Of a stretch of DNA of 64,000 nt, positions 1 through 64,000 are shown in pieces. The position numbers were made by a program, and so were the translations under genes. A model generated the notes under the pieces. The model did not search any database. It had not been told where the DNA came from and saw only the letters and a program-made list of their open reading frames with translations. The stretch covers positions 1,736,001-1,800,000 of the forward strand of contig NC_007516.1 in the NCBI RefSeq assembly GCF_000012625.1, read 5' to 3'. Within the stretch, counting starts at the first letter, position 1; every line of letters begins with the position of its first letter. The stretch is from Synechococcus sp. CC9605 (GTDB lineage Bacteria; Cyanobacteriota; Cyanobacteriia; PCC-6307; Cyanobiaceae).

Positions 1-479
1 CGGTCCTGATCGACAAGGCGAATGTGCTCAAGGATGTCCCACTGCTGGTAGTGGGATTCGAGGATAGTTTCGTGCTCATCCACCTGACGCAGCCGGGTGC
101 GCACCGGGTCTCCCGTCAAATAACCACGACTTCTCTGGAGTTGATGGCCCCACAACGTGGCTTCCATCACGCCACTGCGCTCAAACCAAGGCTTGCGGGC
201 AAAAAATTCATCCGAATGCTGGTCTTCCTGGTCAGACCACCAGCTGAAGCGATAGCGGCTCTCACCCACCTCGGGGTGTGCGAACGCCTCCATTTTCAGG
301 TGCATATCCAGGTGGAGAACCTGATCGTCGCTAAAGGTGTATTGCCGCCGGGAACGCCACAAGCCCAGATTGCGGCTGAACCAGCGGCGCAGGTTGCTAT
401 CGACCTGAATCGAAGGCTGGGCAGCCTCTCCGCCGGGAACGGTCAGAGGAACACGGTTTTGCGCGGAAAAAAGCGACAT
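1..479 (-). CDS. Conserved protein, possibly CpcS/CpeS-like lipocalin-fold (5' part only)
   Basis: The reading frame opens with ATG at 479 and runs without a stop off the left edge, giving about 159 residues of the N-terminal part. It contains a WFSRNLGLWRSRRQY segment near residues 33-47 and alternating short hydrophobic and charged stretches that resemble the beta-barrel layout of CpcS/CpeS phycobilin lyase relatives. That resemblance is by eye only, so the function is an inference; it could equally be an uncharacterised cyanobacterial conserved protein. It is divergent from sasA, whose start lies about 110 bases away, so the two share an upstream region. The C-terminal end lies outside the window. 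Confidence 0.6.
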   Translation of the reverse strand, partial: MSLFSAQNRVPLTVPGGEAAQPSIQVDSNLRRWFSRNLGLWRSRRQYTFSDDQVLHLDMHLKMEAFAHPEVGESRYRFSWWSDQEDQHSDEFFARKPWFERSGVMEATLWGHQLQRSRGYLTGDPVRTRLRQVDEHETILESHYQQWDILEHIRLVDQD

Positions 480-587
480 GGACCGCGTCAATGACGCAAC
501 GGAGTGTTCCTGTTCGTCTTAGCGCTGCTGGCGGTGCAGTCAAAAACCCATAAGGTAAGTATCGGTTTTTGCTGTCTTGCAGTCAGC

Positions 588-1739
588 GTGGTCAAGGACG
601 CTCCCAAGACACGTCAACCGTTGAAGCTATTGCTCGTAGCAGCACGACATCACCTGTCGGGTCAGGACCTCCGTGCCCTGGTTCAGTTCCTGGAACGAGA
701 AGACCTGGGCTTCGAAGTCACGCTGCAGGTGGCCGATCCTTCACAGCAACCCGAACTGCTTGAGCTGCATCGCCTCGTGGTGACGCCAGCCCTGATCAAA
801 CTCTCACCGAACCCCAAACAGGTGTTTGCGGGAAGCAACATCCTTCAGCAACTCAAAGGATGGGTTCCCCGCTGGAAACAGGATGGTGTGGTGAGCGGCC
901 TTGGCCTCAGCCTCAGACCGACCGAACTGGATGGAAGCCGCACCCAGAAGGAACTCCAGCTGGAAGATCAGCTGCTGGTGCTGCGTCAGGAGAACGAGAC
1001 GCTGATCGATCGCGTCAGTGCCCAGGAACGCCTGTTGCGCATGGTGGCCCATGAACTGCGCACCCCACTCACGGCAGCAGCGCTGGCCCTTCAAAGCCAG
1101 AAGCTGGGCCAGATCGACATGGATCGCTTTCAGGATGTGATCACCCGCCGCCTGGAAGAGATGGAGGCACTCTCGAAGGATTTGCTGGAGGTGGGCACCA
1201 CCCGGTGGGAAACCCTGTTCAATCCGCAGCGACTTGATCTGGCCAGCGTTTCAGCCGAAGTGATCCTCGAGCTTGAAAAATTGTGGCTGGGTCGCAACGT
1301 CGAAATCCAAACCGACATTCCCGCGGACCTTCCCAAGGTCTTCGCAGATCAGCGCCGCATGCGCCAAGTGCTGCTGAATCTGCTCGAAAACGCCCTGAAA
1401 TACACCAACGACGGCGGGCACATTTCGCTCACGATGCTGCACCGCACCAGTCAGCGGGTGGAAGTGAGCGTTTGCGACAGCGGCCCGGGCATTCCAGAAA
1501 CGGAACAGCAGCGGATTTTCCTGGATCGGGTGCGGCTGCCGCAAACCTCCGACCAAACCACCGGCTACGGAGTGGGGCTGTCTGTTTGTCGACGCATCGT
1601 CGAAGTGCACGGCGGCAAGATCTGGGTGGTTTCGGACCCAGGCGAAGGCGCCTGCTTCACCTTCACGGTGCCGATCTGGCAAGGACAAGGTGTCGAATGG
1701 GGTCAAGCTGTCTTGACGGAGGGTCCGACCAAGCCCTAG
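588..1739 (+). CDS. sasA: Adaptive-response sensory kinase SasA (circadian clock output)
   Basis: Histidine kinase that reads the KaiC clock state through a KaiB-like N-terminal domain and phosphorylates the response regulator RpaA. From GTG at 588 the protein has 383 residues. A KaiB-like thioredoxin-fold domain covers about residues 12-100, followed by a coiled-coil linker near 115-150. The H-box [11 protein letters not shown] places the phospho-acceptor at His155. The ATPase part has the N-box [14 protein letters not shown], the G1 box VCDSGPGIP and the G2 box [14 protein letters not shown]. An upstream in-frame start at 504 would add 28 hydrophobic residues not expected of this soluble family, so GTG 588 is preferred. 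No transmembrane segment is seen in the chosen form. Confidence 0.93.
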
Positions 1740-1786
1740 TGTTCACAAGTGATCAGGAGCACAGACAGCTCGCTGGTTACGGCCTC

Positions 1787-1859
1787 GCCCCCATCGTCTA
1801 GAGGCCTAGGACACCTCCCTTTCACGGAGGCGACAGGGGTTCGAATCCCCTTGGGGGTA
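1787..1859 (+). tRNA. tRNA-Glu (anticodon TTC)
   Basis: A complete cloverleaf of 73 nt: the acceptor strand GCCCCCA pairs with TGGGGGT (first pair is G-U), the anticodon stem CCTCC/GGAGG carries the loop CTTTCAC with anticodon TTC, and the T-arm has GGGGTTCGAATCCCC. The CCA end is not encoded. In cyanobacteria charged tRNA-Glu feeds both translation and tetrapyrrole synthesis through glutamyl-tRNA reductase. It follows sasA by 47 bases on the same strand. I saw no second copy of its 3' end nearby that would mark an integrated element. Confidence 0.95.
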
Positions 1860-1985
1860 TGACGTCATCTCCAGACCTGTTTTGGTGATGAATTGAGTAG
1901 CAATTCAACCGTTTTGCGAGTCTTTCAGGCCCCGGTTCACACATCAATTGAAGGCGCTTTTAACTGCTGCGCCCTTGCTGCTCGT

Positions 1986-2525
1986 TCAGCTGTTTCTGCG
2001 GTGTGCTTCCTGCACAACGGCGTTGAGGTTGCTGGAGAGATCGTCCCGCAGCCGTTCCTCGATCAGACCGATGGGCATGCCTAGACAGCCTTGAACCGTC
2101 AGTTCATAAAGCAGTGAGCTGCCATCGGGGCGCTGACGGATCTGCCAGGACCCTTCAAAACGTCGGAAATCACCTTTCACCATGAGGAACTTCAGCAGTC
2201 CGTCCTGTCGGTATTCCGTCAGCTCCAACTGAACCTGGGCTGAGAAGCGAAGACCTAGCAGCTGCTGACTGCCCACCTGTTGAAGACGCACCGTCTGACC
2301 CTGGCGCTGGATCAACTCGCTGGTGCTGAGGTTGGGGATGAACTGGGAGAGATTCTCGTAATCCGTCAGCACATCCCAGAGCAGCTGAACGGGCAGTGAG
2401 GATTTGAGTTCAGCTGCCAGACGCCTAGTCCCCTGGGGCAGACGCTCCATGGTCTGCTCAATCGCAGTCCGTGAATCTGCGGAGGTTTGAAGCCCTCGTC
2501 CAAACATTGTCTGGGGGAAAACCAA
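1986..2525 (-). CDS. SRPBCC/START-like (cyclase/dehydrase family) protein
   Basis: A protein of 179 residues with the polyketide cyclase/COQ10-like fold: the segment LPVQLLWDVLTDYENLSQFI near residues 45-64 is the typical start of that helix-grip domain, followed by alternating beta strands with the pattern of a lipid- or pigment-binding cavity. The family binds hydrophobic ligands; the ligand here is unknown. No signal peptide is clear, and ATG at 2525 fits the domain boundaries. The gene is divergent from petH with about 140 bases between starts. Function remains unassigned beyond the fold. Confidence 0.8.
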   Translation of the reverse strand: MVFPQTMFGRGLQTSADSRTAIEQTMERLPQGTRRLAAELKSSLPVQLLWDVLTDYENLSQFIPNLSTSELIQRQGQTVRLQQVGSQQLLGLRFSAQVQLELTEYRQDGLLKFLMVKGDFRRFEGSWQIRQRPDGSSLLYELTVQGCLGMPIGLIEERLRDDLSSNLNAVVQEAHRRNS

Positions 2526-2612
2526 AAGAGACGCCGAGATGAGAGGCCGAACCTGAGGATTTTAAGGAGGTCGCCTGGATCACATCAGATTCTGTTCCGA
2601 ACAGCAACCTTT

Positions 2613-3859
<1,247 letters not shown>

Positions 3860-3897
3860 TCGATCCAGCGCTGATCAATCAGCCATCAATCGTTTGC

Positions 3898-3926
3898 AGT
3901 CCACCCCTTTGGGTGGACTTTTTTTT
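3898..3926 (+). terminator. Rho-independent terminator of petH
   Basis: A perfect 9-bp stem AGTCCACCC/GGGTGGACT with a CTTT loop (3898-3919) is followed by seven T residues. It lies 39 bases after the petH stop. Confidence 0.93.
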
Positions 3927-4027
3927 GGGTTGGCAACAAACGCTGAAACCAACACGGAAACAAAGCGGCGAGTCCATGTCTGTTGCCGGTTCCGTGCCTA
4001 AACCAGCGTCAGAAGCCTGGACACTCC

Positions 4028-5551
4028 ATGGTTGCCACGATGACGAACCCCCTAAGGGTTGGACTGCGTCAGGAGCGCGTGATCGCGCCGCAGTGTCTGG
4101 TGATCTTCGGCGCCAGCGGTGATCTGACCCACCGCAAACTGGTGCCAGCCCTGTTTGAACTGTTCAAGCAACGGCGTCTGCCCAGTGAGTTCGCCCTGCT
4201 GGGCTGTGCGCGACGGCCGTGGAGTGACGAGGAGTTCCGCGGAAAGATGGCGGAGGCACTCGCCAGCACGATCGAGGACGATCCCCAGGCCTGGGAGCAG
4301 TTCGTCGGCAAACTGTTCTACGAACCCGTCGACCTTCAACAACCACAGGATGTGGTGCGGCTGGGCACACGGCTGGAGCAGATCGATCAACAGTGCGCCA
4401 CCCGCGGCAACCGCACCTTCTATCTCTCCGTTTCCCCCAAGTTCTATGGCAGTGGCTGCCGTTCACTGGCCGACGCTGGCCTGTTGAAGGACCCCAAACG
4501 TAGCCGCGTGGTGATCGAAAAACCCTTCGGACGCGACTACGGCAGTGCCCAGGCCCTCAATCGGGTGGTGCAGGCCTGCGGTCAGGAGAACCAGATCTTT
4601 CGCATCGACCACTACCTGGGCAAGGAAACCGTCCAGAACATCATGGTTCTGCGCTTTGCCAACACGATCTTCGAGCCGATCTGGAACCGCAATTACATCT
4701 CCAGTGTTCAGATCACCGCCGCTGAAACGGTTGGCGTGGAGGAAAGAGCCGGGTACTACGAATCGGCCGGTGCCCTGCGGGACATGGTGCAGAACCACCT
4801 GACCCAGATGCTGGCGATCACCGCCATGGAACCGCCAGGGCGCTTTGACCCAGAAGCTATCCGCAACGAAAAAGCCAAGGTGCTGCAGGCCGCTCGCCTG
4901 GCCGATGAACTCGAACCCTGGAACTGCTGCATCCGCGGCCAGTACGGACCCGGGGGTTCAGCCGAATCGCCCCTGGCCGGATACCGCCATGAACCCGGTG
5001 TGGATCCCAACAGCACCACCGAGACCTACGTGGCGATGAAGCTGTTCATCGACAACTGGCGCTGGCAGGGGGTTCCGTTCTATGTACGCACCGGCAAACG
5101 CCTGGCCAAACGCACGAGCGAGGTGGTGCTCACCTTCCGTGAAGCACCGGTGCATCTGTTTGATGCAGCAACCGGGGGACCCACTGCCAATCAACTGATC
5201 CTGCGCATCCAGCCCGATGAAGGGGCTGAATTCCGCTTCGAGGTGAAGTCACCCGGATCTGGCATGCGAAGCCGCCCCATCGACATGGAGTTCTCCTACG
5301 ACGAATCCTTCGGGGAGCCCTCCGATGAGGGCTATGTGCGGCTTCTGGCTGACGCCATGCTCAGCGACCCCACCCTGTTCACCCGCAGCGATGAGGTGGA
5401 AGCGGCGTGGCGGCTCTACACCCCGCTGCTGGAACTGATCGAAGACAGCCCCTGGCAGCTGCCGGTTCATCCCTACGAATCCCGCACCTGGGGACCGGCC
5501 GCCGCGGATGCCCTGCTGGCGAAAGACGGACTCCTGTGGCGACGCCCCTGA
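4028..5551 (+). CDS. zwf: Glucose-6-phosphate 1-dehydrogenase
   Basis: First enzyme of the oxidative pentose phosphate pathway, which supplies NADPH in the dark. From ATG 4028 the product has 507 residues, the usual length. The nucleotide-binding motif GASGDLTHRKL is at 28-38, the substrate motif RIDHYLGKE begins at Arg192, and the catalytic base equivalent is His257 in MVQNHLTQ. An ATG at 4040 is also possible; the longer open frame from 3983 lacks support from the family. opcA follows by 58 bases on the same strand, the usual cyanobacterial pairing. Confidence 0.97.
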   Translation: MVATMTNPLRVGLRQERVIAPQCLVIFGASGDLTHRKLVPALFELFKQRRLPSEFALLGCARRPWSDEEFRGKMAEALASTIEDDPQAWEQFVGKLFYEPVDLQQPQDVVRLGTRLEQIDQQCATRGNRTFYLSVSPKFYGSGCRSLADAGLLKDPKRSRVVIEKPFGRDYGSAQALNRVVQACGQENQIFRIDHYLGKETVQNIMVLRFANTIFEPIWNRNYISSVQITAAETVGVEERAGYYESAGALRDMVQNHLTQMLAITAMEPPGRFDPEAIRNEKAKVLQAARLADELEPWNCCIRGQYGPGGSAESPLAGYRHEPGVDPNSTTETYVAMKLFIDNWRWQGVPFYVRTGKRLAKRTSEVVLTFREAPVHLFDAATGGPTANQLILRIQPDEGAEFRFEVKSPGSGMRSRPIDMEFSYDESFGEPSDEGYVRLLADAMLSDPTLFTRSDEVEAAWRLYTPLLELIEDSPWQLPVHPYESRTWGPAAADALLAKDGLLWRRP

Positions 5552-5609
5552 CCGCGCGCACGTTCCAAGCCCTGGTTCTTAGCTCTCCACGTCTCGTTCA
5601 TCCGTCACC

Positions 5610-6896
5610 ATGTCCCCTCAGCTCACCCTGCAAACCCCCCTGGAACTAGCACCTGCGGAGGTGCCCCACTACCTCGAACAGCTCTGGTCCCCAGAGCAGC
5701 AGGGCAGCACGGGCACAGGGGCCAACACCTTCTGCCTGCTGATCTGGCAGCCCGCCTGGGCCGAGCAGCAATTAATCCGCAGTGGTCGCCTGTCGGGGCC
5801 GATCACCGGACAGCAGTCCGCCCCCTTGATTGCTGCGGGACGCCAGGCGGTGCTGGATGCCGACCTTCCACTCAGCACGCCGCCCCTGGATGGGACCGTG
5901 GTGAAGGCGGTGGCTGATTTTCAGGGACAGGCCAGTGTGGAAGACCTGCGTGGGCAGTACATCGATCCAGCCTTGAGCGCGCTGATGCCGCGACGCCTGA
6001 TCACCCTGGCGCCAACCATCGATGCGGGGCAGCCCCTCGAAACACTCGTGGCCGCCTACTGCCCACTGCCTGAGGAAGGGGGCGGTACCGCCGCCTGCGG
6101 CGATGTTGTGGTTCTGCGGGGCGGCCATGGCGCCTTGGGCGAGGGCCTGTCGATCCTGGAACCCTTGCTGCCGGCATCGATGCCCGCCTGGGTCTGGTGG
6201 AACGGCTGCATCGACGAAGCACCTGAGCTGATGCAGAGGCTCACCGGCGCACCACGGCGCCTGATCATCGACACCGCTCTGGGGGATCCCCATCAGTGCC
6301 TTGAACTGCTGCGCAAACGCGTGGAGAGCGGTCAGGCGGTGAACGATCTCAACTGGCTGCGCCTGCGCAGCTGGCGCGAGACCCTCGCCATGGTGTTCGA
6401 CCCGCCGCAACGGAGGGATGCCCTCAGCCACATCACCCGCCTCGACATCGATGTGGAGGGGCATCACCCCGCCCAGGGGCTGCTGCTGGCCGCCTGGATC
6501 GCCGATCGACTGGGCTGGACGTTGGTGTCGACCGCTGCGGTCGAGAACGGCACCACCGCGCTGTTCAAGCGTTCTGATGGCACCGAGGTGAGTTTTCAAC
6601 TGATGGCCGTACCAACAGCTCAGCCCAACGTGCACGCCGGCCAGATAGTGGGACTACGGCTGATTGCCGAACCAGAGAACGGGGAAGGCGTGTGCGTGAT
6701 TCTCTGCGCTGACTCGGGGGTTTGCATGCGTTTGGAGGGGGGAGGCATGGCCAACCTCGAGCTGCATGAGGAAGTGGTTCCGGTCCAGCACGACACCCCC
6801 GAAATGGATGTCGCCCGTCTGCTGGGGGGCGGTCACGACAGCACCAACCCCTTGTTGGCCGCGGCAGCTCCGCTGGCTGCAAGGCTGCTGGGCTGA
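5610..6896 (+). CDS. opcA: Glucose-6-phosphate dehydrogenase assembly/activator protein OpcA
   Basis: OpcA is the cyanobacterial activator of Zwf, which becomes redox-sensitive through it. The product has 428 residues, in the family range, and contains the family's recognisable central and C-terminal stretches, for example DTALGDPHQCLELL and LTRLDIDVEG-like segments (seen here as ITRLDIDVEG). It has no catalytic motif, in keeping with an allosteric partner. Position directly after zwf supports the call. A few cysteines (for example CPLP and CILCADSGVC) could be the thioredoxin-sensitive sites known for this family, but which ones are used cannot be told here. Confidence 0.93.
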   Translation: MSPQLTLQTPLELAPAEVPHYLEQLWSPEQQGSTGTGANTFCLLIWQPAWAEQQLIRSGRLSGPITGQQSAPLIAAGRQAVLDADLPLSTPPLDGTVVKAVADFQGQASVEDLRGQYIDPALSALMPRRLITLAPTIDAGQPLETLVAAYCPLPEEGGGTAACGDVVVLRGGHGALGEGLSILEPLLPASMPAWVWWNGCIDEAPELMQRLTGAPRRLIIDTALGDPHQCLELLRKRVESGQAVNDLNWLRLRSWRETLAMVFDPPQRRDALSHITRLDIDVEGHHPAQGLLLAAWIADRLGWTLVSTAAVENGTTALFKRSDGTEVSFQLMAVPTAQPNVHAGQIVGLRLIAEPENGEGVCVILCADSGVCMRLEGGGMANLELHEEVVPVQHDTPEMDVARLLGGGHDSTNPLLAAAAPLAARLLG

Positions 6897-6910
6897 GTCG
6901 CATCTAAGCC

Positions 6911-8338
6911 ATGGCCGCCGTCATAGCTGCACCAGCCAGTGGCAGCGGCAAAACCTTGCTGAGCCTGGCGCTGTTGAGCTGGGCGCAGCAGAGCGGACGC
7001 CGAATCCAAGCCTTCAAGGTAGGACCGGACTATCTCGATGCCCAGCTGCTCAGCCAGGCCTCAGGTCAGGCCTGCCGCAACCTCGATCTCAATCTCTGCG
7101 GGGAAGCTTGGGTTCGCCAGGCCTTTCACGGGTACGGAGGCGCCTCTGAGCTGACCCTTGTGGAAGGGGTGATGGGACTCTTCGATGGCATTGGCAGCAG
7201 CAGCACCGGCAGCACGGCCGACGTGGCCCGCCTGCTGGATCTGCCGGTGGTCCTGGTGCTGGATGCCGGTGGTCAGGCCGCCTCCCTCGGCGCCATTGTG
7301 CGCGGATTCCGCGATCACGATCCCCAGCTGCGCATCGCCGGTGTGGTGCTCAACAAGGTCAGCAGCCCCAGGCACCGGGAGCTGCTGACCGAAGTGCTGG
7401 AGCGCATGGAGGTGTCGTTGCTGGGCTGCCTGCCGCGCAGCGAAGTCCTGGCCGTGCCGGGACGTCATCTCGGTTTGGCCCCGGCCCATGAATTGGAGGC
7501 CCCCGAGCAGCGACGCCAGGCCTGGGCCGCTCTGGCCAGCCAGCACCTGAACCTGGAACGCCTGATACCCCTGCTGCAGGCACCCTGCCCCAGGCCACAT
7601 CCCCTGGCCCACATCCCCGTGGAACAGGGCCAGCCCCTGCCGGTGGCTCTGGCCAGTGATGCCGCCTTTCACTTCCGCTACCAAGAAACCAGTGAACTGC
7701 TGGAGCACATGGGCATGCCCGTGCTCCGCTGGAGCCCCCTGGCCGATGAGGCCATCCCTGCAGACGCCAAAGGACTGATCCTGCCGGGCGGTTTCCCCGA
7801 ACAGCACGCTGCCCAGCTCAGCGGCTGCACGCGAAGCCTGAAGTCGCTGCGGGAGTTCGTGCAACACCGACCGCTCTACGCCGAATGCGGAGGGATGCTT
7901 GTGCTCGGAGAGCAGCTGACCGATCTCGATGGCACCAGCCACCGCATGGCGGACCTGCTTCCCTTCACAGCCCAGCGCGGCCCGCTGCAAGTGGGCTATC
8001 GCCGGCTGCAGGCACGACAGGACAGTCCTGTGGTGGAGTGCGGTCAGCAGCTGGTGGGCCACGAATTTCACCGCTGGGAACTGCACAGCAACCGGCCGTC
8101 TTCCGACCGGTCAGTGCTGTGGGACATTGAGGGATGGAAAGTCCATCGACATTCGGAAGGATGGGTCGATCAGACAGTTCACGCGAGCTGGGTTCACCTG
8201 CACTGGGCAAGCTCTACGACGATCTGCTCCCGATGGCGCGCCGCGCTCGAAGCCGGGGAGAAGCAATCGGCAAGCGCTTCGTCAGCCGCCAGCAACCGCC
8301 GCGGATCCAAGCCTTCGCCGAACGCTGGCGCTGGGTGA
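6911..8338 (+). CDS. cobB: Cobyrinate a,c-diamide synthase
   Basis: Amidates cobyrinic acid side chains in corrin (pseudocobalamin) synthesis, using glutamine and ATP. The 475-residue product starts with an ATP-binding dethiobiotin-synthetase-like domain (PASGSGKT at about 8-15, KVGPDYLD after it) and ends with a class I glutamine amidotransferase domain whose nucleophile is Cys326 in YAECGGML. A late His-rich segment (HASWVHLHW) marks the end of that domain. The last 40 or so residues are Ser/Arg-rich and overlap the start of the acylphosphatase gene in another frame. It follows opcA by 14 bases, so cotranscription is likely. Confidence 0.94.
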   Translation: MAAVIAAPASGSGKTLLSLALLSWAQQSGRRIQAFKVGPDYLDAQLLSQASGQACRNLDLNLCGEAWVRQAFHGYGGASELTLVEGVMGLFDGIGSSSTGSTADVARLLDLPVVLVLDAGGQAASLGAIVRGFRDHDPQLRIAGVVLNKVSSPRHRELLTEVLERMEVSLLGCLPRSEVLAVPGRHLGLAPAHELEAPEQRRQAWAALASQHLNLERLIPLLQAPCPRPHPLAHIPVEQGQPLPVALASDAAFHFRYQETSELLEHMGMPVLRWSPLADEAIPADAKGLILPGGFPEQHAAQLSGCTRSLKSLREFVQHRPLYAECGGMLVLGEQLTDLDGTSHRMADLLPFTAQRGPLQVGYRRLQARQDSPVVECGQQLVGHEFHRWELHSNRPSSDRSVLWDIEGWKVHRHSEGWVDQTVHASWVHLHWASSTTICSRWRAALEAGEKQSASASSAASNRRGSKPSPNAGAG

Positions 8339-8586
8339 TCGAAGGCCGGGTTCAGCGGGTGGGGTTCCGCGCCAGCTGCAATCGGCGTGCCCTGGATCTC
8401 GGCATCAGCGGCTGGGTGCGCAACCTGAGTGATGGCCGTGTGGAAGTGCAGGCCGAGGGGCCACCGCTGGCCTTGTCTGAACTGCGGGCCTGGTGCGAGG
8501 TCGGGCCGCCGGGCGCTCGGGTGGTTCGGGTGACCCCCAGCCAGCTCCCGATCACGGGCGACGACTGGTTCGAAGTGCGCTATTGA
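8233..8586 (+). CDS. acyP: Acylphosphatase
   Basis: Hydrolyses carboxyl-phosphate bonds such as acetyl phosphate. The catalytic core is plain: GRVQRVGFRASC holds the phosphate-binding arginine, and GWVRNLSDGRVEVQAEG holds the catalytic asparagine and the following strand. The usual second glycine of GxVQGVGFR is arginine here. The start is uncertain: ATG 8233 gives 117 residues and overlaps cobB by about 100 bases, while GTG 8335 makes a 4-base GTGA overlap with the cobB stop but cuts into the first beta strand. The encoded family is secure; the first 30 residues are not. Confidence 0.85.
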   Translation: MARRARSRGEAIGKRFVSRQQPPRIQAFAERWRWVIEGRVQRVGFRASCNRRALDLGISGWVRNLSDGRVEVQAEGPPLALSELRAWCEVGPPGARVVRVTPSQLPITGDDWFEVRY

Positions 8587-8686
8587 AACGAAGTGCGCTG
8601 AGACATCGAGGCGAAAAGATTGGGAAGGAGCAGTCCGCGCTCCGCCCATCTCGCTACGGCTGAAGCAGGACCTTCGCGCCTGCCGC

Positions 8687-9061
8687 ATGCTCCGCTTCGG
8701 ATTTGTCCTGTTGATCACTGCGCTGCCCCTGCTCGGCATGGAGGCCATGAGCACGCGACGGGAAACCACCAAGCAGGTGTTCGATTCCGCGGCAGAAGCC
8801 CTCAACGCCTGTCAAAGCTGGCGGCTCAGGGAAGGCCAGTTTTCGGCCCTGATTCCCGCCGCTGTACCGGTGTCAACACAGGCGCGGCCTGTGCAGACCG
8901 ACATCCGCAGCTGCGAGGCCGATCTGGACCATGCGCTGGTGCTGGGACGCCGTTACAACGTGGTGGCCGGCGTGCACTACAACAAAACGCTGCGGTCGCT
9001 GTACCGCCCGATCCAGCGCACCTTTCCTTACGTGCTTCCAGATGGCAAAACTGGCGACTGA
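8687..9061 (+). CDS. Small secreted conserved protein
   Basis: The 124-residue product begins with a typical signal peptide: Met-Leu-Arg, then a hydrophobic stretch to about residue 18. The mature part contains two cysteines (NACQSW and RSCEAD) that could form one disulfide, and a Tyr/Arg-rich C-terminal half. I do not recognise the family. It lies 100 bases after the acylphosphatase gene on the same strand and is followed by a very small membrane protein frame. Periplasmic or thylakoid-lumen location is inferred from the signal peptide alone. Confidence 0.6.
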   Translation: MLRFGFVLLITALPLLGMEAMSTRRETTKQVFDSAAEALNACQSWRLREGQFSALIPAAVPVSTQARPVQTDIRSCEADLDHALVLGRRYNVVAGVHYNKTLRSLYRPIQRTFPYVLPDGKTGD

Positions 9062-9076
9062 AGCCCCTGGCGTTTC

Positions 9077-9184
9077 TTGAGCAACTTCCTCGACACCAAG
9101 GACAAAGCCTTCTGGAGAGCCCTGCTCGGCGTTGTAAGTTTGGGGGTGAGCATTGGCCTGGCGGCCCTGATCTTGCGACTCTGA
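9077..9184 (+). CDS. Possible 35-residue single-span membrane protein
   Basis: A short frame starting with TTG encodes a 9-residue polar head (SNFLDTKDK), then one continuous hydrophobic helix (from about residue 12 to 34) ending in Leu-Arg-Leu. The upstream in-frame stop overlaps the end of the preceding gene, so TTG 9077 is the only normal start. The clean amphipathic-then-hydrophobic layout looks like the many tiny membrane proteins of picocyanobacteria, but there is no family that I can name and the start codon is weak. Could be a chance frame. Confidence 0.4.
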   Translation: MSNFLDTKDKAFWRALLGVVSLGVSIGLAALILRL

Positions 9185-9207
9185 GCTGCGAGCTCTGAGC
9201 AAGGCCC

Positions 9208-9894
9208 ATGGCGGAACCCCGGATCTGGACGGAACTGCTGACCTACGGGCTTGGCGTGGCGCTGTCGCCCATCCACATCGTTCTGCTGCTGTTGCTGCTG
9301 CTGGGGGGGTCGCCGCTGCGGCGCGGGGGCTTGTTTGTGGGCGGCTGGCTGCTAACCAGCGCCCTGGCGGTGATCGGCCTGCTGACGCTGGGCCATGGGC
9401 TGCTGCTGGACATGACCCATGGATCCGACCATCGCACCGGTCTGGACCTGATCGGCGGCGGAGCCTTGATCGCCCTGGGTGGACGTGAACTGATCCGCGG
9501 GGTGCTGGATGACGGAACAGCCCCAGCCTGGAGCGGCGCCGTGGACCATTTCGCCACGATGCCGCTTCCCTTGCTGTTGCTGATCAGCAGCGTCACGGAA
9601 GTGATTAGTCCCGACGACCTGTTGCTGTTCGCCAAAAGCGCCGCCGTGATCCTGGCTGCGCAATTGCCCCTGCAGGAGGAGATTGCCTGCAGCATCGGCT
9701 TCAGCACCGCCGCCACTGCCCTGCTGCTGGTTCCGTTCCTGGCGGTGTTGATCGGACGCCAGCGGGTTCTTCCGCTGCTGCAACGCGGCAAAACGGCCCT
9801 GCTACGCCGGGGGGAGCTGGTGGTGGGAAGCCTCAGCTTCGGGCTGGGCTCCTATCTGAGCTGGCAGGGCATCAGCGGTTTGATCATGAACTGA
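9208..9894 (+). CDS. GAP/Sap family integral membrane protein
   Basis: A 228-residue polytopic membrane protein with about six hydrophobic segments. The opening (LTYGLGVALSPIHIVLLLLL) and the central block ISSVTEVISPDDLLLFAKS fit the GAP (sulfolipid-1-addressing protein-like) family, related to LysE-type exporters. Substrate unknown. It starts 23 bases after the small membrane frame and ends 1 base before the convergent stop of the helicase gene, so its transcription unit probably ends here. Confidence 0.7.
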   Translation: MAEPRIWTELLTYGLGVALSPIHIVLLLLLLLGGSPLRRGGLFVGGWLLTSALAVIGLLTLGHGLLLDMTHGSDHRTGLDLIGGGALIALGGRELIRGVLDDGTAPAWSGAVDHFATMPLPLLLLISSVTEVISPDDLLLFAKSAAVILAAQLPLQEEIACSIGFSTAATALLLVPFLAVLIGRQRVLPLLQRGKTALLRRGELVVGSLSFGLGSYLSWQGISGLIMN

Positions 9895-9895
9895 T

Positions 9896-11347
9896 TCACT
9901 CGGAATCCCGCGTGGTGTCGAATTCGCGCTGCCAGGTGACGCGCAGATCAGACGACGTCTCCCCGCCAAGCAACCAAACCCCCGTGCGGGCCCGGGACAC
10001 GGCCACATAACAGAGCTGCTGGCGGATGGCTGGATCGGCCCGGAACACATCCGGCGCCACAAAAACATCCCCGAAACTGCTGCCCTGACTGCGGTGCACC
10101 GTGAGCACCGCTGCGGGCCCAAGGGAAGCAAAGGCATCGCGAATCAGGAAGTACTGCCGCCAAATCGAGCGACCGTTTTTCTTGCCGGCATCACGGGCCT
10201 GCTTGCGCAGGCGCTGCATCACCGCATCGAGCTCCTGACGACCGGAGCTGCCGATCGGTGGCTGCAGGCGCAGGGTGAGCTCCAGATCCCCAGCATTCAC
10301 CGATGCGGAGAGCGTCTCGATCACCGGCACGGGACCGTCGGCGGAGGAGAGGCCGAAATCCGCCAAATCACAGGCCTCCGGCTTGACGTCCCGCACCGTC
10401 ACTTCGCGGTTGGAGCCCAGCACCATGTCGGGTTCTTCACCGGCCTCTTCGCCATCCCTTGAGGCCGGGGCCATCACCGCCGTGCGACTGATCAACACCT
10501 CACCAGGCAGCACCGGCATCTGATCCGCCATCTCCCCATGGATGGCCCGGCGTGCATGGGGCACCAGACGATCCAAGGTGCGGTTCGTGTAACAGAGGAT
10601 GCGTGCGGCATCGGGGTTGTCTTGCACCGAAGCCTCCCGCAAGGCACGCCGGGCCTGATCCAGCCACTCCCGTTGCACCAGGCTGCGCACCTGCCCCTGC
10701 GGGGATCGAATCGGCGGCAGCAGCGGCGGCATCTGGCAGGGCAGGCGCCCCTCCCGCAGACCGGCCGCCAGCTGCAGCACCGGGCCTTGATGGCGCACCA
10801 CCTGGGTCAAGCTGGCGGAACAGGACCGTTGCATCGCAAACACGGGACTGTTCGGCTCGCCCACCGGGGGCAACTGGGCTGGGTCGCCGACGAACACCAG
10901 ACGGGTCTTGAACGGATGGGCGCACTGGAGAGCGATGCCCAACAGGGTGCTGTCCACCATCGAGGCTTCATCAATCAGCACCAGGCCCAGATTTTCCAGG
11001 GCCATCGACGTCTGCTCGGTGGGTTCGCAGAGTTCAGCGTCGGCGGAGCGCTTAAGCTTCAGCCGCAGCAGGCGATGGATGGTGGAGGGATACCAGGTGG
11101 GTTGGAGACCCTCCAGTTCCAAGGCCTGGCGCAGGACACCCACCGCTTTATGGGTTGGGGCCACGACGGTCCAGCACAAACCGCTGGCTTCCACCTGGCG
11201 CAGCAGGCGCATGGAGAGGAAGGTCTTGCCGCTGCCGGCAAAACCACTGAGCACGAAGGGGGTGCCATCCACGGGCTGCTTCAGCCAGGCCGCAAAGGCG
11301 TCCGCCGCTTCCTGCTGATCAGCGGTGAGGTCCGCGGCAGCGGTCAC
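9896..11347 (-). CDS. RecD-like superfamily 1 DNA helicase (stand-alone)
   Basis: A 483-residue helicase with Walker A GFAGSGKT at 35-42, motif Ia VVAPTHKA, Walker B LVLIDEAS, motif III VFVGDPAQLPPV, and C-terminal UvrD_C_2 motifs VLTVHRSQGSSF and YVAVSRART. It lacks the long N-terminal region of true RecD2 and has no recB or recC nearby, so it is a shorter RecD/Pif1-like 5'-3' helicase or exonuclease subunit relative. Its ATG overlaps the stop of the DUF212 gene by 4 bases (ATGA), suggesting translational coupling at the end of the crtE operon. Confidence 0.9.
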   Translation of the reverse strand: MTAAADLTADQQEAADAFAAWLKQPVDGTPFVLSGFAGSGKTFLSMRLLRQVEASGLCWTVVAPTHKAVGVLRQALELEGLQPTWYPSTIHRLLRLKLKRSADAELCEPTEQTSMALENLGLVLIDEASMVDSTLLGIALQCAHPFKTRLVFVGDPAQLPPVGEPNSPVFAMQRSCSASLTQVVRHQGPVLQLAAGLREGRLPCQMPPLLPPIRSPQGQVRSLVQREWLDQARRALREASVQDNPDAARILCYTNRTLDRLVPHARRAIHGEMADQMPVLPGEVLISRTAVMAPASRDGEEAGEEPDMVLGSNREVTVRDVKPEACDLADFGLSSADGPVPVIETLSASVNAGDLELTLRLQPPIGSSGRQELDAVMQRLRKQARDAGKKNGRSIWRQYFLIRDAFASLGPAAVLTVHRSQGSSFGDVFVAPDVFRADPAIRQQLCYVAVSRARTGVWLLGGETSSDLRVTWQREFDTTRDSE

Positions 11348-11856
11348 CCCAGCCCTGCTCCAAGACCCGACAGCAAGTGCAGCGGTGATCCCACAAATTC
11401 CAAACCGGGCAGAGCAATGGCGGGACCCATCAGGCTGCCCACCAGCACCTGCAGCCGGCTGTGGCCAAGACTTTCCTTGAGGGGTTTCTCCGGAGCATCC
11501 GGCCAGAGTGAATCAGGCAGGCCATTGACCCGTTCCGCCGTCAGCCCGGCAGCGCGACGAATGCCACTGGCGTCGTACATGACAACGAACGCCACCATGG
11601 CCGCCAGGGCGAAGAGGGGGTGATCAAAGCCCAGGGTCCAGCCCACACAGGCCGCGGTTCCTGTGACCAGGGCGGAATGGCTCGACGGCATGCCGCCGGT
11701 TTCAATCAGCACCGCCGGACGCCAACGGCGATGCAGAAGCAACTCAAGGAACAGCTTCGAGAGCTGGGCGACGCCGCAGGCCATCAAGCCCCAGGTGAGC
11801 GAACTGTTGTCGAAGAACTCCCGCAGCACCGCATGGGAAGGCGTGGCGTCGATCAT
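11344..11856 (-). CDS. DUF212 / divergent PAP2-type membrane phosphatase-like protein
   Basis: A 170-residue membrane protein with three or four hydrophobic segments. The motif [13 protein letters not shown] and the later [12 protein letters not shown] are the signature of the divergent PAP2 family, in which the Ser-His and Arg residues would form a phosphatase-like site facing one membrane side. The substrate is unknown. It is wedged between crtE and the helicase, overlapping each by 4 bases, so a role with a prenyl diphosphate or its alcohol is a reasonable guess but only that. Confidence 0.85.
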
Positions 11857-12743
11857 CGGTCGCGGCTGGTGATGAAGTCGGCCAACGCCAGCAGGGGCAC
11901 GGCCTTCTCGGCCCAGGGTTGAAGCGATTCTTTCGCTTCGTTCACCAACGCATCGGCCCGGCGGCGGGACTCATCAAGCCCCAGAAGCTTGGGATAGGTG
12001 GTCTTGTCGGCGATGAGGTCCTTGCCGGCGGTTTTGCCCAGAACCTCGCTGCTGGCAGTGATGTCGAGGATGTCGTCGATGATCTGGAAGGCGAGGCCGA
12101 TCCCCCTGGCATAGGTGCGCAGAGCCTTGATCAGCGCCTCATCAGCCCCGCCGATCATCGCCCCGGTGATTACACAAGCGCTCAACAGGGCTCCGGTTTT
12201 GTGGAGGTGGATGTACTCGAGGGTTTCAAGATCCACCTCCTTGCCCTCGCTTTCCAGATCCACCACCTGGCCGCCCACCAGGCCCGGGGCGCCAGCCACC
12301 AACGAGAGTTCTCCCACCACCTTGAGCAACCGCTCAGCCGGCACACCCGGACTGCGCAGCGCCACCATTTCGAAGGCGCGGGTCAACAGGGCATCCCCAG
12401 CAAGGATGGCCACGGCTTCGCCGTACACCTTGTGGTTGGTGGGACGACCACGGCGCAGGTCGTCGTCATCCATCGCCGGCAGGTCGTCGTGAATCAACGA
12501 CATGGTGTGGATCATTTCCAGCGCCACCGCCGTGGGCAGGGCCTGTGTCGCTTCCCCGCCGGCCAGCTCACAGGCGGCGAGGCAGAGAATCGGGCGCAGG
12601 CGCTTGCCACCTGCAAGCAGCGAGTAGCGCATCGCTTCCCTGAGGGACTCCGGCCGCTCAGGACCGAGGGATCCATCTAGGGCCGCTTCCACCTGCTCTT
12701 TGGCCTTGCCGAGATAGGCCTTGAAATCGAACTCGGCGCTCAT
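11853..12743 (-). CDS. crtE: Geranylgeranyl diphosphate synthase
   Basis: Makes the C20 precursor of carotenoids, the phytyl tail of chlorophyll, tocopherol and quinone side chains. The 296-residue product has the first Asp-rich motif [10 protein letters not shown] at 86-95 and the second motif FQIIDDILD near residue 215, with [10 protein letters not shown] (43-51 region) binding the diphosphate. Small residues just before the first motif suit a C20 product. ATG 12743 agrees with the family start. The downstream DUF212 gene overlaps by 4 bases. Confidence 0.95.
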
Positions 12744-12783
12744 GGGCGGACCCTGGCTGGCGGGATTCTCTCAGGCCGAGCCC

Positions 12784-13461
12784 TTAGCTGCCGAGGGGAA
12801 CCCAATCCATCGGATGGGGTGTGCGCATCTCGCGTCCCTTGCCCGGCGCCGTGGTGATGGCCAGGTCGTAGGAGACCGAATAGCGGGGGCTGCTTCCCTC
12901 GTAGGGGCGCACCCGATGGCGCAGCTCTGAAGGGAACAGCAGAAGACGGTGGGGCAGCGGCGCGAACACCCCACCGGAGACCGCCGCGTCGCGGTAGGGA
13001 ATCGCCATCACATGGCTGAAGTAATCGTCGGGCGCCTCAAATTCCAGCTCCCCGCTCTCGTTGGCCGGATCCGTCAACACATAGAACACAGCGCTCAACT
13101 GAGCGTTGCGGTGGCTGTGCAGATCCACTATTCCTCCATTCCTGGCACACACCACAGGCCAGGCCTTTTGGATGTGGGCCATAAGACCGTGATCCGGGCC
13201 CAACAGCGAGCGGAGATAGGCCGAGACATGCTCAGCCAACTGCCCGTTCAGCCACTGGAACGCATCCATGCGATGCAACTGATCGAGGCCGGCATGGCCC
13301 AGCAGATCGCCGGTGAGGTTGTTGCGATCGCTGAACTCAGGGTGCTGATACACCTGGGCATCAAACTGCTCCAGCTGCTGCTGCATGGCTGCGGCCGTGG
13401 CGGCATCCGGCTCAAGGTCCACCTGCAGAACGGGGGTGGGAAAGAGCCAGTGCAGCGCCAT
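12784..13461 (-). CDS. Putative 2-oxoglutarate/Fe(II)-dependent oxygenase (TIGR02466-like)
   Basis: A 225-residue protein whose layout matches the small 2OG-Fe(II) oxygenases of the TIGR02466 type: FPTPVLQVDL at the start, a metal-site segment with His115 and His117 followed by SAVFYVLT, then LLLFPSELRHRV with His182, and a 2-oxoglutarate-binding arginine in PRYSVSYDL. Which histidines bind iron cannot be settled by eye. The substrate is unknown; the family is common in marine cyanobacteria and phages. It sits 8 bases after folD and 40 bases before crtE on the same strand. Confidence 0.8.
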   Translation of the reverse strand: MALHWLFPTPVLQVDLEPDAATAAAMQQQLEQFDAQVYQHPEFSDRNNLTGDLLGHAGLDQLHRMDAFQWLNGQLAEHVSAYLRSLLGPDHGLMAHIQKAWPVVCARNGGIVDLHSHRNAQLSAVFYVLTDPANESGELEFEAPDDYFSHVMAIPYRDAAVSGGVFAPLPHRLLLFPSELRHRVRPYEGSSPRYSVSYDLAITTAPGKGREMRTPHPMDWVPLGS

Positions 13462-13469
13462 GGAACCGA

Positions 13470-14351
13470 TCAGGGCACGAGATCGTCCAAATCATGGTCA
13501 AGGTTGTGGCGTCTGCACCAAGCCACAACGGTGTTCACCAGAAGCATCGTCACCGTCATCGGTCCCACACCGCCGGGGACAGGCGAAAGCGCAGCCGCGA
13601 TCGACTCGACTTCAGCCGCACGAACATCCCCGCACAATCCGCCTTCCGGCTTGCGGTGGATGCCCACATCCACCACCGCCGCCCCCGGCCGCACGTGCTC
13701 GGCCCCGATGAACTCAGGACGGCCGGCTGCCACCACGAGGATGTCGGCTTCCCGGGTGTGGGCCGCCAGATCGGCCGTGCGGGAGTGGGCGATGGTGACG
13801 GTGGCATTGGCCGCCTGCAGCATCAAGGCCATCGGCTGCCCCACAAGGATGCTGCGGCCGATCACTACAGCGCGCTTGCCCGCTGGGTCAATGCCATTAC
13901 TGCGCAGCATCGCCATCACCCCTGCGGGGGTGCAGCTGCGCGGGCCCGGCTCCCCCTTGAGCAGCCGTCCGAGGTTGAGGGTGTGCAGACCATCGGCATC
14001 CTTTTCAGGATCAATGGCCATCAGCAGCGGACCCTCATCAAGGCCGGCAGGGAGGGGCAGCTGCAGGAGGATCCCATCCACCTCAGGGTTGGCATTCAGC
14101 CGTTCAATCGTCTGCAGCACCAGCGCTGGAGGTGTGTCTCCGGGGAGGTGATCGCCAAAGCTGGCCACTCCGATTCGAGCACAGGCCTTTTCCTTATTGG
14201 CGACGTAGACGGCGCTGGCGGGATCATCACCAACCCGCAGCACCGCCAGGCCCGGCGGTCGCCCCGCCTCGGCCAGGCACCGTTCGATCAGGGTTTGAAG
14301 ACGATGCTCCACATCCCTTGCCAGCACCTTGCCGTCCAAACGCAGGGCCAT
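13470..14351 (-). CDS. folD: Methylenetetrahydrofolate dehydrogenase/cyclohydrolase
   Basis: Bifunctional one-carbon enzyme interconverting 5,10-methylene- and 10-formyl-tetrahydrofolate with NADP. From ATG 14351 the product has 293 residues. The substrate motif with catalytic lysine is [12 protein letters not shown] (about 47-58), PATPxG-type region appears as [10 protein letters not shown], and the NADP loop is [14 protein letters not shown]. An ATG 27 bases upstream is in frame but adds residues not seen in the family. It is the first gene of the minus-strand run toward crtE and is divergent from the HD phosphohydrolase gene. Confidence 0.96.
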
Positions 14352-14421
14352 GGCATTCCCATGCACTCCGTCAAGCATGCCCTCTGGAGAGAGCTAGCGT
14401 TAAACCGCTATAGGGTCCTTT

Positions 14422-16512
14422 TTGGTTCGCGTTCCTCGGCTGATCAGCCTTTGGCGGAACTGGGTGCGGCTCGAAGGCCCAGGGGGACGACTGCTGCGCT
14501 GGACGCGACTTCAAACCCTCGTTGTTCTGCTGCTCTGCCTTTGCGTGGCCGCAGCCTCAAGCCTGCCCTGGCTGATCAAACCGAAACTTCAACCCGGATC
14601 GCTCGCCCCGTTTGAAGCCATCGCTCCAAAGGATGCCCTGGTTCAAGACAGCACCGCCCTCGAGCAGCAACGGGCCTCGCTGGTGGCGCGGTCGGTGGTG
14701 CAGGTCATCGATCAGGAGCAGACCCAGGCACTCAAACAACGGCTCGAGCAACAACTGCTGCAGCTGCAGGAGGTAACCAACACCGGATCCGGAGACCGGA
14801 TCGGGCCGGTGAACCTCTCTGATCAAGAGCAAAGGTGGCTGGAACAACGCAGCGAAGGGGAGCATCTGGCCTGGGATGAGGCGGTGCGCAGCACCGCTGA
14901 TCGCATGCTCAGCCAAGGGCTGGTGAGCAATCTGGCCATTGAGCAATTACGCCAGGCCTCCGACCAGCAACTGAAGGCGGTTGCCCTGGAGCCAGCTGCG
15001 GCGTGCTCCCTGGCCGGAAAGGTGCTCACCAGCGCCCTGCGCGGCAGCAGCAACCTGCGCACCGACCCGAACCTGAGCAAACAGCTGATCGAGGAACAGC
15101 TGACCAAACAGGCCATCCCCACCATCGAGGTGCGCAAGGGGGATCTGATCACCCGCAAGGGCGAGCCGATCAGCCCCCAGGCCTACGACGTGCTCGATTA
15201 TTTCGGCCGCGTGCGCCGCGAACCCCAACCGTTGATCTGGTTCCAACGGTTCGTTGAAGCCGCTGCAGCCTGCGCCGTGATGCTGCTGGTGATGCGGCGC
15301 GAACGGCCTGGCCTGGAGGTTCGCCACGCCCTGCTGGCGGTGGGCCTTCTGCTGCTGGTGCAGGGAGCCAAGCTCTGGTTCAAGGGATCCGTGAGCCCTC
15401 TGGCCGTGCTGGTGGCGCCCACGCTGGTGCTGGCGGAAGGCCTCGGCACCGGCTGCGGGTTGGCCTGGATGGGGGTGGCCGCTCTGCTCTGGCCAGAACC
15501 CGTTCAGGGGTTGGGGGATGGTCGCCTGATTGTGGCGGCATCGGTGGCCGCCGCTGGGGCCTTGATCGCTGGCCGTCAGCGCAGCCGCGGCCAGCTGCTG
15601 CAACTGACGGTGCTGCTGCCGATCGGCGCCTTCGTTGGGCAGTGGCTGCTGCTGCAGCTGCAACCCTTCACCGGCCTGCGGCTTTGGGGAAATCTGAATC
15701 CAAGCCTGGATGAACTGGCCACCGATTCCTTTGTGCTCGGTGTTCTGCTGATGTTCAGCCTGCTGGTGATCCCGATGCTGGAGGGCTCATTTGGCCTGCT
15801 CACCCGGGCACGGCTGCTGGAACTGGCGGATCAGGAACGCCCCCTGCTGCGCCGGCTCTCCTGCGAAGCCCCGGGAACCTTTGAACACACCCTGATGATC
15901 TGCGGCCTGGCAGAGGAAGGGGCGCGGGCGATTGGTGCGGATGTGGATCTGATCCGAACCGGCTCGCTCTATCACGACGTGGGCAAACTGCATGCCCCGG
16001 ACTGGTTCATCGAAAACCAGAAGGACGGCCCCAATCCCCACGATGCGCTGGATGACCCCCAGGCGAGTGCAGCGGTGCTTCAAGCCCATGTGGATGAGGG
16101 GCTGAAGCTGGCGCGGCGCCACCGCCTGCCCCGGCCCATCGCCGATTTCATTCCTGAACACCAGGGCACCTTGAAAATGGGTTACTTCCTGCACAAGGCC
16201 CAGGAGCGCGGCGGGGTGGTTGAGGAGCGCCGCTTCCGTTACAGGGGCCCGGAACCTCGCTCCAAAGAAACTGCGATCCTGATGCTGGCCGACGGCTGTG
16301 AGGCGGCGCTTCGATCCCTCCCCCCCGACACCTCTGATGCCCAGGCGGTGGACACGGTGCGTCGGATTGTGGAAGCGCGGCAGCGGGATGGACAACTGCG
16401 CAAAAGCAGCCTTAACCGCAGTGAGGTGGAACTGGTGATTCGTGCCTTCGTGCAGGTGTGGCGGCGGATGCGCCACCGCCGAATCCCTTATCCGATCCCA
16501 GCCCGACGCTGA
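14422..16512 (+). CDS. 7TM-HD family phosphohydrolase (PgpH-like)
   Basis: A 696-residue membrane protein. One N-terminal helix (about 35-50) is followed by a large extracytoplasmic domain (about 55-270), then a block of about seven helices (270-450), then a cytosolic HD domain. The HD core is seen as TFEHTLMICGLAEEGA, LYHDVGKLHAPDWF and ADFIPEHQGT. Characterised members (PgpH) hydrolyse cyclic di-AMP, so a second-messenger role is inferred. The start is TTG 14422 in a short leader; TATAGG at 14409-14414 is close but may be a promoter for another start. The nearest neighbours downstream are convergent. Confidence 0.88.
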   Translation: MVRVPRLISLWRNWVRLEGPGGRLLRWTRLQTLVVLLLCLCVAAASSLPWLIKPKLQPGSLAPFEAIAPKDALVQDSTALEQQRASLVARSVVQVIDQEQTQALKQRLEQQLLQLQEVTNTGSGDRIGPVNLSDQEQRWLEQRSEGEHLAWDEAVRSTADRMLSQGLVSNLAIEQLRQASDQQLKAVALEPAAACSLAGKVLTSALRGSSNLRTDPNLSKQLIEEQLTKQAIPTIEVRKGDLITRKGEPISPQAYDVLDYFGRVRREPQPLIWFQRFVEAAAACAVMLLVMRRERPGLEVRHALLAVGLLLLVQGAKLWFKGSVSPLAVLVAPTLVLAEGLGTGCGLAWMGVAALLWPEPVQGLGDGRLIVAASVAAAGALIAGRQRSRGQLLQLTVLLPIGAFVGQWLLLQLQPFTGLRLWGNLNPSLDELATDSFVLGVLLMFSLLVIPMLEGSFGLLTRARLLELADQERPLLRRLSCEAPGTFEHTLMICGLAEEGARAIGADVDLIRTGSLYHDVGKLHAPDWFIENQKDGPNPHDALDDPQASAAVLQAHVDEGLKLARRHRLPRPIADFIPEHQGTLKMGYFLHKAQERGGVVEERRFRYRGPEPRSKETAILMLADGCEAALRSLPPDTSDAQAVDTVRRIVEARQRDGQLRKSSLNRSEVELVIRAFVQVWRRMRHRRIPYPIPARR

Positions 16513-16521
16513 CCGCAGCGT

Positions 16522-16782
16522 TCATCGGCGTTCCACGATCTTGCGCTGCAGCACGATGGCCGCAGGCATCAGGGTGATCAGATTGGCTGCCAGCACAGGG
16601 CCGTCGTTCACCAGCAGGCCATACAACGACCACAGCACAACACCACTGGTGAACAAGGCATACATGCCCAGGGAAATTGCCTTGGTGTCACCACTGCGCA
16701 GCGTCTTCACCGCCTGCGGGAAAAAGCTGGCCGTCGTGAGGCCAGCGGCCAGGTAGCCAACAAATTCAGCACTCAGTTGCAA
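16522..16782 (-). CDS. SemiSWEET-type sugar transporter
   Basis: An 86-residue protein of three membrane spans with the SemiSWEET pattern: GYLAAGLTTASFFPQAVKT carries the Pro-Gln pair of the first helix, followed by TKAISLGMYALFT and the third helix ending in LQRKIVERR. Such proteins dimerise to form a sugar pore. The substrate is unknown. Its ATG lies inside the 3' end of the pseudouridine synthase gene (17-base overlap), so it is probably translated by coupling. Confidence 0.85.
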   Translation of the reverse strand: MQLSAEFVGYLAAGLTTASFFPQAVKTLRSGDTKAISLGMYALFTSGVVLWSLYGLLVNDGPVLAANLITLMPAAIVLQRKIVERR

Positions 16783-17383
16783 AGGGAACCTCCTGCGCGA
16801 TCAGACGGACGCGTTGCTGGGTGAAGGGATGGCAAAAGCTCAGGGACTGGGCATGCAGATGCAAGCGGCAGGACCGGCCGGCATCTCCGTAGATGGGATC
16901 GCCCACGATGGGATGGCCCAATTCAGCCAGGTGGGCCCGCAGCTGATGGGAGCGCCCCGTGAGCGGACGCAACCAGAGCCGCGTGCTGCGGGCACCAACG
17001 GTGCGGACTCTCCAGATCGTCTGGGCCAGACGCCCCTTGGGGTGGCTGCCGTAGCGCGGCGGTTGGCGCGACAGACGCGCCAGGGGACTGGCGATGCAAC
17101 CGCAGCCGTGGAGCTCCCCCTCCACAACTGCCTGGTAGAGCTTGTTGATCCGCCGTTCAGCAAACAGGGCACTGAGCCGCCGCAGGGCGTCAGCACTTCG
17201 GGCCAAGAGCAGCACCCCCGAGGTGTCGCGGTCCAGACGGTGAACCAGGCGCAGGCGTTGATCCTGTTGCTGCAAGCGGGTGATCACGGAATCGCTTTGC
17301 TCGGGCCCCAGGCCCGGTTGGCTCAGCAGGCCGGCAGGCTTGTCGACCGCCATCAGCCACGGGTCCCGGATCAGCAGCTTCAA
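16766..17383 (-). CDS. RluA-family RNA pseudouridine synthase
   Basis: A 205-residue compact enzyme with the catalytic aspartate Asp51 in VHRLDRDTSGVLLLA and the second family motif RPLTGRSHQLRAHLAELGHPIVGD. It lacks the N-terminal S4 domain of RluC/RluD, so it is closer to RluA/TruC-type enzymes acting on rRNA or tRNA; the target site is not predictable from sequence. It overlaps the metallopeptidase-like gene upstream by 4 bases and the SemiSWEET gene downstream by 17 bases. Confidence 0.92.
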   Translation of the reverse strand: MKLLIRDPWLMAVDKPAGLLSQPGLGPEQSDSVITRLQQQDQRLRLVHRLDRDTSGVLLLARSADALRRLSALFAERRINKLYQAVVEGELHGCGCIASPLARLSRQPPRYGSHPKGRLAQTIWRVRTVGARSTRLWLRPLTGRSHQLRAHLAELGHPIVGDPIYGDAGRSCRLHLHAQSLSFCHPFTQQRVRLIAQEVPFATEC

Positions 17384-17868
17384 GGGGAGAGCCGCTTGGC
17401 GCAGTGTTTTTCAAACAAGGCCACCACCTGCTCCTCTGGCAGGGCCTGAATCAACCGGGCTTCTGCCTCAACATGATGCTGACTGGAGTGATACAGCTGC
17501 AACTCGTGAAAAGGATTGGGGTCCTGCTGGCGGGCCACCTCCACCTCACGGCTGAGCAAGGCCGCCGGCATCAGATTGCCCCCATGGCATGACTGCATCA
17601 CATGGGCTGATTCATGGGCCAGCACCACCCAAACCACCGCTGGATCATCGGGCAGGTTGTTGCCGCACATCAACAGGGCCTGCTTGCCCTCATGGAAGGC
17701 CCCCAGCAAACCCAAGGGGCAGTCGGGTGCCACCAGGGCCTTCACGCCCGCCCGCTGCAGCAGCCGCAGGTAACTGGCGATGCGATCCCATGTGGATGCT
17801 TGAACAGCACTGCCCGTCAGCTGCAACACCAGCAGAGCCAACAGCGCAGCCCTGAAACCGCGACCCAT
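17380..17868 (-). CDS. Secreted HExxH metallopeptidase-like protein
   Basis: From ATG 17868 the product has 162 residues: an Arg-containing N-terminus, a hydrophobic signal segment (about 6-22) ending in VQAS, then a region with LAHESAHVMQ where HESAH at 85-89 is the zinc-peptidase motif, Glu86 being the expected catalytic residue. A possible third ligand is one of the later His or Glu residues in HHVEAEARLI. Cysteines at about 50 and 68 could pair. Family not recognised beyond the motif. A start 15 bases upstream is also open. Its stop overlaps the next gene start by 4 bases. Confidence 0.7.
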   Translation of the reverse strand: MGRGFRAALLALLVLQLTGSAVQASTWDRIASYLRLLQRAGVKALVAPDCPLGLLGAFHEGKQALLMCGNNLPDDPAVVWVVLAHESAHVMQSCHGGNLMPAALLSREVEVARQQDPNPFHELQLYHSSQHHVEAEARLIQALPEEQVVALFEKHCAKRLSP

Positions 17869-17949
17869 CAAGCCAGGGACCACACAACAATCTCATTGGT
17901 CTCAAGATCGGCTCAAGTCGGCTCGAAACCACCGAAGTTCTTCGGATTT

Positions 17950-18252
17950 TCAGTCGCCAAGAAGCTGTTCCACTGAGGCGACCTTCTCAGTGAACGACTG
18001 CTGCCGGTCGGTGCGGGTGCTGAGCTTGAGCGTTGTGTAGAGACGCGGGGCCCCCATGCCGTGCAACTCGGCATGACAAGCGCGCACACAGTCCATGACC
18101 TCGTCCCATGGGCCTTCGATCGCCGTGCCATTGGGCCCCAGCTGATGGGTCAGGCCCGTGGCAGCGATCACCCGCTCACAGGCGGCGATGTAGGGCGAAA
18201 GGCTGACGCCCACACCGATCGGCACCACGCAGAGGTCAACACTGACCCACAT
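17950..18252 (-). CDS. MTH1187/YkoF-family thiamine-binding-like protein
   Basis: From ATG 18252 the product has 100 residues and fits the MTH1187 family: VDLCVVPIGVGVSLSPYIA at the start, then GLTHQLGPNGTAIEGPWDEV, the region that forms the ligand pocket in this ferredoxin-like fold. Members bind thiamine or related small molecules. A longer frame from 18312 adds 20 residues without family support. The ATG overlaps the TGA of the preceding small gene by one base (TGATG). What it binds here is not known. Confidence 0.85.
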   Translation of the reverse strand: MWVSVDLCVVPIGVGVSLSPYIAACERVIAATGLTHQLGPNGTAIEGPWDEVMDCVRACHAELHGMGAPRLYTTLKLSTRTDRQQSFTEKVASVEQLLGD

Positions 18253-18500
18253 CAGCCCGCCATCGCACTGGATCGGCTCAAGCAACTGACGGGGTAGTCG
18301 ATCGTGCGCCAACTGCCGCTGTCAGTTCGCACCTCAACCGCAATGCCCTGCTGACCCATGGAACAGCGGGACCCTTGTCCCGTGCACCAATCACTGGCAT
18401 CAGCGAGGGCCAGTTCCAACGTGTCGTAAGGAGCGTCGAGCACCGGATGCGGCTGACCGTCGAGGCCAACCAACCGGTAGCGGGAGCGATGCTTGGCCAT
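18252..18500 (-). CDS. Small conserved protein of unknown function
   Basis: An 82-residue soluble protein. It contains YRLVGLDGQPHPVLDAPYDTLE at the start, a WCTGQGSRCSMGQQG segment with two cysteines seven apart, and VEVRTDSGSWRTIDYP near the end. I do not recognise a domain. Its stop overlaps the start of the thiamine-binding-like gene, so the two are probably cotranslated. It is divergent from the next plus-strand gene, with about 90 bases between starts. Confidence 0.6.
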   Translation of the reverse strand: MAKHRSRYRLVGLDGQPHPVLDAPYDTLELALADASDWCTGQGSRCSMGQQGIAVEVRTDSGSWRTIDYPVSCLSRSSAMAG

Positions 18501-18590
18501 CGCGGTCCAATCCCGGAAGTGTCACCATCTTCCCACGGTCATGGCCCGGCGGCATTCACACACTGGAATTCGAAACGTGGCGGAACGGGC

Positions 18591-19037
18591 ATGAGTGAAC
18601 AGCTGCAGCAGGCCTACAACGCCCTGATGGTGAAGGCTCCAGGGGCAGCGTTTCAAAAAGCACGGGCCCTGTATCTCAACAAATATCCACTTCCCCAGGC
18701 CGACGGCAGTGCTCCGCTGCTGCTCTACGTCTGCGATGAGCAGCTGCAGGAATCGATTCAGCCCGCCAACGACGGCGATCCGAATCACCGCCTGGCGATT
18801 CTCCGCTCAAGGCCGGGGCAGTTGGCCGTGGTGCACTGGCAACAGCCCGATCAGCCGGAGCCAGAGCAACTACGCCGCTACCTGCAGGACACCTGGTCGC
18901 TCAACCCGGACGAGCTGGAGATCGAGGCCCTCAGCACCCCGTGGTTCCGGGAGGGCGGGCATCAAAGCCGCTTTGCCGCACCCACTGGGTTGAGCTGGCA
19001 ACAACAAACCCTATTAACGCTCAAGGAAGAAAAGTAG
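18591..19037 (+). CDS. Conserved cyanobacterial protein of unknown function
   Basis: From ATG 18591 the product has 148 residues; the open frame extends upstream to 18375, but that part lies across the divergent gene and lacks a plausible fold. The protein is soluble, Gln- and Leu-rich, with MSEQLQQAYNALMVKAPGAA at the start and the acidic segment SLNPDELEIEAL. No catalytic motif is seen. A Cys in YVCDEQ is the only cysteine. I cannot assign a function. Confidence 0.65.
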   Translation: MSEQLQQAYNALMVKAPGAAFQKARALYLNKYPLPQADGSAPLLLYVCDEQLQESIQPANDGDPNHRLAILRSRPGQLAVVHWQQPDQPEPEQLRRYLQDTWSLNPDELEIEALSTPWFREGGHQSRFAAPTGLSWQQQTLLTLKEEK

Positions 19038-19107
19038 AAGGAATTCCGCAGAAGGCGCGGAGCCGCAGAAACGCACCGCTAGCGAACAGTTAGAGCCCTC
19101 TCAGCCA

Positions 19108-19317
19108 ATGCTCACCAAGTACGCCGAACGCTACGTGCTGCGGTCCTGTTCAGCCGGAGGGTATCTCGGCGTCAATCCCGTGGATCATCGCATCGAGCGG
19201 CAATCTTCCCCTGACAGCGCCTGGATCTTTCACACCCATGACGGTGCCGTGAACCACGCCCGTTGGATCGGCGAGGTGCACGGGGAAACACCGGACGTGG
19301 TGAAGCTGGATCAGTGA
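19108..19317 (+). CDS. Small conserved protein of unknown function
   Basis: A 69-residue protein, His/Arg-rich, with one repeated feature: paired His residues at HTHDGAVNHARW. ATG 19108 is 70 bases after the preceding gene. No signal peptide, membrane span or known motif. Likely real because the frame has strand-appropriate codon use and ends cleanly, but the evidence is limited. Confidence 0.5.
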   Translation: MLTKYAERYVLRSCSAGGYLGVNPVDHRIERQSSPDSAWIFHTHDGAVNHARWIGEVHGETPDVVKLDQ

Positions 19318-19359
19318 CTGGGTCTGTGAATTGATCTGTGAACTGAAAAGTGCTGGTGA

Positions 19360-19605
19360 TCAGCCGTGGATGAAATTGCGCAGGCGCCGTGATTCGGCGG
19401 CTTGATCCTGCTGAAGCTCAGCCGCCGTTCGCACGAGGTGTTCACGCTGCTGTGCCGCGAAGACATCCGCCTCAGTCAAGGCAAAGCCATGCTCAGCAGC
19501 AAGCCCGAGAAACCGCTCAAGATCCATGGGCTGCGCAAGGGCCTCGGCCAGATCAGGGTCGCTGTCGCGAAGCGTCAGAAACCGATCCAGATCCTCAAGA
19601 GCCAT
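19360..19605 (-). CDS. Nif11-domain protein without cysteine core
   Basis: An 81-residue protein with the Nif11 leader-like fold: MALEDLDRFLTLRDSDPDLAEAL at residues 1-23 (helix-rich start), then LGLAAEHGFALTEADVFAA, the characteristic second half. In picocyanobacteria, Nif11-type leaders can precede lanthipeptide or other modified core peptides, but here the C-terminal part (about 55-81) is charged, contains no cysteine and no double-glycine cleavage site, so it is more likely a free-standing Nif11 protein. No LanM-like or other modification enzyme is in the window. The downstream sugar permease gene is on the same strand but 300 bases away. Confidence 0.75.
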   Translation of the reverse strand: MALEDLDRFLTLRDSDPDLAEALAQPMDLERFLGLAAEHGFALTEADVFAAQQREHLVRTAAELQQDQAAESRRLRNFIHG

Positions 19606-19666
19606 CCCTGCACCACTTGTTGAGTGCCTCCATTCAAGTCAGCATCGGCCCAATTGGGGAGGGTGC

Positions 19667-20002
19667 ATGCTGTTGAAACTGATCAGCTGCGGCAGCCTGG
19701 CCCTCGTGAGTGTTCTGGTGGTGACCCTGCTTCAGGGATTGCGGCAGCACAACCAACGCATCCACGCCCTGCAGGAACGGATCGATCAGCTGGAGGAACG
19801 GATCGATCAGCTGGAGGAACGCACGCCACCCCGTGCCCACAGCGACTTGCTCAGCCAACAGATGGGTGTGATGCAGGAAGGCATAGATGCCTTCGCGGCC
19901 ATGCGCACCTCGACGGCTTCATCCCTTCACCGCGTCCCCGCTGGCGTTGGGCAGGATGAAGCGCTGCAACAGCACGAACAAGACCAACACCGGCAGGATT
20001 GA
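19667..20002 (+). CDS. Membrane-anchored coiled-coil protein
   Basis: From ATG 19667 the 111-residue product has an N-terminal membrane helix (about 5-22), then a coiled coil built from a repeated heptad ERIDQLE (about 37-51), then a Gln/His-rich tail. Orientation is probably periplasmic or cytosolic with a single anchor; not determinable. The last 84 bases overlap the 3' end of the convergent ABC permease. I do not recognise the family. The open frame extends to 19526, but the upstream part is antisense to the Nif11 gene. Confidence 0.55.
   Translation: MLLKLISCGSLALVSVLVVTLLQGLRQHNQRIHALQERIDQLEERIDQLEERTPPRAHSDLLSQQMGVMQEGIDAFAAMRTSTASSLHRVPAGVGQDEALQQHEQDQHRQD
19775..19821 (+). repeat. 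21-bp tandem repeat, about 2.2 copies
   Basis: The unit GAACGGATCGATCAGCTGGAG occurs at 19775-19795 and 19796-19816, followed by a partial third copy. It encodes exact heptads of the coiled-coil protein, so each unit change keeps the reading frame. Confidence 0.9.
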
Positions 20003-20743
20003 GACTACCGAGCCGGCGGCAACAATCCGCCAATCCAGCGAAAAGCTGCTGGAGAGCTGCTGCAGACCCAGAGGCAAGGTGTAGAGGGCTGGGTCGTCGA
20101 GGATCACCAGCGGCCAGAGGAAGTCACTCCAAGTGCCGATGAACACGAACATCGCCAGGGTGATGAGATCGGCTTTGGCGGCGGGGATCATCACGTTCCA
20201 CCATTCCCCCAGGCGGCTGCAGCCATCGATCCGTGCCGCCTCCTCCAGCTCTTTGGGAACGCCAAGGAAGCTCTGGCGCAACAGGTAGAGACCAAAAGCG
20301 GTGGCCGCCTGCGGAATCACCAGGGCCAGCAGGGTGTTGCGCAGACCCAGCTGCACCATCAGCAGATACAGCGGGATCATCACCACCTGAAAGGGGATTA
20401 GGATCGTGGCCACCACCAGCCCCAGCACAAGGCCCCGGCCGGCGAAGCGCAGCCGGGCCAGGGGGTAGGCAGCCAGGGAACAGAACAGCAGGTTGGCGAG
20501 CACCGCCAGGCCACTCACCACGGTGCTGTTGAACAGATACGTGGTGAGTGGATTGTCCTGAAACAGCCGCACGTAGGCATCGAAGCTGGGCTGGGCAGGC
20601 AGCAACGCCGGTGGACTGCTGAAGATGTCTTCCGCAGGACCCTTGAGCGAGGTGCTCACCAACCAGAGCAACGGCGTGAGCACCAGCAGCGCCAGAAAAA
20701 TCAGCAGCACCAGCTGAATGGCCCGGACGGTTGAGGTGCGCAT
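19919..20743 (-). CDS. Sugar-type ABC transporter permease (MalG/UgpE family)
   Basis: From ATG 20743 the product has 274 residues and about six membrane helices, starting with RAIQLVLLIFLALLVLTPLL. The cytoplasmic EAA loop is seen as EEAARIDGCSRLGEWWNV. The C-terminus ends in the family's usual Ala-Val-Lys-Gly. The longer frame to 20845 only adds residues that would overlap leuA. It lies 10 bases after leuA on the same strand, but no partner permease, ATPase or binding protein is present here, so the rest of the transporter must be elsewhere. Substrate unknown; osmolyte or glucoside uptake is possible in marine strains. Confidence 0.9.
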   Translation of the reverse strand: MRTSTVRAIQLVLLIFLALLVLTPLLWLVSTSLKGPAEDIFSSPPALLPAQPSFDAYVRLFQDNPLTTYLFNSTVVSGLAVLANLLFCSLAAYPLARLRFAGRGLVLGLVVATILIPFQVVMIPLYLLMVQLGLRNTLLALVIPQAATAFGLYLLRQSFLGVPKELEEAARIDGCSRLGEWWNVMIPAAKADLITLAMFVFIGTWSDFLWPLVILDDPALYTLPLGLQQLSSSFSLDWRIVAAGSVVSILPVLVLFVLLQRFILPNASGDAVKG

Positions 20744-20753
20744 GGCGTCGGCT

Positions 20754-22376
20754 CTAGAGCGTCGGTCGGCTCTCCAGAACAACAGGATCCTTCTGCGGAT
20801 GCAATGACTGGCGCTCCTCGCCAGCCACCAGGCGATTGAGGGCATTCACGAAGGCCATCCCCGCCGCCACCACCACATCGGTGTCGGCTGCGTGACCGGA
20901 GTAGAGCGCACCATTGCGGCGCAGGCGGATGGTCACATCGCCCATGGCATCAATGCCCTCGGTGACCGACTTGACCGAGAACTCGATCAACTCATTGGGC
21001 ACACCCGCCAGATCATTCAAGGCACGGCAGACGGCATCCACCGGACCGGTGCCCACCGCCGAGCCTGTGGTCTCACTGCCCTCTTCATCCAAAAGGGTGA
21101 CGGTGGCGGTGGGGCGCAGGCTGCTGCCGCAGCTCACTTGCACCAGCTTGAGCTGGAAGCGGGCTTCCGGCTGCTGCACCTGTTCGCTGACGATCGCCTC
21201 CAGATCACGGTCAGTGATCTCGCGCTTGCGGTCGGCGAGTTCCTTGAAGCGGGCGAAGGCCTCATCGAGATCCTCACGGGTGAGGTCGTAGCCCAGTTCC
21301 TCCAGACGGGCGCGAACGGCACTGCGGCCGCTCAGCTTGCCGAGGGAGATGCGGTTGTCGGACAAGCCCACGGTCTGGGCATCAATGATTTCGTAGGTAA
21401 GCCGGTTCTTGAGAACGCCGTCCTGGTGGATGCCGGATTCATGGGCGAAGGCATTGGCACCAACGATGGCCTTGTTGGGCTGCACCACCATGCCGGTAAG
21501 GTTGGACACCAGCCGTGAGGTCTTGGTGATCTCTTCAGTGCGCACGGCAGTGAGCGGCGTGGGGCTGTCTTCCTCCCGGCCAAAGAAGGGGTTGTAGTAA
21601 CGCCGCCGCACATGCAGCGCCATCACCAACTCCTCGAGCGAGGCATTGCCGGCCCGTTCGCCGATGCCATTGATCGTGCATTCGAGCTGACGAGCACCGT
21701 TCTTGACCGCCTCCAGGAAGTTCGCCACGGCCAGGCCGAGATCGTTGTGGCCGTGCACCGATATCACCGCCTCGCCGATGTTGGGCACGTGCTGATTGAT
21801 GCCTGCGATCAGCGCGCCGAACTCCGACGGTGTCGTGTAGCCGACGGTGTCGGGAATGTTGATCGTGGTGGCGCCGGCAGCAATCGCCGCCTCAATCACC
21901 TCATAAAGGAACTCCGGGTCGCTGCGGCCGGCGTCTTCACAGGAGAACTCAACGTCTTCCACCAGAGAACGGGCGTAGCTCACCATCTCGGGAACGATGC
22001 CGAGCACGTCGCCGCGGCTCTTGCGCAGCTTGTGCTCGAGGTGGATGTCGCTGGTGGCGATGAAGGTGTGAATGCGGCGCCGCGGTGCCGGGGCCACGGC
22101 ATCAGCGCAGGCTTTGATGTCGGCCCTTGAGGCACGGGCCAGGCCGCAGATGATCGGGCCGTTGTCGCCACCCACCTGCTGGGCGATCCGCTGCACGGCG
22201 GCGAAATCCCCGGGACTGGCGAAGGGGAATCCCGCCTCAATCACATCAACGCCGAGCCGAGCCAGCTGCTGGGCGATGGCCAGTTTTTCCTCCAGGTTGA
22301 GGCTCGCCCCGGGCGACTGCTCACCATCCCGCAGGGTGGTGTCAAAAATCAGGACGCGACCGGGGTCCTTGGCCAT
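20754..22376 (-). CDS. leuA: 2-Isopropylmalate synthase
   Basis: First committed step of leucine synthesis: acetyl-CoA plus 2-oxoisovalerate to 2-isopropylmalate. The 540-residue product has the metal-binding start [17 protein letters not shown], the [17 protein letters not shown] motif near residue 205, and a C-terminal allosteric LeuA regulatory domain from about residue 385 ([19 protein letters not shown]). Length and domains are complete, so leucine feedback control is expected. It is divergent from the GH57 gene (about 110 bases between starts), where the shared promoters should lie. A sugar permease gene follows at 10 bases. Confidence 0.97.
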
Positions 22377-22485
22377 GGAAGGGGCTCCAGCGGAGGTCTT
22401 AGTCGGAATGACTATGAGTTAGCCCATCTTAGTTCAGCCCCTTCGAGGTAATCGGATTAAATTCAGCCACCGTTTGGGCTTGTTC

Positions 22486-24081
22486 GTGACCAAAGGCGCT
22501 GTCGCCCTGGTGTTGCATGCCCATCTGCCCTATGTGCGGTCGGCGCAACCGGGCTCCTTGGAAGAGGACTGGTTTTTCCAGGCCCTGATCGAGTGTTATC
22601 TACCGCTGCTGGAAACGCTGGAACTGGCCAGCGCCGACCCCAAGCAGAGTCCCAAACTCACGATCGGCCTGTCGCCGACGCTGATATCGCTGCTGAGCGA
22701 TCAAGACCTCAAGCAGCGCTTTCCCCAGTGGCTGAAGGAACGGCTGGAGCTGCTGCCGAAGGCCGACCCATCCCTGCGCGCAGGCGCCGAGCACCTTGCG
22801 GCCACTATCGAGCGGCATCAGCTGGCCTGGCAGAGCTGCGACGGTGATCTAATCCAGCGCTTCGCGGCACTGCAGCGCCAGGGGGTGGTGGACCTGCTCA
22901 CCTGCGGTGCCACCCACGGCTACCTGCCCCTGCTGCGCCATCACCCGGAGGCGGTGCGCGGACAACTGCGCACGGCGGTGCGGGAGCACCAGCGCCTGGT
23001 AGGCGAACGACCCTTAGGGATCTGGTTGCCGGAATGCGCCTATTACGAGGGGCTCGACCGCTGGATGCGCGATGCAGGACTGCGCTACGCCGTGCTGGAT
23101 GGCCATGGCTTGCTGCACGGCCGGCCCAGGCCCCGCTATGGGGTGTACGCGCCGATCTGCAGCCGCAATGGAGTGGCCTTCTTCGGGCGCGACAGTGACG
23201 CCACACTGCCGGTGTGGTCGGCCAAGGATGGCTATCCCGGCGATCCCCACTACCGGGAGTTCCACCGTGATCTGGGCTGGGACCTGCCGATCGAAGAGCT
23301 CAAACCCCTGGGACTCGACCAGCCGCGCCCCCTTGGCCTGAAGCTGCATCGGGTGACCGATCACAGCGCACCGTTGGACCGCAAACGCCCCTATGAGCCG
23401 GGGGTGGCTGCTGAACGGGTGAAAGAGCATGCCGCCGACTACCTGCAGGGCCGCCGGCGGCAGTTGGATCAGCTCAGCGCTGCCATGGACGTTCCCCCTC
23501 TGCTGGTGGCCCCCTTCGATGCCGAACTCTTCGGCCACTGGTGGTTTGAAGGGCCGGCCTTTCTCAGCCAGCTGTTCCAGCAGGCACCTCAGGAGGGGGT
23601 GAACTTCACCCGGCTGCGCGATGTGCTCAACAGCGTTGGCCAGCTTCAGCTCTGCGATCCCTCCCCCTCCAGCTGGGGGCAAGGGGGCTATCACGACTAC
23701 TGGCTGAACGACAGCAACGCCTGGATCATCCCGGAATGGGAAAAGGCCAGTGCCGCGATGGTGCAGCGCTGCAGCCAAGGCGTGGGCAGCGAGCAGGCGA
23801 TGCAGTGGCTGCAGCAGGCGGCACGGGAGCTGTTGCTGGCGCAGTCGTCGGATTGGAGTTTCATCCTCCGGGCCGGCACCACCACCGAACTGGCCCGAGA
23901 ACGGGTGCAACGCCACCTGGGCCGCTTCTGGCAACTGATGGAGGCGATCGACGGCACGGCCGAGTTACCGGAGGGCTGGCTCGAGGAGGTGCAGACGGAC
24001 GACCGCCTTTTCCCCATGATTCAGCCGCTGGACTGGGCTCCGGTCCAGCCCGCGGCACAGCCTTCTGCGCCCAGCGCATAA
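22486..24081 (+). CDS. GH57 family glucan branching or glucanotransferase enzyme (DUF1957-type)
   Basis: A 531-residue glycoside hydrolase family 57 protein that acts on alpha-glucans; the length and C-terminal DUF1957-like region fit branching enzymes of this family. The predicted nucleophile is Glu183 in WLPECAYYEG and the acid/base is Asp345 in APFDAELFGHWWFEG; VLHAHLPYVR at the start is the first conserved block. GTG 22486 is chosen because that block then begins at residue 9; TTG 22474 is also open. In a cyanobacterium this is expected to process glycogen. Activity (branching or 4-alpha-glucanotransferase) cannot be settled from sequence. Confidence 0.9.
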   Translation: MTKGAVALVLHAHLPYVRSAQPGSLEEDWFFQALIECYLPLLETLELASADPKQSPKLTIGLSPTLISLLSDQDLKQRFPQWLKERLELLPKADPSLRAGAEHLAATIERHQLAWQSCDGDLIQRFAALQRQGVVDLLTCGATHGYLPLLRHHPEAVRGQLRTAVREHQRLVGERPLGIWLPECAYYEGLDRWMRDAGLRYAVLDGHGLLHGRPRPRYGVYAPICSRNGVAFFGRDSDATLPVWSAKDGYPGDPHYREFHRDLGWDLPIEELKPLGLDQPRPLGLKLHRVTDHSAPLDRKRPYEPGVAAERVKEHAADYLQGRRRQLDQLSAAMDVPPLLVAPFDAELFGHWWFEGPAFLSQLFQQAPQEGVNFTRLRDVLNSVGQLQLCDPSPSSWGQGGYHDYWLNDSNAWIIPEWEKASAAMVQRCSQGVGSEQAMQWLQQAARELLLAQSSDWSFILRAGTTTELARERVQRHLGRFWQLMEAIDGTAELPEGWLEEVQTDDRLFPMIQPLDWAPVQPAAQPSAPSA

Positions 24082-24106
24082 AAAAATGCATCCCCCAAAT
24101 GGGGGA
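24080..24106 (-). terminator. Terminator of the gyrA-crtL strand
   Basis: On the minus strand a 6-bp stem TCCCCC/GGGGGA with a 4-base loop is followed, after a short spacer, by a run of seven T residues. It lies about 90 bases after the lycopene cyclase stop. The run is on the minus strand side only, so it favours termination in that direction. Confidence 0.6.
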
Positions 24107-24123
24107 GGCGTGGATATTCATCA

Positions 24124-24141
24124 ATCCCTCAACTGAGGGAT
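24124..24141. other. Second short hairpin between convergent genes
   Basis: ATCCCTC (24124-24130) and GAGGGAT (24135-24141) form a 7-bp stem with loop AACT. It has no T run on either side, so it may be part of the bidirectional terminator or a transcript 3'-end stabiliser. Confidence 0.45.
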
Positions 24142-24195
24142 CAGACGTGCATCAGAACTGGAAGGTCACACCGCCGCTCGCACGCCAGGTGGATC

Positions 24196-25434
24196 TCAAA
24201 ACCGAGGGGCTTGATCCTGAGCCGCCCCCAACACCAACCCACGCCGTAATTCCCAAGGGGATAAAGCAAACAATCTCAGCATCACGCCCATCAGCCGAGG
24301 CAGCGGCAGTGTGTTGGTGAGGAAGCCAAACCACTCCTCTCGAGGCAGTGAGAAGAAGGTGGCGAAGTGGGTGCGCAGCAACGCTTCGTTGAAGCCCATC
24401 AAACGGCCCAAGCCGAATTGATAGAGCTGATGGCGCAGCACCAACTCGATCGGCCAGAGCGCCTGCCAACCCCGTTGCGCCAAGACGGCTGAACCAAGGG
24501 CTGGATTGGCGAGGGCTTCGGCAACAGCATCAGCCAGATGAGGCCCCCTCCGCAGCAGCGATCCCACCATGTAGCCCGAGGCCGGATGCACCATGCTCGC
24601 GGCGCCCCCAAAGGCCAGCACCGGCTGATTGCGATCCGGCAGCGGCAGGTTCATCGGGAAGAGGCAGAACTCTTCGTGGATCACCTCGGTGATCTGCACG
24701 CCGCGCAGATCCAAGCGCTGCTGGAGCCGTTGCTTGAGCACTTCGTAGGGAACACTTGGCGCCAAGGCGAGCGAGGTTTCCTCCACGAAGAACACCCCAT
24801 CGCCCAGATCCATCGCATACAAAAACGTGAGTGGTTCACTGCGCTGCTCCTCACTGAGGTGATCGCAGCGGTAGTCCATCAACACAAACCGGCCTGGCTC
24901 AATCGGCGGTTTGGAGAAACGCCCCACCACGCCGTAGGCAGCCTGGCCTGCCACCGGCCCCTGATCGGGGCGGCGAATGTGAGACGTGCGTGAACCGGAG
25001 GCATCGATCACCAAGCGCGCCTGCATGGTGGTTCCCGATGCGCAGCACACGTTGGTGGTTGCACCATTCAGCTCCACCCGTTCAGCGGTGTCTTGATGCC
25101 AGACCACACCCTCAGCCTGCTCCAGCCAGTAGCGCTGCAATGCCGCCCGATCGAACAGGCCGTAGTCGATCCCATGGGCATGGCTCTGATCCTGAGCCGT
25201 TGAACCGCCTTCGCCGAAATAACTTACGGTGTCGCCCCAGCGGTGCTCCAACAGCTGCTCAAGTCCCACCGCCTTGAGTTCATCGGCCCAAATGCCGTAG
25301 GTGTTTGGCCAGGGATCGTCGACCGGATCCGGGGCGATGCCAGCAACAGCCACACTCCGTTGGTTCAGTTCCGAAGCGATGCAGAGGGCAGCAGGACCAC
25401 CCCCCAGCACAAGCACATCCACCGGCTCAGCCAA
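24196..25434 (-). CDS. crtL: Lycopene cyclase (CrtL-type)
   Basis: FAD-dependent enzyme that closes the ends of lycopene to form beta-rings (or epsilon-rings in one paralogue type) of carotenes. The 412-residue product begins with VDVLVLGGGPAALCIASEL, the dinucleotide fold, and carries PNTYGIWADELKAVGL, a conserved cyclase motif, and FGGAASMVHPASGYMVG in the second half. Marine Synechococcus have both CrtL-b and CrtL-e; the sequence alone does not let me say which. Its ATG is 2 bases after the gyrA stop, so it is probably cotranscribed with gyrA. Confidence 0.92.
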   Translation of the reverse strand: MAEPVDVLVLGGGPAALCIASELNQRSVAVAGIAPDPVDDPWPNTYGIWADELKAVGLEQLLEHRWGDTVSYFGEGGSTAQDQSHAHGIDYGLFDRAALQRYWLEQAEGVVWHQDTAERVELNGATTNVCCASGTTMQARLVIDASGSRTSHIRRPDQGPVAGQAAYGVVGRFSKPPIEPGRFVLMDYRCDHLSEEQRSEPLTFLYAMDLGDGVFFVEETSLALAPSVPYEVLKQRLQQRLDLRGVQITEVIHEEFCLFPMNLPLPDRNQPVLAFGGAASMVHPASGYMVGSLLRRGPHLADAVAEALANPALGSAVLAQRGWQALWPIELVLRHQLYQFGLGRLMGFNEALLRTHFATFFSLPREEWFGFLTNTLPLPRLMGVMLRLFALSPWELRRGLVLGAAQDQAPRF

Positions 25435-25436
25435 GG

Positions 25437-28034
<2,598 letters not shown>

Positions 28035-28125
28035 ACGTGCATCAGATGTCCTTTGTCATTCTATCTCGGACAGTGGGAGCAGCAGAAAAGTCCGGATAAA
28101 CTCCCACCCGCTTTCCACTGAAGTG

Positions 28126-28668
28126 ATGGGTCCTGTCGATGAGCCGCGCCCTGAAGCCGAAACCCCAGGCGGCGACCCCACCCCCACACCGGAGCCCACG
28201 CCCGCACCAACCCCGGAACCTGAGCCGACTCCGTCCCCAACACCTGCGCCCACTCCAGCGCCAACTCCGGCACCGACCCCCGCTCCAACACCCGACCCGG
28301 TGATCGCCTCCACCGTGTCGATCCCTGCTCAGGAGAGCGCCGATGAAGACGGCGGTGAATGGGAGCTGCTGGTGGGCAAGGTGAAGGACTGGCTCGAGCA
28401 GAACGACCTGGCGGAGCTCTGGACCAAAGCCCAGCTGCCGCTGCGGCTGGTGGGCGGCCTTATCGTATTCAGCCTGGTGGCGACGGTGTACTCCGGTTTG
28501 CTCAGCACCATCAACAGCATCCCGCTGGTGCCTGGTCTGCTTGAGCTGGCTGGCGTGATCTGGCTGGTGAACTTCGCCCTGCGCAACCTGATCCGCAACA
28601 GCGATCGGAACAAGTTCATCCAAAGCGCCCGCTCCACCTGGACCCGCGTAACAGGCAGATCAAGCTGA
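28126..28668 (+). CDS. curT: CAAD-domain thylakoid curvature protein (CurT-like)
   Basis: From ATG 28126 the 180-residue product has a long Pro/Thr/Glu-rich N-terminus (about 18-58, PTPEPTPAP-type), an acidic linker, and a C-terminal CAAD domain (about 85-165) with two membrane helices: LPLRLVGGLIVFSLVATVYSG and then IPLVPGLLELAGVIWLVNFAL. This arrangement is that of CURT1/SynCurT proteins, which bend thylakoid membranes, and of CAAD domains found on some aminoacyl-tRNA synthetases. No synthetase is attached here. The Pro/Thr region is unusually long for the family. Confidence 0.85.
   Translation: MGPVDEPRPEAETPGGDPTPTPEPTPAPTPEPEPTPSPTPAPTPAPTPAPTPAPTPDPVIASTVSIPAQESADEDGGEWELLVGKVKDWLEQNDLAELWTKAQLPLRLVGGLIVFSLVATVYSGLLSTINSIPLVPGLLELAGVIWLVNFALRNLIRNSDRNKFIQSARSTWTRVTGRSS
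28180..28299 (+). repeat. Pro-Thr-coding low-complexity repeat in curT
   Basis: About 40 codons made largely of CCN-ACN pairs with interspersed Ala and Glu, giving the PTPAP pattern. The units are near repeats of 6 and 12 bases, and gain or loss of a unit would keep the frame. Confidence 0.85.
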
Positions 28669-28731
28669 CTCAATCAAATTGAGCCGATCATCCAGATTGG
28701 TAGCTTGATCTGACTTTATTGAAGTCGCGCG

Positions 28732-29895
28732 GTGGACATTCAGCTCGGACGCTCCAAGACCGTTCGCCGGGCCTACGGAATCGATGAAATCGCTCTGGTG
28801 CCTGGGGGTCGCACGGTGGACCCCGAGGTCACCGATACCAGTTGGACCCTGGGGGGAATCGAGCGCGAAATTCCGATCATCGCCAGCGCCATGGACGGCG
28901 TGGTGGACGTGGGAATGGCCGTTCGCCTGTCCCAACTGGGCGCCCTCGGCGTGTTGAACCTTGAGGGTGTTCAAACCCGCTACGAAGACCCCAACCACGT
29001 GCTGGATCGCATCGCCGCCGTGGGCAAGGACGAATTCGTCCCTCTGATGCAGGAGATCTACAGCCAGCCGGTTCAAGAGGCACTGATTCGTAAACGCATC
29101 CAGGACATCGGGGCTCAGGGCGGCATCGCTGCCGTCAGCGGTACTCCTGTGGCCGCCATGCGTTTCGGCAAGGCCATCGCCGAAGCCGGAGCCGATCTGT
29201 TCTTCGTGCAAGCCACCGTGGTCTCGACGGATCACACCGGTCCTGCAGGCCAGGAGACCCTGGATCTCGAAGCCCTGTGCCGCGACATGGGCGTTCCCGT
29301 GGTGATCGGCAACTGCGTCACCTACGACGTGGCCCTGCAGCTGATGCGGGCTGGCGCCGCCGGCGTGATGGTGGGCATCGGCCCCGGTGCCGCCTGCACC
29401 TCCCGCGGCGTTCTCGGCGTGGGCATTCCCCAGGCCACCGCAGTGGCCGACTGCGCCGCCGCCCGGGCCGACTATGAAAAGGAAAGCGGTCGCTACGTGC
29501 CGATCGTTGCCGACGGTGGCATCGTCACCGGCGGTGGCATCTGCAAGTGCATCGCCTGTGGCGCCGACGCCGTGATGATCGGCTCCCCCATCGCCCGTGC
29601 TGAAGAAGCTCCCGGCCGGGGCTTCCACTGGGGCATGGCCACCCCAAGTCCGGTGCTACCCCGCGGCACCCGCATCAATGTGGGCAACACCGGCAGCATC
29701 GAACGCATCCTGCGCGGCCCGGCCAAGTTGGACGACGGCACCCACAACCTGCTGGGCTGCCTGAAGACATCGATGGGCACCCTGGGCGCCCAAACCATCA
29801 AGGAAATGCAGCAGGTGGAGGTGGTCGTGGCACCCTCGCTGCTGACGGAAGGCAAGGTCTACCAAAAGGCCCAGCACCTCGGGATGGGCAAATAA
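28732..29895 (+). CDS. guaB3: GuaB3-type IMP dehydrogenase/GMP reductase family protein
   Basis: A 387-residue TIM-barrel enzyme of the IMPDH/GMPR family without the CBS pair that true IMPDH carries. The catalytic cysteine loop is [17 protein letters not shown] with Cys222, and [25 protein letters not shown] is the phosphate-binding region. The opening [20 protein letters not shown] is typical of GuaB3. In cyanobacteria GuaB3 has been reported to act as GMP reductase, feeding GMP back to IMP. GTG 28732 is the start. A terminator-like hairpin follows. Confidence 0.9.
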
Positions 29896-29952
29896 GGCAG
29901 GGCTAAATTGGAGTGGTGCGGGCTTCGGCCCACACACTCCTCACACCCCCCG

Positions 29953-29972
29953 GCCCGGCGCGATCGGGCTTT
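29953..29972 (+). terminator. Probable terminator downstream of guaB3
   Basis: GCCCG/CGGGC stem with a 7-base loop followed by TTT. A second small stem-loop GGGC-TTCG-GCCC lies just before it (29920-29931). The T run is short, so the assignment is moderate. Confidence 0.5.
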
Positions 29973-30034
29973 CACTCTTTGTTGAGAGCGACTGTCACAG
30001 ATCCCTTCTCAGCAGGGAACAGCTGTGTTTTCGC

Positions 30035-30064
30035 TTGAAACCGTTGCTAAATTCTCACTAAATT
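30035..30064 (+). promoter_or_regulatory. Possible promoter of trxA
   Basis: TTGAAA (30035-30040) with TAAATT (30059-30064) at 18 bases. The start of transcription would be only a few bases before the ATG, which would give an almost leaderless message; a start further upstream is equally possible. Confidence 0.25.
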
Positions 30065-30075
30065 CCCCTGCTTAT

Positions 30076-30399
30076 ATGTCCAGCGCTGCTGCTGTCACCG
30101 ACGCATCCTTCGAGCAGGACGTGCTCCAAAGCGATGTGCCGGTTCTCGTGGACTTCTGGGCACCCTGGTGCGGACCCTGCCGCATGGTCGCTCCGATTGT
30201 GGAAGAGATTGCCAAGGAATTTGACGGTCAGATCAAGGTGTTCAAGCTCAACACCGACGAGAACCCGAACGTGGCCAGCCAGTACGGCATCCGCAGCATC
30301 CCGACGCTGATGGTGTTCAAGGGTGGGCAGAAGGTGGACACCGTGGTGGGCGCTGTTCCCAAGGCAACCCTGTCAGGCACCATTTCCAAGTACCTCTGA
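30076..30399 (+). CDS. trxA: Thioredoxin (m-type)
   Basis: Disulfide reductase that relays light-derived reducing power to target enzymes. From ATG 30076 the product has 107 residues with the active site Trp31-Cys-Gly-Pro-Cys35 and the cis-proline segment RSIPTLMVF. The sequence fits the essential cyanobacterial m-type. The open frame from 30025 adds 17 residues not found in the family. Both Zwf/OpcA in this window and other enzymes are candidate targets, by general knowledge of the system. It lies 27 bases before hisH, and cotranscription is possible. Confidence 0.95.
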
Positions 30400-30425
30400 A
30401 TCCGTCTTCAGAACGGATCAACCGG

Positions 30426-31067
30426 TTGAGTCTGAACCTCGGGTTAATCGATTACGGCATGGGCAATCTCCACTCTGTGGAGAAGTGCCTCGAGCGTCTT
30501 GACCAAGGCTGCTCGTTAATCAATAACTCCGACGATCTGGAGGGCATTGATGCACTGATCCTGCCCGGGGTCGGCGCCTTCGATCCGGCCATGGCCAACC
30601 TCAGGGCTACCGGGCTGGTGCCTCATCTGCTGCGCTGGGGCCAGGAGGATCGTCCCTTGCTCGGCATCTGCCTTGGCCTGCAACTGCTGTTCGAGCAGAG
30701 CGATGAAGGCAGCGATCCAGGCCTCGGCCTCTTGGGCGGACGGGTGACACGCCTGCCCAGCAAAAGCGGCGAACGTATCCCCCACATGGGCTGGGCTCCG
30801 TTGAAGCATCACGGCACCTGCCCGCTGCTCAGCAGCGATGCCTCATCGGAATGGGTGTATTTCGTGCACAGCTACGCCGCTGTTCCCACCGATCGGAACG
30901 ACCTCAAGGCCTCTGCCCCCTTCGGCGATCAGGAGGTGACTGCTGTGGTCTGGCGGGGCCGCGTCGGCGCCTGCCAGTTCCATCCGGAGAAGTCGTCCGA
31001 TGCCGGAGAACAGATGCTCAAGCGGTGGTTGACCTGGCTACGCAACGGTGCTGAACCCTGCCCATGA
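30426..31067 (+). CDS. hisH: Imidazole glycerol phosphate synthase subunit HisH
   Basis: Glutaminase subunit that supplies ammonia to HisF in histidine synthesis. The 213-residue product has the nucleophile Cys82 in LGICLGLQLLFEQS and the His-Glu pair in CQFHPEKS near the end, with GLIDYGMGNLHSVEKCL at the start. TTG 30426 is the start codon and is preceded by few good signals. The stop overlaps the rsmD start by 4 bases (ATGA). HisF is not in this window. Confidence 0.95.
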   Translation: MSLNLGLIDYGMGNLHSVEKCLERLDQGCSLINNSDDLEGIDALILPGVGAFDPAMANLRATGLVPHLLRWGQEDRPLLGICLGLQLLFEQSDEGSDPGLGLLGGRVTRLPSKSGERIPHMGWAPLKHHGTCPLLSSDASSEWVYFVHSYAAVPTDRNDLKASAPFGDQEVTAVVWRGRVGACQFHPEKSSDAGEQMLKRWLTWLRNGAEPCP

Positions 31068-31684
31068 GCGGTGGCGGGCAACTGCGCCTTAGCGGGGGGC
31101 GACGGCTGCTGAGCCCCGGGGGTCGCACGGCTCGGCCCACCACCTCTAGGGTGCGGGAAGCGGTGATGAATATCCTCGCCCCGCACCTGCAGGACTGCCG
31201 CTGGCTCGACCTCTGCAGCGGCAGCGGCGTGATGGGCTGTGAGGCCCTGCAACGGGGGGCACGCTGTGTGGTGGCCGTTGATCTAGACCCGCAATGCATC
31301 CGCGTGAGCCGCATCAACCTCAGTGCAGTGGCGGCAAGCCGTTCACCGGCTCCTGAAATCCGCACTGAACGGCGGGAACTGATCACATGGCTACGCAAGG
31401 ACTGGAACCAGGAGCCCTTCGACATCGTTTATTTCGACCCTCCCTACGACCAGGGCCTCTACGAACCCTGCTTGATCGCCCTCGCCGAGGGGAATTGGCT
31501 TCACCAGGATTCTCTGGTGGTGTGTGAACATCGCTCCAACCTGAATCCAGAACCGGGCTCAGGTTGGACGGTGGTGGATCAACGCCGCTACGGCATCAGC
31601 AGCGTGATGATGCTCAGCCCCCCAGAGCGCTGCCACCACGGCGGTACTGATTCCATGCCGCCACGAACAGACCCAAAAGTGTGA
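31064..31684 (+). CDS. rsmD: 16S rRNA (guanine-966-N2)-methyltransferase
   Basis: Class I methyltransferase acting on the small subunit rRNA. The 206-residue product has [15 protein letters not shown] at the start (family RNA-binding segment), the SAM motif [15 protein letters not shown], acidic second motif [10 protein letters not shown], and the catalytic DPPY in [10 protein letters not shown]. The last 24 residues extend past the family's usual end (near [11 protein letters not shown]) and are encoded by DNA that is also read on the other strand as petG. The start overlaps hisH by 4 bases. Confidence 0.92.
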
Positions 31685-31730
31685 CGGGGATCAAACCCAG
31701 AACGATGCCGCAGAGCAGAGGTTCGATCAT
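31614..31730 (-). CDS. petG: Cytochrome b6f complex subunit PetG
   Basis: A 38-residue single-span membrane subunit needed for assembly of the cytochrome b6f complex: the sequence [20 protein letters not shown] starts the helix and it ends in NQYRRGG plus four residues, the well-known PetG pattern. It is too short to be listed by most gene callers. Its last 71 bases lie opposite the rsmD 3' end, so the two genes are tail to tail and overlapping. The upstream region (31731-31786) is shared with the cytochrome gene on the other strand, and the two promoters must be close. Confidence 0.95.
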
Positions 31731-31786
31731 TGCGTCGCGTCAGCAATAAGAATTAGAGAGAATTCTCTCATTGGAACTCCAGATCT

Positions 31787-32200
31787 GTGGTCCAGCCGTC
31801 ACGAATTGCGGCCGAATCGGCATCAGCTGATGCAAATGATTCGAGCGATCGGGGTCGCGGCCTGATCGCCGCGCTGGTGGTGTCTGCTGCCACGGCTTGC
31901 GTGGTGCTGGTGCTCTGGGTTCTGGGGAGCGCCCAGCAGGACCCCTACATCAAGGCCAGCCTTGAGTTGCAGGGGGCCGTTGACCACGGCGGCCAGCTGT
32001 TCCGGATCAATTGCGCCGGCTGCCACGGCCTTGCTGGCCAGGGGTTGGTGGGCCCTCAACTTCAGGGCGTCAGCAACCAGATGAAAGATCCAGCGCTGGT
32101 GCACCAGATCATCAGCGGCGAGACTCCCCCCATGCCGAGCTTCGAGATGGAACCGCAATCAATGGCCGATCTGCTGGCCTACCTGCACACCCTCAGCTGA
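31787..32200 (+). CDS. Membrane-anchored c-type cytochrome (CytM-like)
   Basis: A 137-residue cytochrome with an Ala/Ser-rich start, one membrane anchor (about 26-48), then a heme-binding domain with Cys76-x-x-Cys79-His80 (CAGCH). The likely axial methionine is in MPSFEM near residue 115. The arrangement fits CytM, a small cyanobacterial cytochrome linked to photosynthesis-respiration balance, but the anchored long N-terminus leaves the name open. GTG 31787 is the start. It opens a run of closely spaced plus-strand genes and is divergent from petG. Confidence 0.82.
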   Translation: MVQPSRIAAESASADANDSSDRGRGLIAALVVSAATACVVLVLWVLGSAQQDPYIKASLELQGAVDHGGQLFRINCAGCHGLAGQGLVGPQLQGVSNQMKDPALVHQIISGETPPMPSFEMEPQSMADLLAYLHTLS

Positions 32201-32209
32201 GCTGCTGCC

Positions 32210-32956
32210 TTGAATGCCGTTGTCGTGCTGGTGGAGCCGGCCGGCCCCCTGAACATCGGAAGCGTGGCCAGGCTCTGCGCCAATTTCGGGGTGAGCGAAC
32301 TGCGGCTGGTGGCCCCCCGCTGTGACCATCTCAGCGATGAGGCCATGCTGATGGCCGTGCACGGCCAAGCGCTGCTTCAGGCCGCCGTGGTGGTTCCCGA
32401 CCTGCTGACGGCCATCAACGACTGCCGCCGCACCGTGGGCAGTTGCGGACGCCTGGACCATGGCGAGATCCCCCTGCAAACACCCGAACAGGCCCTGGGT
32501 TGGTTGCTGGCCAGCGATGGCAGCAGCTCCAGCTCAGGTGCCCCCATGGCCATGGTGTTTGGACGGGAAGACCGCGGCCTCAGCAACAGTGAGCTGCGGC
32601 TCTGCCAGAGGGTTCTCTGCCTGCAGAGCGGGGAGGCCTATCCCTCGCTGAATCTCTCCCACGCCGTGGCGGTGGTGCTGCATGAGTTAGCCCGCCTCAA
32701 CAGCGGGACCACTGAAACCCGCTGCATCGAGCCCCCCTCGCCGGACCCGGCAGCCGCCAAGGCGCTTTCAGCTTGTATTGAGGATGCCAGCGACCTGCTA
32801 CTGGAGGCCGGTTTCCTGCTGGAGCACACCGCCGCCGCCCGCATGGCCAAGGTGCGGGATCTGCTGCAACGCGCCACGGTGCGCGCCGAGGAGGTGGCTC
32901 TGCTGCGAGGAATGGTGCGCCAACTGCGCTGGGCCATCCGCGCCAAGCGCCCCTAA
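32210..32956 (+). CDS. SPOUT-family RNA 2'-O-methyltransferase (TrmJ-like)
   Basis: A 248-residue RNA methyltransferase with the knotted SPOUT fold. It has the family blocks EPAGPLNIGSVARLCANFG, VFGREDRGLSNSEL and YPSLNLSHAVAVVLHELARL, which form the SAM-binding knot. The closest known type is TrmJ, which modifies tRNA position 32, but TrmH/TrmL relatives are also possible. A TTG start at 32210 lies 10 bases after the cytochrome stop. The C-terminal extension (about 175-248) is helical and charged. Confidence 0.87.
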   Translation: MNAVVVLVEPAGPLNIGSVARLCANFGVSELRLVAPRCDHLSDEAMLMAVHGQALLQAAVVVPDLLTAINDCRRTVGSCGRLDHGEIPLQTPEQALGWLLASDGSSSSSGAPMAMVFGREDRGLSNSELRLCQRVLCLQSGEAYPSLNLSHAVAVVLHELARLNSGTTETRCIEPPSPDPAAAKALSACIEDASDLLLEAGFLLEHTAAARMAKVRDLLQRATVRAEEVALLRGMVRQLRWAIRAKRP

Positions 32957-32984
32957 TCTCTGCCGAACAGTCACGGCTGAAAGG

Positions 32985-34130
32985 TTGAGCAGCAGTCGTT
33001 CGTCACGTCGCTCCGCCGGCTGGAAAGGTCCAGCCCAGCTCATCCTGCGGCTGATGTTGATGGGGGTGGGCCTTGGACTGCTCACCGGCAGCGGCCTGCG
33101 GCTACTGGCGCCCCGCGTTCAGCAACAGGAGATCGCACTGCCCAGCTGGCTGGCCGATCAGGCGCTGATCACCACGCTGCTCGGTGACGCCGTGGAGCCG
33201 CCCAGTACTGAAAACGCCACTGGGAATAAAACTGCATCTGTCGTAGCGAAGGGACTGAAGCAGGCACGCTTCGCCCCAAGACAGGAAATCAGGGCGCTGT
33301 CGGAACGCTGGCTGGAGCTGGCCGCGCAACAGAGCAATCTGCAGGCCAGCGCCTACATGCTGATTCTTGACGACGGGCGCTTTGCAGCCATGCAGGCCGA
33401 ACGGCCGATGGCTGCCGCCAGCTCGATCAAGACGCCGATCCTGCTTGCAGTGCTGGAACTGCTGGATCAGGGAACACTGCAATGGAACGAACCGCTCACT
33501 CTCACCGAGGAGCTGGTGGGGGGAGGCGCCGGTTGGATGGCCTCTCGGCCCCTGGGCAGCCGCTTTCCCACCCATGAGGTGGCCACGGAAATGATCCGGG
33601 TGAGCGACAACTCCGCCACCAACCTGATGATTGCCCGGGCGGGGGGAATGGAGGCGATCAACGCCCGCTTTCAAGAGCTGGACCTGCCTTCCACCATGGT
33701 GAACAACTGGCTGCCGGATCTCGACGGAACCAACACCACCAGTGCCAGAGATCTCAGCCGGGCAATTGCCTTGGTGGATAGCGGTGAGCTGCTGGCTCCC
33801 CGCAGCCGGGATCTGTTTCGCGAGGTAATGGGCACGTCGATCACCAACACGCTGCTGCCCAGGGGCTTGATGCGCGGCCTCGGCGGCGCCCAGGGCGAAC
33901 CGGACGCAAGCCTGGCCCGCAAGGGGTACCGCGTTTACAACAAAACAGGTGACATCGGCATCGCCTACGCCGATGCCGGGCTGATCGAACTCCCCGACGG
34001 ACGACGCGCAGTGGCGGGATTCCTGGTGGAGGGCCCCTTCAACGACCCCCGATCCACCGAATTGATCCGTCAGCTCGCCGCCGCCATGGCACCGCACCTC
34101 AAACCCGTCCCTGTTCCGCCCAAGCCATGA
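32985..34130 (+). CDS. Serine beta-lactamase-like hydrolase (class A type)
   Basis: From TTG 32985 the 381-residue product has a Ser/Arg-rich start, a membrane anchor (about 17-42), and a penicillin-binding-type domain with the active-site triad of motifs: Ser146-Ser-Ile-Lys149 (SxxK), VSDNSATN (SDN) and YNKTGDIG (KTG). All catalytic residues are present, so it is presumably active on a peptide or beta-lactam-like substrate, but its cell role is not known. It overlaps the DUF3370 gene by 4 bases. A different start is possible: several other start codons occur after 32985 in frame, for example ATG at 33053 region. Confidence 0.82.
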   Translation: MSSSRSSRRSAGWKGPAQLILRLMLMGVGLGLLTGSGLRLLAPRVQQQEIALPSWLADQALITTLLGDAVEPPSTENATGNKTASVVAKGLKQARFAPRQEIRALSERWLELAAQQSNLQASAYMLILDDGRFAAMQAERPMAAASSIKTPILLAVLELLDQGTLQWNEPLTLTEELVGGGAGWMASRPLGSRFPTHEVATEMIRVSDNSATNLMIARAGGMEAINARFQELDLPSTMVNNWLPDLDGTNTTSARDLSRAIALVDSGELLAPRSRDLFREVMGTSITNTLLPRGLMRGLGGAQGEPDASLARKGYRVYNKTGDIGIAYADAGLIELPDGRRAVAGFLVEGPFNDPRSTELIRQLAAAMAPHLKPVPVPPKP

Positions 34131-35479
34131 AGCTCGCTCCGCTGTTTTCTGCTGCCTGGCTGGCTGTTGCAGCCATGCCCGGCGCTGCGGAGGTGATTGA
34201 GCGTCAGCAGAGCGTTCGCCCCCTGCCAGGAGGCCTCGACAGCGTGTTGATGGTGAACGACAACAACCCCGAGCTGATCGAGGACGACGGCATCCTGATC
34301 TCAACCTTCCCCGATGGGGAGGCGGCGTCGGTGCCGGTGGTGCTCAACGGTCGCTTTGACCTGTTCAGCCACCACGTGTACGCCGGTGATGCGGAGGGCA
34401 GCCCCAGCTCAACCCTCTGGCTGGCGGTGCTGGCGGCTCCGCTGGGGACCGCTCCTGTGACCCTGCAGCTGCTCGCAGGCAGCACCTCGCTCTCGCAGGC
34501 CACTGGGCCTGGCCAGACCCAGGCCCCCTTCCTGCCCTTGCCGAGCCTGATGCCAGAAACCATCGACGTGGTGGCGGCAGGACCCGGCAGCCGTGTGGCC
34601 GGAGATCTGTTGGCCGGCCGCAGCGCAGCGGAACTCACCAACCGTCGCTGGAGCCTGGCTCCCGGCACACCCACCCAGCTGCTGCTGTTGCCCATTCCCG
34701 TGGCCGGTCTCGATCCCCTGCTGAACGGCCGCAACCTGCAACTGCGCTTCCACAGCTCCGGCCCAGTGGCCATGGCCACCCTGGCCGCTCACGGTGAAGA
34801 CGGAAAGGCTCCAAGCGAGCAGCACTGGCTGCAGCTTCTCATGGACCAACGCATGAGCAGCAAGGAGCATCAACCCACCCCCCGGGGCAGCAAGGGCAAG
34901 ATCATTTATTCGCGGGTAAGCGGTGTTCAGATCGGCAGCAGCTGGCGGGCGCGCGTCACCGACCCGGGCAGCCCGGTGCTGGCCGCACCCTCGGCCCCCA
35001 TCTCCTGGCCGATCAGCAGCCTGGAGCGCGGCACCCTGTCCACCAACCAGGTGCAAACCGCGGAACTCAAAAGCTTTTATCCCGGCACCGCCTGGGCGGC
35101 CCACGGCAACTACGGGGTGGAATACGACCTCACCCTGCCGCTGAAAAACACTGGCTCAGCCGCGGTGACTCTGCAGCTGTCGCTGGATTCGCCCCTCAAG
35201 GGCAACAGCACCACCTCCCTGCTGCGCTTCCGCGATGACCTCAACGGCCCGGTGATGTTCCGCGGGCCTGTGCAGACAACGGGTCTGGAGGATCCAGAGG
35301 GTGTTTCCAAGGGACGCCAGGCCCAGCACCTGGTGCTGCGCCAGGGGCAGCAGGGGCCTTCCCTGGGACAGCTGATGCTCAAGCCAGGGGAAGCCAAGCA
35401 GGTGCGCGTTCGCCTGGTCTATCCCGCTGATGCAACGCCACCGCAGGTCATCACCGTGCAGCCTGTGAAACAATCCTGA
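34127..35479 (+). CDS. DUF3370 family secreted protein
   Basis: A 450-residue protein with a signal peptide (MKLAPLFSAAWLAVAAMPGA) and a long beta-rich mature part characteristic of the cyanobacterial DUF3370 family. It contains blocks like SVRPLPGGLDSVLMVNDNNP near residue 30 and LRFRDDLNGPVMFRGPVQTT near residue 365. No catalytic motif or membrane span is evident after the signal. Location is periplasmic or outer-surface by inference. The ATG overlaps the upstream hydrolase stop by 4 bases, so the two may act in the same compartment. Confidence 0.85.
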   Translation: MKLAPLFSAAWLAVAAMPGAAEVIERQQSVRPLPGGLDSVLMVNDNNPELIEDDGILISTFPDGEAASVPVVLNGRFDLFSHHVYAGDAEGSPSSTLWLAVLAAPLGTAPVTLQLLAGSTSLSQATGPGQTQAPFLPLPSLMPETIDVVAAGPGSRVAGDLLAGRSAAELTNRRWSLAPGTPTQLLLLPIPVAGLDPLLNGRNLQLRFHSSGPVAMATLAAHGEDGKAPSEQHWLQLLMDQRMSSKEHQPTPRGSKGKIIYSRVSGVQIGSSWRARVTDPGSPVLAAPSAPISWPISSLERGTLSTNQVQTAELKSFYPGTAWAAHGNYGVEYDLTLPLKNTGSAAVTLQLSLDSPLKGNSTTSLLRFRDDLNGPVMFRGPVQTTGLEDPEGVSKGRQAQHLVLRQGQQGPSLGQLMLKPGEAKQVRVRLVYPADATPPQVITVQPVKQS

Positions 35480-35499
35480 GCACGCCAAGAGAATTGCTC

Positions 35500-36588
35500 G
35501 TGACTGCACCCCGGAAGCGCAGGGTTTTCCCCTTCACTGCGGTGATCGGTCAAGAGGAGATGAAGCTGGCCCTGCTTCTCAACGTGATCGATCCGCGCAT
35601 CGGCGGCGTGATGATCATGGGAGACCGTGGCACCGGCAAATCCACCACGATCCGTGCCTTAGCTGATCTGCTGCCGGACATCGACGTTGTCGCCGGCGAT
35701 CCCTACAACAGCTCGGCCAGCGATCCCGACCTGCAGAGCAGTGAGGTGCGCGAGCGGATGCAACAGGGGGAAACCCTGAGCACCGAACCGCGGCAGGTGC
35801 CGATGGTGGACCTGCCCCTCGGTGCAACGGAAGACCGCCTCTGCGGCACCATCGACATCGAGAAAGCCCTGAGCGAAGGCGTGCGCGCCTTTGAGCCCGG
35901 TCTGCTGGCCAAGGCCAACCGCGGCCTGCTCTACGTGGATGAGGTGAACCTGCTCGACGACCACCTCGTCGACGTGCTTCTTGATTCAGCAGCCTCCGGT
36001 TGGAACACCGTGGAACGGGAAGGCGTCTCCGTGCGCCACCCCGCCCGTTTCGTGTTGATTGGCTCCGGCAACCCCGAGGAAGGCGAACTCCGCCCCCAGC
36101 TGCTCGACCGTTTCGGCATGAGCGTGGAAGTGCGCACCGTGCGCGATCCGGAGCTGCGGGTGCAGGTGGTGGACCAGCGCACCTCCTTCGACAGCGACCC
36201 CGATGGCTTCAGCACCGCCGTGGAGGGCAATCAAAACGCCCTGCAACAGCGGGTGGTGGAGGCCCAGCAACGCCTCGACCAGGTGACCATTGATGAGGAC
36301 CTGCGCCTGCGCATCTCCGCCGTCTGCGGCGAGCTGGATGTGGATGGTCTGCGTGGTGACATCGTTACCAACCGTGCCGCCCGGGCCCTGGCCGCCTTCG
36401 AGGGACGCACGGAAGTGAGCGAGGAAGACGTGGCCCGCGTGGCCTCCTGCTGCCTCCGTCACCGGCTGCGCAAGGACCCCCTGGAGCAGGTGGATTCCGG
36501 CGACCGGGTGGTGAAGGTGTTCTGCAAGGTGTTTGAGCGCAGCGAGAGCAGCGACCGCGCTGATTTCGAACTGGCCCTCGCCGCCTGA
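35500..36588 (+). CDS. chlI: Magnesium chelatase subunit ChlI
   Basis: AAA+ ATPase subunit that drives insertion of Mg2+ into protoporphyrin IX, the first committed step of chlorophyll synthesis. From GTG 35500 the product has 362 residues with FPFTAVIGQEEMKLALLLNV at the start, Walker A GDRGTGKST at 41-49, Walker B LLYVDEVNLL, and sensor segment RFVLIGSGNPEEGELRPQLLDRFG. A TTG 6 bases upstream is in frame; GTG is preferred because it sits after an AAGAGAA-type purine stretch. ChlD and ChlH are not in this window. Confidence 0.97.
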   Translation: MTAPRKRRVFPFTAVIGQEEMKLALLLNVIDPRIGGVMIMGDRGTGKSTTIRALADLLPDIDVVAGDPYNSSASDPDLQSSEVRERMQQGETLSTEPRQVPMVDLPLGATEDRLCGTIDIEKALSEGVRAFEPGLLAKANRGLLYVDEVNLLDDHLVDVLLDSAASGWNTVEREGVSVRHPARFVLIGSGNPEEGELRPQLLDRFGMSVEVRTVRDPELRVQVVDQRTSFDSDPDGFSTAVEGNQNALQQRVVEAQQRLDQVTIDEDLRLRISAVCGELDVDGLRGDIVTNRAARALAAFEGRTEVSEEDVARVASCCLRHRLRKDPLEQVDSGDRVVKVFCKVFERSESSDRADFELALAA

Positions 36589-36606
36589 TCCCCCCACAAT
36601 CAGCCC

Positions 36607-37071
36607 ATGCGGATCCTCGGCATCGACCCGGGCCTCGCCCGGGTGGGCTACGGGGTGATCGACATCCAGGACGGATGCCAGCGCATGCTTGATTGCGGCA
36701 TCATCCAGACAAATTCCGATCGCTCCGATGGTGATCGCATGGTGGAGATCGCTGGCGACCTGCGCCAGCTGATCAGGATCTGGCGGCCGGAACTGGCGGC
36801 CGTGGAGAAGTTTTTCTTCTACCGATCCAGCAACACCATCAATGTTGTTCAGGCGCGCGGCGTGGTGGTGATGACCCTGGCCCGCTTCAAGATCCCGATG
36901 GTGGAATTCCCTCCCATGCAGATCAAGCTCGCCGTGGCGGGGTTCGGCCATGCCGAGAAGGATGAAGTGCTGGAGGCGGTGATGCGGGAGTTGAGCCTGG
37001 AGGAACCGCCCCGACCGGATGATGCGGCCGATGCCCTGGCGGTGGCGCTGACGGCCTGGTTGCAGCGATGA
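36607..37071 (+). CDS. ruvC: Holliday junction endodeoxyribonuclease RuvC
   Basis: Resolves four-way recombination junctions. The 154-residue product has the four acidic catalytic residues of the family: Asp7 in ILGIDPGLA, Glu67 in [12 protein letters not shown], and Asp138/Asp139 and Asp142 in [13 protein letters not shown]. Length matches the family. It lies 18 bases after chlI and overlaps the next gene by 4 bases. Confidence 0.96.
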
Positions 37072-37616
37072 GCAGCAAGCCAACCCTGCGCCGTCACTTC
37101 AAAGCCCAGCGTCATCTGGGAGAAACAGCCACGCGATCCATCCAGGAGGCCGTGGCGGCGCTGATCGGCCAGTCCAACTGCGGCAGCCGCTATGTGGGGA
37201 TCTACTGGCCCCTGCCAGGGGAAGCAGATGTGCGGCCGCTGCGGGATGGTCGCCATCCGCCCTTGGCCTTGCCGGTGGCCGATGGCTGCGGCGGACTCAT
37301 CTACCGGAGCTGGGGTGAGGACCCGCTTCAGCCTGATGGCTGCGGCATTCCCGCTCCTGCCGCAGGAGACGCTCTGAAACCCGATCAGCTGGCGCTGCTG
37401 CTGGTGCCGGCGCTGGCGGTGGACGGCGCGGGAATCCGCCTTGGCTACGGCGGTGGGTATTACGACCGGCTCAGAGCTGATCCCGCCTGGGCTGCCGTTC
37501 CGGCCTGGGTTGTGCTGCCATCAACCTGCCTTGCGGCCGAGGCATTGCCCCGCGAGCCCTGGGATGTTCCCTTCACCGGCTGGATCACGGAACAGGGTGC
37601 TGGTCGGCCCGCCTGA
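37068..37616 (+). CDS. 5-Formyltetrahydrofolate cyclo-ligase
   Basis: Converts 5-formyl-THF into 5,10-methenyl-THF, returning folate to the active pool. The 182-residue product has the nucleotide-binding/substrate motif [13 protein letters not shown] near residue 125 and VALPVADG-like strands (here [10 protein letters not shown]). Length and motif are complete. It overlaps ruvC by 4 bases (ATGA). folD, also in folate one-carbon metabolism, is 23 kb away and not linked by operon. Confidence 0.9.
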
Positions 37617-37627
37617 GGGGCCGCATC

Positions 37628-38071
37628 ATGGGCACCATTGATCGCCCTTCCATGCTGCGTCTGCTGGCTCCACTGCTTCTGCTCGGCTCGGTACTGCACG
37701 GCGCGGTGCTGGCCCCTGCGAAGGCCCATCAGATCGAAAGTGCTCTGCAGTATCTCGATGGCGATCTGCAATTGAGCAGCAGCTTTTCCAACGGTGAGCC
37801 CACCCAAGGGGCCGTTGTTCGCTTGCTCAATGCCGATGGCACGCCAGGGCAGGAACTGGGCCGCACCGATGTCGAGGGACGCCTGAGCCTCGATCTCAGC
37901 AGCGTGGGCAATGGCACCGTTGATCTCCAGGTGGACGGTGGTCCAGGCCACCGCGACTACCTCGAACTTCCCGTTCAAGACGGCGAAGTGGATCTGAACG
38001 AGGTGGTTATGTTCCCCTTCAGCCTGGTGATGGTGGGGCTGCTGGTTAGCGTGCGACGTCGAAACGACTGA
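37628..38071 (+). CDS. Secreted protein with C-terminal anchor, unknown function
   Basis: A 147-residue protein with a hydrophobic signal segment (about 9-31, or 1-23 if translation begins at the second ATG) ending in AKAHQ, a beta-sandwich-like middle (VVRLLNADGTPGQELGRTDVEG looks like a carboxypeptidase-regulatory type Ig fold), and a C-terminal hydrophobic helix (about 127-142) followed by RRRND, a stop-transfer signal. The topology resembles accessory parts of nickel/cobalt transporters, but that is only shape. I do not recognise the family. Located 8 bases before sufE. Confidence 0.65.
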   Translation: MGTIDRPSMLRLLAPLLLLGSVLHGAVLAPAKAHQIESALQYLDGDLQLSSSFSNGEPTQGAVVRLLNADGTPGQELGRTDVEGRLSLDLSSVGNGTVDLQVDGGPGHRDYLELPVQDGEVDLNEVVMFPFSLVMVGLLVSVRRRND

Positions 38072-38078
38072 GCCCCGC

Positions 38079-38501
38079 ATGGCCACCAGCACCGGCAGTG
38101 ACGCCCTCGACCGGATGGTGGAGCGTTTGGGCGGCACCGCCGATCCAAAACGCCGCTACGAGTACGTGCTCTGGTTGGCCAAGAAGCTCGCTCCCATGCC
38201 GGCCGAGGCGCAGACCGACGACATCAAGGTGAAGGGATGTGTGTCGCAGGTTTTTGTGCGGGGTGCCCTCAATCAGGGAGTGATGCGCTGGCAGGGAGAC
38301 TCCGATGCGCTGATCACCAAGGGACTGCTGGCGTTGTTGATCCAGGGGCTGGATGGATTGACGCCAGCCCAGGTGCAGGCGGTGGACCCGGCCTTCATTG
38401 CGGCAACGGGCCTGCAGGCCAGCCTGACGCCCTCCCGCGCCAATGGCTTCCTCAACATCCTCCTGGCCATGCAGGAGCAGGCCCGTCAACTGGAAAGCTG
38501 A
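38079..38501 (+). CDS. sufE: SufE-type cysteine desulfuration protein
   Basis: Takes sulfur from SufS and passes it to the Fe-S scaffold. The 140-residue product has the family core RYEYVLWLAKKLAPMP, the acceptor Cys54 in VKGCVSQVFVRG, and LPTPSRANGFLNIL-like C-terminus (seen as TPSRANGFLNILLAM). SufBCDS are not in the window. ATG 38079 follows the preceding stop by 7 bases, so it is likely cotranscribed. Confidence 0.93.
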   Translation: MATSTGSDALDRMVERLGGTADPKRRYEYVLWLAKKLAPMPAEAQTDDIKVKGCVSQVFVRGALNQGVMRWQGDSDALITKGLLALLIQGLDGLTPAQVQAVDPAFIAATGLQASLTPSRANGFLNILLAMQEQARQLES

Positions 38502-38588
38502 CCCGAGCGCTGTTCAGGACAGCGACAGAAGCCGAATCACGTCACTACATAGAGTCGCTCGCAAACGTTCCAACACGGATCACAGGGG

Positions 38589-39896
38589 ATGGCAGCAAAG
38601 GTCGGCGTGGGTCTGCTGGGACTGGGCACGGTTGGCGGCGGAGTCGCTTCGATCCTCCAGAACCCCAGCGAACGTCACCCTCTGGTGGGTGAACTGGAGC
38701 TGATCCGTGTTGCCGTCCGCGATCTGAACCGTCCCCGGCCCGTCGCCCTGGATGAAAGCCTGCTTACCACCGACCCATCGGCGGTGATTCAGGACCCAGC
38801 CGTGGACGTGGTGGTGGAGGTGATCGGTGGCCTGGAGCCGGCCCGCAGCCTGATTCTCCAGGCGATTGCAGCCGGCAAATCCGTGGTGACCGCCAACAAG
38901 GCCGTGATCGCACGCCACGGTCAGGAAATTGCTGAAGCCGCGGCCGCTGCCGGGGTGTACGTGCTGATCGAGGCCGCCGTTGGTGGCGGCATTCCCATCA
39001 TTGAGCCGCTGAAGCAGTCCCTAGGGGGCAACCGCATCAACCGCGTCAGCGGCATCATCAACGGCACCACCAACTACATCCTCACCCGCATGGCTGAGGA
39101 GGGGGCCGCCTATGACGCGGTGCTCAAGGATGCCCAGGAGCTGGGCTACGCCGAAGCCGATCCGGCAGCGGATGTGGACGGACTTGACGCGGCCGACAAG
39201 ATCGCAATCCTGGCCACCCTGGCCTTCGGCGGCAGCGTGGATCGGGCTGCTGTTCCCACAGACGGCATCAGTGGCCTGCAGGGCGTGGATGTGGATTACG
39301 CCAATCAACTGGGCTATGGCGTGAAGCTGCTGGCCGTGGCCGAGCGCATGGCCGAAAGCGGCGATCCCCTGCCCCTCTCCCTGCGGGTGCAGCCCACGCT
39401 GGTGCCCAAGGACCACCCACTGGCGGGCGTGAACGGGGTCAACAACGCCATTCTTGTGGAAGGTGACCCTATCGGCCGGGTGATGTTCTACGGCCCTGGA
39501 GCAGGAGCCGGCCCGACCGCCTCTGCGGTGGTGGCCGACATCCTCAACATCGCTGGCATCCGCCAGGCCAGTGAAGGACCTGGGAAGGTGGATCCTTTGC
39601 TGGCCGCCAGCAGCTGGCGGCCCTGCTCTCTCGTCGACTCAGGCGACATTCGCCAACGCCACTATGTGCGTTTCAAGACAAAAGACGCCCCTGGCGTGAT
39701 CGGCAACGTGGGCGGCTGCTTCGGCCAACGCAACGTGTCGATCCAATCGATCGTGCAGTTCAACGCCAGCGACGCCGGCGCCGAGATCGTTGTGATCACT
39801 CACGAAGTGAGCCAACGCCAGATGAATGAAGCGCTCGACGCCATTCAGGCATTGCCGGAGGTGTCTGGCCTGGCTGCTCATCTGGGTTGCCTCTAG
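38589..39896 (+). CDS. hom: Homoserine dehydrogenase
   Basis: Reduces aspartate semialdehyde to homoserine, the branch point to threonine and methionine. The 435-residue product has the NAD(P) loop GLLGLGTVGGGV at the start, EAAVGGGIPIIEPL and KDAQELGYAEADPAADVDGLD in the catalytic part, and an ACT domain (about 350-430) for threonine feedback. Length fits. It is 87 bases after sufE, with its own probable promoter. Confidence 0.96.
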   Translation: MAAKVGVGLLGLGTVGGGVASILQNPSERHPLVGELELIRVAVRDLNRPRPVALDESLLTTDPSAVIQDPAVDVVVEVIGGLEPARSLILQAIAAGKSVVTANKAVIARHGQEIAEAAAAAGVYVLIEAAVGGGIPIIEPLKQSLGGNRINRVSGIINGTTNYILTRMAEEGAAYDAVLKDAQELGYAEADPAADVDGLDAADKIAILATLAFGGSVDRAAVPTDGISGLQGVDVDYANQLGYGVKLLAVAERMAESGDPLPLSLRVQPTLVPKDHPLAGVNGVNNAILVEGDPIGRVMFYGPGAGAGPTASAVVADILNIAGIRQASEGPGKVDPLLAASSWRPCSLVDSGDIRQRHYVRFKTKDAPGVIGNVGGCFGQRNVSIQSIVQFNASDAGAEIVVITHEVSQRQMNEALDAIQALPEVSGLAAHLGCL

Positions 39897-40041
39897 GTAG
39901 AGCTCCGGCCCTGGCGGATGCCCCCGGGCGTGCGTCAGAGTGTCAAGAACTTTCACGGCACAGGCCTGAATCCTCAGATCTGTGCCCAGACGGTTCATGC
40001 AGAACCTCACCTGTTCGAGTCCCGGTCAAGGCTGCCCCCTA

Positions 40042-40050
40042 GAGGAGGGG
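40042..40050 (+). promoter_or_regulatory. Strong ribosome-binding site for the 57-residue protein
   Basis: GAGGAGGGG at nine bases before ATG 40060, which decides the start of the small gene. Confidence 0.6.
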
Positions 40051-40059
40051 GTGAATCCG

Positions 40060-40233
40060 ATGACGGTGCACCAGGGTGATTGCGTCAATCTCGACAGTGA
40101 TGACGACACCTATCAAGTGATCGGTGTGGATGGCGACCACGACCGCTGCTGGGTGCGCCGCTGGCCCCTGCAGAGCAACGAGGGCTCACCGGTGTTCGAA
40201 ATCTCGTTGGAAAGGATTCGCCAGGTCGGATAA
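40060..40233 (+). CDS. Small conserved protein of unknown function
   Basis: From ATG 40060 the product has 57 residues, with an excellent ribosome-binding site (GAGGAGGGG at 40042-40050). The protein is acidic in its first half (NLDSDDDTYQVIGVDGDHDRCWVRRW) and then ends in ISLERIRQVG, an arrangement like small cyanobacterial SH3-fold proteins, which is only an impression. A longer frame from 39982 has no such ribosome-binding site. No membrane span. The gene lies between hom and the ABC lipoprotein. Confidence 0.65.
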   Translation: MTVHQGDCVNLDSDDDTYQVIGVDGDHDRCWVRRWPLQSNEGSPVFEISLERIRQVG

Positions 40234-40273
40234 GTCCCTGTTGAATGGGCCGACCCGTGTTGGTTGAGGCCCG

Positions 40274-41881
40274 TTGAAGCGCATCGATCGCCCCACGAGA
40301 TGGACGTGCGGTGGCGCGCTGATGGCCTTGGCCCTGGCCATCACCCAGATGGGGTGTCAGGCCCCACCCCCCACCAGCCGCATCACGGTGGCCTCAGCGG
40401 GCCGAATCAGTTCCCTGGATCCAGCCCAGGCCAGCACCCTCGGCGCCACGCAGCTGATCAGCGCCCTGGGGGATCCCCTTTATCGCCTCAGGCGGGATGG
40501 CTCACTAGAACCCCGCCTGGCGGCATCGCCCCCCGTTCTGAGTGATGGCGGTCGCACCGTCACGGTTCCCCTGCGCACCGATGTGCGTTTTCACGATGGA
40601 ACGCCGTTCAATGCCGCAGCCATGGCCTTCAGCCTGCGGCGTTTCCTCGAGATCGGAACCCTCAGCTACGTGGTGGGCGACCGGATTGCGGCGGTTGAGG
40701 AAGCCGACAGCCACACCCTGCGGCTGCGCCTCAGTCGCCCCTCCACATCCCTGCAGGGCCTGCTGACCTCGATCAACCTCACCCCGATCTCACCAACGGC
40801 CTACAGCAAACACCAGGATCGATTTCTGCACGACCGCTTTGTGGGGACAGGCCCCTACAAACTCACTCGCTTCAGCGAACATCAGCAACGATTGGAGCCC
40901 TTTGCGGCGTATTGGGGGGAAGCACCACGCAACAACGGCCTGGATCTGATCTCACTGAGCAACTCCACGGCGCTCTATGGGGCGTTGCGCAGTGGCGAGG
41001 TGGATCTGCTGCTCTCCGCCTCGATCGACGAAGACCAGCGCCACACCCTGCATGAACGGGCCAGCGCGGGGGAGCTGCATGAGTCGGTGGGTCCAGCGAT
41101 GGAGATCGGCTACATCACCCTGTTGAGCAACCAGAAACCGTTCCAGGACCCCAACCTCAGGCGGGCCCTCGCCGTCAGTCTCGATCGAACGGAGATCAGT
41201 GAACGGGTGAGCTACGGGCTGCGCCGTCCATTGAAGGCACTGGTGCCTCCCAGCCTGGCCGGCGGCGCCATGGCCCCATGGCCCGAACACAACCCCGATC
41301 AGGCCCGCAAGCTGCTCCAGGCAGCGGGCTACTGCAACGGCAGCCCCTTGCACTTTCCGCTCACCTTCCGCTCCAACGTGCCCGCCGACAAATTGCTAGC
41401 CCTCACCTGGCAGGCCCAGGTGCAACGGGACCTCTCCGATTGCCTGGTGTTGGATCTGGATGGCGTCGAGTCGACCACCATCTACCGCCAGCTGGGGGAG
41501 GGTGCCTTCAAAGCCGTGATGCTGGATTGGCGCGGAAGCTACCCCGATCCAGAGGCCTATCTGACGCCACTGTTGAGCTGCACGTCAGTGGAGGGTGACA
41601 TCTGCATGACTGGAGAAGCAGCGATCAGCGGCAGCTTCTGGAGCGCTCCCGGATTGCAGACCGCCCTGCTGGAATCCGACACGCTGACGGGGGATGCCCG
41701 CCGCGCCGCCCTGGACCGTGTGGATCATCTTTCCGCCAACGGTGCCGCCTACATCCCCGTCTGGCTGGATTCCCCTCGAGCCTGGGCCCAGCTGAACCTC
41801 AGCCCTCCACAATTTGACGGCAGCGGCCAGTTGATGCTCGCTGAACTGAAGCGACGTTCAGACAAGTCGACACGGAACTGA
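40274..41881 (+). CDS. ABC transporter substrate-binding lipoprotein (peptide/SBP_5 family)
   Basis: A 535-residue extracytoplasmic binding protein of the oligopeptide/nickel SBP_5 family. It begins with a lipoprotein signal: hydrophobic segment and lipobox ITQMGC with acylated Cys28. The domain blocks ISSLDPAQASTLGATQLIS, VRFHDGTPFNAAAMAFSLRRF and NLRRALAVSLDRTEI are those of the family. The ligand may be a peptide or a related metabolite. TTG 40274 is the start; the DppB-type permease follows directly with a one-base overlap. No DppC, D or F gene is present in the window. Confidence 0.92.
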   Translation: MKRIDRPTRWTCGGALMALALAITQMGCQAPPPTSRITVASAGRISSLDPAQASTLGATQLISALGDPLYRLRRDGSLEPRLAASPPVLSDGGRTVTVPLRTDVRFHDGTPFNAAAMAFSLRRFLEIGTLSYVVGDRIAAVEEADSHTLRLRLSRPSTSLQGLLTSINLTPISPTAYSKHQDRFLHDRFVGTGPYKLTRFSEHQQRLEPFAAYWGEAPRNNGLDLISLSNSTALYGALRSGEVDLLLSASIDEDQRHTLHERASAGELHESVGPAMEIGYITLLSNQKPFQDPNLRRALAVSLDRTEISERVSYGLRRPLKALVPPSLAGGAMAPWPEHNPDQARKLLQAAGYCNGSPLHFPLTFRSNVPADKLLALTWQAQVQRDLSDCLVLDLDGVESTTIYRQLGEGAFKAVMLDWRGSYPDPEAYLTPLLSCTSVEGDICMTGEAAISGSFWSAPGLQTALLESDTLTGDARRAALDRVDHLSANGAAYIPVWLDSPRAWAQLNLSPPQFDGSGQLMLAELKRRSDKSTRN

Positions 41882-42900
41882 TGGGACGCGCCCGAGACCT
41901 CTCCCGCTACAGCGCCACCCGCCTCGCCCTGGCGCCATTGATGTTGTGGCTGATCGCCAGCCTGGTGTTCCTGTTGCTGCGCGTCGCCCCAGGGGATCCC
42001 GTGGATGCGGTGCTCGGCAGCCGGGCTCCCGCTGCCGCCAAAGCCGCCATGCGGGCTCGGCTGGGCCTGGATCAATCGTTGCTGGATCAGTACCTCAGCT
42101 ATCTCAACGGATTGATCCATGGCGACCTAGGGCAAGCCCTGATCAACCAGGAGCCGGTTCGAACCATCATCGGCAAAACCCTGCCCGCCAGCCTGGAACT
42201 GAGCGTCATCGCCCTGGCTGTCGCTGCTGTGGTGGGGCTGAGCATTGGATTCAGCGGAATCGCCCGGCCCGAGGGAAAGATTGACCTGGGAGGTCGCCTC
42301 TATGGATTGGGCACCTATGCCCTGCCGCCCTTCTGGGTGGCCATGCTGGTGCAGCTGGTGTTCGCCGTCAGCCTGAGCTGGTTGCCGGTGGGTGGACGCT
42401 TCCCCCCCAGCATTCTCCCCCCCGAGGGCAGCGGATTTTTCCTGCTGGACAGCGCTCTGCAGAACAACTGGGCCGCCTTCCGAGGCACTGTGCGTCACCT
42501 GATCCTGCCCGCAGGAACCCTGGCCCTGCTGCTCAGCGGCACCTTCACAACCGCTCTGCGCCTGAACCTGCGACGCACCCTGCGCGGCGACCACGTGGAA
42601 GCGGCCCGCAGCCGCGGCCTGAGTGAGCGTCAGGTGATCCTTCGCCACGGACTGCCCAATGCCTTGCTGCCGGTGCTCACCATCGCTGGCATCACCGTGG
42701 CCTCGTTGATTGGTGGGGCCTTACTGATTGAAGTGACCTTTTCCTGGCCAGGCATTGCCCTGCGCCTTCAGGAAGCCATCAACCAGAGGGACTACCCCGT
42801 CGTTCAGGGGATCGTGGTGGTGATCGCAGCCTTGGTGGTGCTTGTGAGTGTTGCCGTTGACCTGCTGGTGGCCGCCCTCGATCCTCGGGTGCGTTACTGA
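41881..42900 (+). CDS. ABC transporter permease (DppB/OppB family)
   Basis: A 339-residue membrane component of a peptide-type importer with about six helices. It begins ALAPLMLWLIASLVFLLLRV (first helix), has RVAPGDPVDAVLG after it, and carries the EAA-type cytoplasmic loop in GDHVEAARSRGLSERQVILRHGLPNALLPVL. The C-terminal end (PRVRY) is typical. Its partner DppC and ATPases are missing here. The 3' end overlaps the convergent hydrolase gene by 7 bases. Confidence 0.92.
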   Translation: MGRARDLSRYSATRLALAPLMLWLIASLVFLLLRVAPGDPVDAVLGSRAPAAAKAAMRARLGLDQSLLDQYLSYLNGLIHGDLGQALINQEPVRTIIGKTLPASLELSVIALAVAAVVGLSIGFSGIARPEGKIDLGGRLYGLGTYALPPFWVAMLVQLVFAVSLSWLPVGGRFPPSILPPEGSGFFLLDSALQNNWAAFRGTVRHLILPAGTLALLLSGTFTTALRLNLRRTLRGDHVEAARSRGLSERQVILRHGLPNALLPVLTIAGITVASLIGGALLIEVTFSWPGIALRLQEAINQRDYPVVQGIVVVIAALVVLVSVAVDLLVAALDPRVRY

Positions 42901-44543
42901 TCCAGCAGCTGCAGGGCCGAGGGTCGGTCCAAGCGATGCCAGCGCGTTTTGGAGCTGGCTTCCATCAGGTGAACGGCATCGTTGCGGGGTGAACCTGAGC
43001 TCAGGGAATCGAGGAAACGGATGACTTCATGGGCAATCACCCGTTGAACGCTGAGGGGATTGACGCCCACCAACTCTTCGCCGAGCCGGAAGAGGTCATC
43101 CCCCTCGGATGCCTTGCCCTGGCCGTCCACACGAATTGGCGAAAAGTGACTGGCCCCCTCCACCACCACCACCCGGCTAGCGGGATGCTCAGCCAATCCA
43201 GCCGAAAGAGGCAGCTGCTCATCCAAGGGAGGAGTGATCAGATCAAGCGTCCCACCCACCATCAACAGCGGAATCGGCAACGCCTGGCTGGAGCGGTGCG
43301 GCCAGATCAACCCGCCAAAGCTGTTGAGCCCCACCACCGCCCGGGGCAGCGAAGCCATCGCGTTGCCCTCGAGCACGCGGCCTGCCGCAAGCTCGCACTG
43401 CAGCAATTCCGAGAGGTTGGTGAGGGGCAGGCCCGCCAGATCCGCTTCACAGCGCTGCTCCATCCCGGGCACTGGCTGCGCCCCACTGGCCAGGAGAGCC
43501 GTCAAGGCACCCAGGGAATGCCCCATCAGCACCACGTCGGTCCCGGGGATGTTCAAATCGCCCCGTTGTTGCGCGTCCACCACCGCCACAAGATCAGCCA
43601 ATCGATCACGCAGTGCTGCGGCGCCGTCAAACGACTGACGCCCCTCAAGCAACGCCTGGACAGCGGCAGCATCGCTGCCGGGATGCTCAAGCACCACCAC
43701 GGGCCAGCCCGCTTGCATCAGCGAACGCGCCAGCCAGTTGAAATGGTCGGGGTCCCCGCCCAGCCCAGGCATCATCAAGACCCAGAGTCCGTCCTTGGAT
43801 GACGACTGGGGGATCCAGCGTTCCACCCGCAGGCGACGCGAACGATGGTCCACTGCAAGCGTTGACTGACGGGGCGCATCGGCCAAGGCAGAACCCTCGG
43901 TTCCCTTGAGGAGCTGCAGGCGGGCCTCTTTCTGAGCCAAGGTCCGCATCAAGGTCTGATGTCGCTTCAATTCCAGCCGCCAGCGGTTGGCGGCAGCCAC
44001 CAGCGCATCCAGATCAAGACGCAGCTGCTGGGTGGGCAACGCTTCCAACACATCCAGCGTCGAAACGGTTGTCTGCCGTTCGAGCAACTGCTCCAGCGTG
44101 GAGAGCACCAGCGAACGATTGATGCGCTTGCCGTCCTCCACCCGAATCAATTCCCCCAACGCATCCAAAAGCGGACCCGCTCCCCAGCTGCTCAGCAACT
44201 GCCGCCCAAGGCTGCGACGGGAGAGCACAGGAGCCTTGAGCAGACGGATCAGCCCCTGTCGGCTTTCCGGCGCGAGAAGGCCCATCCAGGTTGAGAGCTC
44301 CGATCGCGAGAGCTGTGCTGGATCAGCCGTCGGCGAGCGCACGAAGGCGCCGAGTTCCTCCACCGAAACCGGAAGAACCAGGCCATCGATCTCGACCTCC
44401 ACACGTTCTGTGGAGCCAACAGGCCACGATCCGCCCGTGCTGAGCAGCAGACTGCCCATCAAGCCCATCGCGATGCATCGTCCTGTTAAGCGTCCGCGCA
44501 GCAACGCCTGACCCTCTGCGGTGGTGGAACCAGTTTCCATCAC
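42894..44543 (-). CDS. DUF1400 alpha/beta hydrolase
   Basis: A 549-residue protein with a signal-type hydrophobic segment (about 25-37), an N-terminal DUF1400 domain (about 45-150, VEVEIDGLVLPVSVEELGAF) and a C-terminal alpha/beta hydrolase with the nucleophile in MGHSLGAL and the His region ASHFSP near the end. Members are secreted, of unknown substrate. Start: ATG 44543 gives 549 residues; a TTG 39 bases downstream would shorten it and reduce the overlap with the divergent MFS gene's apparent N-terminus. DUF1400 is mostly cyanobacterial. Confidence 0.87.
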   Translation of the reverse strand: MMETGSTTAEGQALLRGRLTGRCIAMGLMGSLLLSTGGSWPVGSTERVEVEIDGLVLPVSVEELGAFVRSPTADPAQLSRSELSTWMGLLAPESRQGLIRLLKAPVLSRRSLGRQLLSSWGAGPLLDALGELIRVEDGKRINRSLVLSTLEQLLERQTTVSTLDVLEALPTQQLRLDLDALVAAANRWRLELKRHQTLMRTLAQKEARLQLLKGTEGSALADAPRQSTLAVDHRSRRLRVERWIPQSSSKDGLWVLMMPGLGGDPDHFNWLARSLMQAGWPVVVLEHPGSDAAAVQALLEGRQSFDGAAALRDRLADLVAVVDAQQRGDLNIPGTDVVLMGHSLGALTALLASGAQPVPGMEQRCEADLAGLPLTNLSELLQCELAAGRVLEGNAMASLPRAVVGLNSFGGLIWPHRSSQALPIPLLMVGGTLDLITPPLDEQLPLSAGLAEHPASRVVVVEGASHFSPIRVDGQGKASEGDDLFRLGEELVGVNPLSVQRVIAHEVIRFLDSLSSGSPRNDAVHLMEASSKTRWHRLDRPSALQLLDQ

Positions 44544-44596
44544 CGCTGAGAAATGTCACCCGACTGAGGTTTCTGGCGTCCATCGGAGCCGGCGGG

Positions 44597-45808
44597 GTGA
44601 TCTTCATGACGCCGCTGATCTTTCATGCGATTGACTTCTCGGCGCGTGAAGTGGGCAGCGGCTTAGCCGTCTCCGCCCTGATCGGCACGGTGGTGCGTCT
44701 GCTGAGCGGTGCACTGCTCGATCGGGGCGTCCGCTGCTCCTGGCCTGTCAGGGGCACAACCCTGTTGGCCATTGCGGCCGATTTGATCCTGCTGCAGGCC
44801 GACAACTACAACAGCTACCTGTTCGGACAACTGCTGCTGGGCTGTGCGGCAGGTCTGTACTGGCCTGCCATCGAATTGGCCGTTCCCTTGAGTTGCGGCG
44901 ACCTTCCTTCAGGCCGGGGCTATGCCCTGGTGCGCAGTGCCGATGCTCTCGGTATTGGCATTGGCACGCTGATCGGAACCGCAGCCGCCACGCTGGGAAT
45001 GCTGCGAACGGTGTACAGCGTTGAAGCGCTCTGCATGGCCGCCGTTCTGGTGCTGATCAGCCTTGTTCCACTCCAGGACGGCCCTCCATACCGCAACCTC
45101 AGCAGAAATATCCCCGATCCGGATGGTCCACGGTCAACGGCCCGGCTGCCTTGGTTGCTGCCCCTGCTGCCGGTGCTGCTGATAAGTGTGGTGGCTACCG
45201 GGATACTGGCCCTCCAACAGAGTGCGCTTCCCTTGGATCTGGTGCGCGGCGGGCTGTTGCGACCGGCACTGAGCGAAAGCCACAGCAGCGCATTGATCTC
45301 CCTTCAGCTGACCTTGCTGGTGAGCCTGCAGTGGCCGGTGGGCCGTTGGCTGGCGGAGCGCAGCGTTGCCTTCGGGCTTGGCCTGAGCCTGGCGGGATTC
45401 AGTCTGGGCTGCGCTTTGATTGCCCTGTCATCCCTGTTCGAGAACGGAACGATCCTGGTGCTGGCAGCTTTGCTGCCGATGGCCTTCGCCCAGGCCGCTT
45501 TCTTACCCACGGCCACAGAAGCCGTCATTGAAGAAACACCACCGGAACACCGTGGTTTGGCGATGGCGCTGTTTTCCCAGTGCTTCGCCATCAGCGCCAT
45601 CGTGGCGCCCCTCGCCGGAGGAGCCCTGCTGGACCTTCAGAACAATGGCCTGCTGCTCTGGCTGTTGATGGGTGGGGGGTGCCTGGTTGTGCTCCCGACC
45701 CTACGCAGCCTCAAGCCGCGTTACGGCATCGATGGCACGATTGCTCAAACAAGCCGTTCAACGCACAATTCACAAACCAACAACACATTGGCAGCCAATT
45801 CCAGATAA
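44597..45808 (+). CDS. Major facilitator superfamily transporter
   Basis: A roughly 12-helix membrane transporter. The conventional start GTG 44597 gives 403 residues, but the family's first helix begins earlier: in the same frame, 44519-44596 encodes RWWNQFPSPLRNVTRLRFLASIGAG, a plausible N-terminal membrane region, and there is no ATG, GTG or TTG from 44444 to 44596. Within the protein, loops such as ALLDRGVRCSWPVRG and the repeat EHRGLAMALFSQ fit MFS. Substrate unknown; cyanobacterial drug or osmolyte exporter-like. The C-terminal tail (last 25 residues) is encoded by AT-rich DNA. Confidence 0.82.
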   Translation: MIFMTPLIFHAIDFSAREVGSGLAVSALIGTVVRLLSGALLDRGVRCSWPVRGTTLLAIAADLILLQADNYNSYLFGQLLLGCAAGLYWPAIELAVPLSCGDLPSGRGYALVRSADALGIGIGTLIGTAAATLGMLRTVYSVEALCMAAVLVLISLVPLQDGPPYRNLSRNIPDPDGPRSTARLPWLLPLLPVLLISVVATGILALQQSALPLDLVRGGLLRPALSESHSSALISLQLTLLVSLQWPVGRWLAERSVAFGLGLSLAGFSLGCALIALSSLFENGTILVLAALLPMAFAQAAFLPTATEAVIEETPPEHRGLAMALFSQCFAISAIVAPLAGGALLDLQNNGLLLWLLMGGGCLVVLPTLRSLKPRYGIDGTIAQTSRSTHNSQTNNTLAANSR

Positions 45809-46132
45809 GCCTTGAATCAAAGTCGCAAGCCAACAGCAAAAAAAGACTTCGAGAATTAAAAGACTACAGCAGCAACACAACATTAAAGGCCGGCTAAATA
45901 CTTTTGACCATTTTCACGAACCGAAACAGCGACAACCTCTACCACCGCCATGCATCAGCCCAAAAACAAAGAAAACATCAGAATGGTCTCACCGAGCAAA
46001 CAAAATGGACAGAAATACATGAATTCGACAAATCAATCCAGACTCGGCCTCCAACTCCCGATTGTCCCTTTGAAAGCACCCTTAACTTGCCCAAAGAGCA
46101 TTGACTCAAGTAGGGTCTAAATCTGATTGGCC
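45809..46132. other. AT-rich stretch without a recognisable gene
   Basis: This 324-base region contains visibly more A and T than the surrounding DNA (many runs of A and AAC). A 66-codon frame starting at 45904 exists but has no recognisable feature. No tRNA, terminator or inverted repeat is clear. It forms the left part of a low-GC islet that continues into the next gene. Confidence 0.8.
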
Positions 46133-46723
46133 ATGGATCAGATGAAAGTAATGATCGGAAAAGATCTCGTGATTGTTGCCGGCCCTTCAGCATCCGGAAA
46201 GTCACACTTGATTCGACAGCTAACGACCAAAAGAAAGAATAAATTCAGAGACAAGGTTTACTGTCAGCTCGGCATCAATCCCCAGGAGCCAAGGTCGCAC
46301 ATCAGCATTGGAGCTTTAACCAAACTTGATAGCAAGCCTGGGCATTCACGCAAATTAATCAAGGAACTGATTTTCATCCATTTCGACATAACCAGCCGCC
46401 ACCAGAGCGACAAACAACATTTGCTCAAATCAATCGCACATAGCTGCAGAAGCATCAAAGTCGTCACCCTAAAAACACCCTTTGACGTCTGGCATCAACG
46501 CATGCGACAACGCATTGACGTTAACCCAACAAAAAACCCATCGAACATTGCGGATGACATCTACAGACTATCGCGATTTTCCCGCTATTTCGCGAGGTGG
46601 CGCTACGAATCAGTCTATAAGAAATGGGAGAAACTGATTCAAAATATTGACCTTGATGCTCAGCTCATCGTGAAAAATGAAGAGATGCCTTTCAAGCCCA
46701 GAAAAAAGAAATCTATCGATTAA
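46133..46723 (+). CDS. P-loop NTPase-like protein, AT-rich gene
   Basis: From ATG 46133 the product has 196 residues and begins with a P-loop, GPSASGKSHLIRQL (Walker A, about 16-29), typical of small kinases or polysaccharide/sulfotransfer-type proteins. The rest is rich in Lys, Arg and Ile (RRYESVYKKWEKLIQN-type), with a Lys-rich C-terminus ending KPRKKKSID. Codon use, with many AAA, ATT and AAC codons, differs strongly from the neighbours. A second in-frame ATG at 46145 is also plausible. Function is unknown; the base composition suggests transfer from another source. Confidence 0.7.
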   Translation: MDQMKVMIGKDLVIVAGPSASGKSHLIRQLTTKRKNKFRDKVYCQLGINPQEPRSHISIGALTKLDSKPGHSRKLIKELIFIHFDITSRHQSDKQHLLKSIAHSCRSIKVVTLKTPFDVWHQRMRQRIDVNPTKNPSNIADDIYRLSRFSRYFARWRYESVYKKWEKLIQNIDLDAQLIVKNEEMPFKPRKKKSID

Positions 46724-46735
46724 ATCAAGATCACA

Positions 46736-47827
<1,092 letters not shown>

Positions 47828-47878
47828 CGGCGGAATCTACCGGCCAGCGGCGAGACTGTCGTGAAGTTTTGTGGGCCC

Positions 47879-49045
47879 ATGCTGCAGTCCTTGCGCTCCC
47901 CTGCGTCCCCATCGCCTGAAGCAGAGCTGGCCTCAGTGGCGAAGGCACAATCCAAACGACCCAAAGCCGCGATGGTCGGATTGCTGGTGTTGGTCCTGTG
48001 CGGTGGTGGGCTACTGCTGCGTTTCGGACCCTGGAGCAACCGCCAACGGGATCTGACACCCTTCACCACCACTGCAGAACGTGGCGTTCTCTCTGGGGTG
48101 ATCACCGCCAGCGGCGAACTGCAGGCCCAGCAGAAGGTGAACGTGAGTCCGCGCAAGCAAGGTCTGCTGGCTGAGCTGAAGGTGGATGAAGGAGATGTGG
48201 TGGAGAACGGACAGGTTCTGGCCTTGATGAATCGTGGCGATCTCGATGATCGGCTGCAGGAGAAGCGGGCTCTGCTGCGCCAGGCCGAAGCCAATTATCA
48301 GAACAAGCGGGAGGATTTCGAACGACGCAGCCAGCTGTATGCCAGCGGCGCGCTCAGCGCTGACGACTTCAGTGATGCGCGCTTCGAGATGCTGGCTGGG
48401 CAAGCGGGCCTCGTTGCAGCCCGGGAACGGGTGGAGCAACTGGAACAGGAGAGTCGAGAAAAGACGATCCGCGCCCCCTTCTCAGGAACGATCACAGCGC
48501 GCTACGCCGAACCGGGGTCGTTTGTGACCCCCACCACTGCCGCCTCGGCCACGGCCGGTGCCACAAGCTCTTCGATCGTTGAACTCTCGCAAGCCCTGGA
48601 GGTGAGGGCCCGCGTTCCGGAAAGCGACATCGGCCGCATCGCGACCGGCCAGAAGGCCGAAATCCGGGTAGATGCCTATCCCGATGAGCGCTTCCAGGCA
48701 AGGGTGAATGAAATTGCCCCCCGCGCAGCCAAAGAGAACAGCGTCACCTCCTTCGAAGTGAAGCTGAACTTCGTCAACCCGCAAAACAAATTGAAGATCG
48801 GCATGACTGCCGACATCAATTTCCTAACCGGGCGTAGTGACCCCAAAATCCTTGTGCCCACGGTGGCGATCACCCTGGAGGACGGCCAACAGGGTGTGTT
48901 GCTGGTGGATGAGAACCAGCAACCACGTTTCCAGCCGGTGGAACTGGGCAACAGCAGCGGCGACCAGACTGCGATCCTGAACGGTCTCGAATCAGGAACT
49001 CGCGTGTTCATCGATCTGCCCCCCTGGGCAGACCCGCGCGATTGA
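47879..49045 (+). CDS. HlyD/MFP-type efflux adaptor (RND periplasmic adaptor family)
   Basis: From ATG 47879 the 388-residue product has a basic N-terminus, one membrane anchor (about 34-50), then an adaptor: lipoyl-like strand QGLLAELKVDEGDVVENGQ, a coiled-coil hairpin (about 125-200, with EKRALLRQAEANYQNKREDF), and a beta-barrel with FEVKLNFVNPQNKLKIGMTADINF. It joins an inner-membrane transporter to an outer channel, but no such partners are nearby. A GTG at 47861 would add six residues. The ABC or RND partner is not determinable. Confidence 0.88.
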   Translation: MLQSLRSPASPSPEAELASVAKAQSKRPKAAMVGLLVLVLCGGGLLLRFGPWSNRQRDLTPFTTTAERGVLSGVITASGELQAQQKVNVSPRKQGLLAELKVDEGDVVENGQVLALMNRGDLDDRLQEKRALLRQAEANYQNKREDFERRSQLYASGALSADDFSDARFEMLAGQAGLVAARERVEQLEQESREKTIRAPFSGTITARYAEPGSFVTPTTAASATAGATSSSIVELSQALEVRARVPESDIGRIATGQKAEIRVDAYPDERFQARVNEIAPRAAKENSVTSFEVKLNFVNPQNKLKIGMTADINFLTGRSDPKILVPTVAITLEDGQQGVLLVDENQQPRFQPVELGNSSGDQTAILNGLESGTRVFIDLPPWADPRD

Positions 49046-49069
49046 TCCAACCACGTTTTCAACACCGTT

Positions 49070-52030
49070 ATGCCTGAGGCCACCGCCAAGCCACTTCTGC
49101 TGCTTGTGGATGGCCATTCCCTGGCATTCCGCAGCTTTTACGCCTTCAGCAAGGGTGGAGAAGGGGGTCTGGCCACCAAAGACGGCCGGCCCACCAGCGT
49201 GACCTACGGCTTTCTCAAAGCCCTGCTGGACAACAGCAAAACCCTGCAGCCAGAAGGCGTTGCCATTGCCTTCGACACAGCCGAGCCCACCTTTCGCCAC
49301 AAGGCAGACGCCAACTACAAGGCCCACCGGGATGTGGCCCCTGAGGTGTTCTTTCAGGACCTTGAGCAGCTGCAGCAGATCCTCGAAACGCACCTGCAGC
49401 TCCCTCTCTGCATGGCCCCCGGCTTCGAAGCCGACGATGTGCTGGGAACCCTGGCGAACCGAGCGGCCGACTCGGGATGGGGCGTACGAATCCTTTCGGG
49501 AGACCGCGACCTTTTCCAGCTGGTGGATGACAGCCGCGACATCGCGGTGCTTTACATGGGTGGAGGCCCCTACGCCAAAAGCAGTGGCCCAACACTGATC
49601 CGCGAAGAAGGGGTGCTCGGCAAGCTCGGCGTGATACCCGACAAGGTGGTGGACCTCAAGGCCCTCACCGGTGACAGCTCCGACAACATCCCCGGCGTGC
49701 GTGGTGTTGGCCCCAAAACAGCAATCAACCTGCTGAAAGACAACAGCGATCTCGACGCGGTGTACGCCACCCTTGAGGAAGTGGAAGCCGAAGGGCCGAA
49801 AGCCAGCCGGGGCGCCATCAAAGGAGCTCTGAAAGAGAAGCTGCGCGCCGACCGCGACAACGCTTACCTCTCGCGCAAGCTGGCCGAGATTCTCGTGGAT
49901 GTTCCCCTGCCCAAGGAACCCAGCCTGCCGTTGTCGTCGGTGGATGCTGATGGCCTGAGCAGCTGCCTGGAAGACCTCGAGCTCAACAGCCTGCTGCGCC
50001 AGGTGGGGGGCTTTGTGGCGGCCTTTTCCGAAGGGGGCTACGGGGCCAATGCAGAGGCCGCTGCAGCCAAGCCCCCCCACCGCTCAGCCACCACAGAACC
50101 GGCAGCTGCCGAAACCGCAACCGAACCGGTCACCAACGACGACGTGGGGGTGCCGGCCCTGAAACCGAAGCTGATCCAGACCGAAACGGCCCTGGACGCC
50201 CTGGTGCAGAGGCTGATGGCCTGCACCGACAGCAGCCTGCCTGTGGCCTTCGACACCGAGACCACCGACCTCAACCCGTTCCGCGCCGAACTGGTGGGCA
50301 TCGGCATCTGCTGGGGAGAGGACCTGGACGCACTTGCCTACATCCCGCTGGGCCACAAAGGCAGCGAAGACAGCATCCCGGAGCAGCTGTCCTTGGAAAC
50401 CGTGCTCACCGCCCTCGCCCCTTGGCTGGCCAGCAGCAACCACCCCAAGACCCTTCAGAACGCCAAGTACGACCGCCTGATCCTGCTGCGGCATGGCATT
50501 GCCCTCGAGGGGGTCGTGATCGACACACTGCTGGCTGATTACCTGCGGGATGCCTCGGCCAAGCATGGTCTGGAGCTCATGGCGGAGCGGGAATTCGGCT
50601 TCCAGCCCACCTCATTCACCGATCTGGTGGGCAAGAAACAAACCTTCGCCGACGTGCCGCTGGAGCCCGCCAGCCTGTATTGCGGCATGGATGTGCACGT
50701 CACCCGGCGCCTCGCCCTGCTGCTGCGCCATCAGCTGGAGACCATGGGCCCGCAGCTGCTGCCGCTGCTGGAGCAGGTGGAGCAGCCACTGGAACCAGTG
50801 CTGGCCCGGATGGAATCCACCGGCATCCGCATTGATGTGCCCTATCTCCAGGGCCTTTCCGAAGAAATGGGCTCCACCCTTCAACAGCTGGAGTCCGACG
50901 CCAAAGCGGCCGCAGGAGTGGACTTCAACCTGGCCTCACCCAAGCAACTCGGAGAGCTCCTGTTCGACACCCTCGGCCTGGATCGCAAGAAATCCCGGCG
51001 CACCAAAACTGGCTTCAGCACCGACGCCACCGTGCTGGAGAAACTCGGCAACGACCACCCGGTGGTGCCTCTGGTGCTGGACCACCGGGTGCTCAGCAAG
51101 CTCAAGAGCACGTACATCGACGCCTTGCCGCAGCTGGTGGAGGCGGAAACCGGGCGAGTCCACACCGATTTCAACCAGGCGGTTACGGCAACGGGTCGGC
51201 TGAGCAGCAGCAACCCCAACCTGCAGAACATTCCGGTGCGCACCGAATACAGCCGTCGGATCCGCAAGGCCTTCCTGCCTCAGGAAGGCTGGACCCTGCT
51301 CAGCGCTGATTACTCACAGATCGAGCTGCGCATCCTCACCCACCTCTCGGGCGAAAAGGTGCTGCAGGAGGCCTACCGCGGCGGCGATGACGTGCACGCG
51401 CTGACCGCCAGGCTGCTGCTGGACAAGGACGAGGTCAGTCCGGACGAGCGTCGGCTGGGCAAAACGATCAACTTCGGTGTGATCTATGGCATGGGAGCCC
51501 AGCGCTTCGCCCGGGAAACCGGCGTAAGCCAAAGCGAAGCCAAGGAGTTCCTGGTCAAGTACAAGCAGCGCTACCCGAAGGTGTTCGCCTTTCTCGAGCT
51601 GCAGGAGCGGCTCGCCCTCAGCCGCGGTTACGTGGAAACGATTCTCGGCCGCCGGCGGCCGTTCCACTTCGATCGCAACGGCCTGGGGCGGCTGCTGGGC
51701 AAGGACCCCTTGGAGATCGACCTGGATGTGGCCCGCCGCGGTGGCATGGAGGCGCAGCAACTGCGGGCAGCTGCCAATGCCCCGATTCAGGGGTCGAGTG
51801 CCGACATCATCAAAGTGGCGATGGTGCAGCTGCAAGACGCCCTGCTGCGTCAGGGCCTACCGGCCCAGCTGCTGCTGCAGGTGCACGACGAACTAGTGCT
51901 CGAAGTGGCGCCGGACGCCCTCGAGACCACCCGAGACCTGGTGGTGCGAACCATGGAACAGGCCTTTGAACTGAGTGTTCCCCTAGTGGTGGAGACCGGC
52001 GTCGGCGCGAACTGGATGGAGGCGAAATAA
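49070..52030 (+). CDS. polA: DNA polymerase I
   Basis: A 986-residue polymerase with three parts: an N-terminal 5'-3' exonuclease (about 1-330; LLLVDGHSLAFRSFYAFSKG, GFEADDVLGTLA), a 3'-5' exonuclease (about 370-580) in which the DxE motif is intact (VAFDTETTDLNPF), and the polymerase (LLSADYSQIELRILTHLSGE with the metal Asp, and LLLQVHDELVLEV at the end). An Ala/Pro-rich linker (about 330-365) is longer than in E. coli. Full length suggests both exonucleases are active. It lies 24 bases after the adaptor gene. Confidence 0.97.
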   Translation: MPEATAKPLLLLVDGHSLAFRSFYAFSKGGEGGLATKDGRPTSVTYGFLKALLDNSKTLQPEGVAIAFDTAEPTFRHKADANYKAHRDVAPEVFFQDLEQLQQILETHLQLPLCMAPGFEADDVLGTLANRAADSGWGVRILSGDRDLFQLVDDSRDIAVLYMGGGPYAKSSGPTLIREEGVLGKLGVIPDKVVDLKALTGDSSDNIPGVRGVGPKTAINLLKDNSDLDAVYATLEEVEAEGPKASRGAIKGALKEKLRADRDNAYLSRKLAEILVDVPLPKEPSLPLSSVDADGLSSCLEDLELNSLLRQVGGFVAAFSEGGYGANAEAAAAKPPHRSATTEPAAAETATEPVTNDDVGVPALKPKLIQTETALDALVQRLMACTDSSLPVAFDTETTDLNPFRAELVGIGICWGEDLDALAYIPLGHKGSEDSIPEQLSLETVLTALAPWLASSNHPKTLQNAKYDRLILLRHGIALEGVVIDTLLADYLRDASAKHGLELMAEREFGFQPTSFTDLVGKKQTFADVPLEPASLYCGMDVHVTRRLALLLRHQLETMGPQLLPLLEQVEQPLEPVLARMESTGIRIDVPYLQGLSEEMGSTLQQLESDAKAAAGVDFNLASPKQLGELLFDTLGLDRKKSRRTKTGFSTDATVLEKLGNDHPVVPLVLDHRVLSKLKSTYIDALPQLVEAETGRVHTDFNQAVTATGRLSSSNPNLQNIPVRTEYSRRIRKAFLPQEGWTLLSADYSQIELRILTHLSGEKVLQEAYRGGDDVHALTARLLLDKDEVSPDERRLGKTINFGVIYGMGAQRFARETGVSQSEAKEFLVKYKQRYPKVFAFLELQERLALSRGYVETILGRRRPFHFDRNGLGRLLGKDPLEIDLDVARRGGMEAQQLRAAANAPIQGSSADIIKVAMVQLQDALLRQGLPAQLLLQVHDELVLEVAPDALETTRDLVVRTMEQAFELSVPLVVETGVGANWMEAK

Positions 52031-52076
52031 GCGCAGCCGAACAGGCCGTAGCCTCATCCTGAGCTCCTGATCAGCT

Positions 52077-53558
52077 GTGTCCTTGCGCTTCACCAACAGC
52101 CTCACCAGCCGCACCGAAGCGTTCGAGCCCCTCACCGAGGGCAAAGCCAGCATCTATTGCTGCGGCGTGACGGTCTATGACCTCTGCCACCTTGGCCATG
52201 CCCGCAGCTACATCAACTGGGATGTGCTGCGCCGTTATCTGATCTGGCGCGGGTACGACGTCACTTACATCCAGAACTACACCGACATCGACGACAAGAT
52301 CCTCAACCGAGCCAATGAGGAGGGCATCACGATGCAGGCGGTGAGCGAACGCAATATCGAAGCGTTCGAGGTCGACATGGGGCGTCTGAATATTCTCCCG
52401 GCCGACCGAATGCCTCGGGCCACCGGCTGCATTGAAGGCATTCAGACACTGATTAGCGAACTGGAATCCAAAGGAGCCGCCTACAGCTCAGATGGTGATG
52501 TGTACTTCGACATTTCGAAGGCGAAGAATTACGGCAAGCTCAGCGGCCGCGACCCCGACGACCAGCAGCAGGGAGCCAGCGGTCGAACCGCTGATGGAGA
52601 GGAAAGCCGCAAGCGTCATCCCTTTGATTTTGCGCTCTGGAAGGGGGCCAAAGCCGGAGAACCCAGCTGGGAATCCCCCTGGGGACCAGGCCGCCCGGGC
52701 TGGCACATTGAATGCTCAGCGATGGTGCGCCAGGAACTGGGGCAAACCATTGACATTCACCTCGGTGGCGGAGATCTGGTGTTCCCGCACCACGAAAACG
52801 AGATTGCTCAATCGGAAACCGCAAACGGCACAACCCTGGCGAAGCTATGGATGCACAACGGCATGGTCAATGTCGGTGGCACCAAGATGTCCAAATCGCT
52901 CGGCAACTTCACAACCATCCGCGCCTTGCTGGACAGTGGAATCTCGCCGATGACCCTGCGCCTGTTTGTGCTGCAGGCCCACTACCGCAAACCGCTTGAT
53001 TTCACCGCCGAGGCCCTTGAGGCCGCAGCCACAGGCTGGAAGGGGCTGAATGCAGCCCTGAGCCTTGGCGGTCGCCATGGCGAGAGCCTCGGCTGGAGCA
53101 CGGCCGCACCGCTCGCAGAGGGCGCCATGAACGCCGATGGAGGTCCAGCTGACACCGCTCTGGTGGAGCTCGAACAACGCTTCATCAGCGCCATGGACGA
53201 TGACCTCAACAGCTCGGGCGGACTGGCCGTTCTGTTCGATCTGGCCAAGCCCCTACGGTCCCTCGCCAACCGGCTGGAACGGGGGGAAGACGCCGCCCTG
53301 CCTGAGCTGGAGTTGAAGGGTCTGGAGGGTCGTTGGCAGCTGCTGCGACACCTGGCGGCGGTGCTGGGACTGCGCTCGGAAGCGGAAGCCGCCCCCAGCC
53401 TCGACGACGGCGCCATTGATGTGGCTATCGCTGCGCGCAAGGCGGCGAAAGCGGCGAAGGATTTCGCGGAGGCCGACCGGATCCGGGATGAGCTCGCCGC
53501 CCAAGGGGTGGAGCTGATCGACAAACCCGGCGGGGTGACGGAGTGGATTCGCGCCTGA
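52077..53558 (+). CDS. cysS: Cysteinyl-tRNA synthetase
   Basis: Charges tRNA-Cys. The 493-residue product has the HIGH motif as HLGH at 38-41 with the zinc ligand Cys in [12 protein letters not shown], the anticodon-side KMSKS as TKMSKSLGN near 266-274, and a C-terminal DALR-type helical domain. Length is normal for the family. GTG 52077 follows a leader in which no better start exists. It is about 47 bases after polA and 20 bases before the small gene on the same strand. Confidence 0.96.
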
Positions 53559-53578
53559 TCCCGGCAGACTGAACTCCA

Positions 53579-53821
53579 ATGCTGTCGCTCCCCATGCTCT
53601 GGCTGAAGAAGCTGAACTTCATGGAAACCGCCAAGCTCGAGATGGAGCTGATGAAGGCCCTGGATGCCGGCGAGGATCTTGAGGCGAAGCTCGCGGCTCA
53701 GAAGCAATTGGCCGCGTCCACGGGCGATGCGGAGCAAGCCTGGAAAGCGGAGGTGTGGGACAAGATGCTGAAGAGGATCCGCAAGATGGAATCCATGCTC
53801 AATTCTTCGGATCAGCCTTAG
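53579..53821 (+). CDS. Small helical protein of unknown function
   Basis: An 80-residue protein rich in Lys, Glu and Met (KLEMELMKALDAGEDLEAKLAAQKQLA), predicted as two or three helices. No motif is recognised. A second in-frame ATG 15 bases downstream is an alternative start. It starts 20 bases after cysS and is probably cotranscribed. It ends 22 bases before the convergent SNF transporter gene. A 6-bp stem-loop (53837-53854) lies between, without a T run. Confidence 0.6.
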   Translation: MLSLPMLWLKKLNFMETAKLEMELMKALDAGEDLEAKLAAQKQLAASTGDAEQAWKAEVWDKMLKRIRKMESMLNSSDQP

Positions 53822-53842
53822 GCACATGCCAGGAGAATCCCC

Positions 53843-55162
53843 TCAGCTGGGGATCAGATCAACCACGCTGATCACCAGACCAACAGCGATCACCGGCGGC
53901 GAAATCCAGCGCAGCATCACCAGCAGAAAGCGCTGCAGCCAGATCGGGCTCCCCGAATGGCTTAGCTCCTCCTGAAAACGGGCGGGGAGCACCCAACCCA
54001 GCAACAGCGCCAGGAGCAGGCCCCCCAGAATCAGCAGCAGGCCCCCAAACACGGAATCCATCCAGCCGAGAACCTCCATTGAGGTGGCCGCCGGAAGACC
54101 GGCCACAAAGATCAACGCCGTGGACACCCAGACGGCCCGGGACCGGCTCCACCCCAGGCGATCGATAAAACAGGCCACCGGTACCTCGAGCAGCGACACC
54201 GCTGATGTGATCGCTGCAATCAGGGCCAGAGCAAAAAAGAGCACCGCCACCAGCTGACCTGTGGCGCCCAGTGAACCCAGGCCTGTGGGCAGCGCGATGA
54301 AGATCGTGCCCAGGGTGGAGCCACTGATCACATCCTGGAGGCCAAAGCTCATCACCACGGGGAAGGTGACCATGCCGGCCAGCAAGCCCACAGCGGTGTC
54401 CATCCCCACCACCGCCACGGCTTCCCGCGGCAGGTGGGCGCGACGGCTCAGGTAGGCCGAGTAGGCTAGGATGCTGCCGATGCCCGTTCCAATCGAGAAG
54501 AAGGCCTGGGTGAAGGCATTTCGAATCGTGGTGGGGTCCTGCAGCTGGCTGTTGTCCCAGCGGAGCAGGAAGGTGCGATAGCCCTCCGAGGCCCCATCAA
54601 GACCAGCAGCCCAAACCGCAAGGCCAATCAGCAGCACAAACAACAGCGGCAGCCCCCAACGGGACAACCGCTCAATGCCTCCGCGCACGCCGGCCGCCAC
54701 CACAGCAGCAGTCGCCACCAGGCTGAGCAGCTGGCCGATCAAAGCTGAGCGGCCGCCACTGAGGCCGGCGAAAAAGGCTTCCGCTGAAGAGATATCCGCC
54801 GGGAGCCCCTGGGTGAGGGTCTGCACCAGCGTGGCCCCGGTCCATCCCATCAACACGGCATAGAAGGCCAGGATTCCACTGGCCGCCAGCACGAACAGCC
54901 AACCCATCGGCTGCCAACGGCGACCGGCTGCCGCAACTGGCGCAAGCAGGGGGCTTTGGCCAGTGCTGCGCCCCAGCACCATTTCAGCCACCAGCACCGG
55001 CAGGCAGACCAACAGCACAATCAACACGTAGAGCAGCAGGAAGGCGCCGCCACCTCCCTGGGAGGCGCGGTAGGCAAAGCCCCAGAGATTGCCCAGACCC
55101 ACGGCACTGCCTGCAGCCGCCAGGACAAACCCCAGGCCCGATCGCCACTGTTCCTTCGCCAT
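53843..55162 (-). CDS. Sodium:neurotransmitter symporter (SNF) family transporter
   Basis: A 439-residue Na+-coupled symporter of the LeuT fold with 11 or 12 membrane helices. The opening [23 protein letters not shown] is the family signature of TM1 and sodium site. Bacterial members take up amino acids such as tryptophan, leucine or tyrosine. The substrate here is not predictable. It is divergent from dxr (about 80 bases between starts) and convergent with the small gene before it. Confidence 0.92.
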
Positions 55163-55241
55163 GCGCTCTCCACAAGCTGTCCGCCAGCTTGCCAGCGTTC
55201 AACGGTCCTGGTGGGAGACTTGTCGCAACTGCCGGAACAGC

Positions 55242-56489
55242 ATGAAAGCCATCAGCGTGCTGGGATCCACCGGTTCGATCGGCACCCAGACCCTCCAGAT
55301 CGCTGAGGAGTTTCCGGAGCAGTTCCGCGTTGTAGCCCTCACGGCCGGCCGCAACCTGAAGCTTTTGGTTGAACAAGTTCAGAGGCATCGCCCTGAGGTG
55401 GTGGCCCTGGCGGATTCCGATCTCCTGCCTGAACTGCAGGAGCGGCTGAAGGATGCCGGCGTCACAGGCGCCGATGCACCCCAGTTGGTGGGAGGTGCTG
55501 ACGGTCTCAACGTTGCTGCCGCCTGGGACAGCGCCGACCTGGTGGTGACGGGCATTGTTGGTTGCGCCGGTCTGTTGCCGACCCTGGCGGCGATCCGCGC
55601 TGGCAAGGACCTCGCTCTGGCGAACAAGGAAACCCTGATTGCGGCCGGCCCCGTGGTGCTGCCGGAACTGAAGAAGAGCGGCAGCCGTCTGCTGCCGGCG
55701 GATTCGGAACACTCAGCCATTTTCCAGTGCCTGCAGGGAACCCCCTGGGCTGAAAACGCACGGCTCTCCACCGGCGTACCCACACCGGGGCTGCGCCGGA
55801 TTCAGCTCACAGCCTCCGGCGGCGCATTCCGCGACTGGACGGCCGCCGACCTTGAGAAGGCCACCGTGGCCGATGCCACCAGTCATCCCAACTGGAGCAT
55901 GGGCCGCAAGATCACCGTGGATTCCGCCTCCTTGATGAACAAGGGGCTGGAGGTAATCGAAGCCCACTACCTGTTCGGCCTGGATTACGACCACATCGAG
56001 ATCGTGATCCATCCCCAGAGCATCATCCATTCGATGATCGAACTGGCGGATTCGTCCGTGCTGGCCCAACTGGGCTGGCCCGACATGAAGCTGCCAATCC
56101 TTTACTGCCTCAGCTGGCCCTCACGCCTGGAGACGCCATGGCGGCGACTGGATCTCACGGAAGTGGGTCAGCTCAGCTTCCGGGCCCCCGATCCCGCCAA
56201 GTACCCCTGCATGGAGCTGGCCTACGCCGCTGGAAGCGCCGGCGGCACCATGCCCGCAGTAATGAATGCTGCCAACGAGGAAGCTGTGGCGCAGTTCCTC
56301 GAGGAAAAGATTCACTTCCTCGACATCCCCACAGTGATCGAGGCCGCCTGCGAGCGCCATAAACCCGATCTGATGGCCCAGCCCCAGTTGGACGACGTGC
56401 TGCGGGTGGATCAGTGGGCGCGAACCGCCGTGCGGGAACAGGTGAACCGCGGTGTGACCCGTCTGCCCATGGGAGCCATCGCCGCTTAG
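55242..56489 (+). CDS. dxr: 1-Deoxy-D-xylulose 5-phosphate reductoisomerase
   Basis: Second step of the plastid-type isoprenoid (MEP) pathway, giving 2-C-methyl-D-erythritol 4-phosphate. From ATG 55242 the 415-residue product has the NADPH loop [16 protein letters not shown] at 4-19, metal and substrate blocks [17 protein letters not shown] and [21 protein letters not shown], and the C-terminal end [18 protein letters not shown]. The longer open frame from 55089 overlaps the divergent transporter and is not used. The ferredoxin gene follows 3 bases after. Confidence 0.96.
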
Positions 56490-56491
56490 GC

Positions 56492-56854
56492 ATGCAACGG
56501 GTCAGCCATCATCTCCTGCTCTGCGCAACCGCCACCAAAGCCAAATGCTGCGATTCAGCGCTTGGGGCACAAACCTGGAATGCACTGAAGAGCATTGTTC
56601 GTGAACTGGATCTCGAAAATGCAGCACGCCCCGAGGGGATTGTTCTGCGCAGCAAAGCCGATTGCCTCAGGGTGTGCGAACGAGGGCCGATTCTTCTGGT
56701 CTGGCCAGACGGAATTTGGTATTCCGATGTTTCGCCAGATCGCGTCAAAAGAATCATAGAACAACACATCATCGGCCAACAACCTGTCGATGAATGGATT
56801 CTCAAAAGAACACCCTTCGAGGCAATCAATGGCGTCCCTTCAGCAGAAATTTGA
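56492..56854 (+). CDS. Thioredoxin-like [2Fe-2S] ferredoxin
   Basis: From ATG 56492 the 120-residue product has the cysteine pattern of thioredoxin-fold [2Fe-2S] ferredoxins: LLCATATKAKCCDS near the start (first two ligands among Cys11, Cys19 and Cys20) and DCLRVCERGPILLVWPDGIWY (two ligands). The partner enzyme is unknown. It starts 3 bases after dxr, so it is likely cotranscribed; dxr does not itself need a cluster, but other MEP enzymes do. The 3' half is clearly more AT-rich than dxr. Confidence 0.83.
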   Translation: MQRVSHHLLLCATATKAKCCDSALGAQTWNALKSIVRELDLENAARPEGIVLRSKADCLRVCERGPILLVWPDGIWYSDVSPDRVKRIIEQHIIGQQPVDEWILKRTPFEAINGVPSAEI

Positions 56855-57075
56855 CCCCAAAAAAACTCAGGAAAAGATTAGCGAAAAGCTCAAATCACTA
56901 ATGAAGAACAGGATCCGAAGCAAAAAGAGTTTGAAATTCAGCCGGAATTCCCAACAACAAAATCCGAACAATTGCGATAGGGCTCTGCAGCACCATCCCC
57001 CACAGCTCGCAGGTCAAGCAATTATGATGAAATGCTTAAGCGCCAACTGATGAGCGCTTGTCTTGAGGCTTCCAT

Positions 57076-58221
57076 TTGGCATTTGCAACAGCGAAACGAC
57101 CCGCAAATCCAGCCCCTGAAGACAGCGCTGAATCAATCTCCTACCCCAGCAAAGCTGAGCTGCTCAGCGCCTTGCCAGCAGAGCTCTCCAAGCTGAGCCC
57201 AGCGAAATCGTGGGCGAGCCTGGCCATGTCTGCAAGCCTTTCGCTTCTGGCCGTCGGCCTGGGAACACTCATTCCGCTCTCGGCAGCCGCCACCCCTCTC
57301 TGGCTCCTCTACGGCGTGATCACCGGCACCATCGCGATGGGCTGCTGGGTGATCGCCCATGAATGCGGCCATCACGCCTTCCACCCCAACCGCCAGATTG
57401 AAGGCGTTGTGGGATTTGTGTTGCACAGCATTTTGCTGGTGCCGTATTACAGCTGGGCCCACAGCCACGCGGTACACCACGCCCACTGCAATCACCTGGA
57501 ACAGGGAGAAACCCATGTTCCGCCGCGGGCAACATCGCCGATGGGGCGAACCACCGAACAGCTCAAGCAGAGGTTGAATCCCACCCTTTTCGGGATCATT
57601 TCCCTGTTCAATCACCTCGTGATTGGCTGGCAGCTTTATATCTTCCTGGGCGCCACCGGCGGCGAGGACTACGACTCCCCCACCTCTCACTTTTGGAATC
57701 GCAAGCATAATTTCAACGGCAAACGCCGCCTTTTCCCGCATTCATTCGGCAAGTGGATGCTGCGATCCAACCTGGGATTGCTCGCCATGGTTGCCCTGTT
57801 GATCACCGCCTCAGTGCAGTTTTCACTGCTCCGTGTGCTGTGCGTCTACGGCCTGCCCTACCTGGTGATCAACATGTGGCTGACGACCTATACCTGGTTG
57901 CAGCACACCAACAACGATATCCCTCACTTCTCCAACGAAACCTGGACTTGGTCGAAGGGAGCCTTGCAAACGGTTGATCGTCCCTACGGGCCCATCCTCA
58001 ACCTGCTGCACCATGGAATCGGCTCAACCCACGTGTGCCATCACGTCAATTCGTCGATTCCGCATTACAACGCCTGGCGTGGAACTCAACTGCTCAGGCA
58101 GAGGTTTCCTGAGCTGGTGCGCTACGACTCCACACCGATCTACAAGGCGCTGTGGAGGATCTCCACACGATGCGGTGGTGCTGTATATCAGAACCCAAGC
58201 GATCGAGCCTTTTACTACTGA
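57076..58221 (+). CDS. desA: Acyl-lipid desaturase (DesA/omega-6 type)
   Basis: A 381-residue membrane fatty acid desaturase with three His boxes: HECGHH (95-100), HSHAVHHAHCNH (129-140), and HVCHHV near residue 316. Four membrane helices are predicted. This spacing fits omega-6/delta-12 desaturases; an omega-3 or other type cannot be ruled out. Ferredoxin is the usual electron donor in cyanobacteria. TTG 57076 is the start; no ATG lies before residue 50. It is preceded by an AT-rich 220-base stretch. Confidence 0.9.
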   Translation: MAFATAKRPANPAPEDSAESISYPSKAELLSALPAELSKLSPAKSWASLAMSASLSLLAVGLGTLIPLSAAATPLWLLYGVITGTIAMGCWVIAHECGHHAFHPNRQIEGVVGFVLHSILLVPYYSWAHSHAVHHAHCNHLEQGETHVPPRATSPMGRTTEQLKQRLNPTLFGIISLFNHLVIGWQLYIFLGATGGEDYDSPTSHFWNRKHNFNGKRRLFPHSFGKWMLRSNLGLLAMVALLITASVQFSLLRVLCVYGLPYLVINMWLTTYTWLQHTNNDIPHFSNETWTWSKGALQTVDRPYGPILNLLHHGIGSTHVCHHVNSSIPHYNAWRGTQLLRQRFPELVRYDSTPIYKALWRISTRCGGAVYQNPSDRAFYY

Positions 58222-58256
58222 AAAGCGAGAAGCCTGCAGCCAGAAGGAACAGCTGC

Positions 58257-59291
58257 TTAGCCAGCAACAACGTCCCTGAGCCAGGCCGCCGCCAGCTGGT
58301 CGCCCCAGCAGCCGTCACGGCCATGGAAACCGTTGTGCCCTCCCCGTGGAGTGAACAACGTGCGAATCACAGCCTCCGGCGGCAGCGCCTCTGCGAGATC
58401 CATCGCGGAGGCGGCAGGAACCCAGGGATCATCCAGAGCCTGCAACAGCAAGGTGGGTGGCATCGCTTTGCAGGCGGGCACCAGATGCTGCAGGGGTGAA
58501 GCCACGCGGTAGTAGGCCTCTACATCCGCAAACCCCCAGCGGGGAGCCGTCACGGCACTATCGAACTCACGAATCGAACGGGGGGGCGTCGCCTGCAGCT
58601 TGGCTTCCTCGTCAGCGTTCACCCCAAAGGGATCCGCCAGGGTCTGACGCACCAACCGCTTGAGCAGCCAGCGTTGGTAGACCCGATTGCGCAGTCGCTC
58701 GATCGAGGCGCTGCAGGCGGCCAGATCCAAGGGACTGCTGGCACAGAAGAGGCCATCAAGCACGCCGGGGGACGCCAGAGCGGCATTGAGCAGCATCGTG
58801 CCGCCCAGGGAGATGCCGGCCCCCAGCAGTGGACAACCCGCCGCCAAGCTTCGGGCCCGAGCAATCACCGGCAGCAGATCACTGTTGCAGCGCGCTGCAT
58901 AGGTGCCACCCGCGAGGTGGCGGCCCGGATCAGCACCGCGCAGGTTGAGGCGCAGCACCGCAAAACCAGCGGTCTGGAGCGCCACACCCATCCGCCTCAG
59001 GCCTTCTCGGGAACTGGATCCCCCCAGACCATGGAGCAGCAGAACCAAGCCCTTGGGGTCCCCTTCCGGCTGATCGAGCAGGGCCAGCAACGACCCGGCA
59101 GCTGCCGCTCCACTGGGCAGGGCTGGCACGGGAATTTCAATCGGAACACCTTGATCGTGGGGAAGATCCACCTCACGCAGGGTGTCGCGCAGGGTTTGCA
59201 GGTCACCACCAATCCAGGGCCAGCGCTGCTCAAACGACGGAACCCCCAGCCGCTGCAACAGCTGGGGGTTATCCACGCCACGCCCAATCAC
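58257..59291 (-). CDS. YheT-like alpha/beta hydrolase
   Basis: A 344-residue hydrolase of the YheT/AB hydrolase-4 type: LVLLLHGLGGSSSREGLRRM is the oxyanion region, the nucleophile elbow is seen as GISLGGTMLLNAAL, and HNGFHG near the end holds the catalytic His. Esterase of unknown substrate. GTG 59291 overlaps the pntB stop by 4 bases (GTGA), so translation of the two is coupled. The pairing with transhydrogenase is unusual and has no obvious meaning. Confidence 0.87.
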   Translation of the reverse strand: MIGRGVDNPQLLQRLGVPSFEQRWPWIGGDLQTLRDTLREVDLPHDQGVPIEIPVPALPSGAAAAGSLLALLDQPEGDPKGLVLLLHGLGGSSSREGLRRMGVALQTAGFAVLRLNLRGADPGRHLAGGTYAARCNSDLLPVIARARSLAAGCPLLGAGISLGGTMLLNAALASPGVLDGLFCASSPLDLAACSASIERLRNRVYQRWLLKRLVRQTLADPFGVNADEEAKLQATPPRSIREFDSAVTAPRWGFADVEAYYRVASPLQHLVPACKAMPPTLLLQALDDPWVPAASAMDLAEALPPEAVIRTLFTPRGGHNGFHGRDGCWGDQLAAAWLRDVVAG

Positions 59292-60709
59292 TTCTTGCCC
59301 AGGCCCAGATCCTTCAGTTCCACCAGGAGATCGCCCAGCACCTTCTTGGCATCACCAAACAGCATTGAGGTGTTGGCTAGCTCGAACAGATCGTTCTTGA
59401 TGCCGGAGTAACCAGCGCTCATGCCCCGTTTCACCACGAACACCGTGCGGGCGTCCTGCACATCCAGAACGGGCATGCCGTAGAGCGGCGAATTGGGGTC
59501 GCTCTTGGCCTGGGGATTGACCACATCATTTGCCCCCAGCACCAACACCACATCGGTGGCGGGGAACTCGGGGTTGATCTGATCCATCTCCTGAAGCTGC
59601 TCATAGGGCACATCGGCCTCAGCCAGGAGCACGTTCATGTGACCCGGCATACGGCCGGCCACCGGGTGAATGGCATAGGCCACATCAATGCCAGCACTCT
59701 CCAGCACCCGAGTCACTTCCCTGAGCGTGTGTTGCGCCTGAGCCACGGCCAAGCCATAGCCCGGAACAATCACCACCCGTTCAGCTGCCTCGAGGGTGAG
59801 GGCGCATTCCTCAACACTGCAGCTGGTGATGTTGGTGTATTCACCGCCGCCACCACCTGCAGCGCTCGTGGCACCCAGGGCGCCACCGAACAGCACAGAC
59901 ACCAGGGAACGGTTCATGCCGTTGCACATCACCTGGGTGAGGATCAGGCCGGCAGCACCAACCATGGCGCCGGCCACGATCAGCAACTGGCTGCCCACCA
60001 CGAAACCGGCAGCGGCAGCAGCCACACCGGAATAGCTGTTCAGCAGGGAGATCACCACGGGCATGTCGGCGCCGCCGATCGGCAGCGTCACCCCGATCCC
60101 CAGCAGGCCGGAGGCCGCCACCAGCAGCCAGAGGCCCGTGCTCGAATCAGCGTTGCGCAGCATTTCAACGGCACCCACCAGGGATGCCACCGCCAGCGCG
60201 ATGTTCACGGCATGGCGCGCCTTGCTCTGCATCCAGGCCGGCGTGGACAGCCAACCCTGCAGCTTGGCCATGGCCACGATCGAGCCGGTGAAGGTGATCG
60301 CACCAACGAAAACGGAGACAACGATCGACACCACTGCCACGGGGCCTGCCGCATCGAGGGCCGCCGGATAAAGCGCAGCAGCCAGGGCCACCAGCAGTGA
60401 CGACATGCCACCGCAGCCGTTGAAAAGGGCGACCGTCTCCGGCATCGAGGTCATCGGCACCCGCTGGGCGGTGATAGCGCCGAGCACACCACCCACCAAC
60501 GTTCCGGAAATGATCCAGGTCCAGGCGGCGATGCTGATGCCGCTGGTGCCCAGGTAGTTGATCAGCAGACCCAGCACCGCAAGGCCCATGGCCACAGCGG
60601 CCAGCTGGTTGGCGCCCCTCGCGGAACGCACCTTGGAGAGACCTTTGATGCCGAGAGCCAGCAGCAGAACCGCAACCAGCTCGATCGCGTATTTGAGAAA
60701 GTCAGACAT
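59288..60709 (-). CDS. pntB: NAD(P) transhydrogenase subunit beta
   Basis: Membrane subunit with domain III (NADP-binding). Proton-driven hydride transfer from NADH to NADP+, a source of NADPH independent of light. The 473-residue product has about nine membrane helices (for example LGLLINYLGTSGISIAAW), then the NADP domain with GYGLAVAQAQHTLREV, and a C-terminus containing FELANTSMLFGDAKKVLGDL. The start overlaps the pntA2 stop by one base. Downstream it couples to the hydrolase gene. Confidence 0.95.
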   Translation of the reverse strand: MSDFLKYAIELVAVLLLALGIKGLSKVRSARGANQLAAVAMGLAVLGLLINYLGTSGISIAAWTWIISGTLVGGVLGAITAQRVPMTSMPETVALFNGCGGMSSLLVALAAALYPAALDAAGPVAVVSIVVSVFVGAITFTGSIVAMAKLQGWLSTPAWMQSKARHAVNIALAVASLVGAVEMLRNADSSTGLWLLVAASGLLGIGVTLPIGGADMPVVISLLNSYSGVAAAAAGFVVGSQLLIVAGAMVGAAGLILTQVMCNGMNRSLVSVLFGGALGATSAAGGGGGEYTNITSCSVEECALTLEAAERVVIVPGYGLAVAQAQHTLREVTRVLESAGIDVAYAIHPVAGRMPGHMNVLLAEADVPYEQLQEMDQINPEFPATDVVLVLGANDVVNPQAKSDPNSPLYGMPVLDVQDARTVFVVKRGMSAGYSGIKNDLFELANTSMLFGDAKKVLGDLLVELKDLGLGKK

Positions 60710-61005
60710 CAGCGGTTCTCCTTGCGAGCAGGCTTGCGGCTGAACATGGCCAGCATGCGATCGGTCACAAGGAAGCCCCCGATCACGTTGAACAGGGCAA
60801 AGCCCAGCGAGACGGAACCGAGCAGCAACAGCACGGTGTTGTCGCCGGCTTTGATGATGGCGGTGAGCGCTGCCAACACGGTGATGCCCGAGATGGCGTT
60901 GGCACCACTCATCAAGGGAGTGTGCAGGGTGGGGGGAACCTTGCCGATCAGCTCCAGCCCAAGCAGGCTGCCAAGCAGGAGAACCCAGAGGAATTCAACA
61001 AACAT
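60709..61005 (-). CDS. pntA2: NAD(P) transhydrogenase subunit alpha, membrane part (PntA2)
   Basis: A 98-residue protein with about three membrane helices (FLWVLLLGSLLGLELIG, then a middle helix, then LGFALFNVIGGFLVTDRMLAMF). It corresponds to domain II of alpha, made separately in cyanobacteria. Ends with a basic tail. Starts overlap its neighbours by one base on each side, so the three genes form an operon. Confidence 0.93.
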   Translation of the reverse strand: MFVEFLWVLLLGSLLGLELIGKVPPTLHTPLMSGANAISGITVLAALTAIIKAGDNTVLLLLGSVSLGFALFNVIGGFLVTDRMLAMFSRKPARKENR

Positions 61006-62144
61006 CAGTTGGCACCTGGGGTAAGAACATCGCCACGACGGATGGTGCCGTCCTGGGCGATCAGACAGCCGGCGATCAGTTCATCCTCGAGATCAATGCT
61101 GAGGACGCCGTCCTTCAAGGTGGGCTCCAGCAGAGCCACTAGGTTGCGGGCGTAAAGCGCACTGGCGTGATTGGGAACGCTGCAGGGCAGGTCATTACCA
61201 CCGATCAGCTTCACGCCCTTGCGATCCACGGTCTGGCCAGGAACGGTGTCGGCACAGTTGCCGCCCTGGGCCACGGCCAGATCCACCACCACCGCGCCGG
61301 GGCGCATCCGATCGAGCATGTCTTCGCTGATCAAACGCGGAGCGCGGCGGCCAGGCACCTGGGCGGTGCAGATGGCCACGTCGGCCTCGGCCAGCTGATC
61401 CGACAGCTGCTGACGCTGGGCCGCCAGGAAGGCGTCGGAGGCCTGTTTGGCATAGCCACCAGATTCCGAGGGCTTGTCCTCCATCTCGGGGGGCTCAATG
61501 AAGCGGGCTCCAAGCGATTCCACCTGCTCCTTCACCGCAGGTCTGATATCACTGACGTACACCACAGCACCCAGACGACGCGCTGTGGCCACGGCCTGAA
61601 GGCCGGCCACACCGGCTCCAAGAATCACCACCTTGGCAGGCTGAACGGTGCCCGCTGCCGTCATCAGCATCGGGAAATAACGGTCCAGCGCGGCGGAGGC
61701 AAGCAGCACCGACTTGTATCCGGCGATGTTGGCCTGGGAGGAGAGCGCATCAGCAGACTGGGCCCGGCTGATCCGGGGCAGCAGCTCGAGCGCCATGGCA
61801 GAAAGCCCGCTGCGCTTAAGGGCGGCCGTCAGCTCTTCGTTGGCATAAGGAGAAAGCAGACCCACCACCAGCGCTCCCTGGCGCAGTCGGGCCAGGGTGG
61901 CTGCCCTCGGCGATTGGACACAGAGCAGAACATCCGCCTGACTCCACGCCGACGAATCTCCCGTCCCAATGAGATCCGCGCCCTGCTCGGCGTAGGCCTC
62001 ATTGAGGTATCCGGAGGGGGTACCGGCTCCGTGTTCGACTGCGACGCTGCAGCCCAACGAAATAAATTTCTTGACCGTGTCCGGTGTTGCCGCGACGCGG
62101 TTTTCTCCCGGCGTCGACTCCACCGGTATAAGAAGTCTGGGCAA
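61005..62144 (-). CDS. pntA1: NAD(P) transhydrogenase subunit alpha, NAD-binding part (PntA1)
   Basis: Soluble NAD(H)-binding domain I. From TTG 62144 the product has 379 residues; the family begins PRLLIPVESTPGENRVAATP, which fits there. An upstream frame to 62171 adds ten residues. The NAD domain has GAGVAGLQAVATARRLGA and VVYVSDIRPAVKEQ, and TAQVPGRRAPRLI is the hydride-transfer loop. The start is divergent from the gene at 62348, leaving a 200-base shared promoter region. Confidence 0.93.
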   Translation of the reverse strand: MPRLLIPVESTPGENRVAATPDTVKKFISLGCSVAVEHGAGTPSGYLNEAYAEQGADLIGTGDSSAWSQADVLLCVQSPRAATLARLRQGALVVGLLSPYANEELTAALKRSGLSAMALELLPRISRAQSADALSSQANIAGYKSVLLASAALDRYFPMLMTAAGTVQPAKVVILGAGVAGLQAVATARRLGAVVYVSDIRPAVKEQVESLGARFIEPPEMEDKPSESGGYAKQASDAFLAAQRQQLSDQLAEADVAICTAQVPGRRAPRLISEDMLDRMRPGAVVVDLAVAQGGNCADTVPGQTVDRKGVKLIGGNDLPCSVPNHASALYARNLVALLEPTLKDGVLSIDLEDELIAGCLIAQDGTIRRGDVLTPGAN

Positions 62145-62347
62145 GGCGAACACAACCACCGACCCGGCCAAGGGTAGAAGGTCGCCTTCTCGAGATCGAG
62201 GAAACTTCCTGAAGAACGTACAGAACTTCTGTCGTTCTTGCTACGTAAAGTGGACCCTCTGTGCTCCCCATGGGTCTCAGCGCAATCGAGTGTCCCGACG
62301 GCCTCTGCCACAGCCACCACGGTGGCCACGCCGTTGAACGGGAAACC

Positions 62348-62848
62348 ATGCAGTCCACCCTCCAGTTGCACGGCAAAGACTGGTGTGAACGGCTGGCGGA
62401 GCGGATTTATGAAATCTCCGTCGACACCTTTTCGCAAAGCGTGATGCCGAGCCTGCACACGGCCGGCTGGCAGCGACGCCATCTCGACTGGGAGTTCAAG
62501 CTCAACGATGGCGAGAGCGAACCCGATCGCACCCTGGTGGACGGGATGATCAACGCCACGGAAAGCTTCCTGCGCAGCAGCGAAGTGCACCGCCTGTTCA
62601 TCCAGGAACTAGTGCAGGGCACCTTCGCGGAAGCCGACAACGACGACCTGCGCATTCAAGCGGTGCGCACCTTGGTGGAAACCGAGATCGTGGCGATGCT
62701 GGAGGAGCACAAGGAGGAGCTGCTCGATCGGCTCGCTCAGCAGCTGCTGGACAGCGCCAAAGGGGATTTCACAGCAGCTCGCTCCGCCTCAGAGGAGGCC
62801 TTGAAGGAGGTGGAGCACCTGGTGGTCAACCACGCCGAAGCGCTCTGA
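62348..62848 (+). CDS. Conserved cyanobacterial protein of unknown function
   Basis: From ATG 62348 the product has 166 residues, mostly helical and acidic. It contains DWCERLAERIYEISVDTFSQ, DRTLVDGMINATESFL and IQELVQGTFAEADNDDLRIQ, and a long C-terminal helix (ARSASEEALKEVEHLVVNHAEAL). The longer frame from 62261 lies in the shared promoter region and is not used. No catalytic motif is seen. Divergent from pntA1; function unknown. Confidence 0.7.
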   Translation: MQSTLQLHGKDWCERLAERIYEISVDTFSQSVMPSLHTAGWQRRHLDWEFKLNDGESEPDRTLVDGMINATESFLRSSEVHRLFIQELVQGTFAEADNDDLRIQAVRTLVETEIVAMLEEHKEELLDRLAQQLLDSAKGDFTAARSASEEALKEVEHLVVNHAEAL

Positions 62849-62881
62849 AGCAGGGGCGCTTATCCAAGGCATGCTGCCGGC

Positions 62882-63058
62882 TCAAACGATCGGCAGCACT
62901 TCCTGTTCGAGGCCCACGGCCCAGTTCACCTCGCCGCGGCGGTGCAGGACGCGGGCCCTAAGAATCAACGGATCGATGTCGCAGTCGAGTTGCCAGCAAA
63001 GATCGAGTTGGTCGCGCTGGTGGTCGAGGGGACTGCTGAAAAAACGACGTTGGGCCAT
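62882..63058 (-). CDS. Small conserved protein of unknown function
   Basis: From ATG 63058 the product has 58 residues, with two cysteines in LDLCWQLDCDIDP and an end of VLPIV. The frame extends to 63115, but the first 19 residues are not expected. It is divergent from the helicase gene to the right. It may be a small regulator or stress protein, but there is no motif to say so. Confidence 0.5.
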   Translation of the reverse strand: MAQRRFFSSPLDHQRDQLDLCWQLDCDIDPLILRARVLHRRGEVNWAVGLEQEVLPIV

Positions 63059-63160
63059 GGCGATGGGCGGGACCCGATCCCGATGGAGCTGATGGCCGGA
63101 CAGTAGAGATGCCACAGCACAAAAGAATGGTTAAAAAGACTCATCTTCCCGAGAGGTGAT

Positions 63161-64000
63161 ATCTCAGCCGTCAGCTTCAACCTCCCGGGACCGCTCAACA
63201 CCAAGCTCAGCCAAGTCCCTGTCCAACCAAGGCAGTGGCAGCAACAGCTGATCCAGCTGCTGCGGCGCAGGCTCGAGCTGGAGGGCAGCAGCCGCGACCT
63301 GCTGGTGTTTGCAGGCCCAGGGGCAGGCAAAACCCTCGGGGCCATGCTGGGATTCCGCGCCATGCGCGATCAGGGCCGGCTGGACCATTTCGTGGTCTTC
63401 TGCCACCGAACCTCAATCCTCAACCAGTGGAAATCCGCCGCAGCGCGTCTTGGCTTGCAGCTGGAGGAGTGGTCCTGCCCGCCGGAGCAAAGCCAAGACG
63501 CTGATGGCTTGTTGGTGACTTATCAGGGGGCCGGTCGCCAGCTCGAGGCTCTGGGTGCACGGCTCGAGCAATGGGGCCTGAGCGCCTGCATGGCGATCGC
63601 CGATGAAGCCCATCATCTCGGCGTTGATCCTGACGAACCGGATGCCACCGCCTGGGGGCAGACCTTTCTGGAGCTGACCGGCAGCGTGCGGCTGCGACTG
63701 GGGCTCACGGGTACCCCCTTTCGTGCCGACAACCTGGCGTTCTGCGCCGCCCGGCGCATGCGGGTGCGTCTGGATGACGGCGGTTGGGTTGAGCAGATCC
63801 GACCGGATCTCTGCGTTGAACCCAGGGACTTGATCGCTGCAGGGGATGTGCGCCCCCTGGAGTTCCGTTTCCAGGACGGCTGGGTGGAACACAGCCGAGA
63901 AGGACACCCCGACCGCGACGTTTCCCCCCTCTCGGTTGAGCAACGGGAAAGCTGGCGCGCGCGCAACCTGCGTCGCGCCATCCGCCTGGCCGACAGCAGC
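63161..64000 (+). CDS. Superfamily II DNA/RNA helicase (5' part, runs off the right edge)
   Basis: An open frame with about 280 residues of the N-terminal part of a DEAD/DEAH-type helicase. Seen are the Q-like region RQWQQQLIQLLRRRLE, Walker A FAGPGAGKTLGA (motif I), DEAHH in IADEAHHLG (motif II), and RLGLTGTPFRADN (motif III). Open frame begins at 63107; from there to 63304 there is no ATG, GTG or TTG, so a start of the ATC at 63161, or another unusual start, is inferred. Function (restriction-type, DNA repair or RNA) is not decided. Confidence 0.75.
   Translation, partial: MSAVSFNLPGPLNTKLSQVPVQPRQWQQQLIQLLRRRLELEGSSRDLLVFAGPGAGKTLGAMLGFRAMRDQGRLDHFVVFCHRTSILNQWKSAAARLGLQLEEWSCPPEQSQDADGLLVTYQGAGRQLEALGARLEQWGLSACMAIADEAHHLGVDPDEPDATAWGQTFLELTGSVRLRLGLTGTPFRADNLAFCAARRMRVRLDDGGWVEQIRPDLCVEPRDLIAAGDVRPLEFRFQDGWVEHSREGHPDRDVSPLSVEQRESWRARNLRRAIRLADSS

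Follow-up and report, generated by a model that had tools for sequence, protein, structure and literature searches.

Replacement flexible genomic islands are described in passages of PMC4033161 as being exchanged by homologous recombination and as showing a peak of synonymous changes in their border genes. For hotspots of gene turnover that carry no mobile elements, double recombination at the flanking core genes has been proposed (passages of PMC5635113), and the genomic islands of marine Synechococcus are presented in part of PMC2441476 as accessory genes of deviating composition lying between homologous borders. The locus described here is the interval between an MFS transporter gene and ychF in Synechococcus sp. 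CC9605, situated in a stretch of 64,000 nucleotides (NC_007516.1, positions 1,736,001 to 1,800,000), hereafter the window. It is well explained as a one-gene miniature of the known replacement islands, and we consider it, with a probability of roughly 0.7, to be a small gene-exchange site of the marine Synechococcus genus that holds a swapped AT-rich cassette in this strain.

The site shares with the islands of PMC4033161, as far as they are described in the passages concerned, a constant chromosomal place with conserved borders (26 of 26 genomes) and strain-specific contents, and an exchange via the borders, which here would follow from a contrast in dS, a conflicting grouping and sharp edges. 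A surface-modification theme is likely for the usual cargo, which has a predicted glycan-sulfotransferase-like fold. The site differs from those islands in holding one gene and about 1 kb as opposed to whole clusters, 52 kb long in one example, in that part of the coding sequence of a border gene appears to move with the cassette, and in showing at most a slight synonymous peak in the border genes, divergent and not near-identical alleles being compared in our case. The replacement-island mechanism would thereby be seen at one-gene scale with both exchange edges visible. The likeness to the turnover hotspots described in part of PMC5635113 lies in variable cargo between conserved genes, in a window islet devoid of an integrase and in double recombination at the flanking core genes as the proposed means; those hotspots are defined statistically, the MFS-ychF site by comparison of its cargo between genomes. 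The islets in the available part of PMC2441476 come from the same organism group and have deviating composition and homologous borders as well, but they are clusters of 2-17 genes. The MFS-ychF site is not named in the passages of PMC2441476, PMC5490813, PMC3478194 and PMC7522525 that were at hand.

Table 1 Features of the MFS-ychF site and its flanks (coordinates are those of the window; G000, window genome; G003, its sister genome)
Feature	Coordinates	Strand	Basis or remark
Alpha/beta-hydrolase-like protein, 549 aa (left flank)	42894..44543	-	Label by eye; adjoins MFS in 26/26 genomes
MFS transporter gene, 403 aa (conserved left border)	44597..45808	+	Pfam MFS_1 E 1.3e-22; same place in 26 genomes
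Variable polar MFS C-terminal tail, codons 377-403 and stop	45725..45808	+	Similarity to G003 lost within tail
Putative exchanged segment, approximate edges vs G003	45745..46735	.	Alignment; divergence contrast
Gene-free stretch, GC 0.44	45809..46132	.	Matching G003 stretch contains a relic of a second, upstream P-loop gene; no significant protein relic in G000
Conserved block upstream of P-loop start	46084..46128	+	Alignment of G000, G003 and G014
P-loop kinase-fold protein gene, 196 aa	46133..46723	+	Start ATG 46,133 or 46,142
ychF GTPase gene (conserved right border)	46736..47827	-	Pfam YchF-GTPase_C and MMR_HSR1
HlyD/RND-adaptor-like protein (right flank)	47861..49045	+	Label by eye; conserved ychF neighbour

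The GC content is 0.44 over positions 45,809-46,735 compared with 0.63 for the whole window, dropping from about 0.63 to 0.42-0.47 within 45.7-46.9 kb and returning to about 0.60 inside ychF. When the 64 kb were scanned in segments of 900 bp (mean GC 0.628, sd 0.033), the minimum of 0.434 was located in the islet, and 45,584-46,994 proved to be the sole run with GC below 0.48, which bears out the AT-rich islet between MFS and ychF proposed in the original prediction. The GC3 value is 0.74 in the body of the MFS gene and 0.48 in its last 27 codons, and 0.53 in the P-loop gene versus 0.71 in ychF. The islet is made up of these last MFS codons, 324 bp without a convincing gene, and a single P-loop gene of 196 codons ending 12 bp short of the stop codon of ychF, which is encoded on the opposite strand.

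The ychF gene was searched for in 34 genomes of the genus including that of the window (G000), and the region was then retrieved from 28 others. It is present in 31 of the 34, being truncated in two, while two more genomes gave weak matches to another GTPase and one gave no match. The comparable set consists of the 26 genomes, G000 included, with MFS and ychF on one stretch, leaving out G013, G017 and G002 (MFS absent from the piece compared) and G016, G019, G023, G025 and G030 (no, weak or cut ychF match, or contig end). All 26 have the same four flanking genes on both sides, with the HlyD-like one cut by the end of the piece in G014. The interval itself varies from 169 to 8,718 bp, and its GC content is below that of the MFS gene in every genome, the difference being 0.05 or more in 24. 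Variable contents and conserved borders thus characterise the MFS-ychF gap, and several of the longer intervals contain additional ORFs besides the cargo named below.

The most frequent cargo is a sulfotransferase-fold protein found in 13 of the 26 genomes. The P-loop gene occupies the site in G000, in its sister genome G003 and in G014, where two copies stand in tandem, and a distant member of the family is found in G028 beside a broken copy of the 380-aa sulfotransferase-like gene, giving 4/26 for the family. The gene is thus absent from this place in most strains, as expected from the idea of a foreign islet, and the sister interval, which the original prediction had suggested might be empty, does contain a P-loop gene. 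Two genomes (G001, G020) harbor a TPR protein of 857 or 860 aa, one (G033) has a single small ORF of 111 aa, a similar ORF being present downstream of the TPR gene in G001 and G020, and one (G011) has an integrase with small ORFs. The interval is essentially empty in G031, G032, G007, G027 and G008 (5/26), and in the 169-bp gap of G031 the 380-aa gene has left a remnant that matches at 75% over 40 residues and contains three stops. The TPR intervals of G001 and G020 (L057, L064) share 90% DNA identity over 3.5 kb, the two strains not being sisters on the flank tree. The G011 cassette (L073, 3188-4315) is the largest at the site, with 8.7 kb, a tyrosine recombinase and many small ORFs.

The flank tree was built from the hydrolase-like, MFS (body only), ychF and HlyD-like proteins. 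The cargo classes require 11 changes on it, the minimum possible being 6, and shuffled cargo labels require 12.3 on average, with 11 or fewer in 24 of 200 shuffles, so the tree shows cargo turnover without separating gain, loss and exchange. A single origin for all the P-loop genes at the MFS-ychF site is possible and was not rejected (AU p of 0.093).

The same tree recovers G003 as the sister of G000 (100/100), with G014 placed further out. Between the two sisters, dS is 0.07 for the hydrolase-like gene, 0.12 for the MFS body, 0.18 for ychF and 0.08 for the HlyD-like gene, and 0.20 for a second copy of the P-loop gene located elsewhere (C1:779,656). For the islet P-loop gene it reaches 1.74 (dN 0.336), a rough value given that pS is 0.68 and near saturation, and for the MFS tail 0.74, calculated from 20 synonymous sites only. 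The islet gene of G003 is closer to that of G014, with dS of 0.93 as compared with 0.40-0.67 in the flanks of this pair. Due to the excess of islet dS over the flanks and the affinity of the G003 gene to that of the more distant strain, the islet allele appears to have been swapped, and at least one of the G000 and G003 alleles would have come from another lineage after the two strains split. No donor of the exchanged allele was found. The claim that the islet is foreign or exchanged is therefore supported by the dS contrast as well as by the limited occurrence of the gene.

These values also bear on the possibility that the islet gene is ancestral, has been inherited vertically, evolves very fast and drifts to AT. 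The fact that G000, G003 and G014 have this gene in one and the same position, and the reduced GC of the interval in all 26 genomes, fit such a history, but dS is expected to track the mutation rate and should not differ so much between the islet, the flanks and the paralogue, nor should the G003 allele resemble more closely the one in G014, a more distant strain. Vertical inheritance consequently seems very improbable to us.

The swap of a segment is also consistent with the distribution of nucleotide divergence between G000 and G003. Calculated per 300 bp, it stays at 1-6% for about 15 kb on the left side and at 1-5% for 2.4 kb on the right side, compared with 18-37% inside wherever the sequences are alignable (45,806-46,079 is unalignable). 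Similarity breaks sharply near 45,744, at about codon 383 of the MFS gene and inside its tail, as well as at the ychF stop; the left break lies within about 10 bp of the islet start at 45,735 given in the original prediction. There is at most a slight rise of synonymous changes in the border genes (dS of 0.18 in ychF versus 0.07-0.12), with a nucleotide divergence of about 0.05 in ychF versus about 0.03 further out.

The means of exchange is inferred to be homologous recombination, the edges of which would lie close to codon 383 of MFS and to the stop of ychF; recombination in the border genes is favoured as the simplest means and matches the models published in PMC4033161 and PMC5635113, as far as the passages of these papers go. 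According to this scheme, donor DNA carrying the same two border genes would recombine in them, and everything between the borders would be swapped as a cassette, here including the last MFS codons, with neither an integrase nor a tRNA target required. Half of the compared strains hold the protein with the predicted glycan-sulfotransferase fold, the window lineage has the AT-rich P-loop kinase-fold cassette instead, and the allele of either the window genome or its sister would have been replaced after their split.

Integrase-borne elements could produce variable cargo as well, and the cassette might be such an element or its remains, for instance a tycheposon or a phage-derived satellite, inserted behind the MFS gene. 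Tycheposons are characterised by a tyrosine recombinase and a tRNA target. The islet of the window differs from them in having no integrase ORF of its own and no tRNA between positions 40 and 52 kb of the window. The G011 cassette does have a recombinase, which scores 33.2 bits against Pfam Phage_integrase (cut-off 27.1) and is accompanied by the many small ORFs; in that strain the site may thus have served a mobile element as well. No integrase was recognised by eye among the ORFs of at least 70 aa in the other 25 intervals, five proteins of the site having been run against Pfam, and of the two edges relative to G003 one falls within the coding part of MFS and the other at the stop of ychF. 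We regard a mobile element as a highly unlikely source of the window cassette; site-specific integration may nevertheless have contributed in some strains, given the recombinase of G011.

In all 26 MFS proteins a conserved PR[YFL] motif is followed by a variable extension of 8 to 36 residues (lengths computed for 20 of the 26 and counted by eye for six). It was suggested originally that the polar MFS tail resulted from the joining of foreign DNA to the 3' end of the gene. Since every compared strain has a tail, the junction did not create it, and what stands of the suggestion is that the tail type appears to be exchanged together with the islet. Tails were compared in 11 strains, nine of which fall into three groups with an identity of at least 0.70 within and at most 0.62 between groups: G000, G003 and G014 with the P-loop gene, G029, G010 and G031 with the sulfotransferase or its remnant, and G001, G020 and G033 with the TPR protein or the small ORF. 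The flank tree instead joins G029 to G001 and G033, whereas it joins G020 to G010 and G031. As judged from these sequences, the tail type in the nine grouped strains follows the cassette against the flank tree. The two strains left out of the grouping are G022, which has a sulfotransferase as cargo but a tail unlike that of the sulfotransferase group (0.34-0.51), and G026, the tail of which fits this group loosely (0.64-0.74); the sulfotransferase strains outside the 11 compared have other tail types. The carrying along of the end of the neighbouring transporter would explain part of the differences between strains in the MFS tail.

In G003 the gene-free stretch contains the degraded 3' portion of a P-loop gene that lay upstream and resembled the first tandem copy of G014 (relic score of 129, the maximum of 200 shuffles being 47). 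The same search in the gene-free stretch of the window genome revealed no significant protein relic (score of 34, equalled or exceeded in 53 of 200 shuffles), and the two short ORFs located there had no Pfam match. At the DNA level, the window genome resembles G014 over the end of the MFS gene and roughly the first 80 bases downstream (63 versus a shuffle maximum of 47), and G003 over the MFS end and some 30 bases downstream (56 versus 41). A block of about 45 bp just 5' of the P-loop start is common to G000, G003 and G014 and represents a candidate promoter or leader. The promoter search returned one sigma-70-like site at 46,213-46,240, outside the conserved block, with 1.3 expected by chance, and no terminator-like sites were found, with 1.9 expected; the single Rfam match (E 0.91) was attributed to chance.

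The P-loop gene foreseen in the islet is indeed present and codes for a protein with the Walker A motif GPSASGKS; the later of its two possible start codons is the one suggested by alignment with the start of G003. The structural model (pLDDT 90) has an adenylate/polynucleotide-kinase fold, its best listed match being adenylate kinase 6pk5_C (Z 10.1, rmsd 3.2, 143 aligned), with polynucleotide kinase 3zvn_A scoring Z 8.8 (rmsd 4.0, 137 aligned) and with Foldseek query TM-scores of at most 0.48 among the best 50 matches listed. A profile search of solved structures gave, among the matches listed, matches over the P-loop region. In an alignment of 21 family members A16, G17, G22, K23, W120, R127 and W165 are invariant and S19, D85 and Y158 nearly so. 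In the model, D85 ends a central strand and R127 lies in the helix after the following strand, and these positions may correspond to those where nucleoside-monophosphate kinases bind Mg-ATP and phosphate. The protein is similar to AAA_33-type P-loop kinases and to nucleoside monophosphate and polynucleotide kinases in fold, Walker A motif and the placement of D85 and R127, but it passes no family cut-off and has W120, Y158 and W165 conserved in its own family.

Nine proteins of the family were run against Pfam. The window protein scored 23.4 bits with AAA_33 (PF13671), below the gathering cut-off of 27, and two of the nine exceeded a cut-off, namely the G003 counterpart (AAA_33, 28.7 bits) and the paralogue L019 encoded by the second copy in the window genome (Viral_helicase1). 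The latter match, 21.2 bits versus a cut-off of 21 over 52 residues at Walker A, was taken as chance. Only weak matches were obtained with PHROGs, NCBIfam and PADLOC for the P-loop proteins tried, and the kinase-fold family has no name in the libraries searched. The dN/dS ratio of the gene is low, 0.13 for G003-G014 and about 0.19 for G000-G003, the latter being rough as dS is near saturation. It is possible, at somewhat less than even odds, that the protein acts as an ATP-dependent kinase on a small molecule or on a cell-surface glycan precursor.

A role in defence or as a toxin component, e.g. a zeta-like one, in place of an envelope or metabolic kinase would suit the variable location of the gene, the Zeta_toxin (PF06414) score of L019, which at 20.0 bits is near the threshold of 22.3, and the zeta-domain viral proteins among the fold matches. 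The window protein itself scored 13.2 with Zeta_toxin, though, the best PADLOC matches were short or partial (E 0.0073 for the window protein and 0.00089 for L019), there is no partner gene within the islet, and the second family copy diverges little between G000 and G003, as noted above. We consider such a function unlikely, and the envelope or defence role anticipated for islets of this kind was not borne out for the P-loop gene itself.

The usual tenant of the site, about 380 aa long, possesses the motif HAGTHKTASTYIQ(E/D)RL. The G010 representative had no match in Pfam and NCBIfam at E ≤0.01, and its model has a pLDDT of 82.6. The first three Foldseek matches, with modest scores, pointed to a zeta-type kinase fold, which was rejected as the second-look structural alignment ranked sulfotransferases first, all of the best 50 matches listed being sulfotransferases or PAP-binding relatives. 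The best match is heparan-sulfate 3-O-sulfotransferase 1t8t_A (Z 14.0, rmsd 3.5, 224 aligned), followed closely by the bacterial sulfotransferase 3rnl (Z 13.9, rmsd 3.6, 220 aligned), and cytosolic sulfotransferases score near Z 9.5. The protein is likely to be a glycan sulfotransferase, and this predicted fold of the usual cargo favours an envelope theme for the site. A relative 44% identical to the 380-aa protein is encoded elsewhere in the window genome (C1:346,739).

One could go further and regard the site as a switch of cell-surface chemotype, at which strains would alternate between sulfotransferase and kinase, both acting on glycans and the latter restricted to the genus; recombination would swap the two and so change phage receptors or grazer recognition, a reading that strikes us as rather improbable. 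If the site does tune surface chemistry, it would offer a handle on the variation of picocyanobacteria in phage susceptibility. The site also draws attention to two families of an abundant marine phototroph, a kinase-fold one that is nameless in the libraries searched and the sulfotransferase-like one that is its most frequent occupant.

The P-loop family was found in 17 of the 59 genomes searched, all 17 belonging to the marine Synechococcus genus of the window. When the family profile was run on 300 genomes of the taxonomic family, drawn from a larger group and with ten candidates scored in each genome listed, it matched 21 genomes, 13 of the same genus and 8 of other genera; the match in G031 corresponds to a broken fragment of a family member only. 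The 8 genomes of other genera matched over 26-59 positions at the P-loop and were not counted as having the family. When genome contigs were searched with the P-loop protein, 31 stretches fitted the pattern and none coded for a relative. Among the genomes searched, the family appears to be restricted to one genus. On viral contigs 212 stretches fitted the pattern, and the one match obtained, 37 residues around Walker A, was not accepted as a viral relative. Among the viral proteins matched by fold, the one in third place is an uncharacterised protein of cyanophage S-TIM5 (BFVD H6WFX4, query TM 0.51, 12% identity to the P-loop protein).

In 12 other stretches the P-loop genes have a GC content of 0.36-0.50, mostly amid GC-richer neighbours. 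The second family member of the window genome (C1:779,593-780,162; L019, L085) has glgX on one side and on the other a gene labelled by eye as glyQ-like; a TPR-2OG-oxygenase protein is encoded nearby, and the counterpart of this family member in G020 is interrupted by a stop. A sulfotransferase-like gene or its remnant occurs within 2 kb of the P-loop gene in 4 of 16 stretches, two of which represent the same locus, and a functional tie between the P-loop family and sulfotransferases is weak. At a third P-loop locus, bordered by two genes that were labelled by eye as coding for an iron-sulfur protein and as icd-like, the P-loop gene lies beside a 390-aa sulfotransferase-like gene in G024 (L090, about 9.8-12.0 kb) and in G018 (L096, about 14.0-16.2 kb), and in G021 a different gene of 613 aa replaces the sulfotransferase-like one.
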